DNA from: Porphyrobacter sp.
GTDB lineage: Bacteria > Pseudomonadota > Alphaproteobacteria > Sphingomonadales > Sphingomonadaceae
NCBI GenBank assembly: GCA_027531395.1
Contig: JAPZRO010000003.1
Span: 186,001 to 250,000, forward strand
Direction of reading: 5' to 3'
Length of the DNA: 64,000 nucleotides
Shown: in pieces, positions 1 through 64,000 of the stretch
Position numbering within the stretch: position 1 is the first letter of the stretch
How the letters are laid out: the number at the start of each line of letters is the position of its first letter
The notes under the pieces: generated by a model
Databases searched by the model: none
Told to the model about the DNA's origin: nothing
What the model saw: the letters and a program-made list of their open reading frames with translations, nothing else
Position numbers and translations under genes: made by a program

Positions 1-14
1 GGCCGGCGGGCGGG

Positions 15-52
15 AATTGTGCCGGATGGGCGAACCCGTCCGGCTCGCAATT
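15..52 (+). promoter_or_regulatory. Hairpin just upstream of the tonB ribosome-binding site
   Basis: The inner stem pairs 21-30 with 35-44 (one G-U pair, loop cgaa). A 5-bp outer stem pairs 15-19 with 48-52. The structure ends one base before the GGAGAGAA ribosome-binding site of tonB. It could terminate a gene to the left of the window or structure the tonB leader; the sequence does not decide which. Confidence 0.4.
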
Positions 53-68
53 GGAGAGAAAGCGCTGG

Positions 69-740
69 ATGTCCTACGCTAGCCAACAACAAGGATTGAC
101 CGGCACCAAGCTCGTCGCATTGATTATCGCGCTAGCGATCGTCGGTGGCATCGGGGCGGTTATGGTCATCGGCCTTGCGATCAACGCCATCAAGAAAGAG
201 ATCGAGCGGGTCACCACCGTCGATATCGAAGAGCCGCCGCCGCCGGAAGAACCGGACGAGCCGCCGCCACCCCAGGAAAACACGGCTCCGCCGCCGCCGG
301 TCGCGCCTCCGCCGCCGATCAGCATCGCGCCGGCTCCGCCGCCGATCCAGACGCAGCCGACCATTCCGCCGCCGTCTCCGCCGGCCCTGCGGATTCCGCC
401 GCCGGCACCTGCCGGTCCGCCGCCCGCCCCGCCGGCGCCTTCCAAGGCCCGTGGTGCGCGCACCAAGAACGAACGCAGCTGGGCCGCGCGCATTCAGGAA
501 AACTATCCTGCCCGCGCCCTGCGCGAGGAAATCGAGGGCACCGTGGGCGTGCGCGTCACCGTCACTCCCGACGGGCGTGCCACCGGCTGTTCGGTCACCG
601 CTTCGAGCGGCTCGGACATTCTCGATGCCGCCGCTTGTGCGGGGATGGAGCGTTACGCCCGGTTCGATCCGGCGCTTGACGATGCCGGCAACCCGACCAA
701 CGGCAGCTATTCGACGCGGATTACCTATCGTTTGAACTGA
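69..740 (+). CDS. tonB: Energy transducer TonB
   Basis: Inner-membrane-anchored periplasmic protein (223 aa) that passes proton-motive-force energy from ExbB/ExbD to TonB-dependent outer-membrane receptors. There is an N-terminal transmembrane segment at about residues 13-37. A long proline-rich periplasmic spacer of PPPP and EEP blocks follows (about 45-130). The C-terminal TonB domain (about 140-223) contains the NYPARALREEIEG stretch and ends in an ITYRLN strand. The ATG at 69 is preferred over a TTG at 51 because GGAGAGAA at 53-60 is correctly spaced for it. It is first in a plus-strand run with exbB and exbD genes, which fixes its role. The window carries at least three TonB-dependent receptors that would need it. 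Confidence 0.95.
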   Translation: MSYASQQQGLTGTKLVALIIALAIVGGIGAVMVIGLAINAIKKEIERVTTVDIEEPPPPEEPDEPPPPQENTAPPPPVAPPPPISIAPAPPPIQTQPTIPPPSPPALRIPPPAPAGPPPAPPAPSKARGARTKNERSWAARIQENYPARALREEIEGTVGVRVTVTPDGRATGCSVTASSGSDILDAAACAGMERYARFDPALDDAGNPTNGSYSTRITYRLN

Positions 741-813
741 CGGATCAATCCGGCCCCGGCCTTGTAGGAAGGCCGGAGCCCCCAGGAACATTCTTTCAAG
801 AGGACTACTCGCA

Positions 814-1581
814 ATGAACCTTTACCTCCTTGCCGCCGCCGCAGGCGAAGCGCCCAAGAACCAGTTCGGCTTCGTCGAAGCCATGAAGGAAGGCGGCCCG
901 GTCGCCTGGTCGATCCTTGCCGTGATGATCATCATGTCGGTCGGCACCTTCTACATCATGTTCACCAAGCTCTTCGAGCAGAACAAGATCATGAAGCAGT
1001 ACAAGACCGTGCAGTCCTCGTTCTGGCGCGCTGCCAGCCTCAAGGAAGGCGCTGCCAAGCTCGAGAAGGACGGCGCATGGCGCCAGCTGGCCGACGACGC
1101 CGTCAAGGCCCAGGAAGACCACGGCAAGATGACCGACGCGCTCGAATCGCATGACTACATGCACGGCACGCTCCAGCGTTCGGAAGATTCGATCAACGCG
1201 GTGCTCGCGGGCGGCCTGCCGTTCCTCGCCACCGTCGGTGCGACCGCGCCGTTCGTTGGTCTGCTCGGCACCGTGATCGGGATCTACCGCGCGCTGATCA
1301 ACATCGGCATCGAAGGTTCGGCCTCGATCGACAAGGTCGCCGGCCCGGTCGGTGAAGCGCTGATCATGACCGCGATCGGTCTGCTCGTGGCGGTTCCCGC
1401 GGTGCTCGCGTTCAACTGGCTGCAGTCGCGCAACCGTCGCATCGCCGAGCTGCTGGGCGGTTTCTCGACCGACATCCTCGCCTACATCAACTCGAACGGC
1501 GCGGTGAAGCCGGCGGTGACGGCTGCTCCGGCTGCCAAGCCCGCTGCCAAGCCGGCCAACGCCCCGGCCACCAAGGCCTGA
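814..1581 (+). CDS. exbB: Biopolymer transport protein ExbB (MotA/TolQ/ExbB proton channel)
   Basis: Inner-membrane proton-channel subunit (255 aa) of the TonB-ExbB-ExbD complex. A hydrophobic segment at about residues 28-50 is followed by a cytoplasmic loop. Two further membrane segments (about 130-155 and 180-200) carry the family signature, including GATAPFVGLLGTVIGI. The C-terminus is an Ala/Pro/Lys-rich tail. The start is supported by AGAGGA about ten bases upstream. It lies 73 bases after tonB and 146 bases before the first exbD, and the latter gap holds a strong hairpin. TolQ is the main alternative, but tonB next door and no tolA/tolB/pal nearby favour ExbB. Confidence 0.95.
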   Translation: MNLYLLAAAAGEAPKNQFGFVEAMKEGGPVAWSILAVMIIMSVGTFYIMFTKLFEQNKIMKQYKTVQSSFWRAASLKEGAAKLEKDGAWRQLADDAVKAQEDHGKMTDALESHDYMHGTLQRSEDSINAVLAGGLPFLATVGATAPFVGLLGTVIGIYRALINIGIEGSASIDKVAGPVGEALIMTAIGLLVAVPAVLAFNWLQSRNRRIAELLGGFSTDILAYINSNGAVKPAVTAAPAAKPAAKPANAPATKA

Positions 1582-1596
1582 TCGCCATTGCCGCAG

Positions 1597-1632
1597 GGCG
1601 GCGGGACCGGCTGAACCAGCCAACCCGCCGCC
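1597..1632 (+). terminator. GC-rich hairpin between exbB and exbD
   Basis: The arms at 1597-1605 and 1624-1632 pair perfectly over 9 bp. An inner GGCT/AGCC stem pairs 1609-1612 with 1618-1621. No T-run follows, so it may act as an attenuator or an mRNA processing or stability element rather than a full terminator. It would lower exbD expression relative to exbB. Confidence 0.4.
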
Positions 1633-1727
1633 TTCCGGCTGCCAGCCCCGCCACGGCAGGGCGAAACAGCCGGGTCGCCTTCGGGCGAATGTGTGCAGTC
1701 ATTGCTTTGACAAGGTAGGAATTCACA

Positions 1728-2258
1728 ATGGCGATTTCGACGGGAGGCGGGGGCGATACCCCCATGTCCGACATCAACACCACGCCGCTGGTGGACGTGA
1801 TGCTGGTGCTCCTGATCATCTTCCTCATCGCGGTCCCGGTGGCGATCCAGACGATCGAGAAGCTGAAGATCCCTGTCTTCGAATCAGTCGAATCGAAGAA
1901 CAAGGTGGAAAACCTTCAGCTCACCGTCAGCACCACCGACGCTGCCGGTCGCAGCGCCGGGGAGCCGGGCTTCGAAGGCGCCTCGCGTGGCGGGGAATGC
2001 CGGGTCTACTTCAACAACATCACCCCCGTCTCCTCCGAAGAGCTGTATGACGAGGCGTTCAACCGTCTCGATGCGATCGTGAAGAATGCGGGCGGCGTTG
2101 AAGCGATCATGGCCGATCCCGAGAAGATCCCGCAGGTCCACATCCGCGCTGACGTGAACGCGCCGTGGCGCTGCGTTGCGGGCACGATCTACAATGTTCA
2201 GGCCGCCGGCTATCCGACCGTCGGGTTCATCTCGAACCCGGTCGAGCCCGGCATCTGA
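1728..2258 (+). CDS. exbD: Biopolymer transport protein ExbD, long form
   Basis: ExbD/TolR-family inner-membrane protein (176 aa), the proton-accepting partner of ExbB. A short cytoplasmic N-terminus leads into MSDINTTPLVDVMLVLL, where the Asp after PLV is the conserved membrane aspartate. A periplasmic domain follows. That domain is longer than in the next ExbD and contains two cysteines (in GECRVYF and PWRCVAG), which could form a disulphide; this is inference. The start has AGGTAGGA upstream. The next exbD begins 24 bases downstream, so the two are probably co-translated. Confidence 0.93.
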   Translation: MAISTGGGGDTPMSDINTTPLVDVMLVLLIIFLIAVPVAIQTIEKLKIPVFESVESKNKVENLQLTVSTTDAAGRSAGEPGFEGASRGGECRVYFNNITPVSSEELYDEAFNRLDAIVKNAGGVEAIMADPEKIPQVHIRADVNAPWRCVAGTIYNVQAAGYPTVGFISNPVEPGI

Positions 2259-2282
2259 GCCTGAGGAAGAGGAGTAACTGAC

Positions 2283-2714
2283 ATGGGTATGTCCGGAGGC
2301 AAACTCGACGGCGAACCTATGATGGACATGAACATGACGCCGCTGATCGACGTTCTGCTCGTTCTGCTGATCATGTTCATCATCACCATCCCGGTGGCGA
2401 CCCACTCGGTCGACATCGATCTCCCGCAGGGCAACCCGCCGCCGCAGGACATTGTGGTCGATCCGGTCAAGAACAAGCTGGTTCTGACCCAGGCCGACCA
2501 GATCCTGTGGAACGGCACCCCGGTGGATTCGGGCCAGCTGGTCACCCTGCTGAGCGAGACCACTCGCATGGCGGTCGAGCCCGAGCTGCAGTTCGAGCCC
2601 GAACCGCTTGCGAGCTACGATATCTCGGCCAAGGTGCTGCAGATCATCAAGACCTCGGGCGTGACCAAGTTCGGCTTCGTCGGGAACGAAAAGTACCGCG
2701 CGTTCGGCAAGTAA
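2283..2714 (+). CDS. exbD: Biopolymer transport protein ExbD
   Basis: Second ExbD (143 aa). The N-terminus MMDMNMTPLIDVLLVLLIMF carries the conserved aspartate of the single membrane helix. A compact periplasmic domain ends in KFGFVGNEKYRAFGK. The start is supported by GAAGAGGAG upstream. It is last in the tonB-exbB-exbD-exbD run and is followed by a clear hairpin terminator. Two tandem ExbD genes after ExbB are usual in sphingomonads and xanthomonads, where the second copy can be needed only for some substrates. Confidence 0.93.
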   Translation: MGMSGGKLDGEPMMDMNMTPLIDVLLVLLIMFIITIPVATHSVDIDLPQGNPPPQDIVVDPVKNKLVLTQADQILWNGTPVDSGQLVTLLSETTRMAVEPELQFEPEPLASYDISAKVLQIIKTSGVTKFGFVGNEKYRAFGK

Positions 2715-2766
2715 GCACCGCGCTGCGGCATCGCCCGGTCGTTGACGGGGCATTGCACAATCATCG

Positions 2767-2799
2767 AAGGGGCGTTGCGAGCGATCGCAGCGCCCCTTT
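2767..2799 (+). terminator. Rho-independent-type terminator of the tonB operon
   Basis: A 12-bp stem (2767-2778 with 2787-2798, one G-U pair) has an 8-base loop and is followed by TTTC. It lies about 50 bases after the second exbD and separates it from the third. Confidence 0.7.
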
Positions 2800-2931
2800 C
2801 GCTTTAAGGGCCGCTCGCATCCGGTTGCACTCCGCATACCGGTACGCGTTAGGCAACCTCTTGTTTGTGGGTTAGAATTGCTCCCGCAGCGGGCGCGGCC
2901 CCTTCGCGCCCCTGTTCAAGGAGACGCGACC

Positions 2932-3366
2932 ATGCCCCATGCCGTGACCCGCCCCAACCTCTACGCCCCCCGCCCCCGCCCGATGGGCGAAATGAACGTC
3001 ACCCCCTTCATCGACGTACTGCTGGTACTGCTGATCATGCTGATCCTCGCCATCCCCGCGCCGGTCCATGTCACCCCCGTCGACCTGCCGAGCGAGCGCG
3101 CGAAGCCCATGCTGCCGGTGCTCGAGCAGAACACCATTGCCATCGACGCCGCTGACCGGCTGCTGTGGAACGGCACCGCCGTCTCGCCCGACACCCTGCG
3201 CCTTCAGGTCGCCGCTGCCAGCGCGCGCGGGGACCAGACGCTGCTGCGCTTCGCCCCCGATGCTGCGGCGAGCTACGACACCGCCGCGCGCACCATCGCG
3301 CTGATGAAGGAAGAGGGTGCGGAGAGCTTCGCCTTCGTCGGCAACGAGAAGCACCGGGACTTCTGA
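2932..3366 (+). CDS. exbD: Biopolymer transport protein ExbD, third copy
   Basis: Third ExbD/TolR-family protein (144 aa), close to the second copy. It has GEMNVTPFIDVLLVLLIMLI with the membrane aspartate, a DRLLWNGTAV stretch mirroring the second copy's QILWNGTPV, and the same FAFVGNEKHRDF ending. This points to duplication of exbD2. The ATG at 2932 is chosen because AAGGAG lies just upstream; in-frame codons from 2878 have no such site. A terminator separates it from the main operon, so it is probably expressed separately. Its stop is only 10 bases from the parS palindrome. Confidence 0.9.
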   Translation: MPHAVTRPNLYAPRPRPMGEMNVTPFIDVLLVLLIMLILAIPAPVHVTPVDLPSERAKPMLPVLEQNTIAIDAADRLLWNGTAVSPDTLRLQVAAASARGDQTLLRFAPDAAASYDTAARTIALMKEEGAESFAFVGNEKHRDF

Positions 3367-3376
3367 GGCACCGATG

Positions 3377-3410
3377 TTCGCCAAATGTTTCACGTGAAAC
3401 ATTTGGCGAA
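3377..3410. promoter_or_regulatory. parS: parS centromere site inside a 34-bp perfect palindrome
   Basis: The central 16 bases (3386-3401), TGTTTCACGTGAAACA, match the established ParB-binding consensus TGTTNCACGTGAAACA exactly. The symmetry continues 9 bases on each side without a mismatch and there is no loop. It lies between the convergent ends of exbD and the helicase gene, so it could also end transcription. No T-run is present and a loopless stem is a poor terminator, so parS is the better reading. mipZ, whose product binds ParB-parS complexes, is about 5 kb away. Confidence 0.85.
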
Positions 3411-3422
3411 TGCCGCCCTCCG

Positions 3423-5882
3423 CTAATCCCCCTCGCGCGGGTCGTCGGGGCGCATCGCGGTTGCGATCAGCCCCTCGGCCTCGATCAGCAACTCGTCGTC
3501 CACCGCCCCCTGCGGCACCGCCTCGCGCCCGATCATCGTCATCACCGGCACGGCGAGCGGGGAGACGCGCTCCAGCTCGACATGCACCAGCTCGCGCTCA
3601 GAGCGTTCGAGCAGATCGGCCAGCCGCCCCACATCCGTCATCCGCGCCCGCGCATCGGCCCAGGCGGCCTCGATCAGCACGTGATCGGGCTCGTATTTGC
3701 GCAGCACGTCGTAAATCAGATCGGTCGAGAAGGTGACCTGCTTGCCGCTCTTGCGCTGCCCGGGATGCTGGCGCTCGACGAGGCCCGAGATCACCGCCAC
3801 CTCGCGGAAGGCGCGGCGAAGCAGGTGGCTTTCGGTGACCCACTCGACAAATTCGCCCGTCAGTATATCGGGCGAGAGCAGCGGCGCTGGATCGGTGACG
3901 GGCTTCAGACCCCACACGGCAAGGCAATAGTCGTTGGCCACGAACCCGCCCGGCAGTAGCCCGCGATCCTCCATCCGCCGGGTGATCAGCATCCCGAGGC
4001 TCTGGTTCGCGTTCCAGCCCTCGAAGGTGTAATAGGCGGTGTAGTGCTTGCCGCCGTGCGGGAAGCTCTCGACCAGCAGCTCGCCCGGCGCGGGCAGGCG
4101 GCTGCGCCAGTCCTGCATCTCCAGCCATTCGCGCACATCGTCGGGAAAGCGCCCCCAGCCCGCCCGGTCGGCGAGCATCGCCTGCACGCGGGTGCTGAGG
4201 TGCGTGGTGAGCGGCATCCTGAGGCCGCCGTAGCTCGGAATGGTGGCGCTCTTCTTGGCTGCGCGGACAGTGACATCCATGTCCTTCACCCCCTCGACCT
4301 CAAGGCTCATGCCGGCGAAGAAGAAGGTGTCCCCCGGCGAAAGCTGAGCGGCAAAACGCTCCTCGACCTTGCCGAGACTGCGGCCGTTTTTGAACCGCAC
4401 TGTCAGCATCTCGCTATCGACGATGATCCCGGCGTTCATCCGGTGGCGCTGCGCCTGGTTGGGGTGGGCGAGCCGCCACGTCCCGTCCTTCGCGCGCACG
4501 ATCCGCTGGAACCGGTCATAGGCCTTGAGCGCATAGCCGCCGTTGGAGACGAAGCCGAGCACGCGAGCGAACGTCGCCGCATCGACCCAGCTATAGGCAA
4601 GGCTGCTGCGCACCTCGGCCAGCAGCGCGTCCTCGTGGAACGGCCCGGCGCAGGCGCAGGCCATGACATGCTGGGCGAGCACGTCGAGGCTGCCGGGGCG
4701 GAAGGCCTCGCCGTCGCGCTGGCCCTCGTCGACCGCGTCCTTGGCCGCCATCGCTTCGAGAAATTCGAAGCGGTTGCCCGGCACCAGCACCGCGCGGCTC
4801 GGCGTGTCCAAGCGGTGCCCCGCCCGCCCGATCCGCTGGAGCAGCCGCGATGAACCCTTGGGCGCGCCCATTTGCACGACGAGATCGATGTCTCCCCAGT
4901 CGATCCCGAGATCGAGGCTGGCGGTGCACACCAGCGCGCGCAACTCGCCCCGCGCCATCGCTTCCTCGACCTTGCGGCGGGCCTCGGTGCTGAGCGAGCC
5001 GTGGTGGATGCCGATCGGCAGGTGATCCTCGTTCTCCTCCCACAGGCACTGGAAGATGAACTCCGCAAGGAAGCGGGTGTTGGTGAAGATCAGCGTGGTG
5101 CGGTTGGCCTTGATCGCCTCGTAAAGCTGCGGGACGGCCCAGCGTCCGGCGTGCCCGCCCCACGGCACGCGCTCTTCCTGGGGCAGGAGGATTTCGACTT
5201 CGGGCTCGGAACCTTCCTCGCCGATCACGAGGTCGGCGGCGGCGTTTTCTCCCGCATCGCCGGTTTGCGGCGCGAGCCATTCCTGAAAGTCGCGGGGGTT
5301 CGCCAAGGTGGCCGACAGCGCGACCCGCTGCGCCCGCGGGGCGAGCGCGTGCAGCCGCGCGAGGCTGAGCGCCAGCAGATCGCCGCGCTTGTCGGTGGCA
5401 AAGGCGTGCACCTCGTCGATCACCACCCGCTTGAGCCCGGCAAACAGATCAGCGCTTTCGGGGTAGGAGAGCAGCAGCGAGAGACTTTCCGGCGTGGTCA
5501 GCAGGATGTGCGGCGGGCGTTCGCGCTGGCGCTTCTTGCGGTCGGAAGGGGTATCGCCGCTGCGGGTCTCGACCCGGATGGGCAGGCCGATCTCCTCGAT
5601 CGGAGTGAGCAGATTGCGCTTCACATCCTGCGCCAGCGCCTTCAGCGGCGAGACATAGAGCGTGTGGAGGCCATCCGGCGGCGGCGCCCCTGCCGAGGGC
5701 GCGAAGTCGCACAGCGTCGGCAGGAATCCCGCGAGCGTCTTGCCCGCGCCGGTATCGGCCACCAGCAGCGCATGGCGGCCGGCGCGTGCCTTCTCGAGTA
5801 TCTCAAGCTGGTGCCGCCGCACCCGCCAGCCGCGCTGCGCGAACCAGTCGGCGATTTCGGGCGGGAGGGCAGTGTCGGTCAC
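3423..5882 (-). CDS. Ligase-associated DEXH-box DNA helicase (Lhr family)
   Basis: Superfamily 2 ATP-dependent helicase (about 819 aa). Walker A is ADTGAGKT at about residue 45. The DEVH box (VIDEVHAF) and the TASLDLGIDWGDIDLV and QRIGRAGHR motifs of the second RecA domain follow, then a long Lhr-type C-terminal region. It resembles the group usually encoded beside an ATP-dependent ligase, an exonuclease and a phosphoesterase in a DNA-repair cassette. None of those partners is visible here. A GTG at 5882 (VTDTALPPEIADWF) is preferred. A TTG at 5918 would add 12 residues that do not look conserved. It follows the DUF2059 gene by 42 bases and may share its transcript. Confidence 0.88.
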   Translation of the reverse strand: MTDTALPPEIADWFAQRGWRVRRHQLEILEKARAGRHALLVADTGAGKTLAGFLPTLCDFAPSAGAPPPDGLHTLYVSPLKALAQDVKRNLLTPIEEIGLPIRVETRSGDTPSDRKKRQRERPPHILLTTPESLSLLLSYPESADLFAGLKRVVIDEVHAFATDKRGDLLALSLARLHALAPRAQRVALSATLANPRDFQEWLAPQTGDAGENAAADLVIGEEGSEPEVEILLPQEERVPWGGHAGRWAVPQLYEAIKANRTTLIFTNTRFLAEFIFQCLWEENEDHLPIGIHHGSLSTEARRKVEEAMARGELRALVCTASLDLGIDWGDIDLVVQMGAPKGSSRLLQRIGRAGHRLDTPSRAVLVPGNRFEFLEAMAAKDAVDEGQRDGEAFRPGSLDVLAQHVMACACAGPFHEDALLAEVRSSLAYSWVDAATFARVLGFVSNGGYALKAYDRFQRIVRAKDGTWRLAHPNQAQRHRMNAGIIVDSEMLTVRFKNGRSLGKVEERFAAQLSPGDTFFFAGMSLEVEGVKDMDVTVRAAKKSATIPSYGGLRMPLTTHLSTRVQAMLADRAGWGRFPDDVREWLEMQDWRSRLPAPGELLVESFPHGGKHYTAYYTFEGWNANQSLGMLITRRMEDRGLLPGGFVANDYCLAVWGLKPVTDPAPLLSPDILTGEFVEWVTESHLLRRAFREVAVISGLVERQHPGQRKSGKQVTFSTDLIYDVLRKYEPDHVLIEAAWADARARMTDVGRLADLLERSERELVHVELERVSPLAVPVMTMIGREAVPQGAVDDELLIEAEGLIATAMRPDDPREGD

Positions 5883-5924
5883 AGCCGCACAGGTGGCGCG
5901 CCGCACGCGCGGCTGCAAGCGCGA

Positions 5925-6731
5925 TCAACTGCTTTTGGTATTCTCGCGGGCAGGCTCGCTCTCGCGCAGCGTCTCGACACTGATCCCCAGCAGCTCGGCG
6001 AGGCGGGCCTGCTCGGCGGGCGTCAGGTCGGAGAAGGTGCGGCGCGGCGGCAGCTTCGCCTCGGCCTCCTTGGCCTTGGCCATCATCTCGGGCATCACCC
6101 GCATCATCGTCGGCACCATCTCGTTCATGGTCGCCATGACCTGCGGATCGGTGTTGATCAGCATCGATTCCGCCGCGTAGCGCGCGCCTACCGGGGTGGA
6201 GAAATAGGCCGCCATGTCGGCCAGCTCGGCCTCGGTGAAGCGGCTCGCATAGGCGCGGGCGAGGCCGGCGCGGTAGGACGGCTCGATCTCGACCATCACG
6301 TCGGCGATCAGCTGCATGGTCACGTTCGACATCAGCCGCGTGCGCTCCTCGAAGGCGGGATCGAGGATCGCCGCCACCTCGCGCAAGGTGCCCTCGCCCA
6401 TCGGCGGCAACTCCTCGGCGGGCAGACCGCTGAGCTTGGCGATCTCCGCCAACGGCACATCCATGAACGAGCCCATGATGTTGTCCATCATCGGCTTCAT
6501 CATGTCGTTCATCATCCGGGCATAGGTGCCGGGCGGGAAGATGCGGGCCACCACCTGCTCGGCCGCAGGGATGCGGGCTTCCTGTTCGGGGGTAAGCGGT
6601 TCGGCCTTGCCGAACATGTTGGCCATCATTGCCGGCGCTTCGCTCGCGGTGTCCTGCGCGGCGAGCGGGGGCGCGGCCAGCACGAGCGCGGCGAGCCCCG
6701 CGGTGGCGGCGAAAATCCGATTGCGAATCAT
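5925..6731 (-). CDS. DUF2059-like exported protein
   Basis: Exported protein of 268 aa with a signal peptide (RNRIFAATAGLAALVLAAPPLAAQ). The mature part is helical and Met-rich, with blocks such as MMNDMMKPMMDNIMG. Its C-terminal half (MSNVTMQLIADVM, then RAYASRFTEAELADMAAYFSTPVG) matches the DUF2059 pattern. The function of that family is not established. The ATG at 6731 follows AGGGGAGCATCACC. It sits between the phosphohexomutase gene (29 bases) and the helicase gene (42 bases) on the same strand, so the three may form an operon without obvious functional unity. Confidence 0.8.
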   Translation of the reverse strand: MIRNRIFAATAGLAALVLAAPPLAAQDTASEAPAMMANMFGKAEPLTPEQEARIPAAEQVVARIFPPGTYARMMNDMMKPMMDNIMGSFMDVPLAEIAKLSGLPAEELPPMGEGTLREVAAILDPAFEERTRLMSNVTMQLIADVMVEIEPSYRAGLARAYASRFTEAELADMAAYFSTPVGARYAAESMLINTDPQVMATMNEMVPTMMRVMPEMMAKAKEAEAKLPPRRTFSDLTPAEQARLAELLGISVETLRESEPARENTKSS

Positions 6732-6760
6732 GGTGATGCTCCCCTGAAGATCAGGGAGCC

Positions 6761-8176
6761 TTAATGCCCGACGCTTTCCCCGCGTTCCAGCCCCGATGCG
6801 GCGAGCTGCGCGTCGATCTGCGCAAGCAGCCGCTCCAGCCCGTCCTCGCTGTCGCTTTCGGCCCGCGCCACCAGCACGTCCTGCGTGTTCGAGGCGCGCA
6901 GCAGCCACCAGCCGTCGGCGGTGTTCACCCGCACACCATCGGTGGTGTTGACGCTCTCGACACCGGGGCCGGGATTGCCGGTGAGCCGTCCGGCGATTTC
7001 CTCCATCGCGGCGAACTTGCGGCTCTCGTCGACCTGGAAGCGCATTTCCGGGGTGTTGAGCATCGGCGGGATCGCACCGCGCAGCTCGGTGACCGATTTG
7101 CCCAGCCGCGCCGCCGCCGCCAGCAGCCGGACACCGGCATAGAGCGCATCGTCAAAGCCGTAATAGGTGTCGGCGAAGAACACGTGGCCGCTCATCTCGC
7201 CCGCCAGCGGCGCGCCGGTTTCCTTCATTTTGGACTTGATCAGCGAATGGCCGGTCTTCCACATCAGCGGCTGCCCGCCGAGCTCGGCCACGCGGTCGAA
7301 CAGCGCGCGGCTCGCCTTCACATCAGCGATAACGCAAGCATTCGGGCGGGTCTTGAGCACGTCCTCGGCGTAGATCATCAGCAGCTGATCGCCCCAGATC
7401 ACGCGGCCGGTGCCGTCGATCGCGCCGATCCGGTCCCCGTCCCCGTCAAAAGCCACTCCGAAATCGAGCTGCTTCTCCGCGACGAGTTTCCGCAAATCGG
7501 CGAGATTGGCCTCCACGGTCGGATCAGGATGGTGGTTGGGAAAATGTCCATCGACTTCGGTAAACAGCAGGTGGTGTTCTCCCGGCAGGCGGGCGGCCAG
7601 CGCTTCGAGCGCGGGGCCGGCAGCGCCGTTGCCGGCATCCCAGCCGACGCGCAGCCCTTCGAGGGCTTGCGGCTCGATCCCGGCCAGACCCTCGAGCAGG
7701 CGCTCGACATACTCGCCCAGGATGTCCTTCGTGGTGACGCTGCCCACCCCGCTCGCGAACGCCCCGTCTGCTGCCAGTTTCCCGAGCTTCTGGATATCGG
7801 CGCCGAAGAACGGCCGGCCGAGAAATACCATCTTGAAGCCATTGTAATTGGGGGGATTGTGGCTGCCAGTTATCTGAATGCCGCCATCCACCTCTTCGGC
7901 TGAGGCTTCGGCGTAGTAGAGCATCGGGGTCGCCCCCAGCCCGATCCGCACGACATCGCACCCGCTCGCGGTGAGCCCTTCGACGAGCGCGTGCTCGAGC
8001 ATCGGCGAGCTGACCCGCCCGTCGTAACCCACCGCCACGGTCTTCCCGCCCGCCTCGCGCAGGAGCGTGCCGAACGCCCGGCCGATCGCGCGCGCATCAT
8101 CCGCACCCAGCGTCTCGCCGATGATCCCGCGGATATCGTATTCGCGCAGGACGGTGGGGTGGAAATGGTGCTGCAT
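6761..8176 (-). CDS. pgmG: Phosphomannomutase/phosphoglucomutase
   Basis: Alpha-D-phosphohexomutase (471 aa) that interconverts hexose 6- and 1-phosphates and feeds nucleotide-sugar and exopolysaccharide synthesis. All four family motifs are present. These are the phosphoserine loop QITGSHNP (about residue 103), the metal loop DGDGDRIG (about 245), the sugar-specificity loop GEMSGHVFF (about 325) and the phosphate-binding loop RASNTQDVLVARAE near the C-terminus. The opening TVLREYDIRGIIGETLG is typical of the Sphingomonas PgmG / Pseudomonas AlgC group. The length is normal. The symbol is by resemblance to sphingomonad PgmG; manB or algC would be equally fair. Confidence 0.92.
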   Translation of the reverse strand: MQHHFHPTVLREYDIRGIIGETLGADDARAIGRAFGTLLREAGGKTVAVGYDGRVSSPMLEHALVEGLTASGCDVVRIGLGATPMLYYAEASAEEVDGGIQITGSHNPPNYNGFKMVFLGRPFFGADIQKLGKLAADGAFASGVGSVTTKDILGEYVERLLEGLAGIEPQALEGLRVGWDAGNGAAGPALEALAARLPGEHHLLFTEVDGHFPNHHPDPTVEANLADLRKLVAEKQLDFGVAFDGDGDRIGAIDGTGRVIWGDQLLMIYAEDVLKTRPNACVIADVKASRALFDRVAELGGQPLMWKTGHSLIKSKMKETGAPLAGEMSGHVFFADTYYGFDDALYAGVRLLAAAARLGKSVTELRGAIPPMLNTPEMRFQVDESRKFAAMEEIAGRLTGNPGPGVESVNTTDGVRVNTADGWWLLRASNTQDVLVARAESDSEDGLERLLAQIDAQLAASGLERGESVGH

Positions 8177-8261
8177 GAGAGGCTTGTCCTGTCGTTTTCT
8201 TGGGTCGCGGCCTGCGACTGAACGCCAATTGTGTCAATCCCGCGATGCTACGCAGCAGCCC

Positions 8262-8564
8262 TCACTCGCCCCCGCCCGCGCCCGGCGACGGCAGCTCGTC
8301 GAGCAGCAGATCGCGCGCGGCATTGGCCTCCTGCATCGCCGCGGTGGTGCCGCCGCGATCGGGGTGGACCAGCGTCGTCAGCCGGCGGTGCGCGGCGATG
8401 ATCTCCTCGCGGCTCGCCCCCGCCTCGATCCCGAGCAGCTTGCGCGCGCGGAACACCGCCTGGCTGCGGGTCGGCGCGGGACGCAGATATTCCCACGGCC
8501 ACTTGCCGAAGGCCCAGCGGCAGAAGATGCACACCGCCGCAGCAAGGACGAGATAGCGCAGCAC
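8262..8564 (-). CDS. Membrane-anchored J-domain protein
   Basis: A 100-aa protein with an N-terminal membrane segment (LRYLVLAAAVCIFCRWAFG) and a C-terminal J domain with the invariant HPD motif (TTLVHPDRGGT). HPD loops stimulate the ATPase of DnaK-type chaperones, so this is probably a membrane-tethered co-chaperone. It lacks the Gly/Phe and zinc-finger regions of full DnaJ. It begins 4 bases after the mipZ stop, so the two are almost certainly co-transcribed and probably translationally coupled. Confidence 0.85.
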   Translation of the reverse strand: MLRYLVLAAAVCIFCRWAFGKWPWEYLRPAPTRSQAVFRARKLLGIEAGASREEIIAAHRRLTTLVHPDRGGTTAAMQEANAARDLLLDELPSPGAGGGE

Positions 8565-8568
8565 GGCG

Positions 8569-9405
8569 TCAGGCCAGTTCCAGCTCGCTCTGGGCGCGCT
8601 CGAAATCGGGCAGCGCCAGCGCCTTCACCAGACTGCGCAGCTCCTGCCGCGCAACGAGGTGGCTGGTGCCAAGCTCCCCCAGATGCCCCTTGTCGAGCAG
8701 GGTCAGGCCCGAGGGGAACAGCTCGCGATAGATCACGCGCTCGCTGAGGCCCTGCGTCACCCGGAAGCCGACCCGCTTGGCCATTTCGGTGAGCGCCTTA
8801 TGCAGACGCGCCTGGTTGCGCGCCTCGACGTGGCCGGTGCGGTTGCGCACCACGATCCAGTCCATTTCCGGACGCTGCTGTTCGATCGTCATGCGGCTGC
8901 GCTTCAGCCGCGCTTCCCAGATCAGCTCGGCGAAAAACGACAGCTTGCGCACCTTGAAGGTCTCGGCATCGACCTGGCCGATGAGGTCGAAATCGACGAA
9001 GCTGTCGTTCATCGGGGTGACCAGCGTGTCGGCGTTCTCCACCGCGGTGCGGGCGAAGGGATCGTCGCGCCCCGGGTTGTCGATGATGAGGAAATCGCTG
9101 GTCGCCTCGAGCCGGCTGATCATGGCCAGCAACTCAGCTTCGCTTTCCCCGCGGAACACCTCGCAATCGGGGGTCGGCAAGGTCAGCTGGCGCTTTTCCA
9201 GCGTCGCGAGGCGGTTCTCGATATAGCGGTGCATGGTGCGCTGGCGCGGATCGAGATCGATCGACGCCACGCGCGCGCCGAGATAGGCCAGCGCCACCGC
9301 GACATGGACCGCGGTGGTCGATTTGCCGGTGCCGCCCTTCTCGTTGGCGAAGACGATGCGATGGGCCTTGCCGGGGATCCGCCGCTGGGGGGCAGTGGTG
9401 GCCAT
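8569..9405 (-). CDS. mipZ: Division-plane positioning ATPase MipZ (ParA family)
   Basis: Deviant-Walker ATPase (278 aa) that inhibits FtsZ. In Caulobacter it forms a gradient from pole-bound ParB-parS and so restricts division to mid-cell. Visible features are the deviant Walker A NEKGGTGKST (about residues 21-30), SIDLDPRQRTMHRYIENR following it, and DFLIIDNPGRDD as Walker B. The DLDPRQRT and NPGRDD forms separate MipZ from ParA, MinD and plasmid partition ATPases. Length is as expected for MipZ. The parS site about 5 kb away supports the assignment. panC is divergent with 104 bases between. Confidence 0.92.
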   Translation of the reverse strand: MATTAPQRRIPGKAHRIVFANEKGGTGKSTTAVHVAVALAYLGARVASIDLDPRQRTMHRYIENRLATLEKRQLTLPTPDCEVFRGESEAELLAMISRLEATSDFLIIDNPGRDDPFARTAVENADTLVTPMNDSFVDFDLIGQVDAETFKVRKLSFFAELIWEARLKRSRMTIEQQRPEMDWIVVRNRTGHVEARNQARLHKALTEMAKRVGFRVTQGLSERVIYRELFPSGLTLLDKGHLGELGTSHLVARQELRSLVKALALPDFERAQSELELA

Positions 9406-9509
9406 GATGATTGAAAACCTCTTGTTCGTGGTGCCGCCTGCGGGGGCGCTTTGACAAGCGCGAGCGCGCGGCTAGGGAGCGGGTCGGTTCTATCGGCAGG
9501 GGAAGCCTC

Positions 9510-10385
9510 GTGCAAATTGCGACAACGCGCGATGTGTTGAGAAATGCGGTGACGGCGCTGCGCCAGCAGGAGGCGGGGCAGATTGCGCTGGTGCCGACGA
9601 TGGGCGCGCTGCATGAGGGCCACCTGACGCTGGTGCGCCGCGCGCGGGCCGAAGCCGATCACGTCATCGCCTCGATCTTCGTCAACCCCAAGCAGTTCGG
9701 CCCGAACGAGGACCTCGACGCCTACCCCCGCCAGCTGGCGGCAGACGCGGCGATGCTGGAAGCCGAAGGGGTCGCACTGCTGTGGGCGCCGACGGTCGAG
9801 GAGATGTATCCGGCGGGCTTCGTCACCAATATCAGCGTTGCGGGGGTGAGCGAGGGGCTGTGCGGCGCCGCCCGCCCCGGCCATTTCGACGGGGTGGCGA
9901 CGGTCGTCTGCAAGCTGTTCAACCAGGTCCAGCCCGACATGGCCTTCTTCGGCGAGAAGGACTTCCAACAGCTCGCCGTGATCCGGGCGATGGCGCGCGA
10001 TCTCGATCTGAGCTTGCCGCACGTCAGCAACATCATCGGCGTGCCGACCGTACGCGAGGCGGATGGCCTCGCGATGTCGAGCCGCAACCGCTACCTCTCC
10101 CCCGAACAGCGCGAACAGGCCGCTGCCCTGCCCCGCGCGATGCGGGCCGCGATTGCCGCGATCGAGGGCGACGCGAAGGTGGCAGGGGCGCTGGCAGAGC
10201 TCGAGGCCGCGATCATCGCCGCGGGCTTCTCCAGCGTCGACTATGCCGTGCTGGCAGATAGCACCAGCCTTGCCCCGCTGGCCGTGCTGGGCGATGCCCC
10301 GGCCCGCCTGCTGGTCGCCGCGCGGATCGGCGGGACGCGGCTGATCGACAACATGGCGGTCAACCGGACGGACGAGAATCGTTGA
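9510..10385 (+). CDS. panC: Pantothenate synthetase
   Basis: Ligase (291 aa) joining pantoate and beta-alanine with ATP to make pantothenate for coenzyme A. Family motifs are clear: [11 protein letters not shown] with the HxGH-type nucleotide site (about residues 25-37), [29 protein letters not shown], and SSRNRYLS near residue 190. The GTG at 9510 is chosen because AGGGGAAG lies just upstream and the protein then opens at the usual distance from the first motif. It is divergent from mipZ and is the last core gene before the tRNA-Gly and the island. Confidence 0.95.
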
Positions 10386-10427
10386 CGCACACCCTCGCCT
10401 GATGGCATTGGCGCCGCCGGAGCCCGA

Positions 10428-10501
<74 letters not shown>

Positions 10502-10615
10502 CTTCCTCGTTCGCAGGCGCTCATAGCTGCCCAGACAATCCCCCAGAAATCCTGATATTTCCTCGTAATCGGTTCACACCGGTTCGCTCGCGTTCGCTCC
10601 CTGTCGCAATGAGCT

Positions 10616-10677
10616 GGGGGTATGATTGAGGGGGTATCAGTGGAGGGCCGATGCAATACCCCCGCCCATGGGGGTAT
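10616..10677 (+). promoter_or_regulatory. Cluster of GGGGGTAT repeats: candidate integrase or excisionase arm sites
   Basis: The octamer GGGGGTAT occurs at 10616-10623, 10630-10637 and 10670-10677, and inverted at 10656-10663. All lie between the tRNA and the integrase start. The same octamer recurs at 29521-29528, with a near copy at 29533-29540, just inside the other island end. Repeats placed inside both att cores are what arm-type integrase-binding sites look like. They could also be an operator for the integrase gene. Confidence 0.5.
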
Positions 10678-10702
10678 CAGGACAGCAAAGGCGCACCCAA
10701 AA

Positions 10703-11935
10703 ATGCCCCTCACCGACGTAGCGATCCGGCAGGCAAAGCCAGGCCCAAAGGCCATCAAGCTCAGGGATGAAAAGGGAATGTTCCTTCTCATCACCCCGGC
10801 CGGCGGGAAGCTCTGGCGATTCAAGTATCGGTTTGAAGGCAAGGAAAAGCTGCTGGCCATGGGCGCCTATCCGGCAGTCAGCCTGAGCGATGCGCGCAAG
10901 CGGCGGGAAGATGCGAGGGAATTGCTCGCCAAGGGCAAAGACCCCTCGCGTGAGAAGCAGCGCGACAAGCTCAGAAAACGCATGGAAGCAGCTGACACAT
11001 TCAAGGCAATCGCTGCCGAGTATTGTGCAAAGCGGCGGCGCGATGGTGAAAAGGGCTGGGCTCCAGCCACGGCCACGCGCAGCGAGTATCTGCTATCCTT
11101 GCTCAACGGCACGATCGGCAGCCTGCCCATATCCGACATTGAACCAGCCGATATCCTCGCCGCGATCCGCAAGATCGAGAACAAGGGCAATCTGGAGAGC
11201 GCGAGGCGCACCCTGCAACTGTCCAGCATGGTGTTCCGCTACGCCGTGGCAACGGCTCGGCTGCGATCAGACCCTACCCGAGATTTGCGCGGGGCGCTTA
11301 CTGCCCCGAAGGTCACCCACTACGGCGCGATCACCGATGCGGCGAAGGTAGGCGACCTGTTGCGCGCCATCGATGGGTATGTGGGCAGCGGCATCACCAA
11401 GTTCGCCTTGCAGCTCGCCCCGCATGTGTTCGTTCGCCCCGGCGAGATTCGCCATGCCGAGTGGTCCGATATCGATCTGGATAAGGCGCTGTGGGTGATC
11501 CCAGCTGGCAAGACCAAGATGCGCAAGGCTCACCATGTCCCCCTATCGAAGCAATCGGTGGCGATCCTGCGCGAGGTGTTCGAAGTGACAGGGCCGACCG
11601 GTTACGTGTTCCATTCGATCCGCGCGCGCACCCGCGCCATGAGCGACAACACGCTCAACGCGGCGCTGCGGCGGCTGGGCTACACCACCGATGAAATGAC
11701 CGCCCACGGCTTCCGCGCCATGGCCTCCACCTTGCTCAACGAAAGCGGGAAGTGGAGCCCCGATGCGATCGAGCGGGCGCTGGCCCATGGAGACAGCGAC
11801 AAGGTGAGGGCGGCCTACCACCGCGGCGCGCACTGGAAAGAGCGCGTCGATATGGCGCAATGGTGGAGCGACTATTTGGATCAGCTTCGCAAGGGTGCTG
11901 ATATTGTTCCGCTCGCCGCCAGCCGGAGCAAGTGA
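10703..11935 (+). CDS. Tyrosine-type integrase of the island (P4 family, DUF4102 N-terminus)
   Basis: Site-specific recombinase (410 aa) presumed to integrate and excise the island at tRNA-Gly. The N-terminal DUF4102 arm-binding domain spans about residues 1-90 (LTDVAIRQAKPGPKAIKLRDEKGMFL... in type), followed by a core-binding domain. The C-terminal catalytic domain has Arg in VRPGEIRHAEW (about 245), HGFRAMAST (about 334), the second His in ALAHGD and the tyrosine in RAAYHRG (about 372). All catalytic positions are intact, so it may be active. The ATG at 10703 opens a typical MPLTDVAIRQAKPG; the upstream in-frame extension to 10622 reads through the repeat cluster and is not credible. Confidence 0.93.
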   Translation: MPLTDVAIRQAKPGPKAIKLRDEKGMFLLITPAGGKLWRFKYRFEGKEKLLAMGAYPAVSLSDARKRREDARELLAKGKDPSREKQRDKLRKRMEAADTFKAIAAEYCAKRRRDGEKGWAPATATRSEYLLSLLNGTIGSLPISDIEPADILAAIRKIENKGNLESARRTLQLSSMVFRYAVATARLRSDPTRDLRGALTAPKVTHYGAITDAAKVGDLLRAIDGYVGSGITKFALQLAPHVFVRPGEIRHAEWSDIDLDKALWVIPAGKTKMRKAHHVPLSKQSVAILREVFEVTGPTGYVFHSIRARTRAMSDNTLNAALRRLGYTTDEMTAHGFRAMASTLLNESGKWSPDAIERALAHGDSDKVRAAYHRGAHWKERVDMAQWWSDYLDQLRKGADIVPLAASRSK

Positions 11936-12600
11936 TGGCCAACCTTCCCAAGCTCATTCCGCTAGGAGAGATGTTCGAGCAAGCGACGCGCACCGGCATT
12001 GACGAATGGGGGCTTGCCGATCGGCTACTAACGGAAATCAAGGCGGGCCTAACCGTCTATGGATATCGGCGGCAATTTACGTGGGGAGACGATGGTCAGC
12101 GCAAGGAACGGCTACCTCGCGACACACACCGGCAGCCGATCCCGCATTTCATGTGGCAAGACATCGACAGCGTTTCTGCAAGTCTGGACAGCGAATGGGT
12201 CGATAATCCGGATGATCCGGAGCAATCGGCCAATATGGATTGGGTGTCTGGACAATTCGAGACAACAGATGTGGACATGGGCACCTTCGAAGCCCTCCAG
12301 ATCCACTTCCACGGCATTGCGATCCAAGCGAGCACGGCGAAGGCACTACTGGCGGAGCTTGAAGGACAGCCCAAAAAGCGGAGGGGCGCCCCCTCAGGGC
12401 CCCGTAATAAGTGGGAACGAGAGCAGGCCCAGAAGGGCTATGAGATGGTTCGCGCCGGCGATCGTCGCCCTGATACTGAAATTGCGGCGAGCTTGGTCGG
12501 GAAGGACATGCCCGTCAGGGAATTCGAAAAGCAGAAGCGCCGCATTCTTGCTGGCATTCGGTTGCTTTTGGCAGCAGCGGAAAAATCGAGCGCGAAATAA
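11935..12600 (+). CDS. Hypothetical protein translationally coupled to the integrase
   Basis: A 221-aa protein I do not recognise. Its ATG overlaps the integrase stop by one base (TGATG), so the pair should be co-translated. The N-terminal two thirds are acidic and aromatic-rich. The last 80 residues are basic (KKRRGAPSGPRNKWEREQAQKGYEMV, then a KQKRRIL run) and could bind DNA. No signal peptide or membrane segment. Coupling to the integrase suggests a helper in island integration or its control, which is inference. Confidence 0.7.
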   Translation: MANLPKLIPLGEMFEQATRTGIDEWGLADRLLTEIKAGLTVYGYRRQFTWGDDGQRKERLPRDTHRQPIPHFMWQDIDSVSASLDSEWVDNPDDPEQSANMDWVSGQFETTDVDMGTFEALQIHFHGIAIQASTAKALLAELEGQPKKRRGAPSGPRNKWEREQAQKGYEMVRAGDRRPDTEIAASLVGKDMPVREFEKQKRRILAGIRLLLAAAEKSSAK

Positions 12601-12690
12601 TCCGATTTAAACGCGCGAGACTCCGCCGTTTGTGCCTTTATGTAGTCCTCCGTTCGACGCCGGAAGCATCCGGCCATCAACGGAGGCACA

Positions 12691-12891
12691 ATGAGCAAAA
12701 GCCATCAGCCCGCTGATCAGCTTCAGCCCCTCGCCTATTCGGTGAAGGAGGCTTGCAAGGCCACCAGCCTTGGCAAGACCTACCTCTATCACCTGATCAA
12801 GGAAGGGCGGCTGGAGGTTCGCAAGATCGGCAACCGCACCATCATTCCTGCCGCATCGCTGCACGCCCTGATCGAAGGGGGTGGGGCTTAA
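12691..12891 (+). CDS. Small helix-turn-helix protein, excisionase/AlpA type
   Basis: A 66-aa protein whose body, YSVKEACKATSLGKTYLYHL followed by IKEGRLEVRKIGNRTIIP, is a MerR-like winged-helix excisionase fold (HTH_17). A preceding GGAGGCACA supports the ATG at 12691. Such proteins act as recombination directionality factors or AlpA-type activators next to P4-like integrases. It is the obvious candidate for the island excisionase. Confidence 0.8.
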   Translation: MSKSHQPADQLQPLAYSVKEACKATSLGKTYLYHLIKEGRLEVRKIGNRTIIPAASLHALIEGGGA

Positions 12892-13631
12892 GCTTACCCT
12901 ATCCCGGCCTAGAGCCGGGCTTCCTCGCCGGGGAGCTCAATACACTGGCGGCGAGGTCGGAATGCCATACCAGGGGGGTTCGATGACAGTGGCACGCCTA
13001 GTCCGAAAGGTAGAGGGGCGATCGACGGCGCGGAGGAAAGCGTCGCAAGCGACTACCGAGCATCCGGCTACCTCCAGACCGGAAGCGTCCTAAAAAGCAT
13101 ACGGTCGGCTCCGCCACCCATGACTTCCATAGGACCGGACTGCCCTCGGCAACTGAGCGTCAACCAACGCTCGCCGCCGGGGGTAGTCGTCCTATGTCCC
13201 CAGTGCACCGGTCTCTCCCTCCCCCCATGATGCTAGGGGGTACTTAGATAGGTAGCACTAAGGATGGCTGCTCATTCGAAATCCCTGAACAGCGGCCCGA
13301 ACGCGGGGATTTTCGGACGCCGGTTTTTATCAATCAGCCGCTTCATCCGACGCTTAGCAAGGAACCGCAACTCGAGGCGCTTTTTTCTTTTGGGCCATTT
13401 GAGCCCTAATCCCGGGCACTGCGCCTTGCCTGCCGATCGCTCCAAGGCGGACAAGGCGTCCAATCGGCCGGAATGGCCGGCTCTGGGACTTAACCGTCGT
13501 ATGTTTGGAGGATGCCGAAAGACAGGTCTTGGCATAAGCTGCCCCTCAAACTGTGACGAAATCAATGCAGCCAGTTTGCGCAGCGACCGCCGCAGGTGAC
13601 CCTTGCTTGATCAAGCCGGGCCGCGCCCAGT
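12892..13631. other. 740-bp gene-poor stretch of the island
   Basis: No convincing gene. The longest open frames are a 111-residue plus-strand frame at 13264 and a 97-residue minus-strand frame ending at 13272. They overlap each other, lack good ribosome-binding sites and resemble nothing I recognise. A C-rich tract with CCCCCCATGATGCTAGGGGG lies near 13221-13240. It may be remnant island DNA. Confidence 0.5.
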
Positions 13632-14018
13632 TTATAGGGGCCCGCGTCCAAGCACGCGTGCGGCGATGATCAGGATGACGCCCATTGCGATCTCGATGCC
13701 AACCTTGTCGGCGAGGAACGGCGCCCCGTGTAGCGCGTAGGCGCTGGTGCGATAGGCGGCCGCGCCAAGCACCGGCAATGCTGCGGCGATAAACCAGGTC
13801 CGTTCATGCCGGACGAGCGCGAGGGTTGCGAATACGGCGCCTGCCATGAAGAATGCGCCGATATCCATTTGGCTGCTCATCGCCGCGCCGGTCAGCAAGG
13901 GCATGGCCAGAACCTCGGCCGCGCGTGCCGGAATTAGCAGCCACAACAGTGCATTGGTGCCCATCAGCAAAGCGATAATCGCCACAAGCCCCTTAAGAAC
14001 GGATCGACCCACCTTCAT
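13632..14018 (-). CDS. Small integral membrane protein, possibly DUF4345-like
   Basis: A 128-aa hydrophobic protein with about four membrane helices: LKGLVAIIALLMGTNALLWLL, then ALLTG-type and FFMAGAVFATLAL segments, WFIAAALPVLGAAAY, and IEIAMGVILIIAARVL at the end. The size and pattern recall DUF4345 proteins, whose function is unknown. The ATG at 14018 has AAAAAGGG upstream; a TTG at 14051 is possible. It lies 183 bases downstream of the SurE-like gene on the same strand and may belong to that cluster. Confidence 0.6.
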   Translation of the reverse strand: MKVGRSVLKGLVAIIALLMGTNALLWLLIPARAAEVLAMPLLTGAAMSSQMDIGAFFMAGAVFATLALVRHERTWFIAAALPVLGAAAYRTSAYALHGAPFLADKVGIEIAMGVILIIAARVLGRGPL

Positions 14019-14201
14019 TCCGAACGGCCCTTTTTCGTCATTTCCGATCAACTAATCTGTAGCTTAGGCAGTGACAATAAATACGTCAGCCGCACCGCAG
14101 CCGCCCCCACTCCCGAGCCTTGCCCTAACTCAAGAATGGTGTTTGGCAGGTGGTTGAGGAACCGCATCTCTCGACTATCGCGGTCCACGGCAATGCGATG
14201 C

Positions 14202-15221
14202 CTATCGTGCATTATCGTCGTCGTCTGCTTCACCCTGCGGGATCGCGCTTTCCAGCCACGTCCGCTGGCTGTCGCCCGCATCATAGGCGATCTGCATGAT
14301 GCTGACGGAAATGGCGTGCTCCGAGACCGCAGCCTCGTCGTGCTCCTGCTCCGCGCCAGACGGCACAGCGGACATGCCGATCGCGATGCCAGGCCGCGGG
14401 TCGGCTCCGCCACTCCCGGTGAGATCGGGCGAGAAGCTGATCACGTAACGGCTATAGGTTCCGATCTTTGCAGGCTTCCAAGGCGCCTCCGCAGGATCGT
14501 CCGGGAAATTCACATTGAGCGCCGTCCCGGCAGGCAGGATTGGCCCTGCCCCGCGCTGGCTGATCAGGCGGGCGACCAGCTCCGCCGAACGTCGCGCGAC
14601 CACAGCCGAGCGCGGGTTGGCAAGGCCCGGATTGTCGCGCGTGTTCTCCCCCGCGCTCAGGGCAACGGCCGGTATGCCGCGGATCGCCGCATATTGCGCA
14701 TTGCTGACCGTGCCTGAGCTGATCACGATATGGCCAGCATTGCGACCTTCGTTGGGCCCCGAAAGGACAAGGTCGGGCGCGCGGCCCCAGCGCGCCTTGG
14801 CGGCAACGTCGAGCCCGTACAGCAGCGCCATCACGGGTGTTCCGTTGACGTAGAAGAAGTCCGAAGGGAAATCCGCTCTGGTCATCGGGCCTGCGCCGGG
14901 ATCCCCCGTGTTCCCGGCGGCATTGAGGCAAGGCTGCTTCAGCGGTTCGAGCGGCCGCAGGAACAGGATCGCGGCTCCCATGCCGCTCTGCCCGGTGCAT
15001 GGGACCGAGACGATGACATCATGACCCTGCGCCTTCAACTCGCGGTAGAGCGCAACGACATTGCTCGACAGGCCGTCGTCATTCGTGAGCAAGATGGTTT
15101 CGGCATGGGCCTGACTGGCCATCAGCGCGGAGAGAGCCCCGCCGATGACCAGCCAGATCTTGCGGCTCTTCGAAAGCTTGTTCTTGGCCAGACTAACGCA
15201 GGCTCCCATGACATTTGGCAT
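14202..15221 (-). CDS. Exported SurE-type 5'/3'-nucleotidase
   Basis: SurE-family metal-dependent phosphatase (339 aa) expected to remove phosphate from nucleotides. The metal-binding DDG is in ILLTNDDGLSSN and the active-site loop is LSGPNEGRNAGH with SSGTVSNA. Unlike cytoplasmic SurE, it has an N-terminal signal sequence (KIWLVIGGALSALMASQAHA) and a longer C-terminus, so it should act in the periplasm. Its ATG overlaps the stop of the upstream TBDR by one base (TGATG), indicating coupled translation. The pairing suggests dephosphorylation of a phosphorylated compound imported by that receptor. An alternative start at 15209 keeps the signal peptide. Confidence 0.85.
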   Translation of the reverse strand: MPNVMGACVSLAKNKLSKSRKIWLVIGGALSALMASQAHAETILLTNDDGLSSNVVALYRELKAQGHDVIVSVPCTGQSGMGAAILFLRPLEPLKQPCLNAAGNTGDPGAGPMTRADFPSDFFYVNGTPVMALLYGLDVAAKARWGRAPDLVLSGPNEGRNAGHIVISSGTVSNAQYAAIRGIPAVALSAGENTRDNPGLANPRSAVVARRSAELVARLISQRGAGPILPAGTALNVNFPDDPAEAPWKPAKIGTYSRYVISFSPDLTGSGGADPRPGIAIGMSAVPSGAEQEHDEAAVSEHAISVSIMQIAYDAGDSQRTWLESAIPQGEADDDDNAR

Positions 15222-17455
15222 CAGAAGCGCATCCGCGCTTCCAGCCCGTAGGTGCGCGGGTCGTTGTAGGGCGCGTAGCTCTGGCGTCCGATCAGCGTCA
15301 GGTTGACGTTCAGCAACTCGTAGGTGCTGTTGAACAGGTTCTTGCCCCATAGCGCGAACTCCCACTCGCCGCCGCCCAATTCCACTTCGCCCAGCGTGAA
15401 GCGGCCGTTGAACAGCACTTTGTCCTCAGTGCGGATGGTCGGGGTCTGGAACCATGGAACGTCGCCGACCGTCTCTGCATTCAGGTGCAGTCTAAACTGA
15501 CCGAAGGAAAGCTCGGGAAATTCGTAATCCACCGCCAGCGTGCCGGCATGCTTGCGGGTGAAGGAGGCGAACACCAGCTCGGTATTGCCGGTAAAGGGGT
15601 TGCGGACCGGCGTCGGCGGCGCGTCGGTGTAGACGTAGTTGGCCGTTAGCGTCAGCCCGCGCGTCGGCACGACGGTCAGGTCGGCCTCGATCCCCTTGAT
15701 CTTGCGCTGCTCTGGAGCGTTGCGGGTTTCGGTGTTCGAGACGTTGGCAGGGTTGATAAAATCGACCTGCTGATCGTTGAGCGTGCTGGTATAGGCCGCG
15801 AGGTTGAGCCGGACGCGCCGGTCGAACAGATCGGCCTTCATGCCGGCTTCCCATGCGGAAAGCTCTTCCTCGCCGAACGGCGTGAAGGCGAAGGAACGCG
15901 AATTCGCCCCCCCGGCGCGATAGGCACGGCTCCACCGGACATAGAGGTTCACGTCCTCGGAGATGTCGTAGGCAAGGGTCGCCATCGGATCGAGGCGTTT
16001 CGAATTGAACACGAAGGTGAGATTGGGATCGGCACCGTTGATGACGGTGATCCGGCCATCCTTGTGATCATCGGTATAGCGGGCGCCGAGCGTCAGGTGC
16101 ACGCCCTCCGCAGCCGAAGGGGACCATGTGACCTGCCCGAACAGCGCCTTAGACCTGACCCTCGCCTGCGATGCACGATCGGGGATCGCGGTGCCGCGAT
16201 CGGGCACAGGCTCGGGGAACAGGTTCACGCCGCTGTTAGTCGCGTTCAGCACCCCGGACGAGTAGACGATCGCCACGTCCTGCGCCTTTTCGCGGAAATA
16301 GTATCCGCCGAACACATATTCGAAATCGCCCGCCTCGCCCACGAACTGGAGCTCCTGGCTGAACTGGTTCTGGCTCACGTTGGCGAAGCTCAGCCGGCCG
16401 AACAGGCGGTTGGGGCCCCACGAGGTGAGCATCCCGCCGTCCTGTTCCCATTGGGTCGAATCGAGGCTTCGCCATGCCGAAATCGAACGGATGGTGAGAT
16501 TGTCGGCCACGTCCCATTCGGCGGTGATGCTGTGGCCATCGGCCTTCTGGGGATTGACCGGAACCGGCAGGCCCACTCTTGCCTCGTGGACGCGCCCGGT
16601 ATCGATGGTCACGAAAGTCGGGATGCGCGAAGCCGCCTGTGCGGTGGCATCGAGGTGGTAGTAGAGGTTGGTGGGCCGTTCCTTGGAGTAATCGTAGGCA
16701 TAGAGAATGCTGAGATTGTCCGCCGGCTCCCACAGCGCGGCGACCCGGAAGCCGAGCTTGTCGAGCTCGCCATAATCGTTGGACGTGCGCAGCGGGTTGC
16801 GCACGAAACCGTCGCGTTGCTCGAACAGCCCGTCGATCTTGACGCTGACCCCAGCGACTTCGGGCAGATTGAGGTGGGCCGCAGCCGAGCGGCTCGAGAA
16901 ATTGCCGATCCCGGCGCGCATATCGAGGCCGAACTCGCCAGTCGGTCGCTTGGACACGACACTGATCGCACCGCCGACCGCGTTGCGCCCGAACAGGGTG
17001 CCCTGCGGCCCGCGCAGGACTTCGATCCGTTCGACATCCGCGAGCTCTAGACCGAGCCCGGAAACGCGGCCGAGATAGATGCCGTCGATATAGACGCCAA
17101 CCGTCGGGTCACGCGAAACCTGGGTCGCATCGAACGGCACCAGGCCGCGCATCCCGATCGACACGGCCGACGCCCGGCCGACAAAGGGGGCAATGCGCAC
17201 CGAGGGGATAGCGCCGGTGAAGAGATCGTTGAGCGAGTTGATGCCGCGCTGCTCGAGGGCCTTTTCCCCGAGGGCGACGATCGACAGCGGCGTATCCTGG
17301 AGGTTTTGCTCGCGCTTTTGCGCAGTAACGACAATTTCCTCGACGCCGACGGTCTCCGCCGCAGTCTCGTCCTGAGCGGCAGCCGGCGCGGCGATTGCCC
17401 CCGCCATGACCGCGATCAGACTGCATGACACATTGAATTTCAGAATTTTGTGCAT
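15221..17455 (-). CDS. TonB-dependent receptor of the SurE cluster
   Basis: Outer-membrane receptor (744 aa) with a signal peptide (FNVSCSLIAVMAGAIAAPAAAQ). The TonB box region is VEEIVVTAQKREQNLQ. The plug domain (about 45-160) contains VERIEVLRGPQGTLFGRNAVGG, and a 22-strand-type barrel ends in GLEARMRF. It is full length and intact. The substrate is unknown. It resembles the sphingomonad receptors for complex organics rather than siderophore receptors, and it lacks an STN signalling domain. It is preceded on the same strand by a TetR gene and coupled at its 3' end to an exported SurE-like phosphatase. Confidence 0.92.
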   Translation of the reverse strand: MHKILKFNVSCSLIAVMAGAIAAPAAAQDETAAETVGVEEIVVTAQKREQNLQDTPLSIVALGEKALEQRGINSLNDLFTGAIPSVRIAPFVGRASAVSIGMRGLVPFDATQVSRDPTVGVYIDGIYLGRVSGLGLELADVERIEVLRGPQGTLFGRNAVGGAISVVSKRPTGEFGLDMRAGIGNFSSRSAAAHLNLPEVAGVSVKIDGLFEQRDGFVRNPLRTSNDYGELDKLGFRVAALWEPADNLSILYAYDYSKERPTNLYYHLDATAQAASRIPTFVTIDTGRVHEARVGLPVPVNPQKADGHSITAEWDVADNLTIRSISAWRSLDSTQWEQDGGMLTSWGPNRLFGRLSFANVSQNQFSQELQFVGEAGDFEYVFGGYYFREKAQDVAIVYSSGVLNATNSGVNLFPEPVPDRGTAIPDRASQARVRSKALFGQVTWSPSAAEGVHLTLGARYTDDHKDGRITVINGADPNLTFVFNSKRLDPMATLAYDISEDVNLYVRWSRAYRAGGANSRSFAFTPFGEEELSAWEAGMKADLFDRRVRLNLAAYTSTLNDQQVDFINPANVSNTETRNAPEQRKIKGIEADLTVVPTRGLTLTANYVYTDAPPTPVRNPFTGNTELVFASFTRKHAGTLAVDYEFPELSFGQFRLHLNAETVGDVPWFQTPTIRTEDKVLFNGRFTLGEVELGGGEWEFALWGKNLFNSTYELLNVNLTLIGRQSYAPYNDPRTYGLEARMRF

Positions 17456-17528
17456 TGCGCTATCCCCTCCTGTGGCAGGGACGGTTCATGCCACCCCCAT
17501 CATCGACAATGGGGTAGGAGCAAATTTT

Positions 17529-17555
17529 ATTGTTTCACCTCACAATTGTAACAAT
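17529..17555. promoter_or_regulatory. AT-rich inverted repeat upstream of the TBDR: candidate TetR operator
   Basis: The arms ATTGTTTCA (17529-17537) and TGTAACAAT (17547-17555) pair at 8 of 9 positions around a 9-base centre. The site is markedly AT-rich against its surroundings. It lies about 75 bases before the TBDR start, between it and the tetR gene, where a repressor operator or promoter is expected. Confidence 0.4.
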
Positions 17556-17673
17556 AGGGTCAAAATATCACAGGCCAACGCGCTATATGGCTGGAGAAAC
17601 TTGCCTTTTTCGGGAAAATTGATCGAGGAGTGCGGCGATCAAGGATGCTCCGGATTTATCCGGGATGGGCATT

Positions 17674-18348
17674 TCAAGTCTGGCTGTCGCCGCGCGGCAC
17701 GATCCCGTATTTCACAGCGCGGGAATTGCTCTCGTTGCGGGTGCGGGTCGCGCCCGGATCGCGCGGCGAGAAGCCGAGAAAGTCCTCGATCTGGCGTTCA
17801 AGGAAGATCGGGCCGAACTGGATCGAGATCAGCATGAAGGTCAGCCACAGCATGTTCACGCCGGGTTGGATCTGACCGAGCGCCTCAAGCCCGCTCAGCT
17901 GCGCCTGCATCAGACTGAAATGCTTGCGGAACAGCGGAAAGGACCGCTCGGGATACTCGACCGCGGTCTGTTTCAGGAAGAACAGCAGATCATATTCCGG
18001 GACAAGATGCTGGGCATTGCGCTGGTACAGCACGTCGAGCAGTTCATCGACGCTGCTGGCCTCGATATCGGTCAGGATTTTGTCGTAGACCGCTTCCAGC
18101 CTCGTCATCACGATCTGCATCGTGTGGTCGATCAGCTTGTCGCGATTGCCGAAGTAATGGCGGATCAGGTTGACGGTTACACCGGCCTCCTGCGCTATGT
18201 CGCGCATTTCCACGGCACGGAAACCATGGCTGGCAAACAGGCTTACCGCGGCATCGAGGATCGCCTGCCGCCGGTCGAAAGTATCGGCCGACGGCGGGCG
18301 ACCAGCCCTCTTGCGCGCTATCTTTTCCGTTCCGGCTGGATTGTCCAT
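17674..18348 (-). CDS. TetR/AcrR-family transcriptional regulator
   Basis: A 224-aa regulator. The TetR DNA-binding domain (about residues 25-75) is clear: RRQAILDAAVSLFASHGFRA, then VEMRDIAQEAGVTVNLIRHYFGNRDKLID. It has a helical C-terminal ligand domain of normal length. It is encoded directly upstream of the TBDR-SurE pair on the same strand, so it probably controls that cluster in response to its substrate. Either the ATG at 18348 or one at 18366 could be the start; neither has a strong ribosome-binding site. Confidence 0.88.
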   Translation of the reverse strand: MDNPAGTEKIARKRAGRPPSADTFDRRQAILDAAVSLFASHGFRAVEMRDIAQEAGVTVNLIRHYFGNRDKLIDHTMQIVMTRLEAVYDKILTDIEASSVDELLDVLYQRNAQHLVPEYDLLFFLKQTAVEYPERSFPLFRKHFSLMQAQLSGLEALGQIQPGVNMLWLTFMLISIQFGPIFLERQIEDFLGFSPRDPGATRTRNESNSRAVKYGIVPRGDSQT

Positions 18349-18667
18349 GTCTGATTCAAAGCACATTTGGCGCTTCGCGAGAAGCTCTTCTCCGGCCGAT
18401 GCAATAAAACCGGATATACAAGCTCGGGTTTCTCCGCCTATAAGCTGGCATGAAAGATGGCGTGTTCTAGCCCGAAACGTCGCATGGCAGCTTCAAAGTA
18501 GAAACGGGCAGTGAAGCTTGCCATTGCGAACGACCGTTTCTGGGTCGACAGCTGCCGTCTTCGACGGGCTGATCGGGCAACTGCTTTTCGCCCCTGTTCG
18601 CCGAAACACTCATTCGGCAAACGGCCAGTATATGACGCCCCGCAGTGGCGGGAACATCGCAGCCCTG
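18349..18667. other. Intergenic stretch with a dispersed repeat copy
   Basis: About 320 bases without a credible gene. It holds the tetR promoter region and, at 18526-18547, a 22-bp sequence that recurs with one mismatch at 25199-25220. Confidence 0.5.
18526..18547 (+). repeat. Dispersed 22-bp repeat, copy 1
   Basis: Reads GCGAACGACCGTTTCTGGGT followed by CG. It matches 25199-25220 at 21 of 22 bases. A diverged relative lies at 29175-29196 (16 of 22). All copies are intergenic and inside the island. Confidence 0.5.
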
Positions 18668-19126
18668 CTACCAATACTGCATCAGCCCCTCTTCCCAAGC
18701 GTCGTAGATGTCAGCTGCTTTCATCCAGCGCCGCCATTGCTGCTCGCGAGTGGGCATGCGTGCGTATTTGGACATCTTCTGCCCCTCGATCTTGCGCATT
18801 GTCCGAACAGCTCTGCTGACCTCGCGCTCGCGGGTTGAGGAGTATGGCACGCCCCAGCCGCGCACCGAGGCAAACAGCGTCTCGCCGGCCGGCAGAATCA
18901 AAACGGTGCAGCGCTGGCCGGTGAGCGGGCAGATGGCGTAGAAGCGCTCACCGCCCAGCGGCTGGGGCTGCGCGACTAATGCCTCGACGAGACGTTGTTG
19001 ACTTCGCTGGCCCATGGCCGGTTCGGCCTGGTCGCCTAGCGGTGCGATTACAACACGGTCAGGCCACACTCGAAACTGGGTGGGAAGACCCCAGCCGAGA
19101 TCGCCGGCCACCGTATCTGGGGGCAT
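18668..19126 (-). CDS. Hypothetical protein with a CPLTGQRC motif
   Basis: A 152-aa protein of unknown function. The centre, FYAICPLTGQRCTVLILP followed by TLFASVRGWGVPYSS, resembles a short zinc-ribbon-like block (two cysteines, then aromatic-rich strands) found in uncharacterised proteins of proteobacterial islands. The C-terminal 60 residues are basic and helical, ending in tryptophan-rich helices. No signal peptide. The ATG at 19126 lies inside a 28-bp palindrome, so the real start may be further in. It is isolated, with no operon partner. Confidence 0.6.
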   Translation of the reverse strand: MPPDTVAGDLGWGLPTQFRVWPDRVVIAPLGDQAEPAMGQRSQQRLVEALVAQPQPLGGERFYAICPLTGQRCTVLILPAGETLFASVRGWGVPYSSTREREVSRAVRTMRKIEGQKMSKYARMPTREQQWRRWMKAADIYDAWEEGLMQYW

Positions 19127-19139
19127 GCCCCCAGATACG
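19112..19139. repeat. Perfect 28-bp palindrome
   Basis: Both halves are exactly complementary around GGGGGCATGCCCCC, with no loop. It covers the first codons of the minus-strand gene ending at 18668. It could be a protein-binding site or a hotspot left by a mobile element. Confidence 0.6.
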
Positions 19140-19298
19140 TTGCCATCCCATCAAACGACCATCATGAAGGAGCCAGACTCTATTTTTGACTGGTAGCAAT
19201 CAAGGGGGCACGTCACTTGATAGAGGCCGTCTTCGAGATGTTTCCACGATGCGCTTGCGGCTGCGGCGACCGAGCCTAGCGCCATTCAGGGGTGCCAC

Positions 19299-19787
19299 AT
19301 GAAGCTAGATCTGAAAACTTTTCTCGCGTTCGCCGTCGCGGCGATATCGGCCGATACCTTTGCTCTGCCTCCACCCCCGCCGATCAACATTGTAGTGCTG
19401 TCGCGCGATCCGGACGCGCGCGCCCTGCTCCTCGCCTATCTTACATACCTAGAACAGAAGGGCGAATTTCGCTGGGAGGCCAACCAACTGAACGCCGCTG
19501 ACTTCGCTGACTGCCTCGCGAACGAAACATACGACAGCGCCTGTGTTAAGCGGGTCCTGAAGCACGCGCAGTTCCCCGGCGCAGGCGTGGCGATTATGGT
19601 TGAGGGGGCAGCCGGATTGCAGCGCTGGCGCTGCGCCGGCAGGGGTGTTGACTGGCGCAGCGAGGCGAAGCAGCAGATCAACGTCGATCTGCGCGCGGCG
19701 CTTTTCGCCAAGGGGGAGGAAAGGTTGGCGGCACGCAATGCCGCCTACGGCTGCCTGATTTCCGCTGCTGCGGAAAGTGGATGGTAG
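19299..19787 (+). CDS. Hypothetical exported protein
   Basis: A 162-aa protein I do not recognise. A signal-like N-terminus (LKTFLAFAVAAISADTFALP) is followed by PPPPP and a body of mixed helices with four cysteines (in DCLAN, ACVKRV, RWRCAGR and YGCLIS), which could form two disulphides in the periplasm. It is followed 221 bases later by another small exported protein on the same strand. The base composition is less GC-rich than the core genes, consistent with island cargo. Confidence 0.6.
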   Translation: MKLDLKTFLAFAVAAISADTFALPPPPPINIVVLSRDPDARALLLAYLTYLEQKGEFRWEANQLNAADFADCLANETYDSACVKRVLKHAQFPGAGVAIMVEGAAGLQRWRCAGRGVDWRSEAKQQINVDLRAALFAKGEERLAARNAAYGCLISAAAESGW

Positions 19788-20008
19788 TGGCACTGGACGC
19801 CAGTATAAGTACGTAATCGACCTGAAGGAATTTGACTAAGAATTTGAAGAATATCGAAATTTACAGAGGCGGGTTCATCGAGATCCTACGACCATATCGA
19901 GGGTGTCTCGGGCTGCCTGGTACTTTCAATATCCTACCCCTCGCAATAGCGATAATCGGATTCCTAGGTTGGATATCGTATTGGTTGCCGAGTAACTTCG
20001 GGGTAACT

Positions 20009-20422
20009 ATGCAAAAGTTCGTAGTAATTCTTTTTGGTGTCGTTGCACTCGCTCTATTCACGTTGGGGGGTAGTGGGGCGACCGCACCGTCGGCAGCTGC
20101 CGCAGTCTCGCCGGTCGCTGTCGCCGCAACCGCGCAGGCCTGTAACGATGGCCAGGACCGTAGCGTGACTATCATCAACGAAACCGGCGTCACCATGTTA
20201 GCATTCTTCGCCTCACCGCCGGACGTCAACGATTGGGAAGATGACATTCTTGGAGACGAAGTGATCCAGAGCTATAGCTCGTTCGTAGTCAACTTCGATG
20301 ATGGGCGCTGTCGCTGCATCTATGATTTCAGGGCGGTGTTCGCCAATGACTTCGCCGATGACGATGTCGTAATCCGTAATAAGATTAATGTCTGCGAGAT
20401 TTCGACTTATCGCTATGACTGA
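20009..20422 (+). CDS. Small exported protein with a C-terminal Cys-rich domain
   Basis: A 137-aa protein. The ATG at 20009 opens a signal-like stretch (MQKFVVILFGVVALALFTLGG) and an Ala-rich linker. An open frame extends upstream to 19832 but is unlike a secreted start. The mature domain reads SVTIINETGVTMLAFFASPP, then W-x-DD-L, then GRCRCIYDFRAVF, and ends with a lone Cys. I recall that N-ETG...DxW-DD-L...C-YD pattern from small secreted proteins of unknown function in alphaproteobacteria. The region is AT-rich compared with its surroundings. Confidence 0.6.
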   Translation: MQKFVVILFGVVALALFTLGGSGATAPSAAAAVSPVAVAATAQACNDGQDRSVTIINETGVTMLAFFASPPDVNDWEDDILGDEVIQSYSSFVVNFDDGRCRCIYDFRAVFANDFADDDVVIRNKINVCEISTYRYD

Positions 20423-20583
20423 TAACGACGTACGGCAGGCGGCGCCGTAAGTCGCCATGGCCACTCCTCAATCGAAGCCGTAAGGCAGCGCAAATCGCTC
20501 CACCCCTTGCCGACCGGTGGCAGCGGCAGTTCGCACGACACAAAGGAATTGCCGTCGTCTTCGTTACAGTGCACCGCCATCAT
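20413..20583 (-). CDS. Possible small protein (56 aa)
   Basis: An open minus-strand frame overlapping the end of the preceding gene by 10 bases. It encodes MMAVHCNEDDGNSFVSCELP and continues with PVGKGWSDLRCLTASIEEWP. Composition (three Cys, three Trp, balanced charges) looks protein-like rather than like a GC-rich shadow. There is no clear ribosome-binding site, and an in-frame stop lies 20 codons upstream. It may be a fragment of a larger lost gene. Confidence 0.2.
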   Translation of the reverse strand: MMAVHCNEDDGNSFVSCELPLPPVGKGWSDLRCLTASIEEWPWRLTAPPAVRRYQS

Positions 20584-20749
20584 GGATGGCGGGCCCGATA
20601 CCTTTGCCTCGCCATCTATAACGTGTGATTTGAATTCGCGCTAAACTGCTCGCGGCAGCAGGGGGGCAGGTCATTCGCTTGAACCGAGCCTCTCAGCCGC
20701 TCCCTATGAAACTTCGGCTTCGCTCTTATAGTCCGGCTCAAGCGCGGTT
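20423..20749. other. Intergenic stretch before the CHAT gene
   Basis: About 330 bases between convergent genes. Apart from the possible 56-aa frame noted separately, nothing recognisable is seen. Confidence 0.4.
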
Positions 20750-23700
20750 TCAGCTTCCGCTTTCGATCAAGCTGAAGGGTGCCCAGGCCCAGGGATCGGT
20801 CCAGCTCGGCTCCCATCCGGGAATAGCATCGCCCAGCACTGAGGTTCCGCTCCGGATGCCACGCAGCGCCAGTTGCAGCGCCTCGGCACGGGACAGGTCG
20901 GGACGGGCCGCCTTTATGCGGAAGGTCTCGCTGGTGATCGCGGCGCCGACCGTGTCGAGCACCGGCCAGTGGCTCACCAGCAGCGAACGGGCGCCGGCGA
21001 AAAAGAACGCCCGCGCCAGACCGGAGAGGCTCTCGTTGCTGCCGCCATCGGCGGGGCCGGCGGTGTTGCAGGCCGATAGCACGACCCAGTCGGCGCTCAG
21101 GTTCAGCGCGGCCGCCTCGCTCGCGGTCAGGTAGCCGTCATCGCTGCTACTGGCCTCGTCGGGCGGGGTCATTACAAGGCCGGGCTCGGCGTTCCCCTCG
21201 ATCTGCCCGGGCAGCATCGCATGGGTAGCGAAGACGATGATGCCGGCATTGGCGAGCAGCGCGGGGGACTTCACCCGGCTTTCGGTCGCGGCCTCGGCAA
21301 GCAGCAGGCTGTCTTCCGGACTGCCGAGCGTGCGCGCGATGGCTAGCAATTCGCGCCTTGTACCGGGCAGCGAGCTCAATTTCATTAGCGCGGCGGGCTC
21401 GGCGAGGTCATCGCTGCCGCGGACATTGGCGGTGGTGGCGCTCGAACTGCCCCGCGAAATCTCCTGCGCCGGGCCGAGGACGGGATCGCCAATCCCGACG
21501 AACCCCGGCGCGCTCGCCTCGCCGGCCTCGGCCGCGGCATAGGCGCGCAGGCTGGATACCGACGGCAAGGTCGCCAGCGCATAGCGGTCGCTCAGCCACT
21601 GGGTGCCCGCCAGCGCGGCGAGTTCTGCCTGCTCGTCGAAGCTTTGCCGCGGCGGCTCGCCCACCACCAGAATGCCCAGCGGAATGCTCCCTAGGCTCCC
21701 CCCGGTCACCGTGTAGAGCGTCCTGGCATCGCCGAGGCCCGACACGACCGGCGCGACGAGCTGCTGGTAGAGTGCCGCCGCCGCCTTGCCCTCGAACAGA
21801 TATTCGCCCGGCAGGTTCAGCGTGCAACTACCCGGATCGATCCGGCAGCGGACCGATGCGACCAGCCGGTCCATCTCAGCCCGGCTGATGTCAGCCTTGT
21901 GCCAGGCCTGACTGTTGGCCGAAATGGCGAAGCTGTAGACCGCATCGCCGATCGGCTGGATCATCAGCACGGCCTCGCCCGCGCGTAACCTTGACCGGGT
22001 TTGCGCGATCGACAGGCCGAAGGGGCGCGAGGTGTTGGCATAGGCGGGATAGCGCTGCCTGAGTTCCTCGGTCAGCTCCGCCAGCGCCCGGCGATCGCCT
22101 TCGAGCGACGCATCGCCGGCTACAGCGCCGGCTCTGTTTGCCAACGCGGCCTGATCGGAAGCATAGATCTTCGCCGCCAGCGCTGCCTGCCGGTCGATCA
22201 GCGCACCGAGTTCGGGATCACTGACCGCCGCCCTCGCCGCCGCTTCCAGCAGCGATGCCGCCGCCCTACTCTGTGCGAAATCCTGGCCTGCACGAAACGC
22301 CTCGTCCATCCCCTGCGAGGTGATGGTGCTCGACCCGAGCCGCACCTGCTTGCCTTCATAGGCCCAGTTGAGCGTGATCAGCGTCGAGAACGCCACCGCC
22401 AGCGGATCGGCGCCCGTCCCTGCCGAAGCCGTGCGGAAACCGAGGGGCTTGCCGGATGAATCACGGGCCGGCGTATAGCGCCGCTCGCGCGCATAGAAGG
22501 CGGCATTCCGCGCCGCGAAAAAGGCGGCATCGTAATAGTCGGGGTTCTTCAGCAAGGCGAGCGCACGGCGCGCTTCCAGCCGGGCGAGATTGGAATCGTG
22601 GAACGCGATTCCGTCGCTCACGCTTTCGAAGCTCAATTGCTGGTAGATCGTCGCTGCTTCCTTCCACTTGCCCTCGCAGGCCAGCAGGATCGCATGGGCT
22701 TCATCCGAAGGGCGCCTGAAATCGCCCACCAGCGCATAGGTCTCCGCTGCGACGAGCGCCTCGACCTCCGCGCGCTTGGTGTCGTTGCAGCGCCCCTGAT
22801 AATGCGCGTTGAATACCTGTCCGGCGAGGATATCGATGGCGAGCCGCAGCGACTGCTTTGGCCCGGTCTCGAACGCGGCGGCGGCCATTTGCCACTGGGC
22901 GGCTGCCTGCTGGTGTTCGCCCAGCGTATCCAGCCGGCGGGCGTTGAAGCTGTGGGCCTGCGCGGGCAGCACGGCGGCGGCGCGTCTGGCGAGCGCCTCG
23001 GCCTCCTGGCTACGTCCCATGGCGGAGAGCGTCTGTGCATAAAGTAGCATCGCCCGCGCAGTGGCGGGGTGGGCGAGGCCATTGACCTTCTCGCGGGCGG
23101 CCACCAACCCGCGCGCTTCTTCCAGCGCAGGCTCTGCATCGCCCATCCGGTCAATCACCTCGACCAGTCGCTCCCGCACTTCCAGCGTCGCCGGGGCGTC
23201 CGAACCATGGCCGCCGGCGAGAAAATCGCGGATCTTTTCGAGGCAGACCCTCTGGTCCTCTCCGCGAAAATCCGTGGCGGCTCTGGACAGCCGCAATTCA
23301 GCCCCGGACAGGCTGTCCGGTGCGCCGTCGCATTGCCCGAGGTCGAAAGCGATCGGCAGACCGTCGGACACGATGCTGGTGGCGACCATCGGCGAGCGGC
23401 CCAGTGCCTCGACCAGAGCCAGCCGCGCCCGTGCGGTGGCCTGCAGCGTGTTCGGCGCGTCATAGCCCTCGATATCGAGCAGCAGTTTGGCGGCCTCGGT
23501 GTAATGCTGCTGGGTTTCGAACATGCGGCCGGCTTCCCCGTCCGCCTCGGCGAGGGCAAAAAGCAGGCGCGCCCGGCCGACATCCTTTTTTTCATACCCT
23601 TCCAGCAGCGACCGGACCAGCGTGGTCGCCTCGTCGATCCGGCCGAGCCCGGTGAGCGACCGCGCGAGCGACGCGCAGGCCACGGCAACCGAGACCGGCT

Positions 23701-24322
23701 CCGGCGCGGGGGCTGCGCGTTCGGCATCGCAGGCCAGCCGCGCCAGCCCTTCGGCTTCGGCAAAGCGGCCCTGCATTCGCCGCGCATAGGCGATATCGAG
23801 CCCTAGTCGCGCCTTTGCCAGCGGATCGAGCCCCGGCTGCCGGGCGATGACCTGCGCATTTTCCTCGAACAGGGCGACTGCTTCTGCCAGCCGGCCCAGC
23901 TGGACGAGATTGCGGGCGCGATCCTGCCGCGCGAGATAGGTCCAGCTTTTGTCCGGGCCGAGGCGCCGTTCAAGCGCCGCAACATTCGTCGCCAGCGCCG
24001 CCTCTGCCTCCTGATGCTTGCCGATCCGCGACAGGCTGCCCGCCCGCAGCGTGTCGAGCCGCAGCGCGAGCGGATGGTCCGGCCCGTAGGTCTCGTCGAC
24101 CAGCGGCTTGATCTTGTCGATTGCCGAGATCGTGTTGGCCGGAAAGGCCGATGCTTCGTGGAACCCGATCGTCTGCCAACCAGTATCGAGCTGCCGTGCT
24201 TCCTCCTCGGTGGGCTGACGCAGATCGGGCGCCATAGAGTCCGAGGCTGATTGCGGCTGGGCAAAAATTGCAACGGGCGCTGTTAACCAGACTGTCAAAC
24301 AGATCATGGCCAGCCATCTCAT
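20750..24322 (-). CDS. Exported TPR-repeat protein with a C-terminal CHAT peptidase domain
   Basis: A 1190-aa protein. A signal peptide (RWLAMICLTVWLTAPVAIFA) is followed by about 750 residues of tetratricopeptide-like helices (repeated EAE-ALA-R-A patterns such as GRFAEAEGLARLA and GRSQEAEALARRA). The C-terminal third is a CHAT domain, the caspase-like clan CD peptidase. Its catalytic His lies in IIVFATHAMLPG (about 1031) and Cys in VVLSACNTAG (about 1083), followed by LARAFFFAGARSLLVSHWPV. Both catalytic residues are intact. The ATG at 24322 is preferred for its signal peptide and the AGGA site. Such proteins are thought to process or scaffold partners; the target is unknown. No gasdermin or other known CHAT partner is adjacent. 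Confidence 0.88.
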   Translation of the reverse strand: MRWLAMICLTVWLTAPVAIFAQPQSASDSMAPDLRQPTEEEARQLDTGWQTIGFHEASAFPANTISAIDKIKPLVDETYGPDHPLALRLDTLRAGSLSRIGKHQEAEAALATNVAALERRLGPDKSWTYLARQDRARNLVQLGRLAEAVALFEENAQVIARQPGLDPLAKARLGLDIAYARRMQGRFAEAEGLARLACDAERAAPAPEPVSVAVACASLARSLTGLGRIDEATTLVRSLLEGYEKKDVGRARLLFALAEADGEAGRMFETQQHYTEAAKLLLDIEGYDAPNTLQATARARLALVEALGRSPMVATSIVSDGLPIAFDLGQCDGAPDSLSGAELRLSRAATDFRGEDQRVCLEKIRDFLAGGHGSDAPATLEVRERLVEVIDRMGDAEPALEEARGLVAAREKVNGLAHPATARAMLLYAQTLSAMGRSQEAEALARRAAAVLPAQAHSFNARRLDTLGEHQQAAAQWQMAAAAFETGPKQSLRLAIDILAGQVFNAHYQGRCNDTKRAEVEALVAAETYALVGDFRRPSDEAHAILLACEGKWKEAATIYQQLSFESVSDGIAFHDSNLARLEARRALALLKNPDYYDAAFFAARNAAFYARERRYTPARDSSGKPLGFRTASAGTGADPLAVAFSTLITLNWAYEGKQVRLGSSTITSQGMDEAFRAGQDFAQSRAAASLLEAAARAAVSDPELGALIDRQAALAAKIYASDQAALANRAGAVAGDASLEGDRRALAELTEELRQRYPAYANTSRPFGLSIAQTRSRLRAGEAVLMIQPIGDAVYSFAISANSQAWHKADISRAEMDRLVASVRCRIDPGSCTLNLPGEYLFEGKAAAALYQQLVAPVVSGLGDARTLYTVTGGSLGSIPLGILVVGEPPRQSFDEQAELAALAGTQWLSDRYALATLPSVSSLRAYAAAEAGEASAPGFVGIGDPVLGPAQEISRGSSSATTANVRGSDDLAEPAALMKLSSLPGTRRELLAIARTLGSPEDSLLLAEAATESRVKSPALLANAGIIVFATHAMLPGQIEGNAEPGLVMTPPDEASSSDDGYLTASEAAALNLSADWVVLSACNTAGPADGGSNESLSGLARAFFFAGARSLLVSHWPVLDTVGAAITSETFRIKAARPDLSRAEALQLALRGIRSGTSVLGDAIPGWEPSWTDPWAWAPFSLIESGS

Positions 24323-24540
24323 GTTCCTGAGACTAACAACCAGTGGGAATGGTGCAAGCCTGCTTCCGCGCATTTGCGGATCACGCTCTACGTCCTAGCT
24401 GGGGCGGTGTGAGGTAGTCATTGCAGGGGCGCTAACTCCACGGCGGCAGGTGTGCGCCTGTGCGCCAGAGACAACAACCCAAGCCTGCCCCGTTGCGCTC
24501 CAGTCCAAGAGCATCCCGTCGACTAGCTAGCGCCTCCAAT

Positions 24541-25107
24541 CCGGCCTTGGAGCTTTCGATTGATGGCATCTTAAAGCATCTCACGGTCCTGCGTCAGGTC
24601 GGCGACGATCTTTTGGAGCCGGCTGTGCTTTCGAGCCACGACCTGCTGATGGCCGGACGCAACTGGCAGACCCGCAACGCGGTGGTCGTGGATGACAGCG
24701 GCCACTACGAGGCGCTCGGTGTCGCCGAACAGCTGGTCAGCGAGGGCGCCGATGTCACATTCGTCACCCCGTTCAAGCAGATCGGCTTCAAGGTCGAGAG
24801 CGCGCTCATGGTCGAGACGGTGCTGGAGCGGATCGCCGCCGCCGCTGGACGTATAACGGTCCTCACCCGTCACCGGGTGCGCGCCGTGCATTCAGACACG
24901 GTCGAGATCGCACCGACCTATGCCGGACCTAGCCGTGCGCAGCAATGCGACACGGTGGTAATGGTAACGCCCAATGCACCCATGCGCGATCTCTACGACG
25001 AGCTTGCTGGACAGGTGCAAACCCTCGCCATCGTTGGAGATGCCAACAGCCCCCGCAATCTTCAGAAGGCTGTTTACGAGGGTCATGTGGCAGCCCGGTG
25101 CATCTAG
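24541..25107 (+). pseudogene. C-terminal remnant of a TMADH-type NADH:flavin oxidoreductase
   Basis: The open frame matches only the last third of old-yellow-enzyme / trimethylamine-dehydrogenase-like proteins. It has a Rossmann segment NAVVVDDSGHYEALGVAEQL, GADVTFVTPF, CDTVVMVTP, then VGDANSPRNLQKAVYEGHVA at the end. The flavin-binding barrel and 4Fe-4S region that should precede it are absent upstream. It has no credible start and is best read as a gene truncated by rearrangement. Beside the second recombinase, it marks a breakpoint within the island. Confidence 0.75.
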
Positions 25108-25198
25108 CGCCGCGCCGGCCTTAAGCCTCTCAACCTAAACGTTGCTCGAGAGTGTCACCGACGGCTTTTGGCGAAAGCAAACATGTAATCGGGCAATC

Positions 25199-25220
25199 GC
25201 GAACGATCGTTTCTGGGTCG
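25199..25220 (+). repeat. Dispersed 22-bp repeat, copy 2
   Basis: Matches 18526-18547 at 21 of 22 bases, same orientation. It lies about 80 bases upstream of the short recombinase gene. Confidence 0.5.
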
Positions 25221-25268
25221 GATAGCGCCCCGGCATTCTCAATATTCAAGCCGACGGACATTCTTTGG

Positions 25269-25285
25269 GTGACCATTGTGGTCAC
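25269..25285. promoter_or_regulatory. Perfect inverted repeat upstream of the short recombinase
   Basis: GTGACCA and TGGTCAC (7 bp each) flank a 3-base centre. The repeat ends just before the GGAGA site of the recombinase gene, so it could be a repressor operator or a leader hairpin. Confidence 0.4.
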
Positions 25286-25297
25286 TGGAGAATGCTC

Positions 25298-25930
25298 ATG
25301 GAGACGCCTGAAACAGAAATGCATGCCGCCAATCGACCGGTCTGGAACGCCGGGCGAAGCGTGGGCGCGAAGCGCGCACTAAAGCCGAAACAGATTTGGG
25401 AGATCCGCTTTTTTCTCAATGAACGACGCCGCGTGCGTGATCGCGCGTTGTTCGACCTGGCGATCGACAGCAAGCTGCGTGGCTGCGACCTTATTCGAAT
25501 GAAGATCGGCGACATCGTCAATGGTGGTCAGGTCAAGACGCGCGCGATTGTGATGCAGCAAAAAACAAGCCGCCCTGTGCAGTTCGAGCTCCTGCCAGAT
25601 GCTCGAGCCAGTCTGCTGGCATGGCTTGAACGCCGTGGCGGCACGGTAGACGATTATGTCTTCCCAAGCCGCGTTGATCGCAACGGCCACATCAGCACCC
25701 GGCAATATGCCAGACTCGTCGATGAATGGGTGACCGGGATTGGCTTGATTCGATCCGAATATGGCACCCACTCTCTTCGGCGAACCAAGGCATCGATCAT
25801 CTACAGGGCGACCGGCAATCTACGTGCGGTCCAGATCCTTCTCGGTCATAGCAAGATCGAGAATACCGTGCGCTATCTCGGGATCGACGTCGAAGACGCG
25901 CTTGCCCTTGCCGAGAACACGGAGATTTGA
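25298..25930 (+). CDS. Short tyrosine recombinase/integrase
   Basis: A 210-aa site-specific recombinase consisting of little more than the catalytic domain. Arg is in DSKLRGCDLIRMKIGDI, HSLRRTKAS carries the His and second Arg, GHSKIENTVRYLG carries the second His and tyrosine. All active-site residues are present. It lacks the arm-binding domain of the island integrase. Stand-alone proteins of this kind occur on plasmids and islands of alphaproteobacteria. The ATG at 25298 has GGAGA at the right distance; one at 25292 is too close. It adjoins a truncated gene and a repeat, so it may belong to an older nested element. Confidence 0.85.
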   Translation: METPETEMHAANRPVWNAGRSVGAKRALKPKQIWEIRFFLNERRRVRDRALFDLAIDSKLRGCDLIRMKIGDIVNGGQVKTRAIVMQQKTSRPVQFELLPDARASLLAWLERRGGTVDDYVFPSRVDRNGHISTRQYARLVDEWVTGIGLIRSEYGTHSLRRTKASIIYRATGNLRAVQILLGHSKIENTVRYLGIDVEDALALAENTEI

Positions 25931-25933
25931 ACA

Positions 25934-25964
25934 ATCGGCTCCTCGCTGCCTGCGAGGAACCGAT
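25934..25964 (+). terminator. Hairpin after the short recombinase gene
   Basis: A 13-bp stem with one mismatch (25934-25946 with 25952-25964) and a 5-base loop begins 3 bases after the stop. No long T-run follows. Confidence 0.5.
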
Positions 25965-26182
25965 CTAACACCACTGGGACTTTCCTGCCCTTCCTTAACC
26001 GCCTTGCAGATGACCGGTTTAACCAGAACCCGACATTGCGACGAGCGCATGGCAAATGGCGTTTATTGAGGGAGCGCTTCCCGGTTTCCGCCATTCAGGA
26101 AGTGCCCCCGTTTCTGCCACTGCGAACGCTACCTTGCCAGCGAGAGCCAGCGAAGCAGCTTGATGTTATCCGACCCGCCTAT

Positions 26183-26202
26183 CTATATATCACGAAATAT
26201 AG
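26183..26202 (+). promoter_or_regulatory. Mo-box-like operator (ModE-type binding site)
   Basis: CTATATA, six bases, AATATAG: an interrupted palindrome matching the known ModE recognition pattern (TATATA-N6-TATATA core) with one deviating base. It ends 26 bases before the TTG start of the TBDR, a repressor position. The ModE-type gene lies at the other end of that receptor gene. The AT-rich site stands out in this GC-rich DNA. Confidence 0.6.
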
Positions 26203-26228
26203 AATTGGCAGGCACTGAGGGGTAAGTC

Positions 26229-28588
26229 TTGCGCACCATTCTTTGGCTCGGGCTGCTCGGCAGCGCTGCATGCATGTCGCCCGCTTCCGCGATGGCTGAA
26301 GATGCTTCGACAGACGACGCGTCACGCGGCGCCATTTTCGTTACGGCACGCCAGCGGGCGGAAGATGCGCAGGATGTGCCCGCCGCGCTTTCGGTGGTCG
26401 ACGCGCGCTGGCTCGAGCAGTCCTACACGCTCAACACCCGCGACCTGACGGTGCTGGTGCCCGCGCTCAACTATTCCTCGGCCAATCCGCGCAACACTGC
26501 CTTCACCATCCGCGGGCTGGGGTCGAGCGTGGTCGCGGTCAGCCAGGCCAATGACGGGCTGGAGCCGGGGGTGGGCTACTATGCCAACGGAGTCTATCAC
26601 GCGCGGCCCGCGACCGCCGCCTTCGACTTTTCCGATATCGAGCGGATCGAGGTGTTGCGCGGGCCGCAGGGGACTTTGTTCGGGAAGAACACGACGGCGG
26701 GCGCGATCAACATCGTCTCGGCCGCGCCCGGTTTTTCGCGCAGCTTCTCCGCCGAACTGAGCGGGGGCGAGCGGGCTTTCGCGCAGGGGCGCTTTTCGGC
26801 GACCGGGCCGCTGGCGGGCGACACGCTCGCCTATCGCCTCTCGGGCACCTTTACCCGGCGAGACGGGGTGCTGCGCAATGTCGCCAATGGCCGCGACCAG
26901 AACACGCTCGGCGCGCAGGCGGTGCGAGGGCAGGTGCTGTGGCAGCCTTCGCAGGACTTTCGGCTCAGGGTGATCGCCGACTTCGCCAATTTCGATTCCG
27001 AGTGCTGCACACAGGTCTTCCTGCGGGTCGGCACCAGCCTTCGCCCGGCGGGGCGGCAATATCCGGCGCTGGCGGCAGCGGCAGGCTATGCCCCGCCGAG
27101 CACGAACCCCTATGACCGCCTGACCGATATCGACGCAGCGCTCGGCGTCGACACCAGCGAGGGCGGCGTTGCGGCGACCGCGGACTGGGACATTGGCCCG
27201 GCGACACTCACCTCGATCACCGCATGGCGCTTCTGGAACTGGGACGCCGCGAACGACCGCGATTACACGGGCCTCCCCATCCAGCTGATCCAGCGCATCC
27301 CCTCGCGGCAGGACCAGCTCAGCCAGGAAGTGCGGATCGCGTCGGACGGGGATCGCCCGCTGAGCTATGTCGCGGGGCTCTATGTCTTCCGGCAGGTGCT
27401 GACCGGTAGCCCCAACTCGGTCTTCGGCCCGTATGGTGCGCCGTGGCTGATCGGGGCGACGACCGGCGCCAATGCCACCCCGGTGCCCGCCAACCTGCTC
27501 GACGGCTATGGCCAGACCGGGGACACGCGTTTTGCGGTGAACAGCTATGTCGCCTTTGGCGAGGCGAACTGGCGGATCGCACCGCGTCTGACGCTGACCG
27601 GCGGCCTGCGATACACCTACGAGAGCAAGGAGGGCGACTACAGCACGCAGGTGTTCGGCGGGCCGGTGGTCACCTCGCCCGCGCTCGTCAATGCGCGGCT
27701 CGGCGTGCTGCGGCCTCAGACCTATTCGGCGAACGACAGCGAAGGCAGCCTTTCGGGCCGCGCCAACATCGCGTGGCAACCCACGGACGACGTGCTGCTC
27801 TACGCCAGCTTTGCTCGGGGTTTCAAATCGGGCGGGATCAACATGTCGGGCCTGCCGCTCGATGCGAACAACCAGCCCACACTGGCCACCGCCGTGATCG
27901 ATCCGGAGCGCAACACGACGTGGGAGGCAGGGATCAAGTCGGCGCTGTGGGGCGGGCGCCTGACCCTCAACCTTGCCGCCTATCACACAACGGTTCGCGA
28001 CTTTCAGGCGACGGTGGTGGACTCGAGCCAGACCGAGGCGCTGCGCGGCTATCTTTCGAACATCCCGGCGGTGCGGGTGCAGGGGTTCGAGGCCGATGCG
28101 CGGCTCAGGATCGGAGATCTGACGCTGGTCGGCGCTCTGGCCTATGGCGACGGGGAGTATACGACTACCCAGCGGGCCCCTGTCCGCTCGAACGCCAGAC
28201 CGCCGCGACCGCGGCCTGCGACCTGACGGGCGAGCGCCTCGCCGGCCTGCCGCGCTGGTCGCAGACCTTGAGCGCGGACTATGCCGTGCCGCTCGGGCCG
28301 GGCGCGGTGTTCCTCCATGCCGACAGCAACTGGCGCAGCGGCTATCCCGGCGACCCGAGCCTTTCCCGCTTCACCTATATCGAGGGCCACAACCTCACCA
28401 ATGCCAGCATCGGCTACCGGCGCGAGGACGCGACCGGCAAGGGCTGGGAGATCGCGGTGTTTGCGCGCAACCTGCTGGGCGCGGACTGTATCCAGAACCT
28501 CACCATCCAGGCGGGCAATTCGGGGCTAATCCTCGGCACGCCCAGCGATCCGCGCACCGTGGGGGTGACGCTCAGGTGGCGGAGCTAG
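26229..28588 (+). pseudogene. TonB-dependent receptor, frameshifted near its C-terminus (putative ModE-controlled receptor)
   Basis: Outer-membrane receptor of about 785 aa if the shift is ignored. A TTG start after GAGGGGTAAG opens a signal peptide (RTILWLGLLGSAACMSPASA). The plug (about 35-150) contains IERIEVLRGPQGTLFGKNTTAG. The barrel runs in one frame to about 28162, where that frame turns to non-barrel sequence and stops at 28225. The expected YPAGPCPLE, CDLTGERLAGLPRWS and the final GVTLRWRS continue in the frame two bases along, to 28588. A single missing base after TATAC (28158-28162) explains this. A Mo-box-like site precedes it and a ModE-type gene overlaps its end by 17 bases, suggesting molybdate, tungstate or a chelate as substrate (inference). 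Confidence 0.85.
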
Positions 28589-28982
28589 ATTTGTTCTGAG
28601 GGGCCCCCTCGCTACGCTTCGGGGGGAGGGGAGCAGGGAGCAACGCTTTGGCGATGGCGGCAAAGCCCGCGCTGGCGGCGCCTTCGGCATCGCCTTGCAG
28701 CTGGCGGTAACCGGCCAGCACCGCCTCGCCCAGCGGCGTCAGGTGCGCGCCTGCCTTCGGGTTGCCCGGGGTGGTCGCCACCAGCTGCCCCTGCCAGCAG
28801 CGGTTCATGGCATCGACCAGCAGCCAGGTGCGGCGGTAGCTCATCCCCATCGCCCGCCCGGCGGCCGAGATCGAACGGTGTGCGGCAATCGCATCGAGCA
28901 GATCGGCCTTGCCCGGGCCCATGGCGATCTCGTCGCCGCACATGATCTGGATCTTGAGCTTGAGAGGTGAGGGCCGGATCAT
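28572..28982 (-). CDS. ModE-type winged helix-turn-helix regulator (single domain)
   Basis: A 136-aa protein matching the DNA-binding half of ModE. LKLKIQIMCGDEIAMGPGKADLL is followed by DAIAAHRSISAAGRAMGMSY and RRTWLLVDAMNRC, then HLTPLGEAVLAGYRQLQ. It lacks the C-terminal molybdate-binding Mop domains of E. coli ModE, so sensing, if any, must differ. The ATG at 28982 gives the normal ModE N-terminus; the upstream extension is not credible. It is convergent with and overlaps the TBDR gene whose 5' end carries a Mo-box-like site, so it probably represses that receptor. Confidence 0.82.
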   Translation of the reverse strand: MIRPSPLKLKIQIMCGDEIAMGPGKADLLDAIAAHRSISAAGRAMGMSYRRTWLLVDAMNRCWQGQLVATTPGNPKAGAHLTPLGEAVLAGYRQLQGDAEGAASAGFAAIAKALLPAPLPPKRSEGAPQNKSSSAT

Positions 28983-29296
28983 GCTGAAGCGATATCCTTC
29001 CGACGCTGGCAGACCAACCTGAATTGCAGGCGATTGAGGCACAATGCCCCAGCGGCGAGACGACCAGACCTTCGGCAGCTTCCCACCCGTTGCATTCATC
29101 CGGGGGTGTCCAGGGCTGGGTCCCGAATGCTGCATGGCAGGTGTTGGTGGCAGCAGACGATCTCTTTGGCGATCCGTAACGGCCGCCTCTGGGTCGCGAG
29201 CTGACAATCATCATTGCTTCATTCGGCGGCTGCTCGTCGCTTCAAAGCAACCGAATCCAGCCGGTCGGCAAATGGTCCTGAGTGTGACTACGCTCA

Positions 29297-29365
29297 CGAA
29301 ACGTCGAGATAACGAGAGCAGCGAAAAGTGTTCTGCTTGAAAGGTCAAACTGCAATTAATTTCGC
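29297..29365 (+). repeat. 69-bp dispersed repeat, copy 1
   Basis: Matches 47924-47992 at 64 of 69 positions with no gaps; all five differences are transitions. This copy is intergenic within the island, the other outside it. Confidence 0.75.
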
Positions 29366-29596
29366 ACACGAGCCCAGCGCCAACAAAAGCGGTCAAGAAG
29401 CGCAGGTGGCTTTACCTTCTCGGGGGTAGGAACCGCAGATTTCCGGCATTTTTCAGGCTCAGGTGTGAAGAGTGTGAAAGTGACACCCGGACTGCCGATC
29501 AGTCAGAGGGAGAGCGGATAGGGGGTATTTTTAGGGGTATGTCTGGTTGATGATCTAAAAATCTCTCATTTGTTCAGATTATTCTGTTTGTTTCGA

Positions 29597-29614
29597 GATT
29601 CCCGCTACCCGCTC
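29597..29614 (+). repeat. attR core of the island
   Basis: An exact 18-bp copy of the tRNA-Gly 3' end (10482-10499) with no tRNA attached. The bases that follow (GGTTGCC) do not continue into the CA of the CCA end encoded on the left, so the present tRNA 3' end was supplied by the island. Confidence 0.85.
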
Positions 29615-29665
29615 GGTTGCCGTTCCTGATCAGTAGCCGAGAGGCGGAGGCACCCGGTCCAAGGA

Positions 29666-29980
29666 TCACCCGCCCGTGCGGCGTGCAGTCTCGTCCGTGA
29701 CCATCACCATCCTCGCTTCAGATTTCGCGCGGGCCTGCGTGTCGCGTGAACACTCACGCTGACGGCGGATGTTCTGCGGCAGGCTCGCCAGCGCCTCGGC
29801 CTTGCAGATTTCGGTGGCGGCCCGCTGGATGCGCAGGGCGAGAACGCGCTGCCCCTTGTCGGTGTCGAGATCGAGGTCGCCCACTTCGACCGCGATGCTC
29901 TGCGGCGCGGGGGCGGCAGCAATCGCGGCGGCGGGAAGCGTGAAGCTTGCAAGGGCAAGCACAGTGCGAATGAGGGTCAT
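29666..29980 (-). CDS. UrcA family protein
   Basis: A 104-aa exported protein. The signal peptide is LIRTVLALASFTLPAAAIAAA. The mature part has IAVEVGDLDLDTDKGQRVLA, LRIQRAATEICKAEAL and the second cysteine in RQRECSRDTQARA. The DLDL...G...L..RI..AA..IC.....C pattern is that of UrcA proteins, common in sphingomonads and of unknown function. The ATG at 29980 follows AGGACG. It is the first core gene past the island and is divergent from the membrane AraC regulator. Confidence 0.85.
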   Translation of the reverse strand: MTLIRTVLALASFTLPAAAIAAAPAPQSIAVEVGDLDLDTDKGQRVLALRIQRAATEICKAEALASLPQNIRRQRECSRDTQARAKSEARMVMVTDETARRTGG

Positions 29981-30128
29981 GTTTACGTCCTTCGGCATCG
30001 AGCCGCCGGCCAATCCGAGCGGCGATGCGGCCCGATTGCCCGCGCGGCGGGCCCGGTGCTGCCCCGTTTCGAAATCGGGCTGGCCGGTTTCGAAAGCCGC
30101 AAGGCTGATCGAATCCGGGCAGGCTGGG

Positions 30129-30145
30129 CGATTCCGGAATCGGCT
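30129..30145. promoter_or_regulatory. Palindromic candidate operator upstream of the AraC regulator
   Basis: CGATTCCGGAATCGGCT, with CGATTCCGGAATCG a perfect 14-bp palindrome, lies 35 bases before the regulator start. The same 17 bases recur at 31224-31240, upstream of the hydroxylase gene. Related palindromic blocks around TTTCGAAA lie at 30064-30095. Confidence 0.5.
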
Positions 30146-30180
30146 TGTCGCTCCGCCTGCGCTCTGGCAGCCAAGCGGGC

Positions 30181-31242
30181 ATGACGATCTACGAACAGCT
30201 CGACCAGATGGCGCGCGGGGGCTCGATTGCCCTGCTGGCGCTGTGGAGCTGGATCCTGATCCGCGACCACTGGCGCGACATCCCCGCCCGCCTTGCAGTA
30301 GCGATGAACGCGGCGATCGGCTGCTATCTGATCATCACCTCGGGCTGGTATGATACGCCCAATCTCGCCGGGCTCGTCTTCGCGCTGGGGGCCGGGGCGA
30401 CGCCGGGGCTGTTCTGGCTGTTCGCCAAGGCCTGGTTCAACGACGAGCGGGAGGTCACCCCGCTCAGCGCCCTGCTGGTGGCGGTCTCGGTGCTCAACAC
30501 GCTGGTGGTGCAGCTGACCTTTCCCACCGGCGGGATCGTCAACCTCATTTCCAGCACGCTGTTCCGGGTGTTCATGCTGGCCTTTGCCGCTGCTGCGCTG
30601 TGGGAGGTGTGGCGCAGCCGCGAGGGCGACCTGGTCGAACGGCGGCGGCGGATCAGGCCGGTGCTCGTGTGCGTGGTGGCGCTCTATGTGATCGTCATCG
30701 CCTTTGTCGAAGTGGCTGGCCCCCCGGGTCTGCCGCCCGGCTCGCTCAAGCAGTTGGTGGGGAGCCTTTCGGTTTTCGCGGTCTTCGGCCTCTTCGCGGC
30801 GATGCTGCGGATGCGGCAGGCCGACATGTTCGGCGCAGCCCCTCCGTCGACTGGCACCCCGCGCCCTGTGCCCGGTGTGAGGGAGGATCCGCTCGCCGCC
30901 CGCCTGCTGCAATTCATGGCCGAGCAGATGCCATACCGCGACGAGACCCTGTCGATCGCGCGCCTCGCCGGCCTGCTGGGCGAACAGGAATATCGCCTGC
31001 GCCGCACGATCAACGGGCAACTCGGCTTTCGCAATTTCTCGGCCTTTCTCAACAGCTATCGTCTCGCCGAGGTCAAGGCCGCGCTGGCTGATCCGGCGCA
31101 GCGCGACGTTCCGATCATCACCATCGCACTTGATGCAGGCTTTGGTTCGCTCGGACCGTTCAACCGCGCCTTCCGCGAGGCCGAGGGGATGACCCCGAGC
31201 GAATTCCGCGCCCGCACACTGGCCGATTCCGGAATCGGCTAG
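30181..31242 (+). CDS. Membrane-bound AraC-family transcriptional regulator
   Basis: A 353-aa protein. The first 220 residues hold six to seven membrane helices (SIALLALWSWILI, AAIGCYLIITSGWY, LAGLVFALGAGATPGLFWLF and others). The C-terminal 110 residues are an AraC/XylS domain with ETLSIARLAGLLGEQEYRLR and a second helix-turn-helix in ITIALDAGFGSLGPFNRAFR. Such one-component regulators sense at the membrane. A palindrome upstream recurs within its last codons, ahead of the hydroxylase gene 77 bases downstream, suggesting it controls itself and that gene. The ATG at 30181 is chosen because the preceding in-frame residues are unlike a membrane protein start. Confidence 0.85.
   Translation: MTIYEQLDQMARGGSIALLALWSWILIRDHWRDIPARLAVAMNAAIGCYLIITSGWYDTPNLAGLVFALGAGATPGLFWLFAKAWFNDEREVTPLSALLVAVSVLNTLVVQLTFPTGGIVNLISSTLFRVFMLAFAAAALWEVWRSREGDLVERRRRIRPVLVCVVALYVIVIAFVEVAGPPGLPPGSLKQLVGSLSVFAVFGLFAAMLRMRQADMFGAAPPSTGTPRPVPGVREDPLAARLLQFMAEQMPYRDETLSIARLAGLLGEQEYRLRRTINGQLGFRNFSAFLNSYRLAEVKAALADPAQRDVPIITIALDAGFGSLGPFNRAFREAEGMTPSEFRARTLADSGIG
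31224..31240. promoter_or_regulatory. Second copy of the CGATTCCGGAATCGGCT palindrome
   Basis: An exact 17-bp copy of 30129-30145 (here a 16-bp perfect palindrome from 31223 to 31238). It covers the last codons of the AraC gene and lies 80 bases before the hydroxylase start. Confidence 0.5.
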
Positions 31243-31319
31243 CCGGATTTCGACACGACAAGGCAGATAACGGCAGACACGGGCAGGCGGCGGCGACCAT
31301 CTGCAAGAAGGACACAGCC

Positions 31320-32147
31320 ATGCCGACCGGAATTCCGCCTCTCGATATCCTGATAACGCGGGGGCATCACATCTTCGCATTCGACTTCGGGCGTTACCTG
31401 ATCGCCGCTTCGGTCACTTTCGCAGCCGTCTGGGTGCTGCGTCGCACGGCGCTGCGCGCGCGCAAGATCCAGTCGCGCGAAGCCTCCCGCGCCGACATGC
31501 GCCGCGAGTTCGCGCAGTCGCTGCAATCGGCCATCGTCTACGTGGTCGGAGCCTGCTTCCTGATCTGGGGGCGCGAGGTCGGGCTGTTCCACGATGTTTT
31601 CGGTGAGGGCTTCGGCCTCGGCATCGATCTCGTGATCCTCGCCGGCATCATCATCGCGCATGATGCCTATTTCTACTGGGCCCACCGTTTGATGCACCAC
31701 CCGCGGCTGTTCCGGTATTTTCACCGCGCGCATCACCGCTCGATCACGCCCACGCCGTGGGCGGCCTACAGCTTCGCGATCCCCGAGGCGGCGGTGATGT
31801 TCCTGTTCGTGCCGATCTGGCAGTTCTTCGTGCCGACGCCGGGCTGGGTGATGTTCACCTGGCTCAACTTCCAGATCATCCGCAACGCCATGGGTCATGC
31901 CGGGTTCGAGTTCTTCCCGCGGTGGTGGCTGGATTCGCCGCTGACCCGCTGGATCAACACCACGGTGCATCATGATCTGCACCACAATGGCGGGTTCAAC
32001 ACCAATTACGGGCTCTACTTCACCTGGTGGGACAAGTGGATGGGGACCGAGCACCCGAAATACCACGCGAAGTTTCGCGAGGTGACGCACAGGGCGCAGG
32101 GGCACAGCGTCGAGGCCGGATGGTCACCGGCTGAAAACCGGGCATGA
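31320..32147 (+). CDS. Sterol desaturase / fatty acid hydroxylase family protein
   Basis: Integral-membrane di-iron oxygenase (275 aa) that hydroxylates or desaturates lipids or isoprenoids. The histidine clusters that bind iron are all present: HDAYFYWAHRLMHH, HRAHHRS, and HHDLHHNGGFNTNYG near residue 220. Four membrane helices lie around them. AAGGACACAGCC precedes the ATG at 31320. It follows the membrane AraC regulator in the same direction, so its expression is probably tied to membrane-lipid or environmental sensing. The substrate cannot be read from the sequence. Confidence 0.88.
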   Translation: MPTGIPPLDILITRGHHIFAFDFGRYLIAASVTFAAVWVLRRTALRARKIQSREASRADMRREFAQSLQSAIVYVVGACFLIWGREVGLFHDVFGEGFGLGIDLVILAGIIIAHDAYFYWAHRLMHHPRLFRYFHRAHHRSITPTPWAAYSFAIPEAAVMFLFVPIWQFFVPTPGWVMFTWLNFQIIRNAMGHAGFEFFPRWWLDSPLTRWINTTVHHDLHHNGGFNTNYGLYFTWWDKWMGTEHPKYHAKFREVTHRAQGHSVEAGWSPAENRA

Positions 32148-32201
32148 CGGTGCGCGGCGACACCTGATCGCGGCCCGCTTCCCGCGCCTCATCGCCCCAG
32201 A

Positions 32202-32234
32202 TAGCCCGGGGAGCACGCAATGCACCCCGGGCTA
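32202..32234. terminator. Bidirectional terminator
   Basis: A 10-bp perfect stem (TAGCCCGGGG with CCCCGGGCTA, 32202-32211 and 32225-32234) has a 13-base loop. It lies between the convergent hydroxylase and serine hydrolase genes. Confidence 0.6.
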
Positions 32235-32251
32235 CCGCACAAGAGGGGCGC

Positions 32252-33313
32252 TTATCGCTTGCCGTCGCAAGCCTGTCCCTGGGTCTGCGCGACAATCGCC
32301 TTGGCGACAGCGGGGGCATTCAGGCTGTCGCTGCCGGAGCGGTTCGCCATCACCGTTATGACCGAGCCCGTCGCGGGGTAGATGCGCAGCGACACGTCGA
32401 TCCCTTGTGCACCGCCCGTGTGGCCGATCGCGACAGTTTCGCCGGCTCCGGATACGCCCATCCCGAGACCGTAGCGAGAGGCGGGACGGTCGGCAGTGGC
32501 GGGTCGCAATTCGATCCCCTCGCGCATCATCCGGGCGAGGGTCTCCGGTCGGACCAGTCGCCCTTGCGCCAATGCCCGGCCGAACCGCCAGAGGTCCGGC
32601 GCGGACAGGATCATGCTGCCTGCCGGCCAGGCCTTGAGGCGCGACATTGCCCGGGCGGCGGCCTGCTGCCCGGGATCAACTCCCTCCGCATCGCCTGCCT
32701 GCCAGCCGACTGGCTGCGGCCTGATCCCGGCGACGGGCAGGATGTTCCGGGCCAGATAGTCGATATAGGTGAGGCCCGAGACGCGCTCGATCGCGGCCCC
32801 GAGGAGCACATAGCCGGCATTCGAGTAGCGAAAGGAACCGGGCGTTTCGCGGTCCGCGTCGGCAACGACGAAAGGCACGAGGCTGGTGGCATCGGGCGCA
32901 TCGTTGATCGGCTCCTGAAGATCGCGGTGCAGAAACAGCGGCAGGCCGCCGGTGTGGCTCAGCAGCTGATCGATCCGCAGCACCGCAATCTCGTCCGGCA
33001 ATCCCGCGACATGCCGGCCGATCGGATCATCGAAGGCCATCCGGCCCTGCTCGACGAGCTGACCGATCGCGACGGCCGTCATCATCTTGCTGACCGAGCC
33101 GAGGTTGAAGCGGGTGGCCTCGGTGATGGCGCTGGTTCCGCTTTCATCGGACGTCCCCTGCACCCGGACCATCGGCAGTTCTCCCGCACCGAAAGCAACT
33201 GCGCCGTTGAAGTCTGGCGGCAGATCTACCGAACATTGTGCACCAGCAGCGGGCGTCGCGAGGCTGGCGGCGGCAAGCGCCAAGACGCAGGCAAGGGTGG
33301 GACGACATTTCAT
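32252..33313 (-). CDS. Exported serine hydrolase of the beta-lactamase / class C PBP family
   Basis: A 353-aa protein with a signal peptide (LACVLALAAASLATPAAGA). The penicillin-binding fold motifs are visible: SVSK (SxxK nucleophile, about residue 76), YSN (YxN, about 161) and HTGG near the C-terminus in place of KTG. The HTG form is typical of the esterase, D-peptidase and 'beta-lactamase-related' branch rather than true AmpC, so antibiotic hydrolysis should not be assumed. The ATG at 33313 follows an AAGGAAGATCTC stretch. It is last in a three-gene minus-strand set with an alpha/beta hydrolase and an exported protein. Confidence 0.88.
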   Translation of the reverse strand: MKCRPTLACVLALAAASLATPAAGAQCSVDLPPDFNGAVAFGAGELPMVRVQGTSDESGTSAITEATRFNLGSVSKMMTAVAIGQLVEQGRMAFDDPIGRHVAGLPDEIAVLRIDQLLSHTGGLPLFLHRDLQEPINDAPDATSLVPFVVADADRETPGSFRYSNAGYVLLGAAIERVSGLTYIDYLARNILPVAGIRPQPVGWQAGDAEGVDPGQQAAARAMSRLKAWPAGSMILSAPDLWRFGRALAQGRLVRPETLARMMREGIELRPATADRPASRYGLGMGVSGAGETVAIGHTGGAQGIDVSLRIYPATGSVITVMANRSGSDSLNAPAVAKAIVAQTQGQACDGKR

Positions 33314-33364
33314 GAGATCTTCCTTTTGTGGTCGATACCGCAAAGCGATGGAGCAGCACCCAGT

Positions 33365-34243
33365 CTAGAACCTGATGTTGGGACGGATTGCCTGATCAAG
33401 GTGGTCGCCGACGAGCGCGGCAAACCGGGCCGGATCCTGCTCGGGCAGCAAATGGCCTGCCCAACGTGCGATGACGAACCGCGCCTCGGGCATGAGCATC
33501 GCGGCGGCGTCGGTCACCAGCCGGTAGGACACGCGGGTATTGGCACCGCGCGCGATCGTCACGGGGCAGGCGATGGCGGCGATGTCGGCGGGGGAGAGGG
33601 CGCTTGGCGGGGTCTGGTCGAACAGGGCCACGAGGCCTTTCGCACATTCCTCGTGGATCGCACGGGTCTCGGCAGGCTGTCTGTCGAAATAGCCGGGCTC
33701 GTCCGCAGCCGCGTCGATCGACGCGCGGACGGCGGCCAGCAGGTCGCCCTTGCCGACTTGGGCCTCGACCGGCCCGAATGACGCGCGGACGTCCGCGTCG
33801 ATGGCGGAAAGCTGGGCCGGATCCTCGACAAAGGTCGCGAAGCCGGCCTCGTACAGGAACAGGCTTGCGACAAGTTCCGGGCGGCGGACCGCCAGTTCGA
33901 GCGCGGCGTGAGCGGAATAGGACCAGGCCACAAGGTGGACCGGACCCGCACCCAGCGCCTCGATCACATCGGCAAGATCATCGGCCATGCCCCTGGTGCC
34001 GAAGGGCCGCAGCAAACGCTCGCCCGCCAAAGGCGTCGGAAGCGAGACGGTGATCGCCTCCCACTGCCCGGAGAGTCGGGCCGCAACCGGGGCCAGCGAG
34101 CGGCAATCCCCGGGGATGCCATGGGCAAGCAGCACAGGGGCACCGGAGCCGAACCGCCAGCAGTCAATCCGGGTCGCGGCCACGAGATGGCTTTCCGCGC
34201 GCCCGCCCGCGAGCGGATCGGCGGGGGCATCGTCAGGCGTCAT
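33365..34243 (-). CDS. Alpha/beta hydrolase
   Basis: A 292-aa protein with the alpha/beta-hydrolase fold. VLLAHGIPGDCRSL carries the oxyanion HG, HLVAWSYSAHAALEL has the nucleophile serine in a W-S-Y-S-A elbow rather than the usual G-x-S-x-G, and the catalytic His lies in WAGHLLPEQDP. No signal peptide, so it is cytoplasmic. The ATG at 34243 lies 8 bases after the upstream gene's stop, so the two are probably coupled. Substrate unknown; the fold covers esterases, haloperoxidases and epoxide hydrolases. Confidence 0.85.
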   Translation of the reverse strand: MTPDDAPADPLAGGRAESHLVAATRIDCWRFGSGAPVLLAHGIPGDCRSLAPVAARLSGQWEAITVSLPTPLAGERLLRPFGTRGMADDLADVIEALGAGPVHLVAWSYSAHAALELAVRRPELVASLFLYEAGFATFVEDPAQLSAIDADVRASFGPVEAQVGKGDLLAAVRASIDAAADEPGYFDRQPAETRAIHEECAKGLVALFDQTPPSALSPADIAAIACPVTIARGANTRVSYRLVTDAAAMLMPEARFVIARWAGHLLPEQDPARFAALVGDHLDQAIRPNIRF

Positions 34244-34251
34244 TGTCCCGG

Positions 34252-34971
34252 TCACCGGTCCGCGAGGCGGGCGGGCTGACCGGCCTGCGGCGACCACAGC
34301 ACACCAAGCGCCGTGGCAGCCAGCATCACCGCACGCGACGTGCGGCTGTCATGGCCGGGGACGAACCGGACGACGGGACGACCGGCAAGTTCGACCGAAC
34401 CCACAACGACGCCATCGACACTGAAAACATAGCCGCTCGGCCCGCCGGCGGCAGGCACCGCAGCGCCGTCGTCACCCTTGCCGGCGCGCCCGGCAATCCG
34501 CACCGCGAGTCCGTCGATCCTGAGCTCGCCGTACTGGCCAGCCGACGCCGGCCCCGATCCGCCAGTGTCCCGCAAGGCGAGCCGCGCGGGCAGCGTCCTT
34601 CCTGCCTCGTGAAACCGGCAGGTGATCGCGGACGGCGGCGGTTCGGCCAGAGCGGCGTCCCCGGCGCCACGGCCCGCCGTCACGTCGCAATCCGCGGTGA
34701 TGTCCCGGTCGATCCCCGCGCCGCGCAGCGAAAACGCAACCCTGCCCTGCCGCCGCTTCGCGAAGGCCTGCGAAAGGGCGGCCTGCGCATCGCCGGCATT
34801 GAAGACCAGCGGGTGCGAGCGCAGCAGATCGAAGGTGCTTTCGGTGGTTGCGATGTCCTGCCCCGCGGGCGGGTTGCTGACAGGCGGAATGCCCGAGGAA
34901 TGCTCGCGCGCTTCGGCCTTCATGGCGAAAGCGAGCACTGGCAGGACGACCAGACATAGGGGTGTTCTCAT
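34252..34971 (-). CDS. Hypothetical exported protein, paralogue of the lipoprotein encoded at 38866-39591
   Basis: A 239-aa protein with a signal peptide (LCLVVLPVLAFAMKAEA), function unknown. The central FSLRGAGIDRDITADCDV and ITCRFHEAGRTLPARLALRD are followed by GYVFSVDGVVVGSVELAGRP and the end SRAVMLAATALGVLWSP. The same sequence of blocks occurs in the lipoprotein 4 kb away (CRFLHEGRTLPARFEV, GYVFTQDDVPVGAVELNG, RAIVLAALALGILWDP), so the two are homologues. The ATG at 34971 is divergent from the BTAD regulator, with 170 bases between holding an inverted repeat. Confidence 0.75.
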   Translation of the reverse strand: MRTPLCLVVLPVLAFAMKAEAREHSSGIPPVSNPPAGQDIATTESTFDLLRSHPLVFNAGDAQAALSQAFAKRRQGRVAFSLRGAGIDRDITADCDVTAGRGAGDAALAEPPPSAITCRFHEAGRTLPARLALRDTGGSGPASAGQYGELRIDGLAVRIAGRAGKGDDGAAVPAAGGPSGYVFSVDGVVVGSVELAGRPVVRFVPGHDSRTSRAVMLAATALGVLWSPQAGQPARLADR

Positions 34972-35013
34972 GATCTCTACGCTCCGTTGGCCGGCGATCC
35001 TGCAAAAGCGCCT

Positions 35014-35031
35014 GTCCCGCACCGGCGGGAC
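35014..35031. promoter_or_regulatory. Inverted repeat in the divergent intergenic region
   Basis: GTCCCGC and GCGGGAC (7 bp each) flank a 4-base centre, midway between the divergent starts at 34971 and 35142. It is a candidate operator for the BTAD regulator or a leader hairpin. Confidence 0.3.
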
Positions 35032-35141
35032 ATCGGACCCCGGTCTTCGGTATCCTCCCTGCGCTGGCCTCGTTTGAGAGGACGTAGGGTGCCACGTGGA
35101 AATTGCGTTTGAATCGGCGTTGAAATTGATAGAGAAGCGCG

Positions 35142-37127
35142 ATGCCCGCCTTGGTGACCCCTCCTTTCCTGAGACTCTTCGGGCCGCTCCAGATGGAGCG
35201 GGACGGGACGGCGGTTGCCCTGCCTGCCTCACGCAAGACGCGTGCGATCCTCGGCTTTCTTGCCCTCGCGCCGCGGCCAGTCAGTCGCCAGCGGCTGTGC
35301 GATATGTTCTTCGATATTCCCGACGATCCGCGTGCCGCCTTGCGCTGGAGCCTGAGCAAGATCCGTCCGGTTGTCGATGCGCCGGAGAGGGCTCGTCTGG
35401 TGGCGGAACGCGATGCCGTGCGACTGAGCCTCGATGACGCGCTGGTCGACGCCCACCAGGCACTCGCGATCGCGGCCAGACCGATCGAGCAGGCCGATCT
35501 CGAGGAATGCAAGGCCGTGCTCGACCTCATGTCGGGCGAGTTTCTCGAAGATTGCGAATTGCCCGATCGCCCCGAGTATACGGCATGGCTGGCCGCGCAG
35601 CGCCACGATTTCCAGTCGATCGCGATGCGTCTCGCTGCCCGGCTGGCGCATGCGACGGCAGGGCATGACAGGATCGCCTATCTGCGGCGCATCGTCGCGC
35701 TTGATCCGCTCGATGAAGGCGCATCGGCAGCCCTTGCGCGCGCGCTTGTCGATCTCGGCCGGCGAGACGAGGCCCACCAAGCGGTTGGGCAGGCGGAACG
35801 CCATCTGCGCCTTGCCGGGCTGGAGGCCGGCCCGGCGCTTCGCATGGCCTTGCGACCTGAGCCGCCTGCATCAGGCGACGGGCCGCCCGCCACGGCGACG
35901 GCTCCCCTGCCCGCGAGTGCGCCCGCCCCGGTCCGCACGGACGGACGGCTTGGGGTGGCGATCCTGCCGTTTCTCAATCACAGCCCCGACCAATTGCCCG
36001 AGGCGCTGGTTGACGGCCTGCTGGAATCGGCGCTCCACCTGCTGTCGAAGTTCAGCGACTTCCGGGTCATCGGCCTGTCGAAGGTGATGCAGTACAAGGG
36101 CCGGATCGGCGACCCGACCCTGACCGGCGTGGACGTCGGCGCGAGCCATCTGGTCGGCGGAAGCCTGATGGTGCGCGATGGCGTGCTGAAGATCCGCTAC
36201 CGCATCATTGCCGCGAGCGACGGCGCGCTGCTCAACAGCGGCGATGTGGAGTACGAAGGGTTCGATGCCTTCGCCCTGCTCGAAGACGCGCCCGAGCGAC
36301 TGGTTGTCCTGCTCGCGCACCACCTGAACGACATAGCACGGCGACAGGCGCTCGCCGTTCCCGATCCGGATCGCACTGCGGACGAGCATTTTCACGTTGG
36401 TGTCCATCACGGCTTCTATGCCACTCCGATCGATTACCGGGCGGCGCTCGACGCGTTCGAAAAAGGATTGAGGATCGATCCCGGCCACGGCGCGCTCAAC
36501 GCCTTTGCCGCTTGGGCCAAGGCTGGACTGGGTTTGGCCCACGATGGGGATGGACGCCGCGACGCGCTGGCGCAGGCCCATGTGGCGATGACCGCGGGGG
36601 ATTCGCAGGCGCTGGCGATCGGGGGCTGGTCGGCAGTGCATATCGCACAGGATTTCGAGCCCGCCCTGCGCGCCGTGGAAATGGCGACACGCATCAACCC
36701 GCTTTCGCGTGTGGCATGGAGTGCCAGCGCCTGGGTGCGCGCCATGGCAGGGGAAACCGAGACCCCGCTGCAACACTGGAACAACGCCGAGCGTTGCAAT
36801 CCTCTGGGCTCGAACATCGACACGACCCATTGCGGACGCGCGGTCTGCTATTGGCTGGCAGGCAGGTTCGAGGAGGCCGCCAGCTCCGCCAAGCTCGGCC
36901 TTGATCGCCAGCCAAGCCATCCGGCGGGTCATATGGCGGCTGTTGCCGCGGCGATGGAGATGGGTGATGGCGCGCGTCTCGCTGAAGCCACCCGGGCCAT
37001 GCTGCGCTTCTATCCCGATGCCCCTGACACGCCGGTGATGTCGACAATCCCGATCCGCGATCCCGATGCCAAGGGACGCCTGCTTGATAGCCTGCGAAAG
37101 GCCGTGAAGCTGGCTGCCTCGGCCTGA
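35142..37127 (+). CDS. BTAD-type transcriptional regulator with TPR effector region
   Basis: A 661-aa protein. Residues 5-100 form a SARP-like winged helix (LRLFGPLQMERDGTAVALP, RAALRWSLSKIRPVVD). A bacterial transcriptional activator domain of helical repeats follows (about 100-235). After a Pro/Ala linker, a TolB-N/FlgO-like domain (RLGVAILPFLNHSPDQLPEA, FRVIGLSK, GASHLVGGSLM) spans about 270-400. The C-terminal 260 residues are tetratricopeptide-like. The same layout is seen in CadC-like and adenylate-cyclase-associated regulators. The start has AGAGAAG upstream. It is divergent from the three-gene hydrolase set, which it probably regulates. Confidence 0.8.
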   Translation: MPALVTPPFLRLFGPLQMERDGTAVALPASRKTRAILGFLALAPRPVSRQRLCDMFFDIPDDPRAALRWSLSKIRPVVDAPERARLVAERDAVRLSLDDALVDAHQALAIAARPIEQADLEECKAVLDLMSGEFLEDCELPDRPEYTAWLAAQRHDFQSIAMRLAARLAHATAGHDRIAYLRRIVALDPLDEGASAALARALVDLGRRDEAHQAVGQAERHLRLAGLEAGPALRMALRPEPPASGDGPPATATAPLPASAPAPVRTDGRLGVAILPFLNHSPDQLPEALVDGLLESALHLLSKFSDFRVIGLSKVMQYKGRIGDPTLTGVDVGASHLVGGSLMVRDGVLKIRYRIIAASDGALLNSGDVEYEGFDAFALLEDAPERLVVLLAHHLNDIARRQALAVPDPDRTADEHFHVGVHHGFYATPIDYRAALDAFEKGLRIDPGHGALNAFAAWAKAGLGLAHDGDGRRDALAQAHVAMTAGDSQALAIGGWSAVHIAQDFEPALRAVEMATRINPLSRVAWSASAWVRAMAGETETPLQHWNNAERCNPLGSNIDTTHCGRAVCYWLAGRFEEAASSAKLGLDRQPSHPAGHMAAVAAAMEMGDGARLAEATRAMLRFYPDAPDTPVMSTIPIRDPDAKGRLLDSLRKAVKLAASA

Positions 37128-37134
37128 GCCACCC

Positions 37135-38706
<1,572 letters not shown>

Positions 38707-38865
38707 TCAAGCCAGTCTTAAACAAGGGAAACGCGATCTACCTTACGCGAGCCGGGCGAGCAGCAGCGCAATATCGTCAGCGACCTGAGGGCCCGGGGCA
38801 AGCAGCCTCCGGCGGGTCAGGGACAAGGCACCGGTTCGCATATCGCGGGCTCCTTCCTGCCTTTT

Positions 38866-39591
38866 TCAACCGTCGTCGCGCCCGAGGTCGCTTTCGGCCG
38901 GATCCCACAGGATCCCGAGCGCCAGCGCCGCCAGCACGATGGCACGGCGGGTCGATGCGTCGGCTTCTGGCGCGACGCGAAGCACCGGAGTTCCGTTGAG
39001 CTCGACCGCCCCCACAGGAACATCGTCCTGGGTGAACACGTAACCGATCGGGCTCGCCGTTTCGATCGGCGAGCCGTCGATCCGGTGCCGCGAGGCGATC
39101 CCGAGGATCACCCGGTCAAAGGCAATCTCGCCCCGTCGGGACTGGCGCATCAGCATGTCCGCCACGCCGCGGCGGGATTGCTGCACCTCGAACCTCGCCG
39201 GAAGCGTCCGGCCTTCGTGCAGGAAGCGGCACTGGTAGGCCATGGGCTCGGGATCGAAGCTGACGATCTCGAAGGTGATGGTGCGCATCCGCACCGCGCA
39301 ATCGGCCTCGACCGACCCGTTGAAGTCCGGTCCGCTGACCGTGAACGCGACCGTGCCCGAGCGGCGCTCGTCAATCGCATCGAACAGGGCAAGACGCGTG
39401 TCGGAACGGCGGAAGGAAACCGCGTAAGGCCCTGCAAGGAAACTGCCCTTCTGCCCCCCGCCGATACCCTCGAAAGCGAGGCCGGGCGCAGCTGACAGCG
39501 GCGCTGGCAGAGCCATGCGGGCAGGCTCCAGCGCACATCCGCTCAATGCGGCAGCGAGCACGACCGCGCCAAGACGGGATAGAACGTTCAT
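38866..39591 (-). CDS. Lipoprotein, paralogue of the exported protein encoded at 34252-34971
   Basis: A 241-aa protein with a lipobox (VVLAAALSGCALEP), so it is membrane-anchored in the periplasm. TVAFTVSGPDFNGSVEADCA, YQCRFLHEGRTLPARFEV, GYVFTQDDVPVGAVELNG and RAIVLAALALGILWDP align block for block with the paralogue; the two cysteines of the middle domain are conserved. AGGAAGGATCTCGCG precedes the ATG. Function is unknown. Two diverged copies within 5 kb point to an old duplication. Confidence 0.78.
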   Translation of the reverse strand: MNVLSRLGAVVLAAALSGCALEPARMALPAPLSAAPGLAFEGIGGGQKGSFLAGPYAVSFRRSDTRLALFDAIDERRSGTVAFTVSGPDFNGSVEADCAVRMRTITFEIVSFDPEPMAYQCRFLHEGRTLPARFEVQQSRRGVADMLMRQSRRGEIAFDRVILGIASRHRIDGSPIETASPIGYVFTQDDVPVGAVELNGTPVLRVAPEADASTRRAIVLAALALGILWDPAESDLGRDDG

Positions 39592-39674
39592 CGCGAGATC
39601 CTTCCTATTGCCGGAAGCCGAAGTGGCCCGCGCGGTGCATCAGGGACGAGCCCCGGCACCGCGCGGGCCGGCCT

Positions 39675-40301
39675 TCAGAACTGCAGGGCCAGGCCCGCGG
39701 TCAGACCATGCCGGTGATAGGCATCGCCATCGGCATAGGTGTAGGCGCCGCGCAGCGTGAACTGTTCGGACAGCGCCACCTCGACACCGGCCCCGATGGT
39801 CCACAGGTCCTCGTCGAAGCTGAAGTTCTGCACCGTCGGGGTGCAGTTGTTGCAGGGCTTGGCGCGCCGGGTGGTCGTGGCGTCGACTTCGAAGCGCTCC
39901 CAGCCGCCAGCCGCGTAGACGAGCACATTGTCCGACACGAGGCGACCGAAGCGCAGGTTCGCGCCGATCTGGCGATCGATCCCGACCACCGCCGTTTCGG
40001 TGAAGGTCGCGGTGTCGCGCACCTCGGTCCCGTCGGCAGTGCTCTCGCCGAAGCTGACTTCCGGTGCGAGCACCCAGTTCTCGCCGAGCCGGATGTTCCA
40101 GCCGGCATAGGCCTTGTAGGTCGCGCCGGACAGGTCATCCGAATAGTCTTCGTATCCTGCCGCGACCCCGACGTAGGGGCCATCGAAGGTTTCCGCCTGG
40201 GCGACCGATGCATTGCCGAGCAGAATTGCCGCAATGGTCGTGGCGGTGACGCCCATGCTCGCCTTTGCGAACTGCGCGCCTTCCGTGTTTGTGCGTGTCA
40301 T
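39675..40301 (-). CDS. Outer-membrane beta-barrel protein (opacity/OmpA-barrel type)
   Basis: A 208-aa protein with a signal peptide (SMGVTATTIAAILLGNASVAQA). The mature part has alternating aromatic strands: GPYVGVAAGYEDYSDD at the start, YKAYAGWNIRLGENWVLAPEV, ENVLVYAAGGWERFEV-like strands, and the end HRHGLTAGLALQF, with the terminal Phe recognised by the Bam machinery. A CNNC loop at about 145 may be a disulphide. The size suits an eight-stranded barrel. The ATG at 40301 is preferred; the 64 preceding in-frame residues are not a signal sequence. It lies 201 bases downstream of the autotransporter on the same strand. Confidence 0.8.
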   Translation of the reverse strand: MTRTNTEGAQFAKASMGVTATTIAAILLGNASVAQAETFDGPYVGVAAGYEDYSDDLSGATYKAYAGWNIRLGENWVLAPEVSFGESTADGTEVRDTATFTETAVVGIDRQIGANLRFGRLVSDNVLVYAAGGWERFEVDATTTRRAKPCNNCTPTVQNFSFDEDLWTIGAGVEVALSEQFTLRGAYTYADGDAYHRHGLTAGLALQF

Positions 40302-40502
40302 TGTTGTTTCTCCAATCATGCCAAAAGGGCAAACCGGCTGACCCGGACCGAGCCAGCCTTTCGCCCCTGTGAGGAGGCTTTTGCAGCCGACGCGTTGGAG
40401 AGCCCGTTTGTAGAAGCGTTGAAACGTCGTTGTCGCGGAGATTGCGGCGCTGGCCATGATCGAACCGGCAGGTAACGACCGTGAGGCCGGCACCCGCGCG
40501 CG

Positions 40503-43500
40503 TCACCAGCCGAAGCGAAGCGATGCGCGTAGGCTATAGCCAATCTGGCCGAATTGCTGTTCGAGCCCGACCTCGCCGGCGATCTTGTAGGATCCGTCCC
40601 CGCCCAGCGCGCGGGCGCGGGCGAACCAACCGCTGTCGCGGCTTTCGGGGGTGAGGGTGAATTCGTCTCCGTCACCGTAGCGCGCGACAGTTTCGCCGAG
40701 ATCGCTTGTCAGCAGCTGGCGCCAGCCGCCCTCTGCCTCGATCCGGAACCACGCCTTGTCACGCGCCTGCATACCCCACAGGTCGGCCCCGACAGTGAGA
40801 CCGGCATTGAGCGCCAGCTCCTCGGACGAACGCCCCTCGACCGTAAGGCCAAGCGCGTCCCCGCCGCCTTCTTCCTCGTAGCCATCCTCCGACAGGCGCA
40901 GGTAGTCGAGCACCAGCGAGGGCCGGAAGAAGAAGAACTGGCTACCGCCCTCGATCGACACGCCGCCGCTGGCCGAGACGAAATCGCCGCTCCAGTCGCG
41001 GGTGATGGTGTAATCGACAGCGTCTTCGCCGGTGCCGCCCACGAAGCGGCGCGAGCCGGAGTAGTCGGAGGTTCCGAGGCCGGCACGGGCGAAAGCGATG
41101 ACAGGGCCGAACTTGCCGCGCCAATGCGCGCCGACCTCGTAGCTGTCGCCCAGCACCGAGTTCTCGAAGGCGCCCTTGTGCTTGCTCCACAGCCAGCTGC
41201 CGGTGATCCCGAAGGCGCCGATGCCGGTGAGATATTCGAGCCCGCCGCGGAGGCCCAGTCCGCTGAGATCGAACTCGGCCGAATCCCCGCGTTCCTTGTT
41301 GGCGTTCCAGTTGGCGAAGTCGGCGATGATCCGCAGCTTGCCTTCCTCGTCGAACGGCGCGGAAGGATCCATGAAGTGCCGGTCGAAACTGCGCAGACCC
41401 TGGCTCAGCCCTTCGAAGGTGCCGCCCGCGTGATCAGGCAGGGTCTGTGCGACAAAGGCCTGAAACAGCTCGCCATTGCCGATCGCCAGGAAGATGTCGG
41501 CCACGTCCTCGTCTTCGGCGAGCGCGACATAGAGCTTGTCGAAGGCGGCCGCTTCGGAGGCGTTGAGGCCGAGATCGGCCGTTGCCTTGCGGCTGATCGC
41601 GACGTTTACGTTGTTGCCGGACACGGCCAGCGTCGCCTTGTACATGAAAGGCACCAGCGCGCTGTCGGCGGTCAGATCGCTGGCACCCGTCAGTGTGCCG
41701 GCGCTGAGCACCGTGAACGTGCCTTCGGCATTGGTGATGTCGGCCAGACGCACCGCGATCTTCGCGCCCTTGGCGAAGGCAGCTGTGCCGGTCACCGTGA
41801 TGGCCGTGCTGTCATTGGCGGCCCCGCCCACGGTCGCGCCGATGATGCCGGTCGCTCCGACATCGAGCGAGGCGATGGTGGTCGGCCCGGTGAGCGAGAG
41901 CGTTCCGCCGCCGACCTTGACCGCGACGTTCTGCGCGCCGGTCAGCCGCCCCGAGAACACGGCCGTGTTGGCGATGTCGAGCACCCCTGCGCCGCCGCCG
42001 AACGCCGCCGTGCCGCTGAACACCGCGGTGTTGGCGAGTTCCAGCCGGTCGGCCTCGCCGCCGAACGTCGCGGTGCCGGTGAACACGGCGTCGCCCTTCA
42101 GCGCCATGCGGTCCACCCCTGCGCCGAAGGTGACATTGCCAGTGACCTTGCCATCGGCGATGTCGAGCAGGTCGGCGCCGCTGCCGAAGCGGATGTCGCC
42201 GGTGATCGACGGGGCGGTGACCCCGGCGGCGACCGCGGTCTGACGGATCACCGTGTCGGAGGTGCGCGCCGAGAGGTCGATCGCGATGTTGCGGGTGGAG
42301 GTCGCCTCGGCTCCGGTGGCGGTGATCGCGCCGCTGTTCTCGATCAGGCCGAGCGTGCCCGAACGGTCGAGGATGGCATAGGCGGTGCCGTCCTTGATGG
42401 TGTTGGCGGTGATCGTCTTGGAATTCTTCAGCACCGGCAGCGATGCACCTTGGCCGATCAGCACCGCAGTCGCCTGTCCGGTGGTGGTGCCGGTGACGGT
42501 TGCCGAGATGGTGCCGGCGTTGCGCAGTTCGGGCAGAGTCGTGCCTGCCGCGACGTCGAGGCCGGTGGCATTGGCATTGCGGGCCGCACCGGCAATGGTG
42601 CCGTTGTTGATCATCCCGCCCGCGACCGTCACATTGCCGCCGCGCCCGCCGAGCCGGAAGCCGGTGCCGTTGACGCCGGCATAAACCCCGTCGCCGAGCA
42701 CTGATCCGGCCAGAATGATGCCGAACTGGCTCGGCGTGCCCTCGGTCGCGCCGATGGTGATGGCACGGTCCGCCGCACCGATCTGCACGGCAGGCGCGCT
42801 GCCATAGGCGATGATCTTGGCATTGCCTTCCTTGGCATCCTCGATCCCGTCCTTGTCCTCGTCATTGTCGCCCGCGACGGCATCGGCGGGGGCGACCTCG
42901 AAGATGATCCCCTTGGCGACATTGCCTTCGATCACCAGTGCGCTGCCGCCTTGCAGCAGGTCGTCGGCGTCGAGCTTGGAAGGATCGGACGGGGCGGGTA
43001 CGGTGCGATAGCCGCTGACCGTGATCGCGCTCTGGACGCGCAGCGCGCCGCCGAGATTTCCGCCTAGCACCGCCCCCTGCGCGCCTTGGCCGCGCACGCC
43101 GATCTCGCCGGCGAGCCGGACATTGCCCGAGACATCGCCGAGCGCGACCCCGACCGACTGGTTGCCGATCACCGAAGTCTTGCCATCATGGGTGACTGCG
43201 CCGGTGATCGGCCCTGTCGCGCGGATCCCGGCCGACTGGTTGCCTTCGACCACGATCGTGCCCGAATGGACGAGATTGCCGGTCAGCCCGCCGTCGATGC
43301 GGATCGCCGCGCGGCCCGTGCCGATCGCGAACGGCCCGTCGAGATCGCCGTCATTGTCGCTGTCGGTCGGGTTGTAGGTCTCGTCGATGGTGATGGTGCC
43401 GGTGTTGGTCACGTCGGCCGTGCGCGGTCCGGAGACGAGGATACCGCTGGCGTTGTCGGCATTGGTGACGGTGATCTTGCCGGCATTGGTGATGTCGTTG

Positions 43501-43706
43501 TTGCTGTCGACGGTCACTGCGGCGCCGCCGGTCACGGTGACGGAGCCGGCGGTGTCGATCCTCACGTCGGCCGGCTGGCCGTTATTGGCGGTCGCGGTCT
43601 GCACCGGGGTGGTGCGCGCGGTGTTGATGACGGTCTGCGCGGCGAGCGGCTGGGCGATGGCGGCGAGCGCGGTGCCGGCGAGCAGCGAACGAATGATCGG
43701 GGTCAT
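40503..43706 (-). CDS. Autotransporter (type Va) with a beta-helical passenger
   Basis: A 1067-aa surface protein. The signal peptide is IIRSLLAGTALAAIAQPLAAQ. The passenger (about 25-760) has repetitive N-x-G-T-I strands (TNTGTITIDE, NAGTISATVTG, SGAITATGAEA) that suggest a right-handed beta-helix. Two acidic DxDxDG loops (DSDNDGDLDG and DNDEDKDGIED) look like calcium sites. The C-terminal autotransporter barrel (about 800-1067) ends in SLRASLRFGW with a terminal aromatic. GGAGGAAGACC precedes the ATG. It is 86 bases downstream of the STN-type TBDR gene, so it may be part of the sigma/FecR-controlled transcript. Confidence 0.88.
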   Translation of the reverse strand: MTPIIRSLLAGTALAAIAQPLAAQTVINTARTTPVQTATANNGQPADVRIDTAGSVTVTGGAAVTVDSNNDITNAGKITVTNADNASGILVSGPRTADVTNTGTITIDETYNPTDSDNDGDLDGPFAIGTGRAAIRIDGGLTGNLVHSGTIVVEGNQSAGIRATGPITGAVTHDGKTSVIGNQSVGVALGDVSGNVRLAGEIGVRGQGAQGAVLGGNLGGALRVQSAITVSGYRTVPAPSDPSKLDADDLLQGGSALVIEGNVAKGIIFEVAPADAVAGDNDEDKDGIEDAKEGNAKIIAYGSAPAVQIGAADRAITIGATEGTPSQFGIILAGSVLGDGVYAGVNGTGFRLGGRGGNVTVAGGMINNGTIAGAARNANATGLDVAAGTTLPELRNAGTISATVTGTTTGQATAVLIGQGASLPVLKNSKTITANTIKDGTAYAILDRSGTLGLIENSGAITATGAEATSTRNIAIDLSARTSDTVIRQTAVAAGVTAPSITGDIRFGSGADLLDIADGKVTGNVTFGAGVDRMALKGDAVFTGTATFGGEADRLELANTAVFSGTAAFGGGAGVLDIANTAVFSGRLTGAQNVAVKVGGGTLSLTGPTTIASLDVGATGIIGATVGGAANDSTAITVTGTAAFAKGAKIAVRLADITNAEGTFTVLSAGTLTGASDLTADSALVPFMYKATLAVSGNNVNVAISRKATADLGLNASEAAAFDKLYVALAEDEDVADIFLAIGNGELFQAFVAQTLPDHAGGTFEGLSQGLRSFDRHFMDPSAPFDEEGKLRIIADFANWNANKERGDSAEFDLSGLGLRGGLEYLTGIGAFGITGSWLWSKHKGAFENSVLGDSYEVGAHWRGKFGPVIAFARAGLGTSDYSGSRRFVGGTGEDAVDYTITRDWSGDFVSASGGVSIEGGSQFFFFRPSLVLDYLRLSEDGYEEEGGGDALGLTVEGRSSEELALNAGLTVGADLWGMQARDKAWFRIEAEGGWRQLLTSDLGETVARYGDGDEFTLTPESRDSGWFARARALGGDGSYKIAGEVGLEQQFGQIGYSLRASLRFGW

Positions 43707-43792
43707 TTAGGGTCTTCCTCCTGGTCCTTCGCAGGGAAAGACGGAGGCCTCGCGCGGCGACCTTGGAGCGGCAGCGAAAAAACCCGGGCGGC

Positions 43793-46150
43793 TCAGAAGC
43801 GGCTGTCGAACCCGATCCGGATGGTGCGCGGCTGGAGCGGGGTGATCTGCTCGCGTCCGGTCGCAAACGGGGTGCCGAGCGCGAAGCGGTTGCCCTCGGC
43901 ACCCGCGAGATTGGTGAGCGCGAGGCTCAGCCCGGCCTTGTCGCGTCCGAAACGCATCACGATGCCGCTGTCGAGGTAATCGCCCTGCAGGTCGCCCAGT
44001 TCGGGCCCGATCCCGAGCCGCGACTTGCCGACATAGGCGGCCCAGGCATCAAGCTCGAGCCGGGTGCCGCCGGCGAATTCGCGTCGCCATGCAAGTCCTG
44101 CCCGGCCGGAGAAACGGGCGATGTTGGGAATGCGCGAGACACGATCGAGCGCCGCCACCGCCGGCTCGTCGACATCGCTATCGTTGATCGTCGCGCCGAA
44201 TTCGCCGCGCAGGCCTTCGAGGATGCGGACAGAGCCCGAAAGGCTCGCCGCCCAGATCGTGCCATCGCCGATATTGGCGGTGGTCGGCAAGCCGGCGTCG
44301 TCGATGAAATCGGCCTGGATGTCGCGCCAGCGGGTGTAGGAGATGCTCCACCCGATGTCGAAATCGCCGCGCCCCGGGAGACCCCAGCCGCCGCCCAGTT
44401 CCACCGTGCGGGCATGGTCGGAACGGAACTGCCGCACGAAATCGCCGGCCACCGCCAGCCCGCCGGGGCGGAATCCCTCCTGGTAGCGCAGATAGGCGCG
44501 GCCACTGGTACCGATATCGGCGAGCAGCGCGACCGACGGCAGGATCGCGGTTTCGCGGCGCTCGGCCGTGATCGCCGCACCGGCGAGGGCCACTGACCGG
44601 ACGACGTCCTCGCCCGCACCTCCCAGTTCGACATTGGTGACACGCAGGCCGGCCGAGAGGGTCAGCGCTGGGGCGATGCGGTAACTCGCCTCGCCATAGC
44701 CGGTGATCTCGAACACGGTGTTGCGCACCCCGGTGCTGGCGAGCTGCGCGCCTTCCGGTCCGAGCGCGCGGGTGAGAGTGGTGCGGTTGTCGACGAGGCT
44801 GGTGCCGAGCACCCAGCCGAAATCGCCGGTCAGCGGCTGCCACAACCGCGTCTCGTTGGCGATCATGCGGGTCTCGTTGCGCTGCACGAACAGCTGCGGC
44901 GCCTCTCCTGGCGCCGTGGCATCGTAGCGTTCGGACAGGTCCTGCCCGCTGATGCCGGTAGAGGTCTTGAAGCGCAGCGCGCCGAGCCGGCCGGTCACCA
45001 CCAGCTGCGCCTGGCCATACTCGGCACGCGAACCTTCGACGACCCGCGCCGAATTGACCAGCCGCGCGCCGCGGCGATCGGCATACTGGCTGTCCTCGGC
45101 CTCGGTGTCCTGGCCGACCACGATCACGTCTGCGGTCCAGTCCGGGCCGAGCGCCAGCCGCAGCGCCGCGCGGCCCGAGAGGATGCGGGTGCGGTTGACG
45201 TCGCGCGCGCCGAGGAGCGGCTTGTCGATATAGCCCCCCAGCGTTGCGGCATCGAGATTGGCGCGCAGGGTCGCCGTCTCGCCGGCAAGCGGCAGGTTGA
45301 GCGTGGCGTGGAGATCGCCGCCCGGCTCGCCGTCGGTGATCGCGCTCGCCCCGCCCGAAATGGTGAGGCTGGCCTCGCCCGGCTCGGGTGCGCGCGGCAC
45401 AAGTCGGATGATCCCGCCGAGCGAACCGGCGCCATAGAGCGTGCCTTGCGGCCCTTCGAGGATCTCGACCCGCTCCATGTCCGACAGGCGCAGATCGGGA
45501 TCGGGGGCGTTGTAGGACAGGCGCAGGTCGCCGAGATATTGCCCGACGGTCGCCTGGGTCGGACCGGTGAAGCTCGAATCCGCGATGCCGCGGATGAACA
45601 GCTTGTTGCGCCCGCTGCCGAGATAGGTCGAGCTGACCGCGGCGCTGCGCTGGGTGATGCGTTCGGTCCCGCCGACGCCGCCGCGTTCGAGCGCCGCGCC
45701 GTCGATCAGTGTCGCCTGGGCGGCGAGATCGGTGAGCGCGAGGTCGCGCTTGCTGGCGGTGACGGTGATCGGCTGGCCTTGGGTCTCGGGCGGGGGCGCG
45801 GCGACGACCCGGGCCGGAGCGGGGGCGCGGGGCGTGCCGCGCGTGGGTGAAGGTGGGGGAGCAGATACCAGCCGCCATGCACCCGGGCCGACCCGGATCG
45901 CCCTGAGGCCGCTTGCGCGGGCGAGCTTCTGCACCGCTGCGGCGGCATCCATGCGCCCGTTGATGCCCGGCACCCGTTTACGCGCGAGGCTCCGGTCGGC
46001 GATGACGATGCTCGAATCCGTCGCGCGCGCCACAGCGATCGCGACCTCGGACAGCGGGCCTGCCGGCACCGCCAGATCGGCGTCACGCGCCGACGCCGGC
46101 GCAGCCAGCACGAGCGATGCGATCGCGGCCAGAGGTGCGAAGGGTTTCAT
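43793..46150 (-). CDS. FecA-type TonB-dependent receptor with N-terminal STN signalling domain
   Basis: A 785-aa outer-membrane receptor. After the signal peptide (FAPLAAIASLVLAAPASA), residues 25-100 are an STN domain (VPAGPLSEVAIAVARATDSS, VQKLARASGLRAIRVG), which contacts the FecR anti-sigma factor. The TonB box region is QPITVTASKRDLALTD, the plug has MERVEILEGPQGTLYGAGSLGG, and the barrel ends in TIRIGFDSRF. The fecR gene ends 4 bases upstream and an ECF sigma gene precedes that, a classic cell-surface signalling set. The substrate is unknown; the Pro-rich linker between STN and plug is unusually long. Confidence 0.92.
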   Translation of the reverse strand: MKPFAPLAAIASLVLAAPASARDADLAVPAGPLSEVAIAVARATDSSIVIADRSLARKRVPGINGRMDAAAAVQKLARASGLRAIRVGPGAWRLVSAPPPSPTRGTPRAPAPARVVAAPPPETQGQPITVTASKRDLALTDLAAQATLIDGAALERGGVGGTERITQRSAAVSSTYLGSGRNKLFIRGIADSSFTGPTQATVGQYLGDLRLSYNAPDPDLRLSDMERVEILEGPQGTLYGAGSLGGIIRLVPRAPEPGEASLTISGGASAITDGEPGGDLHATLNLPLAGETATLRANLDAATLGGYIDKPLLGARDVNRTRILSGRAALRLALGPDWTADVIVVGQDTEAEDSQYADRRGARLVNSARVVEGSRAEYGQAQLVVTGRLGALRFKTSTGISGQDLSERYDATAPGEAPQLFVQRNETRMIANETRLWQPLTGDFGWVLGTSLVDNRTTLTRALGPEGAQLASTGVRNTVFEITGYGEASYRIAPALTLSAGLRVTNVELGGAGEDVVRSVALAGAAITAERRETAILPSVALLADIGTSGRAYLRYQEGFRPGGLAVAGDFVRQFRSDHARTVELGGGWGLPGRGDFDIGWSISYTRWRDIQADFIDDAGLPTTANIGDGTIWAASLSGSVRILEGLRGEFGATINDSDVDEPAVAALDRVSRIPNIARFSGRAGLAWRREFAGGTRLELDAWAAYVGKSRLGIGPELGDLQGDYLDSGIVMRFGRDKAGLSLALTNLAGAEGNRFALGTPFATGREQITPLQPRTIRIGFDSRF

Positions 46151-46154
46151 CGGA

Positions 46155-47096
46155 TCACTGCGCCGAGATAACCCAGACACCGCCGTCCCGGCGCACCTTC
46201 ATGCCGAGGATCGGCTCAAGCGAGCGCGGATCGGCGCGGACCTGATCGAGCGCGATGCTGCCCGACAGCCGGACTGCGCTGCCCGCGCTGCCAGCCTCGA
46301 ACGCAATGCCGGTCGCCCGGGAGAGTTCGGCTGCGACCTCGGCAGGGCCAGCATCGCGGAAAGTGATCCGCCCGCGCGACCATTCGCCGACTTCGTCCGG
46401 GTCCACCGGCATGACGGTGTAGCTGCCGGCGGCCAGCACCGCCTTGCGGCCCGCATCGACCCGCAGCGCCTGCGCCGCCGGGTTCACCACCACCGCGCCT
46501 TCGGACACGGCAAGATCGAGTCCGTCGGCATTCATCCGCACATCGAACACCGTTCCTGCATCGACAAGCGTCTCGCTACCGACGGCGAGCACGAAGGGAT
46601 CGCGCGCGTCGTGGCGGATGGTGAACAATGCCTGCCCGGCCTCGAGCCGGGCCTTCCGCTTGCCCTCGCCCGCAATCGCGATGCGGCTGCCGCCGCCCAG
46701 TGTGATCGTGCTGCCGTCCGAAAGCGCGATAAGGCGGGTTTCGCCCGGCGCGGTAGCATAGTCCGCCTCGCCGCGTGCGCCCGGCCACAGCAGGAAGGTG
46801 GCGACCAGCACAAGCGAGGCAGCGATCGCGGTCCCGATCCAGGCCCAGCGCCGGCCCGCCAGCGGGGGCGGTGGATTGTCGTTGGCGGGCGCCGAGGCCA
46901 CATCGGGCACGCCAGGCGCAGCCTCAAGCAGCGATGCCGCCTCGTCGAGCGCGAATTGCACCGTGTCATAGGCTTCGGCATGGGCCGGATCGCCTTCGAG
47001 CCACGCAGTGAAGTCGTCCCAGTCGCCGAATTCCGGATCAGACACGCGCGCGGCCCAACGGATCGCTTCCTCGCGGATGGACGGGTCAGGGTTCAT
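46155..47096 (-). CDS. FecR-type anti-sigma factor / signal transducer
   Basis: A 313-aa inner-membrane protein that relays receptor occupancy to the ECF sigma factor. The N-terminal DUF4880 segment (IREEAIRWAARVSDPEFGDW) is the cytoplasmic sigma-binding part. A single membrane helix lies at about 83-103 (WIGTAIAASLVLVATFLLW). The FecR periplasmic domain follows (TRLIALSDGSTITLGGGSRI, VDAGTVFDVRMNADGLDLAV). The end, RGRITFRDAGPAEVAAELSR, looks like an STN-type module. It lies 38 bases after the sigma gene and 4 bases before the receptor. Confidence 0.92.
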   Translation of the reverse strand: MNPDPSIREEAIRWAARVSDPEFGDWDDFTAWLEGDPAHAEAYDTVQFALDEAASLLEAAPGVPDVASAPANDNPPPPLAGRRWAWIGTAIAASLVLVATFLLWPGARGEADYATAPGETRLIALSDGSTITLGGGSRIAIAGEGKRKARLEAGQALFTIRHDARDPFVLAVGSETLVDAGTVFDVRMNADGLDLAVSEGAVVVNPAAQALRVDAGRKAVLAAGSYTVMPVDPDEVGEWSRGRITFRDAGPAEVAAELSRATGIAFEAGSAGSAVRLSGSIALDQVRADPRSLEPILGMKVRRDGGVWVISAQ

Positions 47097-47134
47097 GGCG
47101 TGCTACTCCTGACAGGGTAACGGAGACGATGCGC

Positions 47135-47653
47135 TCAAACCTCATCGAGCGTCCTCCGCAAGTCGGCGACCGCGCGATAGGCGCGCCTCAGGTCACTTTC
47201 CACCGTGCTGATACTGATGCCGAGTTCGGCGGCGATGTCGCGCTGGGCGAGACCGTCGATGCGGTGGCGGCGGAAGATCCTGGCGGGCCGCTCGCCCAGC
47301 GCGGCGAGCGCCTGTTCGACCCTGGTGACGTGCTGGCGCGCGGCGATGCTGCGTTCGGCATCGGGCGACGGGGCGATATCCTCGGCGAGACCCGGCTGGG
47401 CCTCGGACCAGGCCTGTTCGCGCAGTGCTTCCTGGCGGCGGGCGCGATAGCGGTCGATCATCAGCCGGTCGGCCGCGCGCATCATGTAGGCAAGGTTGGC
47501 GGCTGCCTCGCTGTCAGCCGCCCGCGCCAGCCGCAGCCACAATTCCTGCAGCAGGTCCTCTGCCGCATCGCCGGCCCCGCGCGCGGCAAGGAAGCGCAGC
47601 AGCCGCGGCCGGTGGGCGAGGTAGGCCTGCTCGAGCTTTGGGTTGGAAGCCAT
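47135..47653 (-). CDS. ECF RNA polymerase sigma factor, FecI-like
   Basis: A 172-aa sigma-70 factor of the extracytoplasmic-function class. Region 2 is at about 10-75 (YLAHRPRLLRFLAARGAGDA, AEDLLQELWLRLARA, YMMRAADRLMIDRYRARRQ). Region 4 is at about 110-165 (RVEQALAALGERPARIFRRH, GLAQRDIAAELGISISTVES). It should direct transcription of the downstream fecR and receptor genes when the receptor signals. The ATG at 47653 gives the standard FecI-like N-terminus; the longer frame to 47752 adds a Pro-rich, unlikely extension. Confidence 0.9.
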   Translation of the reverse strand: MASNPKLEQAYLAHRPRLLRFLAARGAGDAAEDLLQELWLRLARAADSEAAANLAYMMRAADRLMIDRYRARRQEALREQAWSEAQPGLAEDIAPSPDAERSIAARQHVTRVEQALAALGERPARIFRRHRIDGLAQRDIAAELGISISTVESDLRRAYRAVADLRRTLDEV

Positions 47654-47878
47654 GGGATGAACAGGAACCGCAGGATCCGGGGGTGTAGAAGAAGCGTTGC
47701 TTAAGGGACGCTCTGGATGAACGCGGGCCGAACCAGCCCGGTCCGATCCCATCCGCCCGGGCCGGTGGCACGGAGTCCCGCGTGATGCAATCCCCGCTCG
47801 ACGAACCGCCCCGCAGCGTCCGGCAAGCGGGTTTGGGACATTGCCCGGTCAAGGCGCAAGGGCGAGGACAGAGCCAAA

Positions 47879-47906
47879 GGACCGGACGCCTTTCGGCGTC
47901 TGGTCC
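47879..47906 (-). terminator. Terminator after the CPBP protease gene
   Basis: A 12-bp stem (47879-47890 with 47895-47906, one G-T pair) has a 4-base loop. Read on the minus strand it follows the protease stop at 47972 by about 65 bases and is followed by TTTGG. Confidence 0.5.
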
Positions 47907-47923
47907 TCAACTGACTTCAGTCT

Positions 47924-47992
47924 CGAAACGTCGAGATAGCGAGAGCAGCGGAAAATGTTCTGCTTGAAAGGTCAGACTGCAATTGATTTCGC
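47924..47992 (+). repeat. 69-bp dispersed repeat, copy 2
   Basis: Matches 29297-29365 at 64 of 69 positions. This copy overlaps the last seven codons and stop of the CPBP protease gene, which read AKSIAV then stop. The gene's present 3' end is therefore made of repeat sequence. Confidence 0.75.
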
Positions 47993-48859
47993 GGTCTTCG
48001 GCTGGCTCCAGAACGGCAGCACCACGTGCCCGGCGCGCACCGCCTTGTAGGCGAGGAAAGCGCCGGTGCTCGTCGCGATGATGCAGGGAATGAGGCTCGC
48101 TTCGAGCCCGAAGCCGCCGCCGGTCACCAGATCGGGGCCGGTGAACACCGTCTTGAACAGGCCCGGCTGCGCGATGCTGCCCGAGACCACCCCGCCGAAC
48201 ACCGCCGACTGGGTGTAGTTCCAGGCGATGTGGAAACCGATCCCGAGCCACAGCCGGCGGGTCAGCATATAGGCCGCCGCCAGCAGCAGGCCGGCCTCGA
48301 TACTGATGAAGATCGCGCCGGTGAGCGTCGCGTCGGGGTTCATCAGGTGGACAAAGCCGAACACCACCGAGGAGACCACCACCGAAATCCAGCTGCCGAG
48401 CCATTCCTCGACGATCCGGTAGAGCACGCCGCGGAACAGCAGTTCCTCCAGAAAGCCCGCGCTGCACGCCTGATAGAGCGCGGGGATCATGACCACCACC
48501 GGGTTCATGCCCTCGATCCGCCCGTAGCCGAGCACGATCAGCACCAGCACGCCGAGGGTATAGAGCCCCGAGCCGACCAGCATCCCGATGGCGAGTTCCC
48601 TGAGCCCGGGACTGAGCGCCAGATCGCTGATCTCGCGGCGTTCGATGAATTTCCCGAAGCCGATGTAGATCCACATCGCGAGCGAGACCATGCCGGCCAC
48701 GCCGAAGCTCGCCAGCACGTGATTGCCGCCGGACAGTTCCAGAAAGGCATTGCTGAAGCCGAGGCAGTAGAACATCGGGTAACCGAGCAGGAACAGCTTG
48801 ATCGGCGGAAATTGCAGGATGCGCAGCCACAGCGGCGTCGGTTCGGCGTGGTCGGTCAT
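47972..48859 (-). CDS. CPBP-family intramembrane metalloprotease
   Basis: A 295-aa membrane protein of the Abi/CPBP (Rce1-like) family. About eight helices are present. The catalytic EExxxR is in SAGFLEELLFRGVLYRIVEE, the second motif in VVFGFVHLMNP and the third His in GIGFHIAWNYTQ. GGGGGATCATGTC precedes the ATG at 48859. Substrates are unknown; some members act in peptide processing or immunity. It starts 47 bases after the M13 peptidase gene on the same strand. Its last codons lie in a 69-bp repeat, so the native C-terminus may have been changed. Confidence 0.85.
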   Translation of the reverse strand: MTDHAEPTPLWLRILQFPPIKLFLLGYPMFYCLGFSNAFLELSGGNHVLASFGVAGMVSLAMWIYIGFGKFIERREISDLALSPGLRELAIGMLVGSGLYTLGVLVLIVLGYGRIEGMNPVVVMIPALYQACSAGFLEELLFRGVLYRIVEEWLGSWISVVVSSVVFGFVHLMNPDATLTGAIFISIEAGLLLAAAYMLTRRLWLGIGFHIAWNYTQSAVFGGVVSGSIAQPGLFKTVFTGPDLVTGGGFGLEASLIPCIIATSTGAFLAYKAVRAGHVVLPFWSQPKTAKSIAV

Positions 48860-48906
48860 GACATGATCCCCCTTGTCGTTGATGGAAACTGCGCCCGGCG
48901 TGATCG

Positions 48907-50955
48907 TCACCAGATCCGCACCCTTTGCTCGGGCGGCAGGTAGAGCTTGTCGCCCGGCTTGACCCCGAAGGCCTCGTACCAGGCGTCGACATTGCGGACG
49001 ACGCCGTTGACCCGGAACTCGCCCGGCGAATGGACGTCGGACAGCACCTTGCGGCGGATCTCGGCTTCCCCGGTGATGTTGCGCCACAGCTGGCCCCACG
49101 CGAGGAAGAAGCGCTGGTCGCCAGTGAAGCCGTCGATCACCGGCGCCTTGCCGCCCTGCTTGTCCGCCACGTAGGCGCGATAGGCGGCATAGGCGACCGA
49201 CAGGCCGCCGAGATCGCCGATGTTCTCGCCGAGGTTCTGGCGGCCGTTGATCGCGAGGCCGGGCAGCGGCTCGTAGCCGTTGAACTGCTCGACCAGACCG
49301 GCGGTGCGCTTCTCGAATTCGGCGCGGCTGGCGTCGGTCCACCAGTTGCGCAACTTGCCGTCACCGTCCTGACGGCTGCCCTGATCGTCGAAGCCATGCC
49401 CGATCTCGTGGCCGATAACCGCCGCGATCGAGCCGAAATTGACCGCGATGTCGGCCTTGGGATCGAAGAACAGCGGCTGCAGGATCCCGGCGGGGAAAAT
49501 GATCGCGTTTGCGGACGGGCTGTAGCCGGCGTTGATCTCGTGCGGGGAATAGGGAAACTCCCAGGCCCGCGTGCCTTCCTCGAGCTTCTTCAGGCTGTCC
49601 TTGTGCGCCCATTGCTGCAGCCGCCACCGGTTGCCGACCAGATCGTCGGGCGCGATCCTGACGCCGGAGCGATCGTGCCATTGCTCGGGAAAGCCGATCT
49701 TGGTGGTGATCCGCTCGAGCTTGCGCAGCGCCTCGGCGCGGGTCGGCTCGTCCATCCAATCAAGCTGCGCGATCCGCGCGGCATAGGTGGCGCGCAGATA
49801 GCCGACCATCTCGGCGACCTTGGCCCGGTCTGAGGGGCCGAAGTAGTTTGCGACATAGAGCCGCCCGATCTCCTCGCCCAGCACGGCGTTGACGGCGGCG
49901 ATGCTCTCGAACGCGGCGGCGCGGCGCTTGGGGACGGATTGCAGGCGCTTGCTGTGGAAGTCGAAATGGGCCTGCACCCAGGGTTCGGACAGCGATGCCG
50001 CCCAGGCATCGAGCGTCTTGAACATCAGGAAGGATTGCAGGTCGCGCACCGGGGTGGCGGCGAACAGCTGCGCCATGTCCTTCACCGCGCTGTCGGTCAT
50101 CACCTTGAGCCGCTGCTGGCCGGCAAAGCCCTGTTCGGCAAGGAAGGCATCCCATTCGAAGCCGGGCGCATAGGCCTTGAGCTCGGCTGGCGACATGACG
50201 GTGTTCATCCGCACAACGTCGCGCGTCTGGGCGAGGCTCCAGTGCTTCTGGGCAATCGCGATCTCGAGCGCCAGCACGGCTTCCGCGCGGCCATCGGGAT
50301 CGTCGATCCCGGCGCGGCGGAAACTCTCGGCAATGTAGTCGCGCAGCGCCTGCCGGTGGCCGATATAGGGCTCGGCATCGGCAAGGTAGTAATCGCGCGA
50401 GGGCATCGTCAGCCCGCTGGCACCGATCGCCGCGATCTGGCGGGCCGGATCGTCGACATCGGCCACCACGCCCCCGCCGATGAAGCCGTCCATCCACGGA
50501 TAGGCCATGATCCGCGCGAACCCGGCGCGGTCCTGCGTGCCGCCGATGATCGCCAACGTGCTGGCAATCGGCGTGATGCCGAGCGCATTGCGACGCTCCA
50601 TGTCGGCGTGCGAGCGATGGAAGTCGTCGATCATCTGTTCGGGACTGCCCGGTTCGTCGGTGCTCTCACGCGCCATCGCGATCAGTTCGGCGACCCGCTG
50701 TTCGGTGGCGAGATAGACCTCGACCGAGGCGTCGATATAGGGAACGCCCTCGGGCGGCTTGGCGGTCTTGAGCCAGCCTTCGTTGACATAGCGGTAGAAG
50801 TCGTCGCCCGGACGCACCGTCGGCGAGATGCTGTCGCGATCGACACCCCACGCGGGGCTGTCCGGTTCCGAGCGCGCTCCCGAGCGCGCCAATGCGACCG
50901 AAACCGGCTGGAGCAGCAGCGAAATGGCAGCAACCGATGCAAGCAGGGACTTCAT
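48907..50955 (-). CDS. M13 family zinc metallopeptidase (neprilysin/PepO-like)
   Basis: A 682-aa periplasmic endopeptidase with a signal peptide (LLASVAAISLLLQPVSVALA). The zinc site is VIGHEIGHGFDDQG (HExxH, about residue 513). The third ligand is Glu in NLGENIGDLGG (about 577), and the substrate-binding NAxY-type motif is INAGYSPSANAIIFPAG. Length and order match bacterial PepO-type enzymes, which cleave oligopeptides. The ATG at 50955 opens the signal peptide. It precedes a CPBP protease gene, so the two proteases may be co-expressed. Confidence 0.93.
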   Translation of the reverse strand: MKSLLASVAAISLLLQPVSVALARSGARSEPDSPAWGVDRDSISPTVRPGDDFYRYVNEGWLKTAKPPEGVPYIDASVEVYLATEQRVAELIAMARESTDEPGSPEQMIDDFHRSHADMERRNALGITPIASTLAIIGGTQDRAGFARIMAYPWMDGFIGGGVVADVDDPARQIAAIGASGLTMPSRDYYLADAEPYIGHRQALRDYIAESFRRAGIDDPDGRAEAVLALEIAIAQKHWSLAQTRDVVRMNTVMSPAELKAYAPGFEWDAFLAEQGFAGQQRLKVMTDSAVKDMAQLFAATPVRDLQSFLMFKTLDAWAASLSEPWVQAHFDFHSKRLQSVPKRRAAAFESIAAVNAVLGEEIGRLYVANYFGPSDRAKVAEMVGYLRATYAARIAQLDWMDEPTRAEALRKLERITTKIGFPEQWHDRSGVRIAPDDLVGNRWRLQQWAHKDSLKKLEEGTRAWEFPYSPHEINAGYSPSANAIIFPAGILQPLFFDPKADIAVNFGSIAAVIGHEIGHGFDDQGSRQDGDGKLRNWWTDASRAEFEKRTAGLVEQFNGYEPLPGLAINGRQNLGENIGDLGGLSVAYAAYRAYVADKQGGKAPVIDGFTGDQRFFLAWGQLWRNITGEAEIRRKVLSDVHSPGEFRVNGVVRNVDAWYEAFGVKPGDKLYLPPEQRVRIW

Positions 50956-51001
50956 CGCACCCTCCCCCGAGCAAGCCTTGCGCCTGACGCGCCGGAAGAC
51001 T

Positions 51002-51040
51002 GCGGCTGACCGGATTTGCCTCACCTCCCCGGTCAGCCGC
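51002..51040 (-). terminator. Terminator-like hairpin after the duplicated-domain protein gene
   Basis: A perfect 12-bp stem (51002-51013 with 51029-51040) and 15-base loop lie between the stop at 51096 and the M13 start at 50955, both on the minus strand. Confidence 0.5.
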
Positions 51041-51095
51041 CTCGCGTCATGGCCTAAGCGCCGGACCTCGAGCCGTCATTCGCTTGATCGGCGGT

Positions 51096-51893
51096 CTAGT
51101 CGCGGCAGGTGCGCGGCGAGACGCTCTCGATCGAGTAGATATAGCCGTTGCGCGAATTGACCACGAGGCACTGCTTCGAACTCGCGCGCCAATAGGTCAT
51201 GTAGCGGCCCTGATCGGTGCGCTTGTTGTCGAGCTGGGTGAAGCCCCGGCTCGTGAGCTGGCCGGTGGCGTAATTGCGCTCCTGCCCGTTGAGATCGTTG
51301 AACTCGGCATAGCCGCTGTAGCCGCCGCCGCCGCGGTAACCGCCGCGGTAGCTGGTCTGGTTCTCGCGCTCGCGCACGCCGCTGTCATAGCCCGAGGAAT
51401 AGGCGTCCGAGCGGCTGTAGTTGTGATAGGCCTGCCCGTAGAGCCCGTCGCGGTGGCCGCGCTCGAAATCGGACATGCCGCGCTCGTCATAATCGGCGTC
51501 GCCGCGGTGGTGCGACTTGCTGGCGAGCGCCGCGATGCCGAGCAGCGCCGCCGCGCCGACCGCAACCGCCGCTGCCTTGTCGCCGCTGCCGCCCTTCTGG
51601 TTGCAGTCGGCATTGGTGGTCTGGTCGATCGACTGGAAGTTGCCATCATAGGTCACGACCTTGATGCATTCCTTGGTGTTGCCGTTCCACCAGTAGGTGA
51701 TCTTGCTGTCGTATTCGGCGTGGCCCGAGATCATGTGGAAGCCGCGATATTCGAGCTGGTCATTCCCGCTCGAGCCCTTGGCGCCGACCAGATCGCGCAC
51801 CGAAGGCGGCGTCTTGGCGACCGCTGCCACCGGAGCCACCACCATGCCTGCCGTCGCCAGCAGCGCACACATCTTGCTTGCAAGTTTCATCAT
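51096..51893 (-). CDS. Hypothetical exported protein with a duplicated domain
   Basis: A 265-aa protein with a signal peptide (ASKMCALLATAGMVVAPVAAVA). Two related domains flank a hydrophobic segment and a Gly/Tyr/Arg-rich linker. The first has LVGAKGSSGNDQLEYRGFHM, YWWNGNTKECIKVVTYDG and a closing Cys. The second has LNGQERNYATGQLTSRGFTQ, YWRASSKQCLVVNSRNGYIY and a closing Cys. Each probably has one disulphide. The central AAAVAVGAAALLGIAALAS could be a membrane or glycine-zipper segment. Family and function unknown. GGGGGAT precedes the ATG at 51893. Confidence 0.7.
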   Translation of the reverse strand: MMKLASKMCALLATAGMVVAPVAAVAKTPPSVRDLVGAKGSSGNDQLEYRGFHMISGHAEYDSKITYWWNGNTKECIKVVTYDGNFQSIDQTTNADCNQKGGSGDKAAAVAVGAAALLGIAALASKSHHRGDADYDERGMSDFERGHRDGLYGQAYHNYSRSDAYSSGYDSGVRERENQTSYRGGYRGGGGYSGYAEFNDLNGQERNYATGQLTSRGFTQLDNKRTDQGRYMTYWRASSKQCLVVNSRNGYIYSIESVSPRTCRD

Positions 51894-52007
51894 ACCATCC
51901 CCCTCAATCAATCCCACGTATCCAGTCAGAAAGGTGACATACAAGTCCTTCAAAGGCATTGGACATTTCAGGCCACGCTTTGGTCGTTTCGCGCCATACG
52001 GTAGCCC

Positions 52008-52790
52008 TCAGCCCGCGCTCTCCCCGTCATCGCGCCAGCCCGCGCGCACGGTTTCGCTGCGCACCAGCCACAACCCGTAGAGGAACAGCGGGCCGGTGAG
52101 GATCAGGCCAAAGGTCAGCTGCTCGATGACATCGGCGGGTGCAGCAGCCTTGCCGCCCCCGCCGCTGCCGACCAGGAACACGGTGAAGTCCCACAAGGCA
52201 TGGATCACCATGATCGGGATGATCGAGCGGGTGCGGATACGGATCGCGAGATAGGCGCAGCCGCTCATGAAGGCGTTGAGCGCCTGGACCCCGGCACCCG
52301 CCAGCTCGCCGGTCAGGATCGCGTTGAAGACATGGACCGATCCGAACGCGGCCGACACCAGCAGGAACCCGGCCCAGAACGGCAAGGCCTTGCGCGCCGC
52401 GCCCCACAGCACCCCGCGAAACGCCAGTTCCTCGCTGAAGCCCACCATCGCGGTGTTGACCAGCACCATCGTCACCGCGCCCGCCTCGAGCTTGCCGGTG
52501 GTCACGCCGACAGTCGCAAGCCCGGCGAGATAGAGCGCCGGCAGCCACAGCAGCTTCCACCAGCCCGGCGGCGAGGGGGCGCGGAAGCCCATGTCGCGCC
52601 AGCCGGCGATCAGCACTGCGGTCACGAGGAACGCCGCTGCCCCGGCGACACCCCAGGCGAGGCTCTTCGTGATCAGCTCCTGCAGCGTGGTCGTGCCCTC
52701 GAGCTGCAAGGTCGGCACCACCATCGTGATCGCCGCCCAGATTGCGACCACCAGGATGGCCAGGCCGAGCCGTTTCATCGGTGAAGTCAT
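52008..52790 (-). CDS. CPBP-family intramembrane metalloprotease
   Basis: A 260-aa membrane protein of the Abi/CPBP family. The catalytic motifs are VGFSEELAFRGVLWGA (EExxxR), SAAFGSVHVFNAIL and MVIHALWDFTVFL. It has about seven to eight helices. Its ATG (52790) overlaps the stop of the upstream membrane-protein gene by 4 bases (ATGA), so translation is coupled. The second such protease in this stretch; it differs enough from the one at 47972 not to be a recent duplicate. Confidence 0.87.
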   Translation of the reverse strand: MTSPMKRLGLAILVVAIWAAITMVVPTLQLEGTTTLQELITKSLAWGVAGAAAFLVTAVLIAGWRDMGFRAPSPPGWWKLLWLPALYLAGLATVGVTTGKLEAGAVTMVLVNTAMVGFSEELAFRGVLWGAARKALPFWAGFLLVSAAFGSVHVFNAILTGELAGAGVQALNAFMSGCAYLAIRIRTRSIIPIMVIHALWDFTVFLVGSGGGGKAAAPADVIEQLTFGLILTGPLFLYGLWLVRSETVRAGWRDDGESAG

Positions 52791-53467
52791 GTCGCCATCT
52801 CCCTTGCCGTGGCAAAACCGATAAGCACCGCAGTCAGCGTGATCAGCACCAGCGCAGCGATGACTGACCCCACGGCATTGAGGACAGCGCCGCCATAGCC
52901 GAGCTTGAGCTTGCCCCGGAACCACAGGGTCTGCTGCGCGAGATACCAGATCATCCCGCCCGCGAAGAGCACGTTGGCGACCATGATCTGATTGGGGCCG
53001 CCAAGTTGCCACAGGTTGGTCGACACGCTGATCGCCAGCGTGATCGGCGCGGTGACGAAGCACTGGCTGTAGAACACCGGGCGCAGGGTCTCGCGGTCGA
53101 GCGCGATCCCGAGGCCGGACAGCAAGCGCAAGGACAGGACCAGCGGCAGCAGGCTGAACATGAACACGCGGAACATCAGGAGGTTCTGGGTGTCCTGCAG
53201 GAAGCCGGGCATGGCCGCCTCCGACGACGATGGCAGGGCCAGCTCGATCACATGGCCGAGCGCGAGGCACATCATCAGGAACAGCGGCGGGCTGAGCGTG
53301 TCGCTATATTGTTCGGACTGGACATCGCCGAGTTCGGTATCGGCATAGTCCATCATGCGCTGCGGGTGGCGGAACGTGAGGTAGAGGGTGCGCGGGAAGA
53401 ACACCAGCATCACCATGACTTCATAGAGCAGCTCTTCGAGCGACTTCAGCAGCCTCATGAAGTCCAT
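52787..53467 (-). CDS. Integral membrane protein, permease-like
   Basis: A 226-aa protein with about five membrane helices (SPPLFLMMCLALGHVIELAL, FRVFMFSLLPLVLSLRLLSG, FVTAPITLAISVSTNLW, IMVANVLFAGGMIWYLAQ, AVLNAVGSVIAALVLITLTA) and a cytoplasmic N-terminus with an amphipathic helix. The layout recalls Yip1-type or DUF-class membrane proteins, but I cannot name the family. It is coupled to the CPBP protease by a 4-base overlap and preceded by a lipoprotein gene, suggesting a three-gene operon in which it may be the protease's partner. Confidence 0.7.
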   Translation of the reverse strand: MDFMRLLKSLEELLYEVMVMLVFFPRTLYLTFRHPQRMMDYADTELGDVQSEQYSDTLSPPLFLMMCLALGHVIELALPSSSEAAMPGFLQDTQNLLMFRVFMFSLLPLVLSLRLLSGLGIALDRETLRPVFYSQCFVTAPITLAISVSTNLWQLGGPNQIMVANVLFAGGMIWYLAQQTLWFRGKLKLGYGGAVLNAVGSVIAALVLITLTAVLIGFATAREMAT

Positions 53468-53511
53468 GGCTGCCTATCCCCTCCCGCGCCTGCCGCCCGG
53501 CCGCGCCACGC

Positions 53512-53979
53512 TCAACCGCCGAGCACGAAGGCGTCGGGAATCTCGTAGGTTTCGGTGCCGAGCTTGGCGGTCGTCACATCGCCCTTCTTCTCCGAGCTGA
53601 TCGCCATCGCGGCCGTGCCGTCAGCCTCGGCGGTGCTGAAGCTCAGGAAGCTGCCATTGGGATTGAAGAAGATGATCCGCTTGGTGCCGTCGGCCAGCGT
53701 CACCTCGACCGTCGCTCCGTCGGCGCCGTTGCGGATCACGCCCGCATCGCACATGCCGGCGGCTGCGCCCTTGTAGCCGGCGCAGGAAATCTGCGCGGTG
53801 GCGTTGTAGTTGGTGCCCGCGACCTTGGCATCGCCTTGGCTGTCGCCATCGCCGGGGACGGCCGCCGCCTGCTCGGCCGGTGCGGCCTCGGGCGCTTCAG
53901 CGGCCTCGGGCGCGCCGCCGCCGCAAGCAGCAAGCGCGAGCAGCATGGCAGGCGCAGCGATCTTCGCGATGTTGTGCAT
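53512..53979 (-). CDS. Hypothetical lipoprotein
   Basis: A 155-aa protein with a clear lipobox (APAMLLALAACGGG) and an Ala/Glu/Pro linker. The compact C-terminal domain of about 95 residues has ISCAGYKGAAAGMCDAGVIR (two cysteines), VEVTLADGTKRIIFF and NPNGSFLSFSTAEADGTAAM, ending in TYEIPDAFVLGG. The domain looks like a small beta-sandwich. I do not recognise the family. It is first of the probable operon with the membrane protein and CPBP protease. Confidence 0.75.
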   Translation of the reverse strand: MHNIAKIAAPAMLLALAACGGGAPEAAEAPEAAPAEQAAAVPGDGDSQGDAKVAGTNYNATAQISCAGYKGAAAGMCDAGVIRNGADGATVEVTLADGTKRIIFFNPNGSFLSFSTAEADGTAAMAISSEKKGDVTTAKLGTETYEIPDAFVLGG

Positions 53980-54298
53980 GTCGGTAATCCCCCCTCAATC
54001 GGCGGTGGCCCCGAAGAACCGCGCCTTTATCGATCCAGCCGCGATAGTGGGTAAGAATGCACCTGCATTCCATTGTCATTCGCGGCCACGGACTGGACAA
54101 ATCGCGCCACGTGCCATCGGCTTCGCTTGCTTATCTTCTTGCCCGAAGGGTAATTTCTGCATAGCTTTGTTTCTTCCGTAGCGTGGGGCGGAAGTTTCAG
54201 AAATGAATTCGGTCGACGATAGATCGGGGCAGTTGCTGGCTGGCGTGCGCGCCGGGTCCTAGGGACTGGCGCGTGCCGACGCGGAAATCGCGGTCGCC

Positions 54299-55339
54299 AT
54301 GATGGGCGCGCGCGCCGCAACGCGGGTGCCGACCGCAACCCTGCTCCACATCGGTGAATGGCTCGACTGGCCGGAATGGCTGCGCGACGGCACGTCGCTG
54401 ACGGGCGAGAGCGGCCCCCTCCCCGCCATGCTGTCGCGCGCCGACGATGTCCGCATCATGGCCAACATCGTCGACAACGCCGATGTCTTCGCGCTCGTCG
54501 AAGCCATGCTGACCCGGCCGCGGCCGGCGCTGAGTCTGGCCGGTGAACTCGCGGTGCTGCACGGCCCTGACCTCGACAGCTCAATCCGGCTGGTCGCCCG
54601 GGGGCTCGCCGCGCGCAACCTGTGGGCCATGCTCGACTTCGGCGAGCGGGGCGAGCAGGTCGAGATCGGCCTGCGTTCCGCCTTCCCGATGGGCGACCTG
54701 TTCGGCGCCTTCGCCCTGTGCGCATTGACGCTGCTGCAACGCTCGGTCGTCGCCTATCGCGGGGACGCGCTCGAAGGGATGTCCGTGGCCACCCAGCTGC
54801 ACGACCTGCCGCAAGCGCAAGCCGCGCTCGCAGCCTTCCGCTGTCCGATCGAGCCCGCTGCCGGAGCGGAGGCCCTGCGGTTTCCAAAGGCATGGCTCGA
54901 TCAGCTCAACCCGCATCATGATCCGCTGGTCTGGGACGTGGCGAAAGCCAAGATCGCAGCGCTGGAAAACGAGGCGGGAGGGATAGCGGCGGCCGATCCG
55001 CTGCGCGATTTCATCATCGACCATCTCTCCCGCACGCACCGCGTGCCGCGCCTCAAGCAGGCGGCGGTGCATCTCGGCATTTCCACCCGCACGATCGTCC
55101 GTTCGCTGGCGCGGCAGAACACGAGCTATCACAAGCTGGTCGAGGCCGAGCGCAAGAGCCGCGCTCTGGCCCTGATCGCCGATACCTCGCTGTCGCTTGC
55201 CGAGGTGGCCGAGGCGCTCGGCTTCAGCGACATGTCGAGCTTCGGACGCTCGTTCCGCCTGTGGTTCGGCGACACCCCCGGCAATCTGCGCAGGCTCTCC
55301 AGCGCAGAGGCGATCGCCGGGGACGAGGACGCTCCCTAG
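54299..55339 (+). CDS. AraC-family transcriptional regulator (5' end possibly disrupted)
   Basis: A 346-aa regulator as drawn. Residues 1-210 form an effector domain of the Arabinose_bd type (ALSLAGELAVLHGPDLDSSI, FGAFALCALTLLQRSVVA). The C-terminal AraC helix-turn-helix pair is PRLKQAAVHLGISTRTIVRS and SLAEVAEALGFSDMSSFGRS. The ATG at 54299 has no ribosome-binding site. In the same frame, an ATG at 54203 after GGGGCGGAAG gives MNSVDDRSGQLLAGVRAGS, then a TAG at 54260, then sequence running straight into the gene. The original start may be 54203 with a nonsense mutation. If so, this copy is truncated or inactive. Confidence 0.78.
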   Translation: MMGARAATRVPTATLLHIGEWLDWPEWLRDGTSLTGESGPLPAMLSRADDVRIMANIVDNADVFALVEAMLTRPRPALSLAGELAVLHGPDLDSSIRLVARGLAARNLWAMLDFGERGEQVEIGLRSAFPMGDLFGAFALCALTLLQRSVVAYRGDALEGMSVATQLHDLPQAQAALAAFRCPIEPAAGAEALRFPKAWLDQLNPHHDPLVWDVAKAKIAALENEAGGIAAADPLRDFIIDHLSRTHRVPRLKQAAVHLGISTRTIVRSLARQNTSYHKLVEAERKSRALALIADTSLSLAEVAEALGFSDMSSFGRSFRLWFGDTPGNLRRLSSAEAIAGDEDAP

Positions 55340-55362
55340 CGTCGCGGGCGAGCCGGACGGCG

Positions 55363-56850
55363 CTAGCGGCGAGGATCCATCTTCACCAGTTTCGCATCGA
55401 TCCGGGCGCGCAGTTCCACCGGCAGGTAGAGCCCCTGGCCGTGCGCGTGCAGGCGGCCGGTGCTGATCCGGTCGATCCGGACCGAGTAATCCACCGGCCC
55501 GTCCTGCCGCCGCGCCACGGCGCGATCGATCTTGGCCTTGAGGCTGGCGAAATCGCGCTCGAAATTCTGCGCCAGCGCTTCGGTGATGATGCCCTTGAAC
55601 TCGCCGGAATTGGCCAGCGCCAGCAGCAGCTCCTCGCCGATCATGTCGGTCTCGCCGGCAATCGCCACCTCGGCAAAGGCGACAGCGCGCGAATTGGGCG
55701 CATTGACCGGCCTGCCGGTCAGCCACAGCCGCCCCTTGGCGCGCTTCCACAAGGCAAGGTCGGAGCTGGCATCGAAGGTGACGCCGACCGCGATCCGGTT
55801 CGCGCTTGTGCCGTAGACCACCACATCGCTGAAGCGCGCCTTGACCGTGCCGTACTCGCCGAGCACGAACGGCCTGCCTGCGCGTTTCGCCAGCGCCTGC
55901 GCCAGCACGGGTTCGAGCACTGCGTAGTCGGCCACCACCGGCACCCTGAGGATCGCCTCTCCGCCCTTCATGTCGAGCTGCTCGACCGGCGGCAGCGGAC
56001 CGGGTTCGGGCGCGGCGGGACGGGTTCCGACAAAGGTCTCCAGCTGGCCTTCGAGCCCCAGCGACAGCACCATCCGCTGGCCGGTGATGCGATAGCCGCC
56101 ATAGTGGAACCGCTGCGGCATGATGCGGCCCCAGACGGCAGGATTCTCGCGGTTGAGTTCGATGACGGTATGCGCCGCTCGCCAGCCGCGCTCGGCGGCG
56201 GCGCGCACATTGACCTCGGCCAGCGCCCGTTCGAGCCGGGCGGCGATCCGCGCTTTCAGCGGGGCCAGCTTCTCGTCGGCCTCTTCGGTGAGGACGATCC
56301 GCCGCCCGAGGAAATCGATCCCCGGCTGCCGCGACCACGCATAATCGACGGCAACCTGACCGCGCAGCCGCCAGTCGCGGGCGAGATCGAAGGTCATGCC
56401 GAGCCGCAGATCGAGCGCGGCCGTCGCGGTCTCGCGCTTGAGGATGCCGCCGATGTCGCGCGCGACCAGCGTGGCGGTGATCGGCATGCGCAGCACCAGT
56501 TCGCGTCCGCGCCCGACCAGCCGCACCTTGCCGCGCCGGACCGTGCCCTGGATATCGCACTTGATCTTGGGCGTCTTGACCTTGAACACCGCCAGATCGA
56601 CCTTGCGGGACGGGACGCACAATTGCCCCTTGCGATAGATCGACCACAGCTGGCGAGGGATGTCGGCCTCGAGCTCGCGCTCCAGTCCGGCGAGGTCGAT
56701 CCCGAGATCGACCGCGACGACAGACGCTTCCTGCGGGAAGGTGATCGGATCATCGGCACGCGGCGGCGCAGCGGGGGCAGAGGCCGCCTCGGCACAGCCG
56801 AGGAGCGCGAGAAGCAGGCCGAGCAGGAAAGCGGAGCGACGCAGGGCCAC
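55363..56850 (-). CDS. DUF4403 family lipoprotein
   Basis: A 495-aa protein with a lipobox at the N-terminus (LLGLLLALLGCAEA). The mature part has repeated beta-rich, bilayer-facing modules: VVAVDLGIDLAGLERELEAD, the cysteines of LCVPSR and IKCDIQG, IELNRENPAVWGRIMPQRFH, and LHAHGQGLYLPVELRARIDA at the end. This fits DUF4403, a periplasmic family with lipid-binding (SMP/BPI-like) character and unknown role. It ends 23 bases from the convergent AraC gene and starts 5 bases after the OM protein gene, so it is downstream in a minus-strand operon. Confidence 0.85.
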   Translation of the reverse strand: MALRRSAFLLGLLLALLGCAEAASAPAAPPRADDPITFPQEASVVAVDLGIDLAGLERELEADIPRQLWSIYRKGQLCVPSRKVDLAVFKVKTPKIKCDIQGTVRRGKVRLVGRGRELVLRMPITATLVARDIGGILKRETATAALDLRLGMTFDLARDWRLRGQVAVDYAWSRQPGIDFLGRRIVLTEEADEKLAPLKARIAARLERALAEVNVRAAAERGWRAAHTVIELNRENPAVWGRIMPQRFHYGGYRITGQRMVLSLGLEGQLETFVGTRPAAPEPGPLPPVEQLDMKGGEAILRVPVVADYAVLEPVLAQALAKRAGRPFVLGEYGTVKARFSDVVVYGTSANRIAVGVTFDASSDLALWKRAKGRLWLTGRPVNAPNSRAVAFAEVAIAGETDMIGEELLLALANSGEFKGIITEALAQNFERDFASLKAKIDRAVARRQDGPVDYSVRIDRISTGRLHAHGQGLYLPVELRARIDAKLVKMDPRR

Positions 56851-56855
56851 GCCGG

Positions 56856-57695
56856 CTAGAGGCTCAACCGCAGGAACAGGCGCAGGCCGTCGAAGCTGTA
56901 ATCGAGATTGGCCGCATATCGGTTGGCGTTGACCCGCACGCGGTAATCGGTGGTGCGGAAGGCCACGCCGGCGGCGAGGTTGCCGGTAATCGCGGCGGTG
57001 GCCGAGGCTTCGAGATTGACCAGCCGGCCATCATAGGCACCGACCTCGATATCGAAGACATCACCGCGCGCGCGCAGTTCGAGCCATTTGGCCGGGCGAT
57101 ACTTCGCCTGCAGGCCGACCACCGGCAGCGGCGCGAGCACGGTGCGTCCGCTCTCCACCTCGGTGCGCTGTTCGGTGCCCACCGAGGCCTCGCCCACCAC
57201 GCGAAAGGCGAAATCGGTGAGGTGGGCGCCCACCATCGCCGCCAGCTCCCAATTGTCCTTCTTCACGAAGCGGTAGCCGAACGAGAGGCGGAAGACATCG
57301 GTTTCGAAGTCCGACTTCACCTGCGCGCCGACCGGGTAGACGACATCCTCAACCTCGATCGCATCGTCGAGCGTCACCTCGGTACTGCGGCGAAGTGCGA
57401 AGACGCTGGCCTCGGTAAAGAACCGGTCGTCGATTTTCGCGCCGAGCGTGACATCGATGCTCGAGGCATCGGTTTCGAAACCGAGCTGGTCCTCGAGCGA
57501 GATCAGCGTGCCGCGGCTGCGATCGGGTTCGAACAGACCGATCTCGGTCTCGGCCTCGGGCAGATAGACCCCGGCCTCGAGCCAGAAGCGCGGATCGGGA
57601 TCGATCTCCTGCGCGGCCAGCGTGGCGGGAAGCGCGACGACAAGCCCGCAGCACAGCCGGATAATCGTCACCGCGAAACGGTCTGCACGCATCAT
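56856..57695 (-). CDS. Putative outer-membrane barrel protein
   Basis: A 279-aa exported protein with a signal peptide (TIIRLCCGLVVALPATLAAQ). The mature part opens with FWLEAGVYLPEAETEIGLFE and continues as alternating strands (SIDVTLGAKIDDRFFTEASV, DVFRLSFGYRFVKKDNWELA, YRPAKWLELRARGDVFDIEV), ending in FDGLRLFLRLSL. The pattern and length suit a barrel of about 12 strands. GGAGGGAGGGCG directly precedes the ATG at 57695. It is the first gene of a probable operon with the DUF4403 lipoprotein; both localise to the envelope. Family not identified. Confidence 0.75.
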   Translation of the reverse strand: MMRADRFAVTIIRLCCGLVVALPATLAAQEIDPDPRFWLEAGVYLPEAETEIGLFEPDRSRGTLISLEDQLGFETDASSIDVTLGAKIDDRFFTEASVFALRRSTEVTLDDAIEVEDVVYPVGAQVKSDFETDVFRLSFGYRFVKKDNWELAAMVGAHLTDFAFRVVGEASVGTEQRTEVESGRTVLAPLPVVGLQAKYRPAKWLELRARGDVFDIEVGAYDGRLVNLEASATAAITGNLAAGVAFRTTDYRVRVNANRYAANLDYSFDGLRLFLRLSL

Positions 57696-57731
57696 CGCCC
57701 TCCCTCCGATGCCCGGCGCGATGCGATCGCG

Positions 57732-57766
57732 GCCCTGCTCGCGGATACTAGCCACGCGAGCAGGGC
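57732..57766 (-). terminator. Hairpin after the DUF885 gene
   Basis: A perfect 12-bp stem (57732-57743 with 57755-57766) and 11-base loop begin about 17 bases after the stop at 57783 and end before the OM protein start. A T-run is lacking. Confidence 0.5.
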
Positions 57767-57782
57767 TGGCAAGGCATTGGAA

Positions 57783-59435
57783 TCAGCCGCCGCCTGGGAT
57801 CGGCGGCGTGTTCCAGAACAGCGCCACTTCCTCGTCGGCGCCGGTCATCTCGTAGCGGATCAGCGCAATCGGCAGCTGGCCCGCCGCCAGAAATTCATCG
57901 TGGAATGCCCGGAGCGAGAACGCCTCGCCAAGCTGGACTGCACGGTCCGCCAGCAGCGCATCCATCTGCAGCTTGCCGATGGTGTAGGCGATGCCGTAGC
58001 CCGGCGGGCGGCGCAGATAGATCTCGGCATCGACCCGGGCGACGTCCTCGTCGAGCCATGGGGTGCGCTGGCGCATCATTTCCACCGCTTCGCTCACGCT
58101 GGCGCGATTGTGCTGCATGGCGATATCGGCCGGCACGCGCGCGGCGCGGAAGATCCCGAACAGCTGCATGAATTCATCCGCGCGCGGCCTCTCGCGGGTG
58201 GCCCCGGCCAGCATCAGCGCCTCTTCGAGATAGGTCGCCCAGCCCTCGGCCCGCCCGCCATCGCTGTAGCGGCCACGGATCGGACGGGTGTCGCGCTCGG
58301 CGAGCACGGCATCGAAGCGGTGACCGGGGATGACGGCGTGGAGATGATCGGGGATCGGATCGCGGAACTGGATCTGCTCCCAGAAATTCGGCCCGCCCGG
58401 ACGCTCGATATAGGGCGTGTTGCTGCCCAGGTCGCCGACATCGGCGGGGATGGTGACGATTGCCTCCTCGGTCAGGAAGCGGCGGACCTCGCGGTCGGTG
58501 CTGGCGATCTTGCCGGCCTGCTCGGCAGCGCTCTGCGACAGGCTGAGCTCGGGCAGATTGCGGTTGCGATGACGCAGCAGCGCCAGCGCCGCCCGCATCC
58601 GCTCATATTCGCGCTCGGAGAGGATCAGCATTTCGGCAGCGGTCAGGGGCATCATGCGGACGTGGCGGATGTACCAGTCATAGCGCTCGGCCCCGACCCC
58701 GGCCGGCGCGTTCATGCGCGGGCGCTCGGTCTTGAGCCAGTCGCGGAAGCCCACCACGGCAGCGCGCGCGGCGACCACATCGGCCACCAGATCGGGCCGC
58801 GCCGTCCGGCTGCGCGCGAGCAGATCGTCATACCAGCCGATGATCCCCGCCGGCGGCACGCTGCGATAGGGATGGTAGTGGTTGACCCCGTCGCTGTTCT
58901 CGAGATTGTGGAGCGCGAGGTCGGCAAAATCCCCCGCCACCTCGGTCAGGTTGCCGCGCGCCGAGGCGAGCAGCGGCGGCACCATGCGCAGCCGCTCGCG
59001 CAGCTTCGCGATATCCGCCTCGCTCCCCGACACCTCGGTGAAGGCAATCCCCAGCAGCGGATCAAGATAGAACCCCGGATCGCGCTTCCACGGGCGCAGC
59101 ACCTCGAGATTGAAGCGATAGCCGTTGAGGATCGACTTGACCGCGAGGTAATCGACCTGCCCGGTGCGCGACCAGCTGTTCACCGGCAGGGCGGCCAGCC
59201 GTTGCTCGAAGCTTTCGAGCCCGGCGAGCTTCTGCGCCATCAGCGCGTCGCCATAGACATCGCCGATCCGCGCGCCGGAATCCATCACCACCTCGGCGGT
59301 GAAGCCGGGCAGCATATATTCGCGCAGTTCCTCGTGGAGCGCGACGAGACTGTCGTAATCCGCATCGGGCTGCTGCGCCTGAAGCCCGCCTGCCCACAGC
59401 AGCACCAGCCCGAGAAATCCGAGGATCAACCGCAT
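57783..59435 (-). CDS. DUF885 family exported protein with an altered HE motif
   Basis: A 550-aa protein with a signal peptide (LILGFLGLVLLWAGGLQAQ). It shows the DUF885 layout: ALPVNSWSRTGQVDYLAVKS near the start, LTEVAGDFADLALHNLE, GRAEGWATYLEEALMLAG and LRRPPGYGIAYTIGKLQMDA at the end. DUF885 proteins are thought to be zinc-dependent peptidases with a HE-x-x-PGH motif plus the EGW element. Here the motif reads HAVIPGHRFD, with Ala where the catalytic Glu belongs, so peptidase activity is doubtful. Otherwise the gene is intact and full length. It lies 30 bases after the SLOG/TM gene on the same strand. Confidence 0.85.
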   Translation of the reverse strand: MRLILGFLGLVLLWAGGLQAQQPDADYDSLVALHEELREYMLPGFTAEVVMDSGARIGDVYGDALMAQKLAGLESFEQRLAALPVNSWSRTGQVDYLAVKSILNGYRFNLEVLRPWKRDPGFYLDPLLGIAFTEVSGSEADIAKLRERLRMVPPLLASARGNLTEVAGDFADLALHNLENSDGVNHYHPYRSVPPAGIIGWYDDLLARSRTARPDLVADVVAARAAVVGFRDWLKTERPRMNAPAGVGAERYDWYIRHVRMMPLTAAEMLILSEREYERMRAALALLRHRNRNLPELSLSQSAAEQAGKIASTDREVRRFLTEEAIVTIPADVGDLGSNTPYIERPGGPNFWEQIQFRDPIPDHLHAVIPGHRFDAVLAERDTRPIRGRYSDGGRAEGWATYLEEALMLAGATRERPRADEFMQLFGIFRAARVPADIAMQHNRASVSEAVEMMRQRTPWLDEDVARVDAEIYLRRPPGYGIAYTIGKLQMDALLADRAVQLGEAFSLRAFHDEFLAAGQLPIALIRYEMTGADEEVALFWNTPPIPGGG

Positions 59436-59465
59436 TTCCGCCCCTCCTTTGCCAAGGCCCCCGCG

Positions 59466-61460
59466 TCAGGCGGGCAGCGCAAGGTGCTTGGCACCGAACA
59501 CAGACTGCCAGCTTTCGATCTCGTCCACCACCGCCTCGTCGAGCGCGTGCATCAGGTCGGCCGCGGCGGCATAGGTCAGCGCGGCTTCGGCACCCGACAA
59601 TAGCAGGGTCATGCGCGCCTCGATCTCGCGCAGCTTCTCCGCCGCCACCCGCGAGATCGCCCCGAAGCGCTCGAAATCGCCGAAATAGCGGATGCCCGCA
59701 AGGTTCGCGCCGAGGGTCGGGAAGGCCACGCCGAGGAAGGTGAACAGCGGCGAGAGGCCCGCTGCCAGCTCCTTGGGCAGCATTCCGGTCGCCCCGCCAA
59801 GCTTGCACATGAGGTAGCCCAGCACCGAAGCGACAGCGAGGGTGAAGCAGGCCTCGGCCGCCTTGTCGAGCCGGTGGTGGACCGTCTCCAGCTTGTGCGC
59901 CTTGGCCTCGTGATAGGCGCGCTGGGCGCTGATGTGGGGCAGCACCACGCCCGCCAGTCCCTCGCGCAGATAGGCGCGGGTCAGGCGCACGCGCGGCAGG
60001 CCGACCGAGCGCAGGGCGTGGCGGGCAACGTGCTCGGGCCACTCCGCCCGTGCTCCGCCCCCGCCCTTGCGCGGCCAGCGGCCGGTGGGACGGGCCACGC
60101 CGAGCAGCAGCAGCCCCGGCGCATGGCGCAGATATTCGGCCACGCGCCGCAGCTCGAACCAGCGCCGGTGCCACCCGAGCCGCGATCCCGCCGCCGTGAG
60201 CGCAAGGATTCCGACCAGCAGCAGCAGTTCGACCGCGGCGAAGGCCCACTTGGTCTCGCCAAGTCCGGCGGGCAGATAGGCCAGCCCGACAATCACCGCG
60301 AGCGCGGCGAGCACGAAATTGACGCACATCCCGCTGCGATAGGCATCGGCGAGACGGCTGGCGATGCCGTCGGCCCAGGCGAACATCGGCAGCACCTCGT
60401 CACGCAGTCGTCCGGTGACGCGCGCGTCGCCGCCCGGCATGGCGCCTGCCGCCGCGAGCAACCCGGCGGCGCTGCCCGAGGCAATCGCGGCGGGCGCCTC
60501 GTAATCGACCCGCAACGAGCCGAAAGCGCCGCCGCCTCCGCCGAACAGGCGCTCGATCCGGCGATAGAAGCCGAAAGCCCGGCTGCTGCGACCACGCCAC
60601 ACCTCGCGCGAGAGCAGCTCCGGCTGCCACCCTTCCGCCACCACGGCGGTGCGGATGATGGTTTCGAGCAGCGCGTCGTCAGGCGCGGCATCGGGAGCGC
60701 GGGCGGCAAGGTGGCCAAGCTCCTCGGGCCGGGTCAGGATCGACCAGCCCTCGGGCGCGGCAGGATCGATCAGCAATACCGGCGTACCCATCGCCAACGC
60801 GGTGGTGACAGTGTGGCCCGTGCCGCCGGGCAGGTTGGCGATCTTTCCGTCCCACACCGCGACCACCAGATCGGTGCGCTCGATCATCACCCGGCCCGCA
60901 AGCGCGACATTGTCCGACGCCAGCGCCTCGAAGGCCCGGGCGGCGGCGGCATTGCCGGGTTCAGCGAGGCTGGCGAGCCACAAGGCCTCGACCTCGGCAT
61001 CGTGATCGGCCAGTTCGAACAGGTGCGCGCGGGCGGTGATCGCGCGGATCGCGGCGGCGCGCGCCTCGACCGCGGGGTCGGCGGCAGCACCGCCGCGGCA
61101 CAGCGCGGCGGCATCCTGCGGCGTCACGGGGTGAGCGTTGATCGCGAGATTGAGCTCGGCCCCGAAGGGCAGCGGCACCACCAGCTCCCAACCGCGCGCC
61201 AGCCCCAGCCGCGCCGCGACCTGATCGGTGCCATCGACCAGCAGGCTGTGCAGCCGCAAGGCACCGCGCGGCCCCGGCAGGGCGGCAGTGATCGCGTCGA
61301 TCCGCGCAAACAGCCGCTCAAGCGCCGCCTCGATCGCAGCGGCATGGGCCGAGAAGGAGGCATTGGTGGCGCGGTGGCCGGTAATGCCGAGCGCGAGATG
61401 GGGCTGCCAGCTGGCCGCGCCTGGCAGGAAATCGGGGGCCGCACTGGGCATGGAGGGCAT
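59466..61460 (-). CDS. SLOG-domain protein with C-terminal transmembrane region
   Basis: A 664-aa protein. Residues 20-230 are a SLOG/LOG-like Rossmann domain: LALGITGHRATN, DGTDQVAARLGLARGWELVV with PLPF, DLVVAVWDGK with LPGGTGHTV, and MGTPVLLIDP. Two membrane helices lie at about 378-425 (FVLAALAVIVGLAYLP, FAAVELLLLVGILALTAA), followed by RWFELRRVAEYLRH. Two more hydrophobic segments lie at about 537 and 575. SLOG domains bind nucleotide-derived ligands, and SLOG joined to membrane segments resembles predicted SLATT-type pore effectors of phage-defence systems. No nucleotidyltransferase or other defence partner is adjacent, so a housekeeping role is possible. The ATG at 61460 has GGAGACAAT upstream. 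It is divergent from the trypsin-like protease. Confidence 0.75.
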   Translation of the reverse strand: MPSMPSAAPDFLPGAASWQPHLALGITGHRATNASFSAHAAAIEAALERLFARIDAITAALPGPRGALRLHSLLVDGTDQVAARLGLARGWELVVPLPFGAELNLAINAHPVTPQDAAALCRGGAAADPAVEARAAAIRAITARAHLFELADHDAEVEALWLASLAEPGNAAAARAFEALASDNVALAGRVMIERTDLVVAVWDGKIANLPGGTGHTVTTALAMGTPVLLIDPAAPEGWSILTRPEELGHLAARAPDAAPDDALLETIIRTAVVAEGWQPELLSREVWRGRSSRAFGFYRRIERLFGGGGGAFGSLRVDYEAPAAIASGSAAGLLAAAGAMPGGDARVTGRLRDEVLPMFAWADGIASRLADAYRSGMCVNFVLAALAVIVGLAYLPAGLGETKWAFAAVELLLLVGILALTAAGSRLGWHRRWFELRRVAEYLRHAPGLLLLGVARPTGRWPRKGGGGARAEWPEHVARHALRSVGLPRVRLTRAYLREGLAGVVLPHISAQRAYHEAKAHKLETVHHRLDKAAEACFTLAVASVLGYLMCKLGGATGMLPKELAAGLSPLFTFLGVAFPTLGANLAGIRYFGDFERFGAISRVAAEKLREIEARMTLLLSGAEAALTYAAAADLMHALDEAVVDEIESWQSVFGAKHLALPA

Positions 61461-61614
61461 GGGCAGATTGTCTCCTCGCCGGCCGGGGCCGCACTCGCGC
61501 CAAGTCTCTAACGCGCGTGGACGGCTGGTTACAAGCGCACAAAGCAACGGTTTGACGCTCCAGCGGGAAAAGCGCATCATCGCGGGCCGGGAATGCTGGC
61601 GGGGGAGCGGGTCG

Positions 61615-63870
61615 ATGCCGGTTCGGATTACCTTGTGGCTTAGCATGATGCTGGGGCTGATGCTGGCGGCACCCGCCAGCGCGCAAGAGCTGATCCCTTA
61701 CGGGTATGAAGAACTCCCTCAGGGCGACCTTGTCAAACCGGCCCCGCGCGACAAGCCGGCTGAACGGGTCGCCGCCGAACAGGCCGCCGCCGATTCCGCC
61801 GAAGGCGCCTGCAACACCGGCGATCTGGCCGGCTGCACCGCGCTGGGCCGCGCCTTCATGCATGGCGAAGGCCGCCCGCAGAACCGACCGGTGGCCGAAT
61901 TGCTGCTGCGGAAGGCCTGTGACGGTGCCGAGGCCGCAGGCTGCCTTGCGCTCGGCCAGCTGTTCCGCTCGACCCTCGATCCCGTTGTGCTTGCCAACGG
62001 AACGCTGGCGCTCGGCCGCGCTTGCCGGCTCGGCAATCTCGACGCCTGCGCCGAGGAAGCCGAGGCGGTCGCCCGGGGCAACACCCCCTTCGACGGCAAC
62101 CGCGAGGCCGCCAACGCACTGCGCCGCGCGGCCTGCGAGAAGGGCAGCGCAAGCGCCTGCCGCGCGCTCGGCTCGGCGCTGGCGAGTAGCCAGGATCCCG
62201 CCACCCGCGAGGAGGGACTGGGCTTGCTCGAACGCACCTGCCGTGCCGGCCACGGTCGGGCCTGCGGGCGGATCCTGACAGAGCTGCGCGACACAACCCC
62301 GCCGCGCACCGCGCTCGCGCTGGAGATGGCCGAAAGCGGTTGCCGGGCCAATGTCCCCTATCTGTGCGAAGAACTGGCGCAGCTGCTGTTCGTACAGGGC
62401 AGCGGCCCGCCCGAAAGCCGCACCGCAGCGCTGGCCGCATACGACCGCGCCTGCGCGCTCAGCAGCGCCTCGTGCAGCACATCTGTCGCGATCCGCTCCC
62501 GGCCGAAGCTTGTCGAGAGCTGCCGCGCAGGCACACAGGCCGACTGCATCGCGCTCGGGCGGCTCTATGCCTCCGAAGGCTCGGTGCTCTACGCGCAGGC
62601 GGAAGCGGTGACATTGCTGGGCGGGGCCTGCGAGAGCGGCCAGATCGAAGCCTGCGACGATGCAGCCTTTGCGCTGCGCCCGGAAACGCCCGAACAGCAA
62701 GCCCAGGCGATGCACTGGCTCGATCTGGGCTGCGCGGGCGGCGAGGCTGAAGATTGCAACAGGATCAGCGAAATGTTGCTCGATGGAGACGACGTCCCGC
62801 AGGATCGGCCACGCGCCTATGCCGCTCTGGCGAGGGCCTGCGACCTCGGGCAGGCCCTCAGCTGCGACAGGCTCGACATGTATGCCATGAGAGACCCCGA
62901 TGTGCCGATGGTGGCGGTCGATGTCCGCTACGGGCCGCCGCTCAGCGCCGAGGAAGAAGCCGAGCTCGACCGGCGCGAACGCGAGGCAAAGGACGAGGCC
63001 GAGGCCCGGCGTTGCAGCTCGTCCGAAGTGGCGTTCGGCGGCCTGGTCTATACCGACAGGATCTGCCATCCCTCGGTCGCGGGCATCACCTTCGGCCGTC
63101 TGGCCAATGCCGGAGAAGCGCCGTGGCAGGCGCTGCTGTGGCGGCCGGAGCAGATGAAGGGCCGCACCCTGACCGACGGGGAGCGGGTGGAATGTGGCGG
63201 CGCGCTGATCCGTGAAGGCTGGGTCCTCACCGCCGCACATTGCGTGGTCGATGGCAAGCGTCGCCTTACGCTGACACCGGGGCACAAGGTCCGGCTCGGC
63301 GTGTTCGATATTCGCGCACCGGACGGCCTCGAATTCGACATCCGGCGGGTCTTTGCCCATCCGCGCTATGACGAGCCTAGCCGCACCTTCGACATTGCGC
63401 TGGTGGAGCTGGAGACCCGCCGCCGCGTGAGGGTCGGCACGCCCCACACGATCAAACCGATCCTGCTCGAGGGGACCACAAGCCGGCAGCGCTCCCTCAA
63501 GGCCGGCGATCCGGCCTATGTCTTCGGCTGGGGCAATACCACCTTCGGGGGACAATCGAGCGCGCGCCTCAAGGTGGCCAAGCTGGCGCTGGAGGAAGCC
63601 AAGAAATGCGAGGGCCGCAACCGGCTGTCCGGCTATCTCCTCGGCTCGATCATATGTGCCAGCGCGCCCGACCGGTCACAGGCCTGCGACGGCGACAGCG
63701 GCGGCCCGCTGGTCAGCTACGAAGGACGGGCGGCCATCATCGGGGTCGTGAGCGCCGGGACCGAATGCGGCCGAACCCGCGTCCCGACGCGCTATACCCG
63801 CGTGTCGAAGATGATGGACTGGATCGAAAAGGTGCTGGCAGGGCAGGAGGCCCCGATCGCCCCGCGCTGA
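61615..63870 (+). CDS. Exported trypsin-like serine protease with Cys-rich Sel1-like repeats
   Basis: A 751-aa protein with a signal peptide (TLWLSMMLGLMLAAPASAQ). Residues 45-430 are Sel1-like helical repeats with paired cysteines (CNTGDLAGCTALGRAF, CDGAEAAGCLALGQLF, CDLGQALSCDRLD), as in Helicobacter cysteine-rich proteins. The C-terminal 260 residues are a chymotrypsin-fold S1 protease. His is in WVLTAAHCVV (about 541), Asp in FDIALVELE (about 592) and Ser in CDGDSGGPLV (about 695). The triad and the usual disulphide cysteines are intact, and CDGDSGGP predicts trypsin-like specificity. Periplasmic or surface location. The ATG at 61615 is the only one opening a signal peptide. Confidence 0.88.
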   Translation: MPVRITLWLSMMLGLMLAAPASAQELIPYGYEELPQGDLVKPAPRDKPAERVAAEQAAADSAEGACNTGDLAGCTALGRAFMHGEGRPQNRPVAELLLRKACDGAEAAGCLALGQLFRSTLDPVVLANGTLALGRACRLGNLDACAEEAEAVARGNTPFDGNREAANALRRAACEKGSASACRALGSALASSQDPATREEGLGLLERTCRAGHGRACGRILTELRDTTPPRTALALEMAESGCRANVPYLCEELAQLLFVQGSGPPESRTAALAAYDRACALSSASCSTSVAIRSRPKLVESCRAGTQADCIALGRLYASEGSVLYAQAEAVTLLGGACESGQIEACDDAAFALRPETPEQQAQAMHWLDLGCAGGEAEDCNRISEMLLDGDDVPQDRPRAYAALARACDLGQALSCDRLDMYAMRDPDVPMVAVDVRYGPPLSAEEEAELDRREREAKDEAEARRCSSSEVAFGGLVYTDRICHPSVAGITFGRLANAGEAPWQALLWRPEQMKGRTLTDGERVECGGALIREGWVLTAAHCVVDGKRRLTLTPGHKVRLGVFDIRAPDGLEFDIRRVFAHPRYDEPSRTFDIALVELETRRRVRVGTPHTIKPILLEGTTSRQRSLKAGDPAYVFGWGNTTFGGQSSARLKVAKLALEEAKKCEGRNRLSGYLLGSIICASAPDRSQACDGDSGGPLVSYEGRAAIIGVVSAGTECGRTRVPTRYTRVSKMMDWIEKVLAGQEAPIAPR

Positions 63871-63889
63871 GCGCCAGAGCGGCAAGGTG

Positions 63890-63910
63890 GGCCCGGCCAA
63901 TGGCCGGGCC
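63890..63910. terminator. Bidirectional terminator
   Basis: A 9-bp perfect GGCCCGGCC/GGCCGGGCC stem with a 3-base loop, between the convergent protease gene and the gene entering from the right edge. Confidence 0.55.
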
Positions 63911-63927
63911 ACACCCGCATCGAGCGA

Positions 63928-64000
63928 TTACTCGGCGGCCGGAGCCGCTTCACCGTCAGCCGGCGCCGCCGGGGCGGCCGGGCCGACCGGATTGTTGTTC
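63928..64000 (-). CDS. 3' end of a gene running off the window (partial)
   Basis: The minus-strand frame from the right edge ends at a TAA (63928-63930). The last residues are NNNPVGPAAPAAPADGEAAP then AAE. Only this Ala/Pro-rich tail is visible, typical of the C-terminal extension of an envelope or exported protein. Its identity cannot be read here. The terminator hairpin just beyond supports a real gene end. Confidence 0.5.
   Translation of the reverse strand, partial: NNNPVGPAAPAAPADGEAAPAAE

Follow-up and report, generated by a model that had tools for sequence, protein, structure and literature searches.

INTRODUCTION

In Escherichia coli, ModE represses the mod genes at high molybdenum (Mo) concentration, and the consensus of its Mo-box is of the TATAT type. 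Molybdate uptake has been described from the periplasmic ModA inwards, passage through the outer membrane being mostly left to porins. The locus studied here shares with E. coli ModE (1b9m, 1o7l) the DNA-binding domain of the regulator, and in sphingomonad relatives modA is preceded by a palindrome of the TATAT type also seen in the Mo-box before E. coli modABC. In contrast to the E. coli system, however, the ModE of our locus has no Mop domains, its target would be an outer-membrane receptor, and the source genome is without modA. The ModE-like protein of Campylobacter jejuni, which lacks the metal-binding domain, reportedly controls Mo and W transporters (Taveirne 2009, as cited in PMC7759655); this protein is likewise a regulator of metal oxyanion uptake, but its known targets are transporters and no link to a receptor was seen. 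The closest match by profile and fold is a putative ModE of Agrobacterium (2ijl, chain 'Molybdenum-binding transcriptional repressor'), also a one-domain protein (135 aa), although Cys15 of the sphingomonad proteins is missing from the aligned 2ijl sequence.

Metal transport by TonB-dependent receptors (TBDRs) is represented among the profile matches of our receptor to solved structures by OprC (copper) and CntO (metal-pseudopaline), which match the type A receptor defined below weakly (about 55 and 89 bits) and handle another metal; the best match to a solved structure was the pesticin receptor (131.9 bits). We know of no ModE control of OprC or CntO. One outer-membrane route for molybdate has been published, the T6SS-ModA-IcmP system of Pseudomonas aeruginosa, which according to passages of that paper uses secreted ModA and the outer-membrane insulin-cleaving metalloproteinase IcmP, not a TBDR (PMC8602904). 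Passages of a genomic survey report that 278 of 3683 Mo-using bacteria have no known transporter and suggest further uptake systems; a word search of that text returned neither 'ModE' nor 'TonB' nor 'outer membrane' (PMC6147048), and a word search of the text of a 2024 TBDR review returned 'molybd' 0 times (PMC11658791). Each of the three elements, the stand-alone ModE protein, the Mo-box and the TBDR, is of a known kind; among the matches listed from the open-licence papers searched, with subscription papers and regulon databases outside the scope, we found no ModE- or molybdate-controlled TBDR, no Mo-import role given to the TBDR class, and neither the combination nor the predicted substrate described below.

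RESULTS

A frameshifted TonB-dependent receptor gene behind a Mo-box

The window, a stretch of 64,000 nucleotides from a Porphyrobacter sp. genome, contains the following features:

26183-26202, no strand assigned: Mo-box, predicted ModE operator, palindrome CTATAT-N8-ATATAG.
26229-28226, plus strand: in-frame part of a TonB-dependent receptor of type A, with TTG start and Plug and barrel domains; residues 1-652 are homologous, followed by an out-of-frame stretch to the stop.
28154-28588, plus strand: remainder of the type A receptor in another reading frame past the frameshift (second tblastn piece, residues 642-786 of the relative L030).
28572-28982, minus strand: stand-alone ModE DNA-binding protein of 136 aa without Mop domain, assigned by a TIGR00637 match and by profile and fold matches.

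The preliminary description had reported a TBDR gene at this place. Its domain assignment stands, both Plug (PF07715, 62.6 bits) and barrel (PF00593, 126.8 bits) scoring above the Pfam cut-offs, but the gene is not one open frame, a frameshift having been overlooked. The open reading frame from 26229 ends at 28226, and the final part lies in a different frame that ends at 28588. By tblastn with the intact relative L030, residues 1-652 (91.7% identity) and 642-786 (88.3%) were found in two frames; the frameshift lies near 28150-28185, with the last ~134 residues in the other frame, and as assembled, the window copy therefore has no complete barrel in a single frame. The receptors of several relatives, among them L018, L019, L028, L029 and L030, run in one frame of 786-790 aa. 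Nei-Gojobori dN/dS values against three relatives were 0.117, 0.163 and 0.130 before the frameshift and 0.161, 0.112 and 0.151 after it for the same relatives, showing that selection on the receptor is not relaxed past the break. Because the relatives are intact and dN/dS is not relaxed, the break is either recent or a sequencing error, and the receptor would work in this strain only in the latter case.

It is possible, at somewhat less than even odds, that the receptor of this strain is a pseudogene and the pair idle here, as only 652 of 786 residues are in frame. Against this, dN/dS is as low after the shift (0.112-0.161) as before (0.117-0.163), the Mo-box is intact, and the source genome is a draft assembly of 19 contigs. 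A pseudogene in this strain would concern one copy and is compatible with Mo import by the intact receptors of relatives.

The type A receptor of G032, a metagenome assembly, is likewise split (L017 2052-4326, with open reading frames 3526-4326 and 2052-3671). All 11 type A receptors checked (11/11, e.g. L018 5484-7844) have two adjacent cysteines in a CC..V..[RK] context. With 18 aligned sequences as input, AlphaFold gave a poor model of the receptor (mean pLDDT 61.1).

A one-domain ModE tail-to-tail with the receptor

The ModE gene runs from 28982 down to its stop at 28572, tail-to-tail with the receptor gene and overlapping its 3' end by 17 bp (28572-28588). It scored 50.6 bits against TIGR00637 (E 1.5e-13), below the curated cut-off of 98.5, but its top match by both profile and fold was 2ijl (TM 0.90 by target), followed by E. 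coli ModE, which identifies a ModE DNA-binding domain. The closest relative is the protein of Erythrobacter oryzae (94% identity). The Pfam domain search found no TOBE/Mop domain, so that the protein is not of the full-length ModE type with C-terminal Mop/TOBE molybdate-binding domains, and PF03459 (TOBE/Mop) was found in none of 16 genomes including the source genome, with 12 of 14 control genomes positive. The earlier account of a single-domain ModE-type gene that overlaps the receptor and lacks Mop domains thus holds, and the lack extends to the whole genome. Since ModE is Mop-less and no Mop/TOBE domain was found in the genome, any Mo sensing would proceed without a known molybdate-binding domain.

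Relatives of this protein were collected by a scan of sphingomonad genome contigs with the ModE alignment, from which the best 80 of 592 loci (1.34 Mb, 65% GC) were analysed. These loci were retrieved via ModE peptide patterns, so that residues conserved within these patterns carry no weight as evidence. In the stand-alone ModE proteins of these best 80 of 592 loci, Cys15 is conserved in 75/80 and Cys62 in 80/80; on sequence grounds, the two are possible Mo-sensing residues.

The Mo-box precedes modA and receptor genes in ModE loci

In the same best 80 of 592 loci, the exact Mo-box occurred 22 times, more often than any other hexamer palindrome with an 8-bp spacer (the next reached 10). The remaining spacers between 0 and 20 gave two occurrences in total, and no other permutation of the half-site occurred more than once. 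With one mismatch allowed there were 40 sites, and a gene was scored as fronted by a site when the latter stood between -330 and +260 bp from the start of the open reading frame. By this measure 39 of the 40 stood at the 5' end of modA, a type A TBDR, a type B TBDR, a small protein or a porin, the exception being one site in L080; the profiles used for these gene kinds (A, B, S and P) were built from a part of the loci that they scored. The 22 exact sites front type A receptors (8), type B receptors (8), modA (3), a porin together with modA (2) and a small protein together with modA (1), i.e. a TBDR in 16/22 cases. modA adjoins ModE in 27 of the 80 loci, in 16 of which a site with at most one mismatch lies at its 5' end. 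As 39/40 sites front genes of these kinds and 16/27 modA loci have the site, the Mo-box behaves in this family as the operator of molybdate transport, common to the receptors and to modA. Some rows repeat a genome: L031 shares its contig with G032 and L043 shares its own with G025, and L029 and G370 (L203) are one and the same place.

The small protein behind the Mo-box is ~180-200 aa long, secreted-looking and without Pfam match. The porin gene (PF13372, alginate export family) and modA are transcribed away from each other, and an exact Mo-box lies in the space between the two (L095 11864-13282, L098 11741-13222).

Two receptor types beside ModE

In the best 80 of 592 loci, a type A receptor lies near ModE in 12/80, with a site of 0-1 mismatch at 10/12, and a type B receptor in 10/80, with such a site at 10/10. 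The two type A exceptions are L093, which has two sites with 2 mismatches, and L047, where a 40% relative near ModE has no site. Type B receptors share 21-23% identity with a type A receptor, and therefore two receptor subfamilies carry the same operator. The type B loci, with the Mo-box at the 5' end, are L034 (10938-13073), L045, L051, L053, L062, L065, L074, L092, L103 and L104; in 8/10 of them a protein of ~180-240 aa without Pfam match adjoins the receptor.

Receptor and ModE are convergent in Erythrobacter and Blastomonas, and follow one another on one strand, ModE first, in L066 (N. lentum), L077, L093 and L105 (Sphingomonas sp. Leaf21). In L078 (Novosphingobium colocasiae), a modA-modB-modC-modE cluster and a type A TBDR that has an exact site face each other in convergent orientation (modA 233.5 and modB 212.2 bits, above the cut-offs; modC 208.2 bits, below it and covering the first 211 of 353 positions). 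The pair of receptor and ModE thus recurs amid differing neighbourhoods and orientations. In 34/80 ModE loci (best 80 of 592), modA and TBDRs of both types were missing from the vicinity; no neighbour recurred in more than 5 of these 34. One of them (L036) has a distant TBDR behind ModE that shows no site with at most one mismatch.

Immediately upstream of the Mo-box in the window lies a short integrase-like open reading frame of 221 aa (25265-25930, plus strand), which encodes the catalytic portion of a tyrosine recombinase (PF00589); it is much shorter than the matched XerC/XerD profiles and may be left over from a mobile element. This reading frame and the scarcity of other recurrent neighbours (below) fit, but do not prove, a small mobile unit of receptor and ModE. 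On the minus strand, 20750-24373 encodes a protein of 1207 aa that has TPR domains and a caspase-like CHAT domain.

These neighbourhoods bear on the ligand. It is unlikely, in our estimate, that the ligand of the receptor is not Mo but, for example, an iron siderophore or the substrate of a molybdoenzyme, with ModE only coupling receptor expression to Mo status and possibly acting as an activator, a role that ModE can also take in E. coli. The nearest named profile is indeed a siderophore receptor (TIGR01783), but the in-frame part of the window receptor scored 117.2 bits and the intact L018 receptor 137 bits, far under the cut-off of 223.5. Fur control was considered and rejected: the best match to a Fur consensus was ordinary in 6/7 upstream regions, the exception being L032, whose match was reached by only 2% of shuffles. 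A non-Mo ligand would also leave it to be explained why the same operator precedes modA, why it is carried by receptor types of 21-23% identity and why a type A receptor adjoins modABC in L078. A common third partner gene was looked for in 17 loci (14 pairs and 3 other ModE loci), where, with modE, the TBDR and the out-of-frame overlaps of both set aside, only modB/modC and a common short-chain dehydrogenase type recurred in at least three, indicating no such partner. That tungstate rather than molybdate is the substrate appears very unlikely: ModE-type systems can respond to both oxyanions, but the modABC neighbours in the family match the molybdate families TIGR01256 and TIGR02141 above cut-off.

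Site, receptor and regulator occur together

The Mo-box of the window (CTATATATCACGAAATATAG, 26183-26202), described earlier as a near-consensus ModE site at the receptor start, proved to be a perfect palindrome that ends 26 bp before the TTG start (26229) and is the single occurrence of CTATAT-N8-ATATAG in the 3,196,185-base source genome (G000), where the reversed pattern has 0 exact matches. No sigma-70 promoter was found at the Mo-box by consensus. When nine upstream regions were aligned on the Mo-box, an alignment that itself favours the site columns, 13/20 site columns were invariant as against 8/100 flank columns.

In the genus, ModE is present in 9/73 genomes. A type A orthologue (at least 85% identity) was found in 7/9 ModE-positive and 0/64 ModE-negative genomes, and the exact Mo-box likewise in 7/9 and 0/64; conservation of site, receptor and regulator in relatives was a check proposed in the preliminary description. 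The two sets of seven genomes are not identical. The ModE-positive genome G023 has no type A receptor; its sites lie beside modABC and a type B receptor, the latter recognised by eye. In G014 the receptor is present and a contig end cuts the upstream DNA, so that the site is not assessable. All six genus orthologues with upstream DNA, that of the window included, have the exact site (6/6); three of them are intact (G003, G013 and G025), two are split by frameshifts (G000 and G032) and one is cut at a contig end (G017). Lack of the Mo-box upstream of intact orthologues, which the preliminary description had named as refuting its reading, was thus not seen. Intact receptors with the exact site also occur in Erythrobacter oryzae, Blastomonas natatoria, Novosphingobium colocasiae and Sphingomonas sp. 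Leaf21. As a control, the next-best receptor matches (42-45% identity, 16 loci) had no site with fewer than 2 mismatches.

Across 298 genomes of the family, the exact site was found in 39/100 ModE-positive and 11/198 ModE-negative genomes (p 1.6e-12); the exact-match search found none in the other 61/100 ModE-positive genomes. From the 57 exact sites in family genomes, 30 loci were inspected. In ModE-positive genomes, 25/26 of these front a TBDR (16; type A 4, including that of the window, and type B 12) or modA (9), and 11 of the 25 are far from modE; in ModE-negative genomes, none of the 4 inspected sites fronts either gene (0/4). The comparisons establish, at the level of sequence, the site, its conservation, the pairing of receptor and ModE and the link to modABC. 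That the palindrome is a chance AT-rich match is extremely improbable: exact sites do turn up in the 11 ModE-negative family genomes and in 5/47 genomes outside the genus, none of these five having this ModE, but the site is unique in the source genome, its columns are more invariant than the flanks and it is absent from the 64 ModE-negative genus genomes.

Molybdenum supply and use

The source genome gave no match to modA (TIGR01256). modA is absent from all 7 genus genomes with the receptor (one of which, G013, is 74% complete) and was found in 2/73 genus genomes (G023 and G049), beside ModE. moaA scored above cut-off in 76/81 genus genomes, the source genome included, indicating that this organism makes Moco; the drafts G013 and G017, which have the receptor, gave no moaA above cut-off. 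As modA occurs in 2/73 genomes although moaA occurs in 76/81, the genus must import molybdate by an unrecognised route, and in the source genome no path for Mo across the inner membrane was recognised. Proteins of molybdoenzyme families are encoded in the source genome, with two places each for PF02738 and PF00384; one of the PF00384 proteins may be NuoG. Inspection by eye of a 19 kb list of open reading frames around moaA of this genome gave no recognisable Mo transporter.

The receptor as a general replacement of ModABC was considered and rejected, since among other genomes with a Mo-box TBDR modA was present in 26/32 rows (type A 7/12, where two rows are one genome, and type B 19/20); the receptor is therefore as a rule an addition to ModABC. 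In most genomes of the genus both the receptor and modA are lacking; given moaA in 76/81 genomes, the receptor is probably a scavenging aid and not essential.

DISCUSSION

The preliminary description had proposed that the site and the regulator together point to Mo uptake through the outer membrane, and this proposal gains support from the same palindrome before modA in the family and from the receptor beside modABC in L078. From these sequence comparisons the regulatory link of the receptor to ModE and the Mo-box is strong. Our best explanation, with a probability of about 0.7, is that the TBDR is repressed by ModE and imports molybdate or a Mo chelate across the outer membrane. The adjacent Mop-less ModE would bind the Mo-box and repress the receptor when Mo is plentiful; upon Mo limitation this repression would be lifted and the receptor made, and the TonB-energised receptor would then take molybdate or a Mo chelate across the outer membrane while Mo is short. 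For ModE binding, repression, Mo transport and the substrate we infer as much from gene position and regulon. Weighing against this explanation are the lack of modA, of a recognised inner-membrane path for Mo and of Mop/TOBE domains in the source genome, the 61/100 ModE-positive family genomes in which the exact-match search found no site, the 34/80 ModE loci (best 80 of 592) with neither modA nor a receptor of the two types, the loci L036, L047 and L093, the lack of moaA above cut-off in the drafts G013 and G017, and the frameshift of the window copy. In relatives with ModE, the Mo-box stands almost only before genes of molybdate uptake and such receptors, and therefore the intact receptors likely import Mo. 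Some of the named hosts (Blastomonas natatoria, E. colymbi) are fresh-water or pool organisms, and Mo is scarcer in fresh water than in sea water.

We would give even odds to a broader proposal, namely that sphingomonads have dedicated TonB-driven outer-membrane Mo importers, with at least two unrelated subfamilies separately recruited to one ModE operator, run by a one-domain ModE that senses Mo without a known molybdate-binding domain in the cell, possibly via two conserved cysteines. If this is true, Mo sensing without a Mop domain would be directly testable. The family-wide operator fronts TBDRs more often than modA (16 versus 9 of 26 inspected loci); Mo would gain a class of outer-membrane transporter, and the operator would help to assign orphan TBDRs of sphingomonads.
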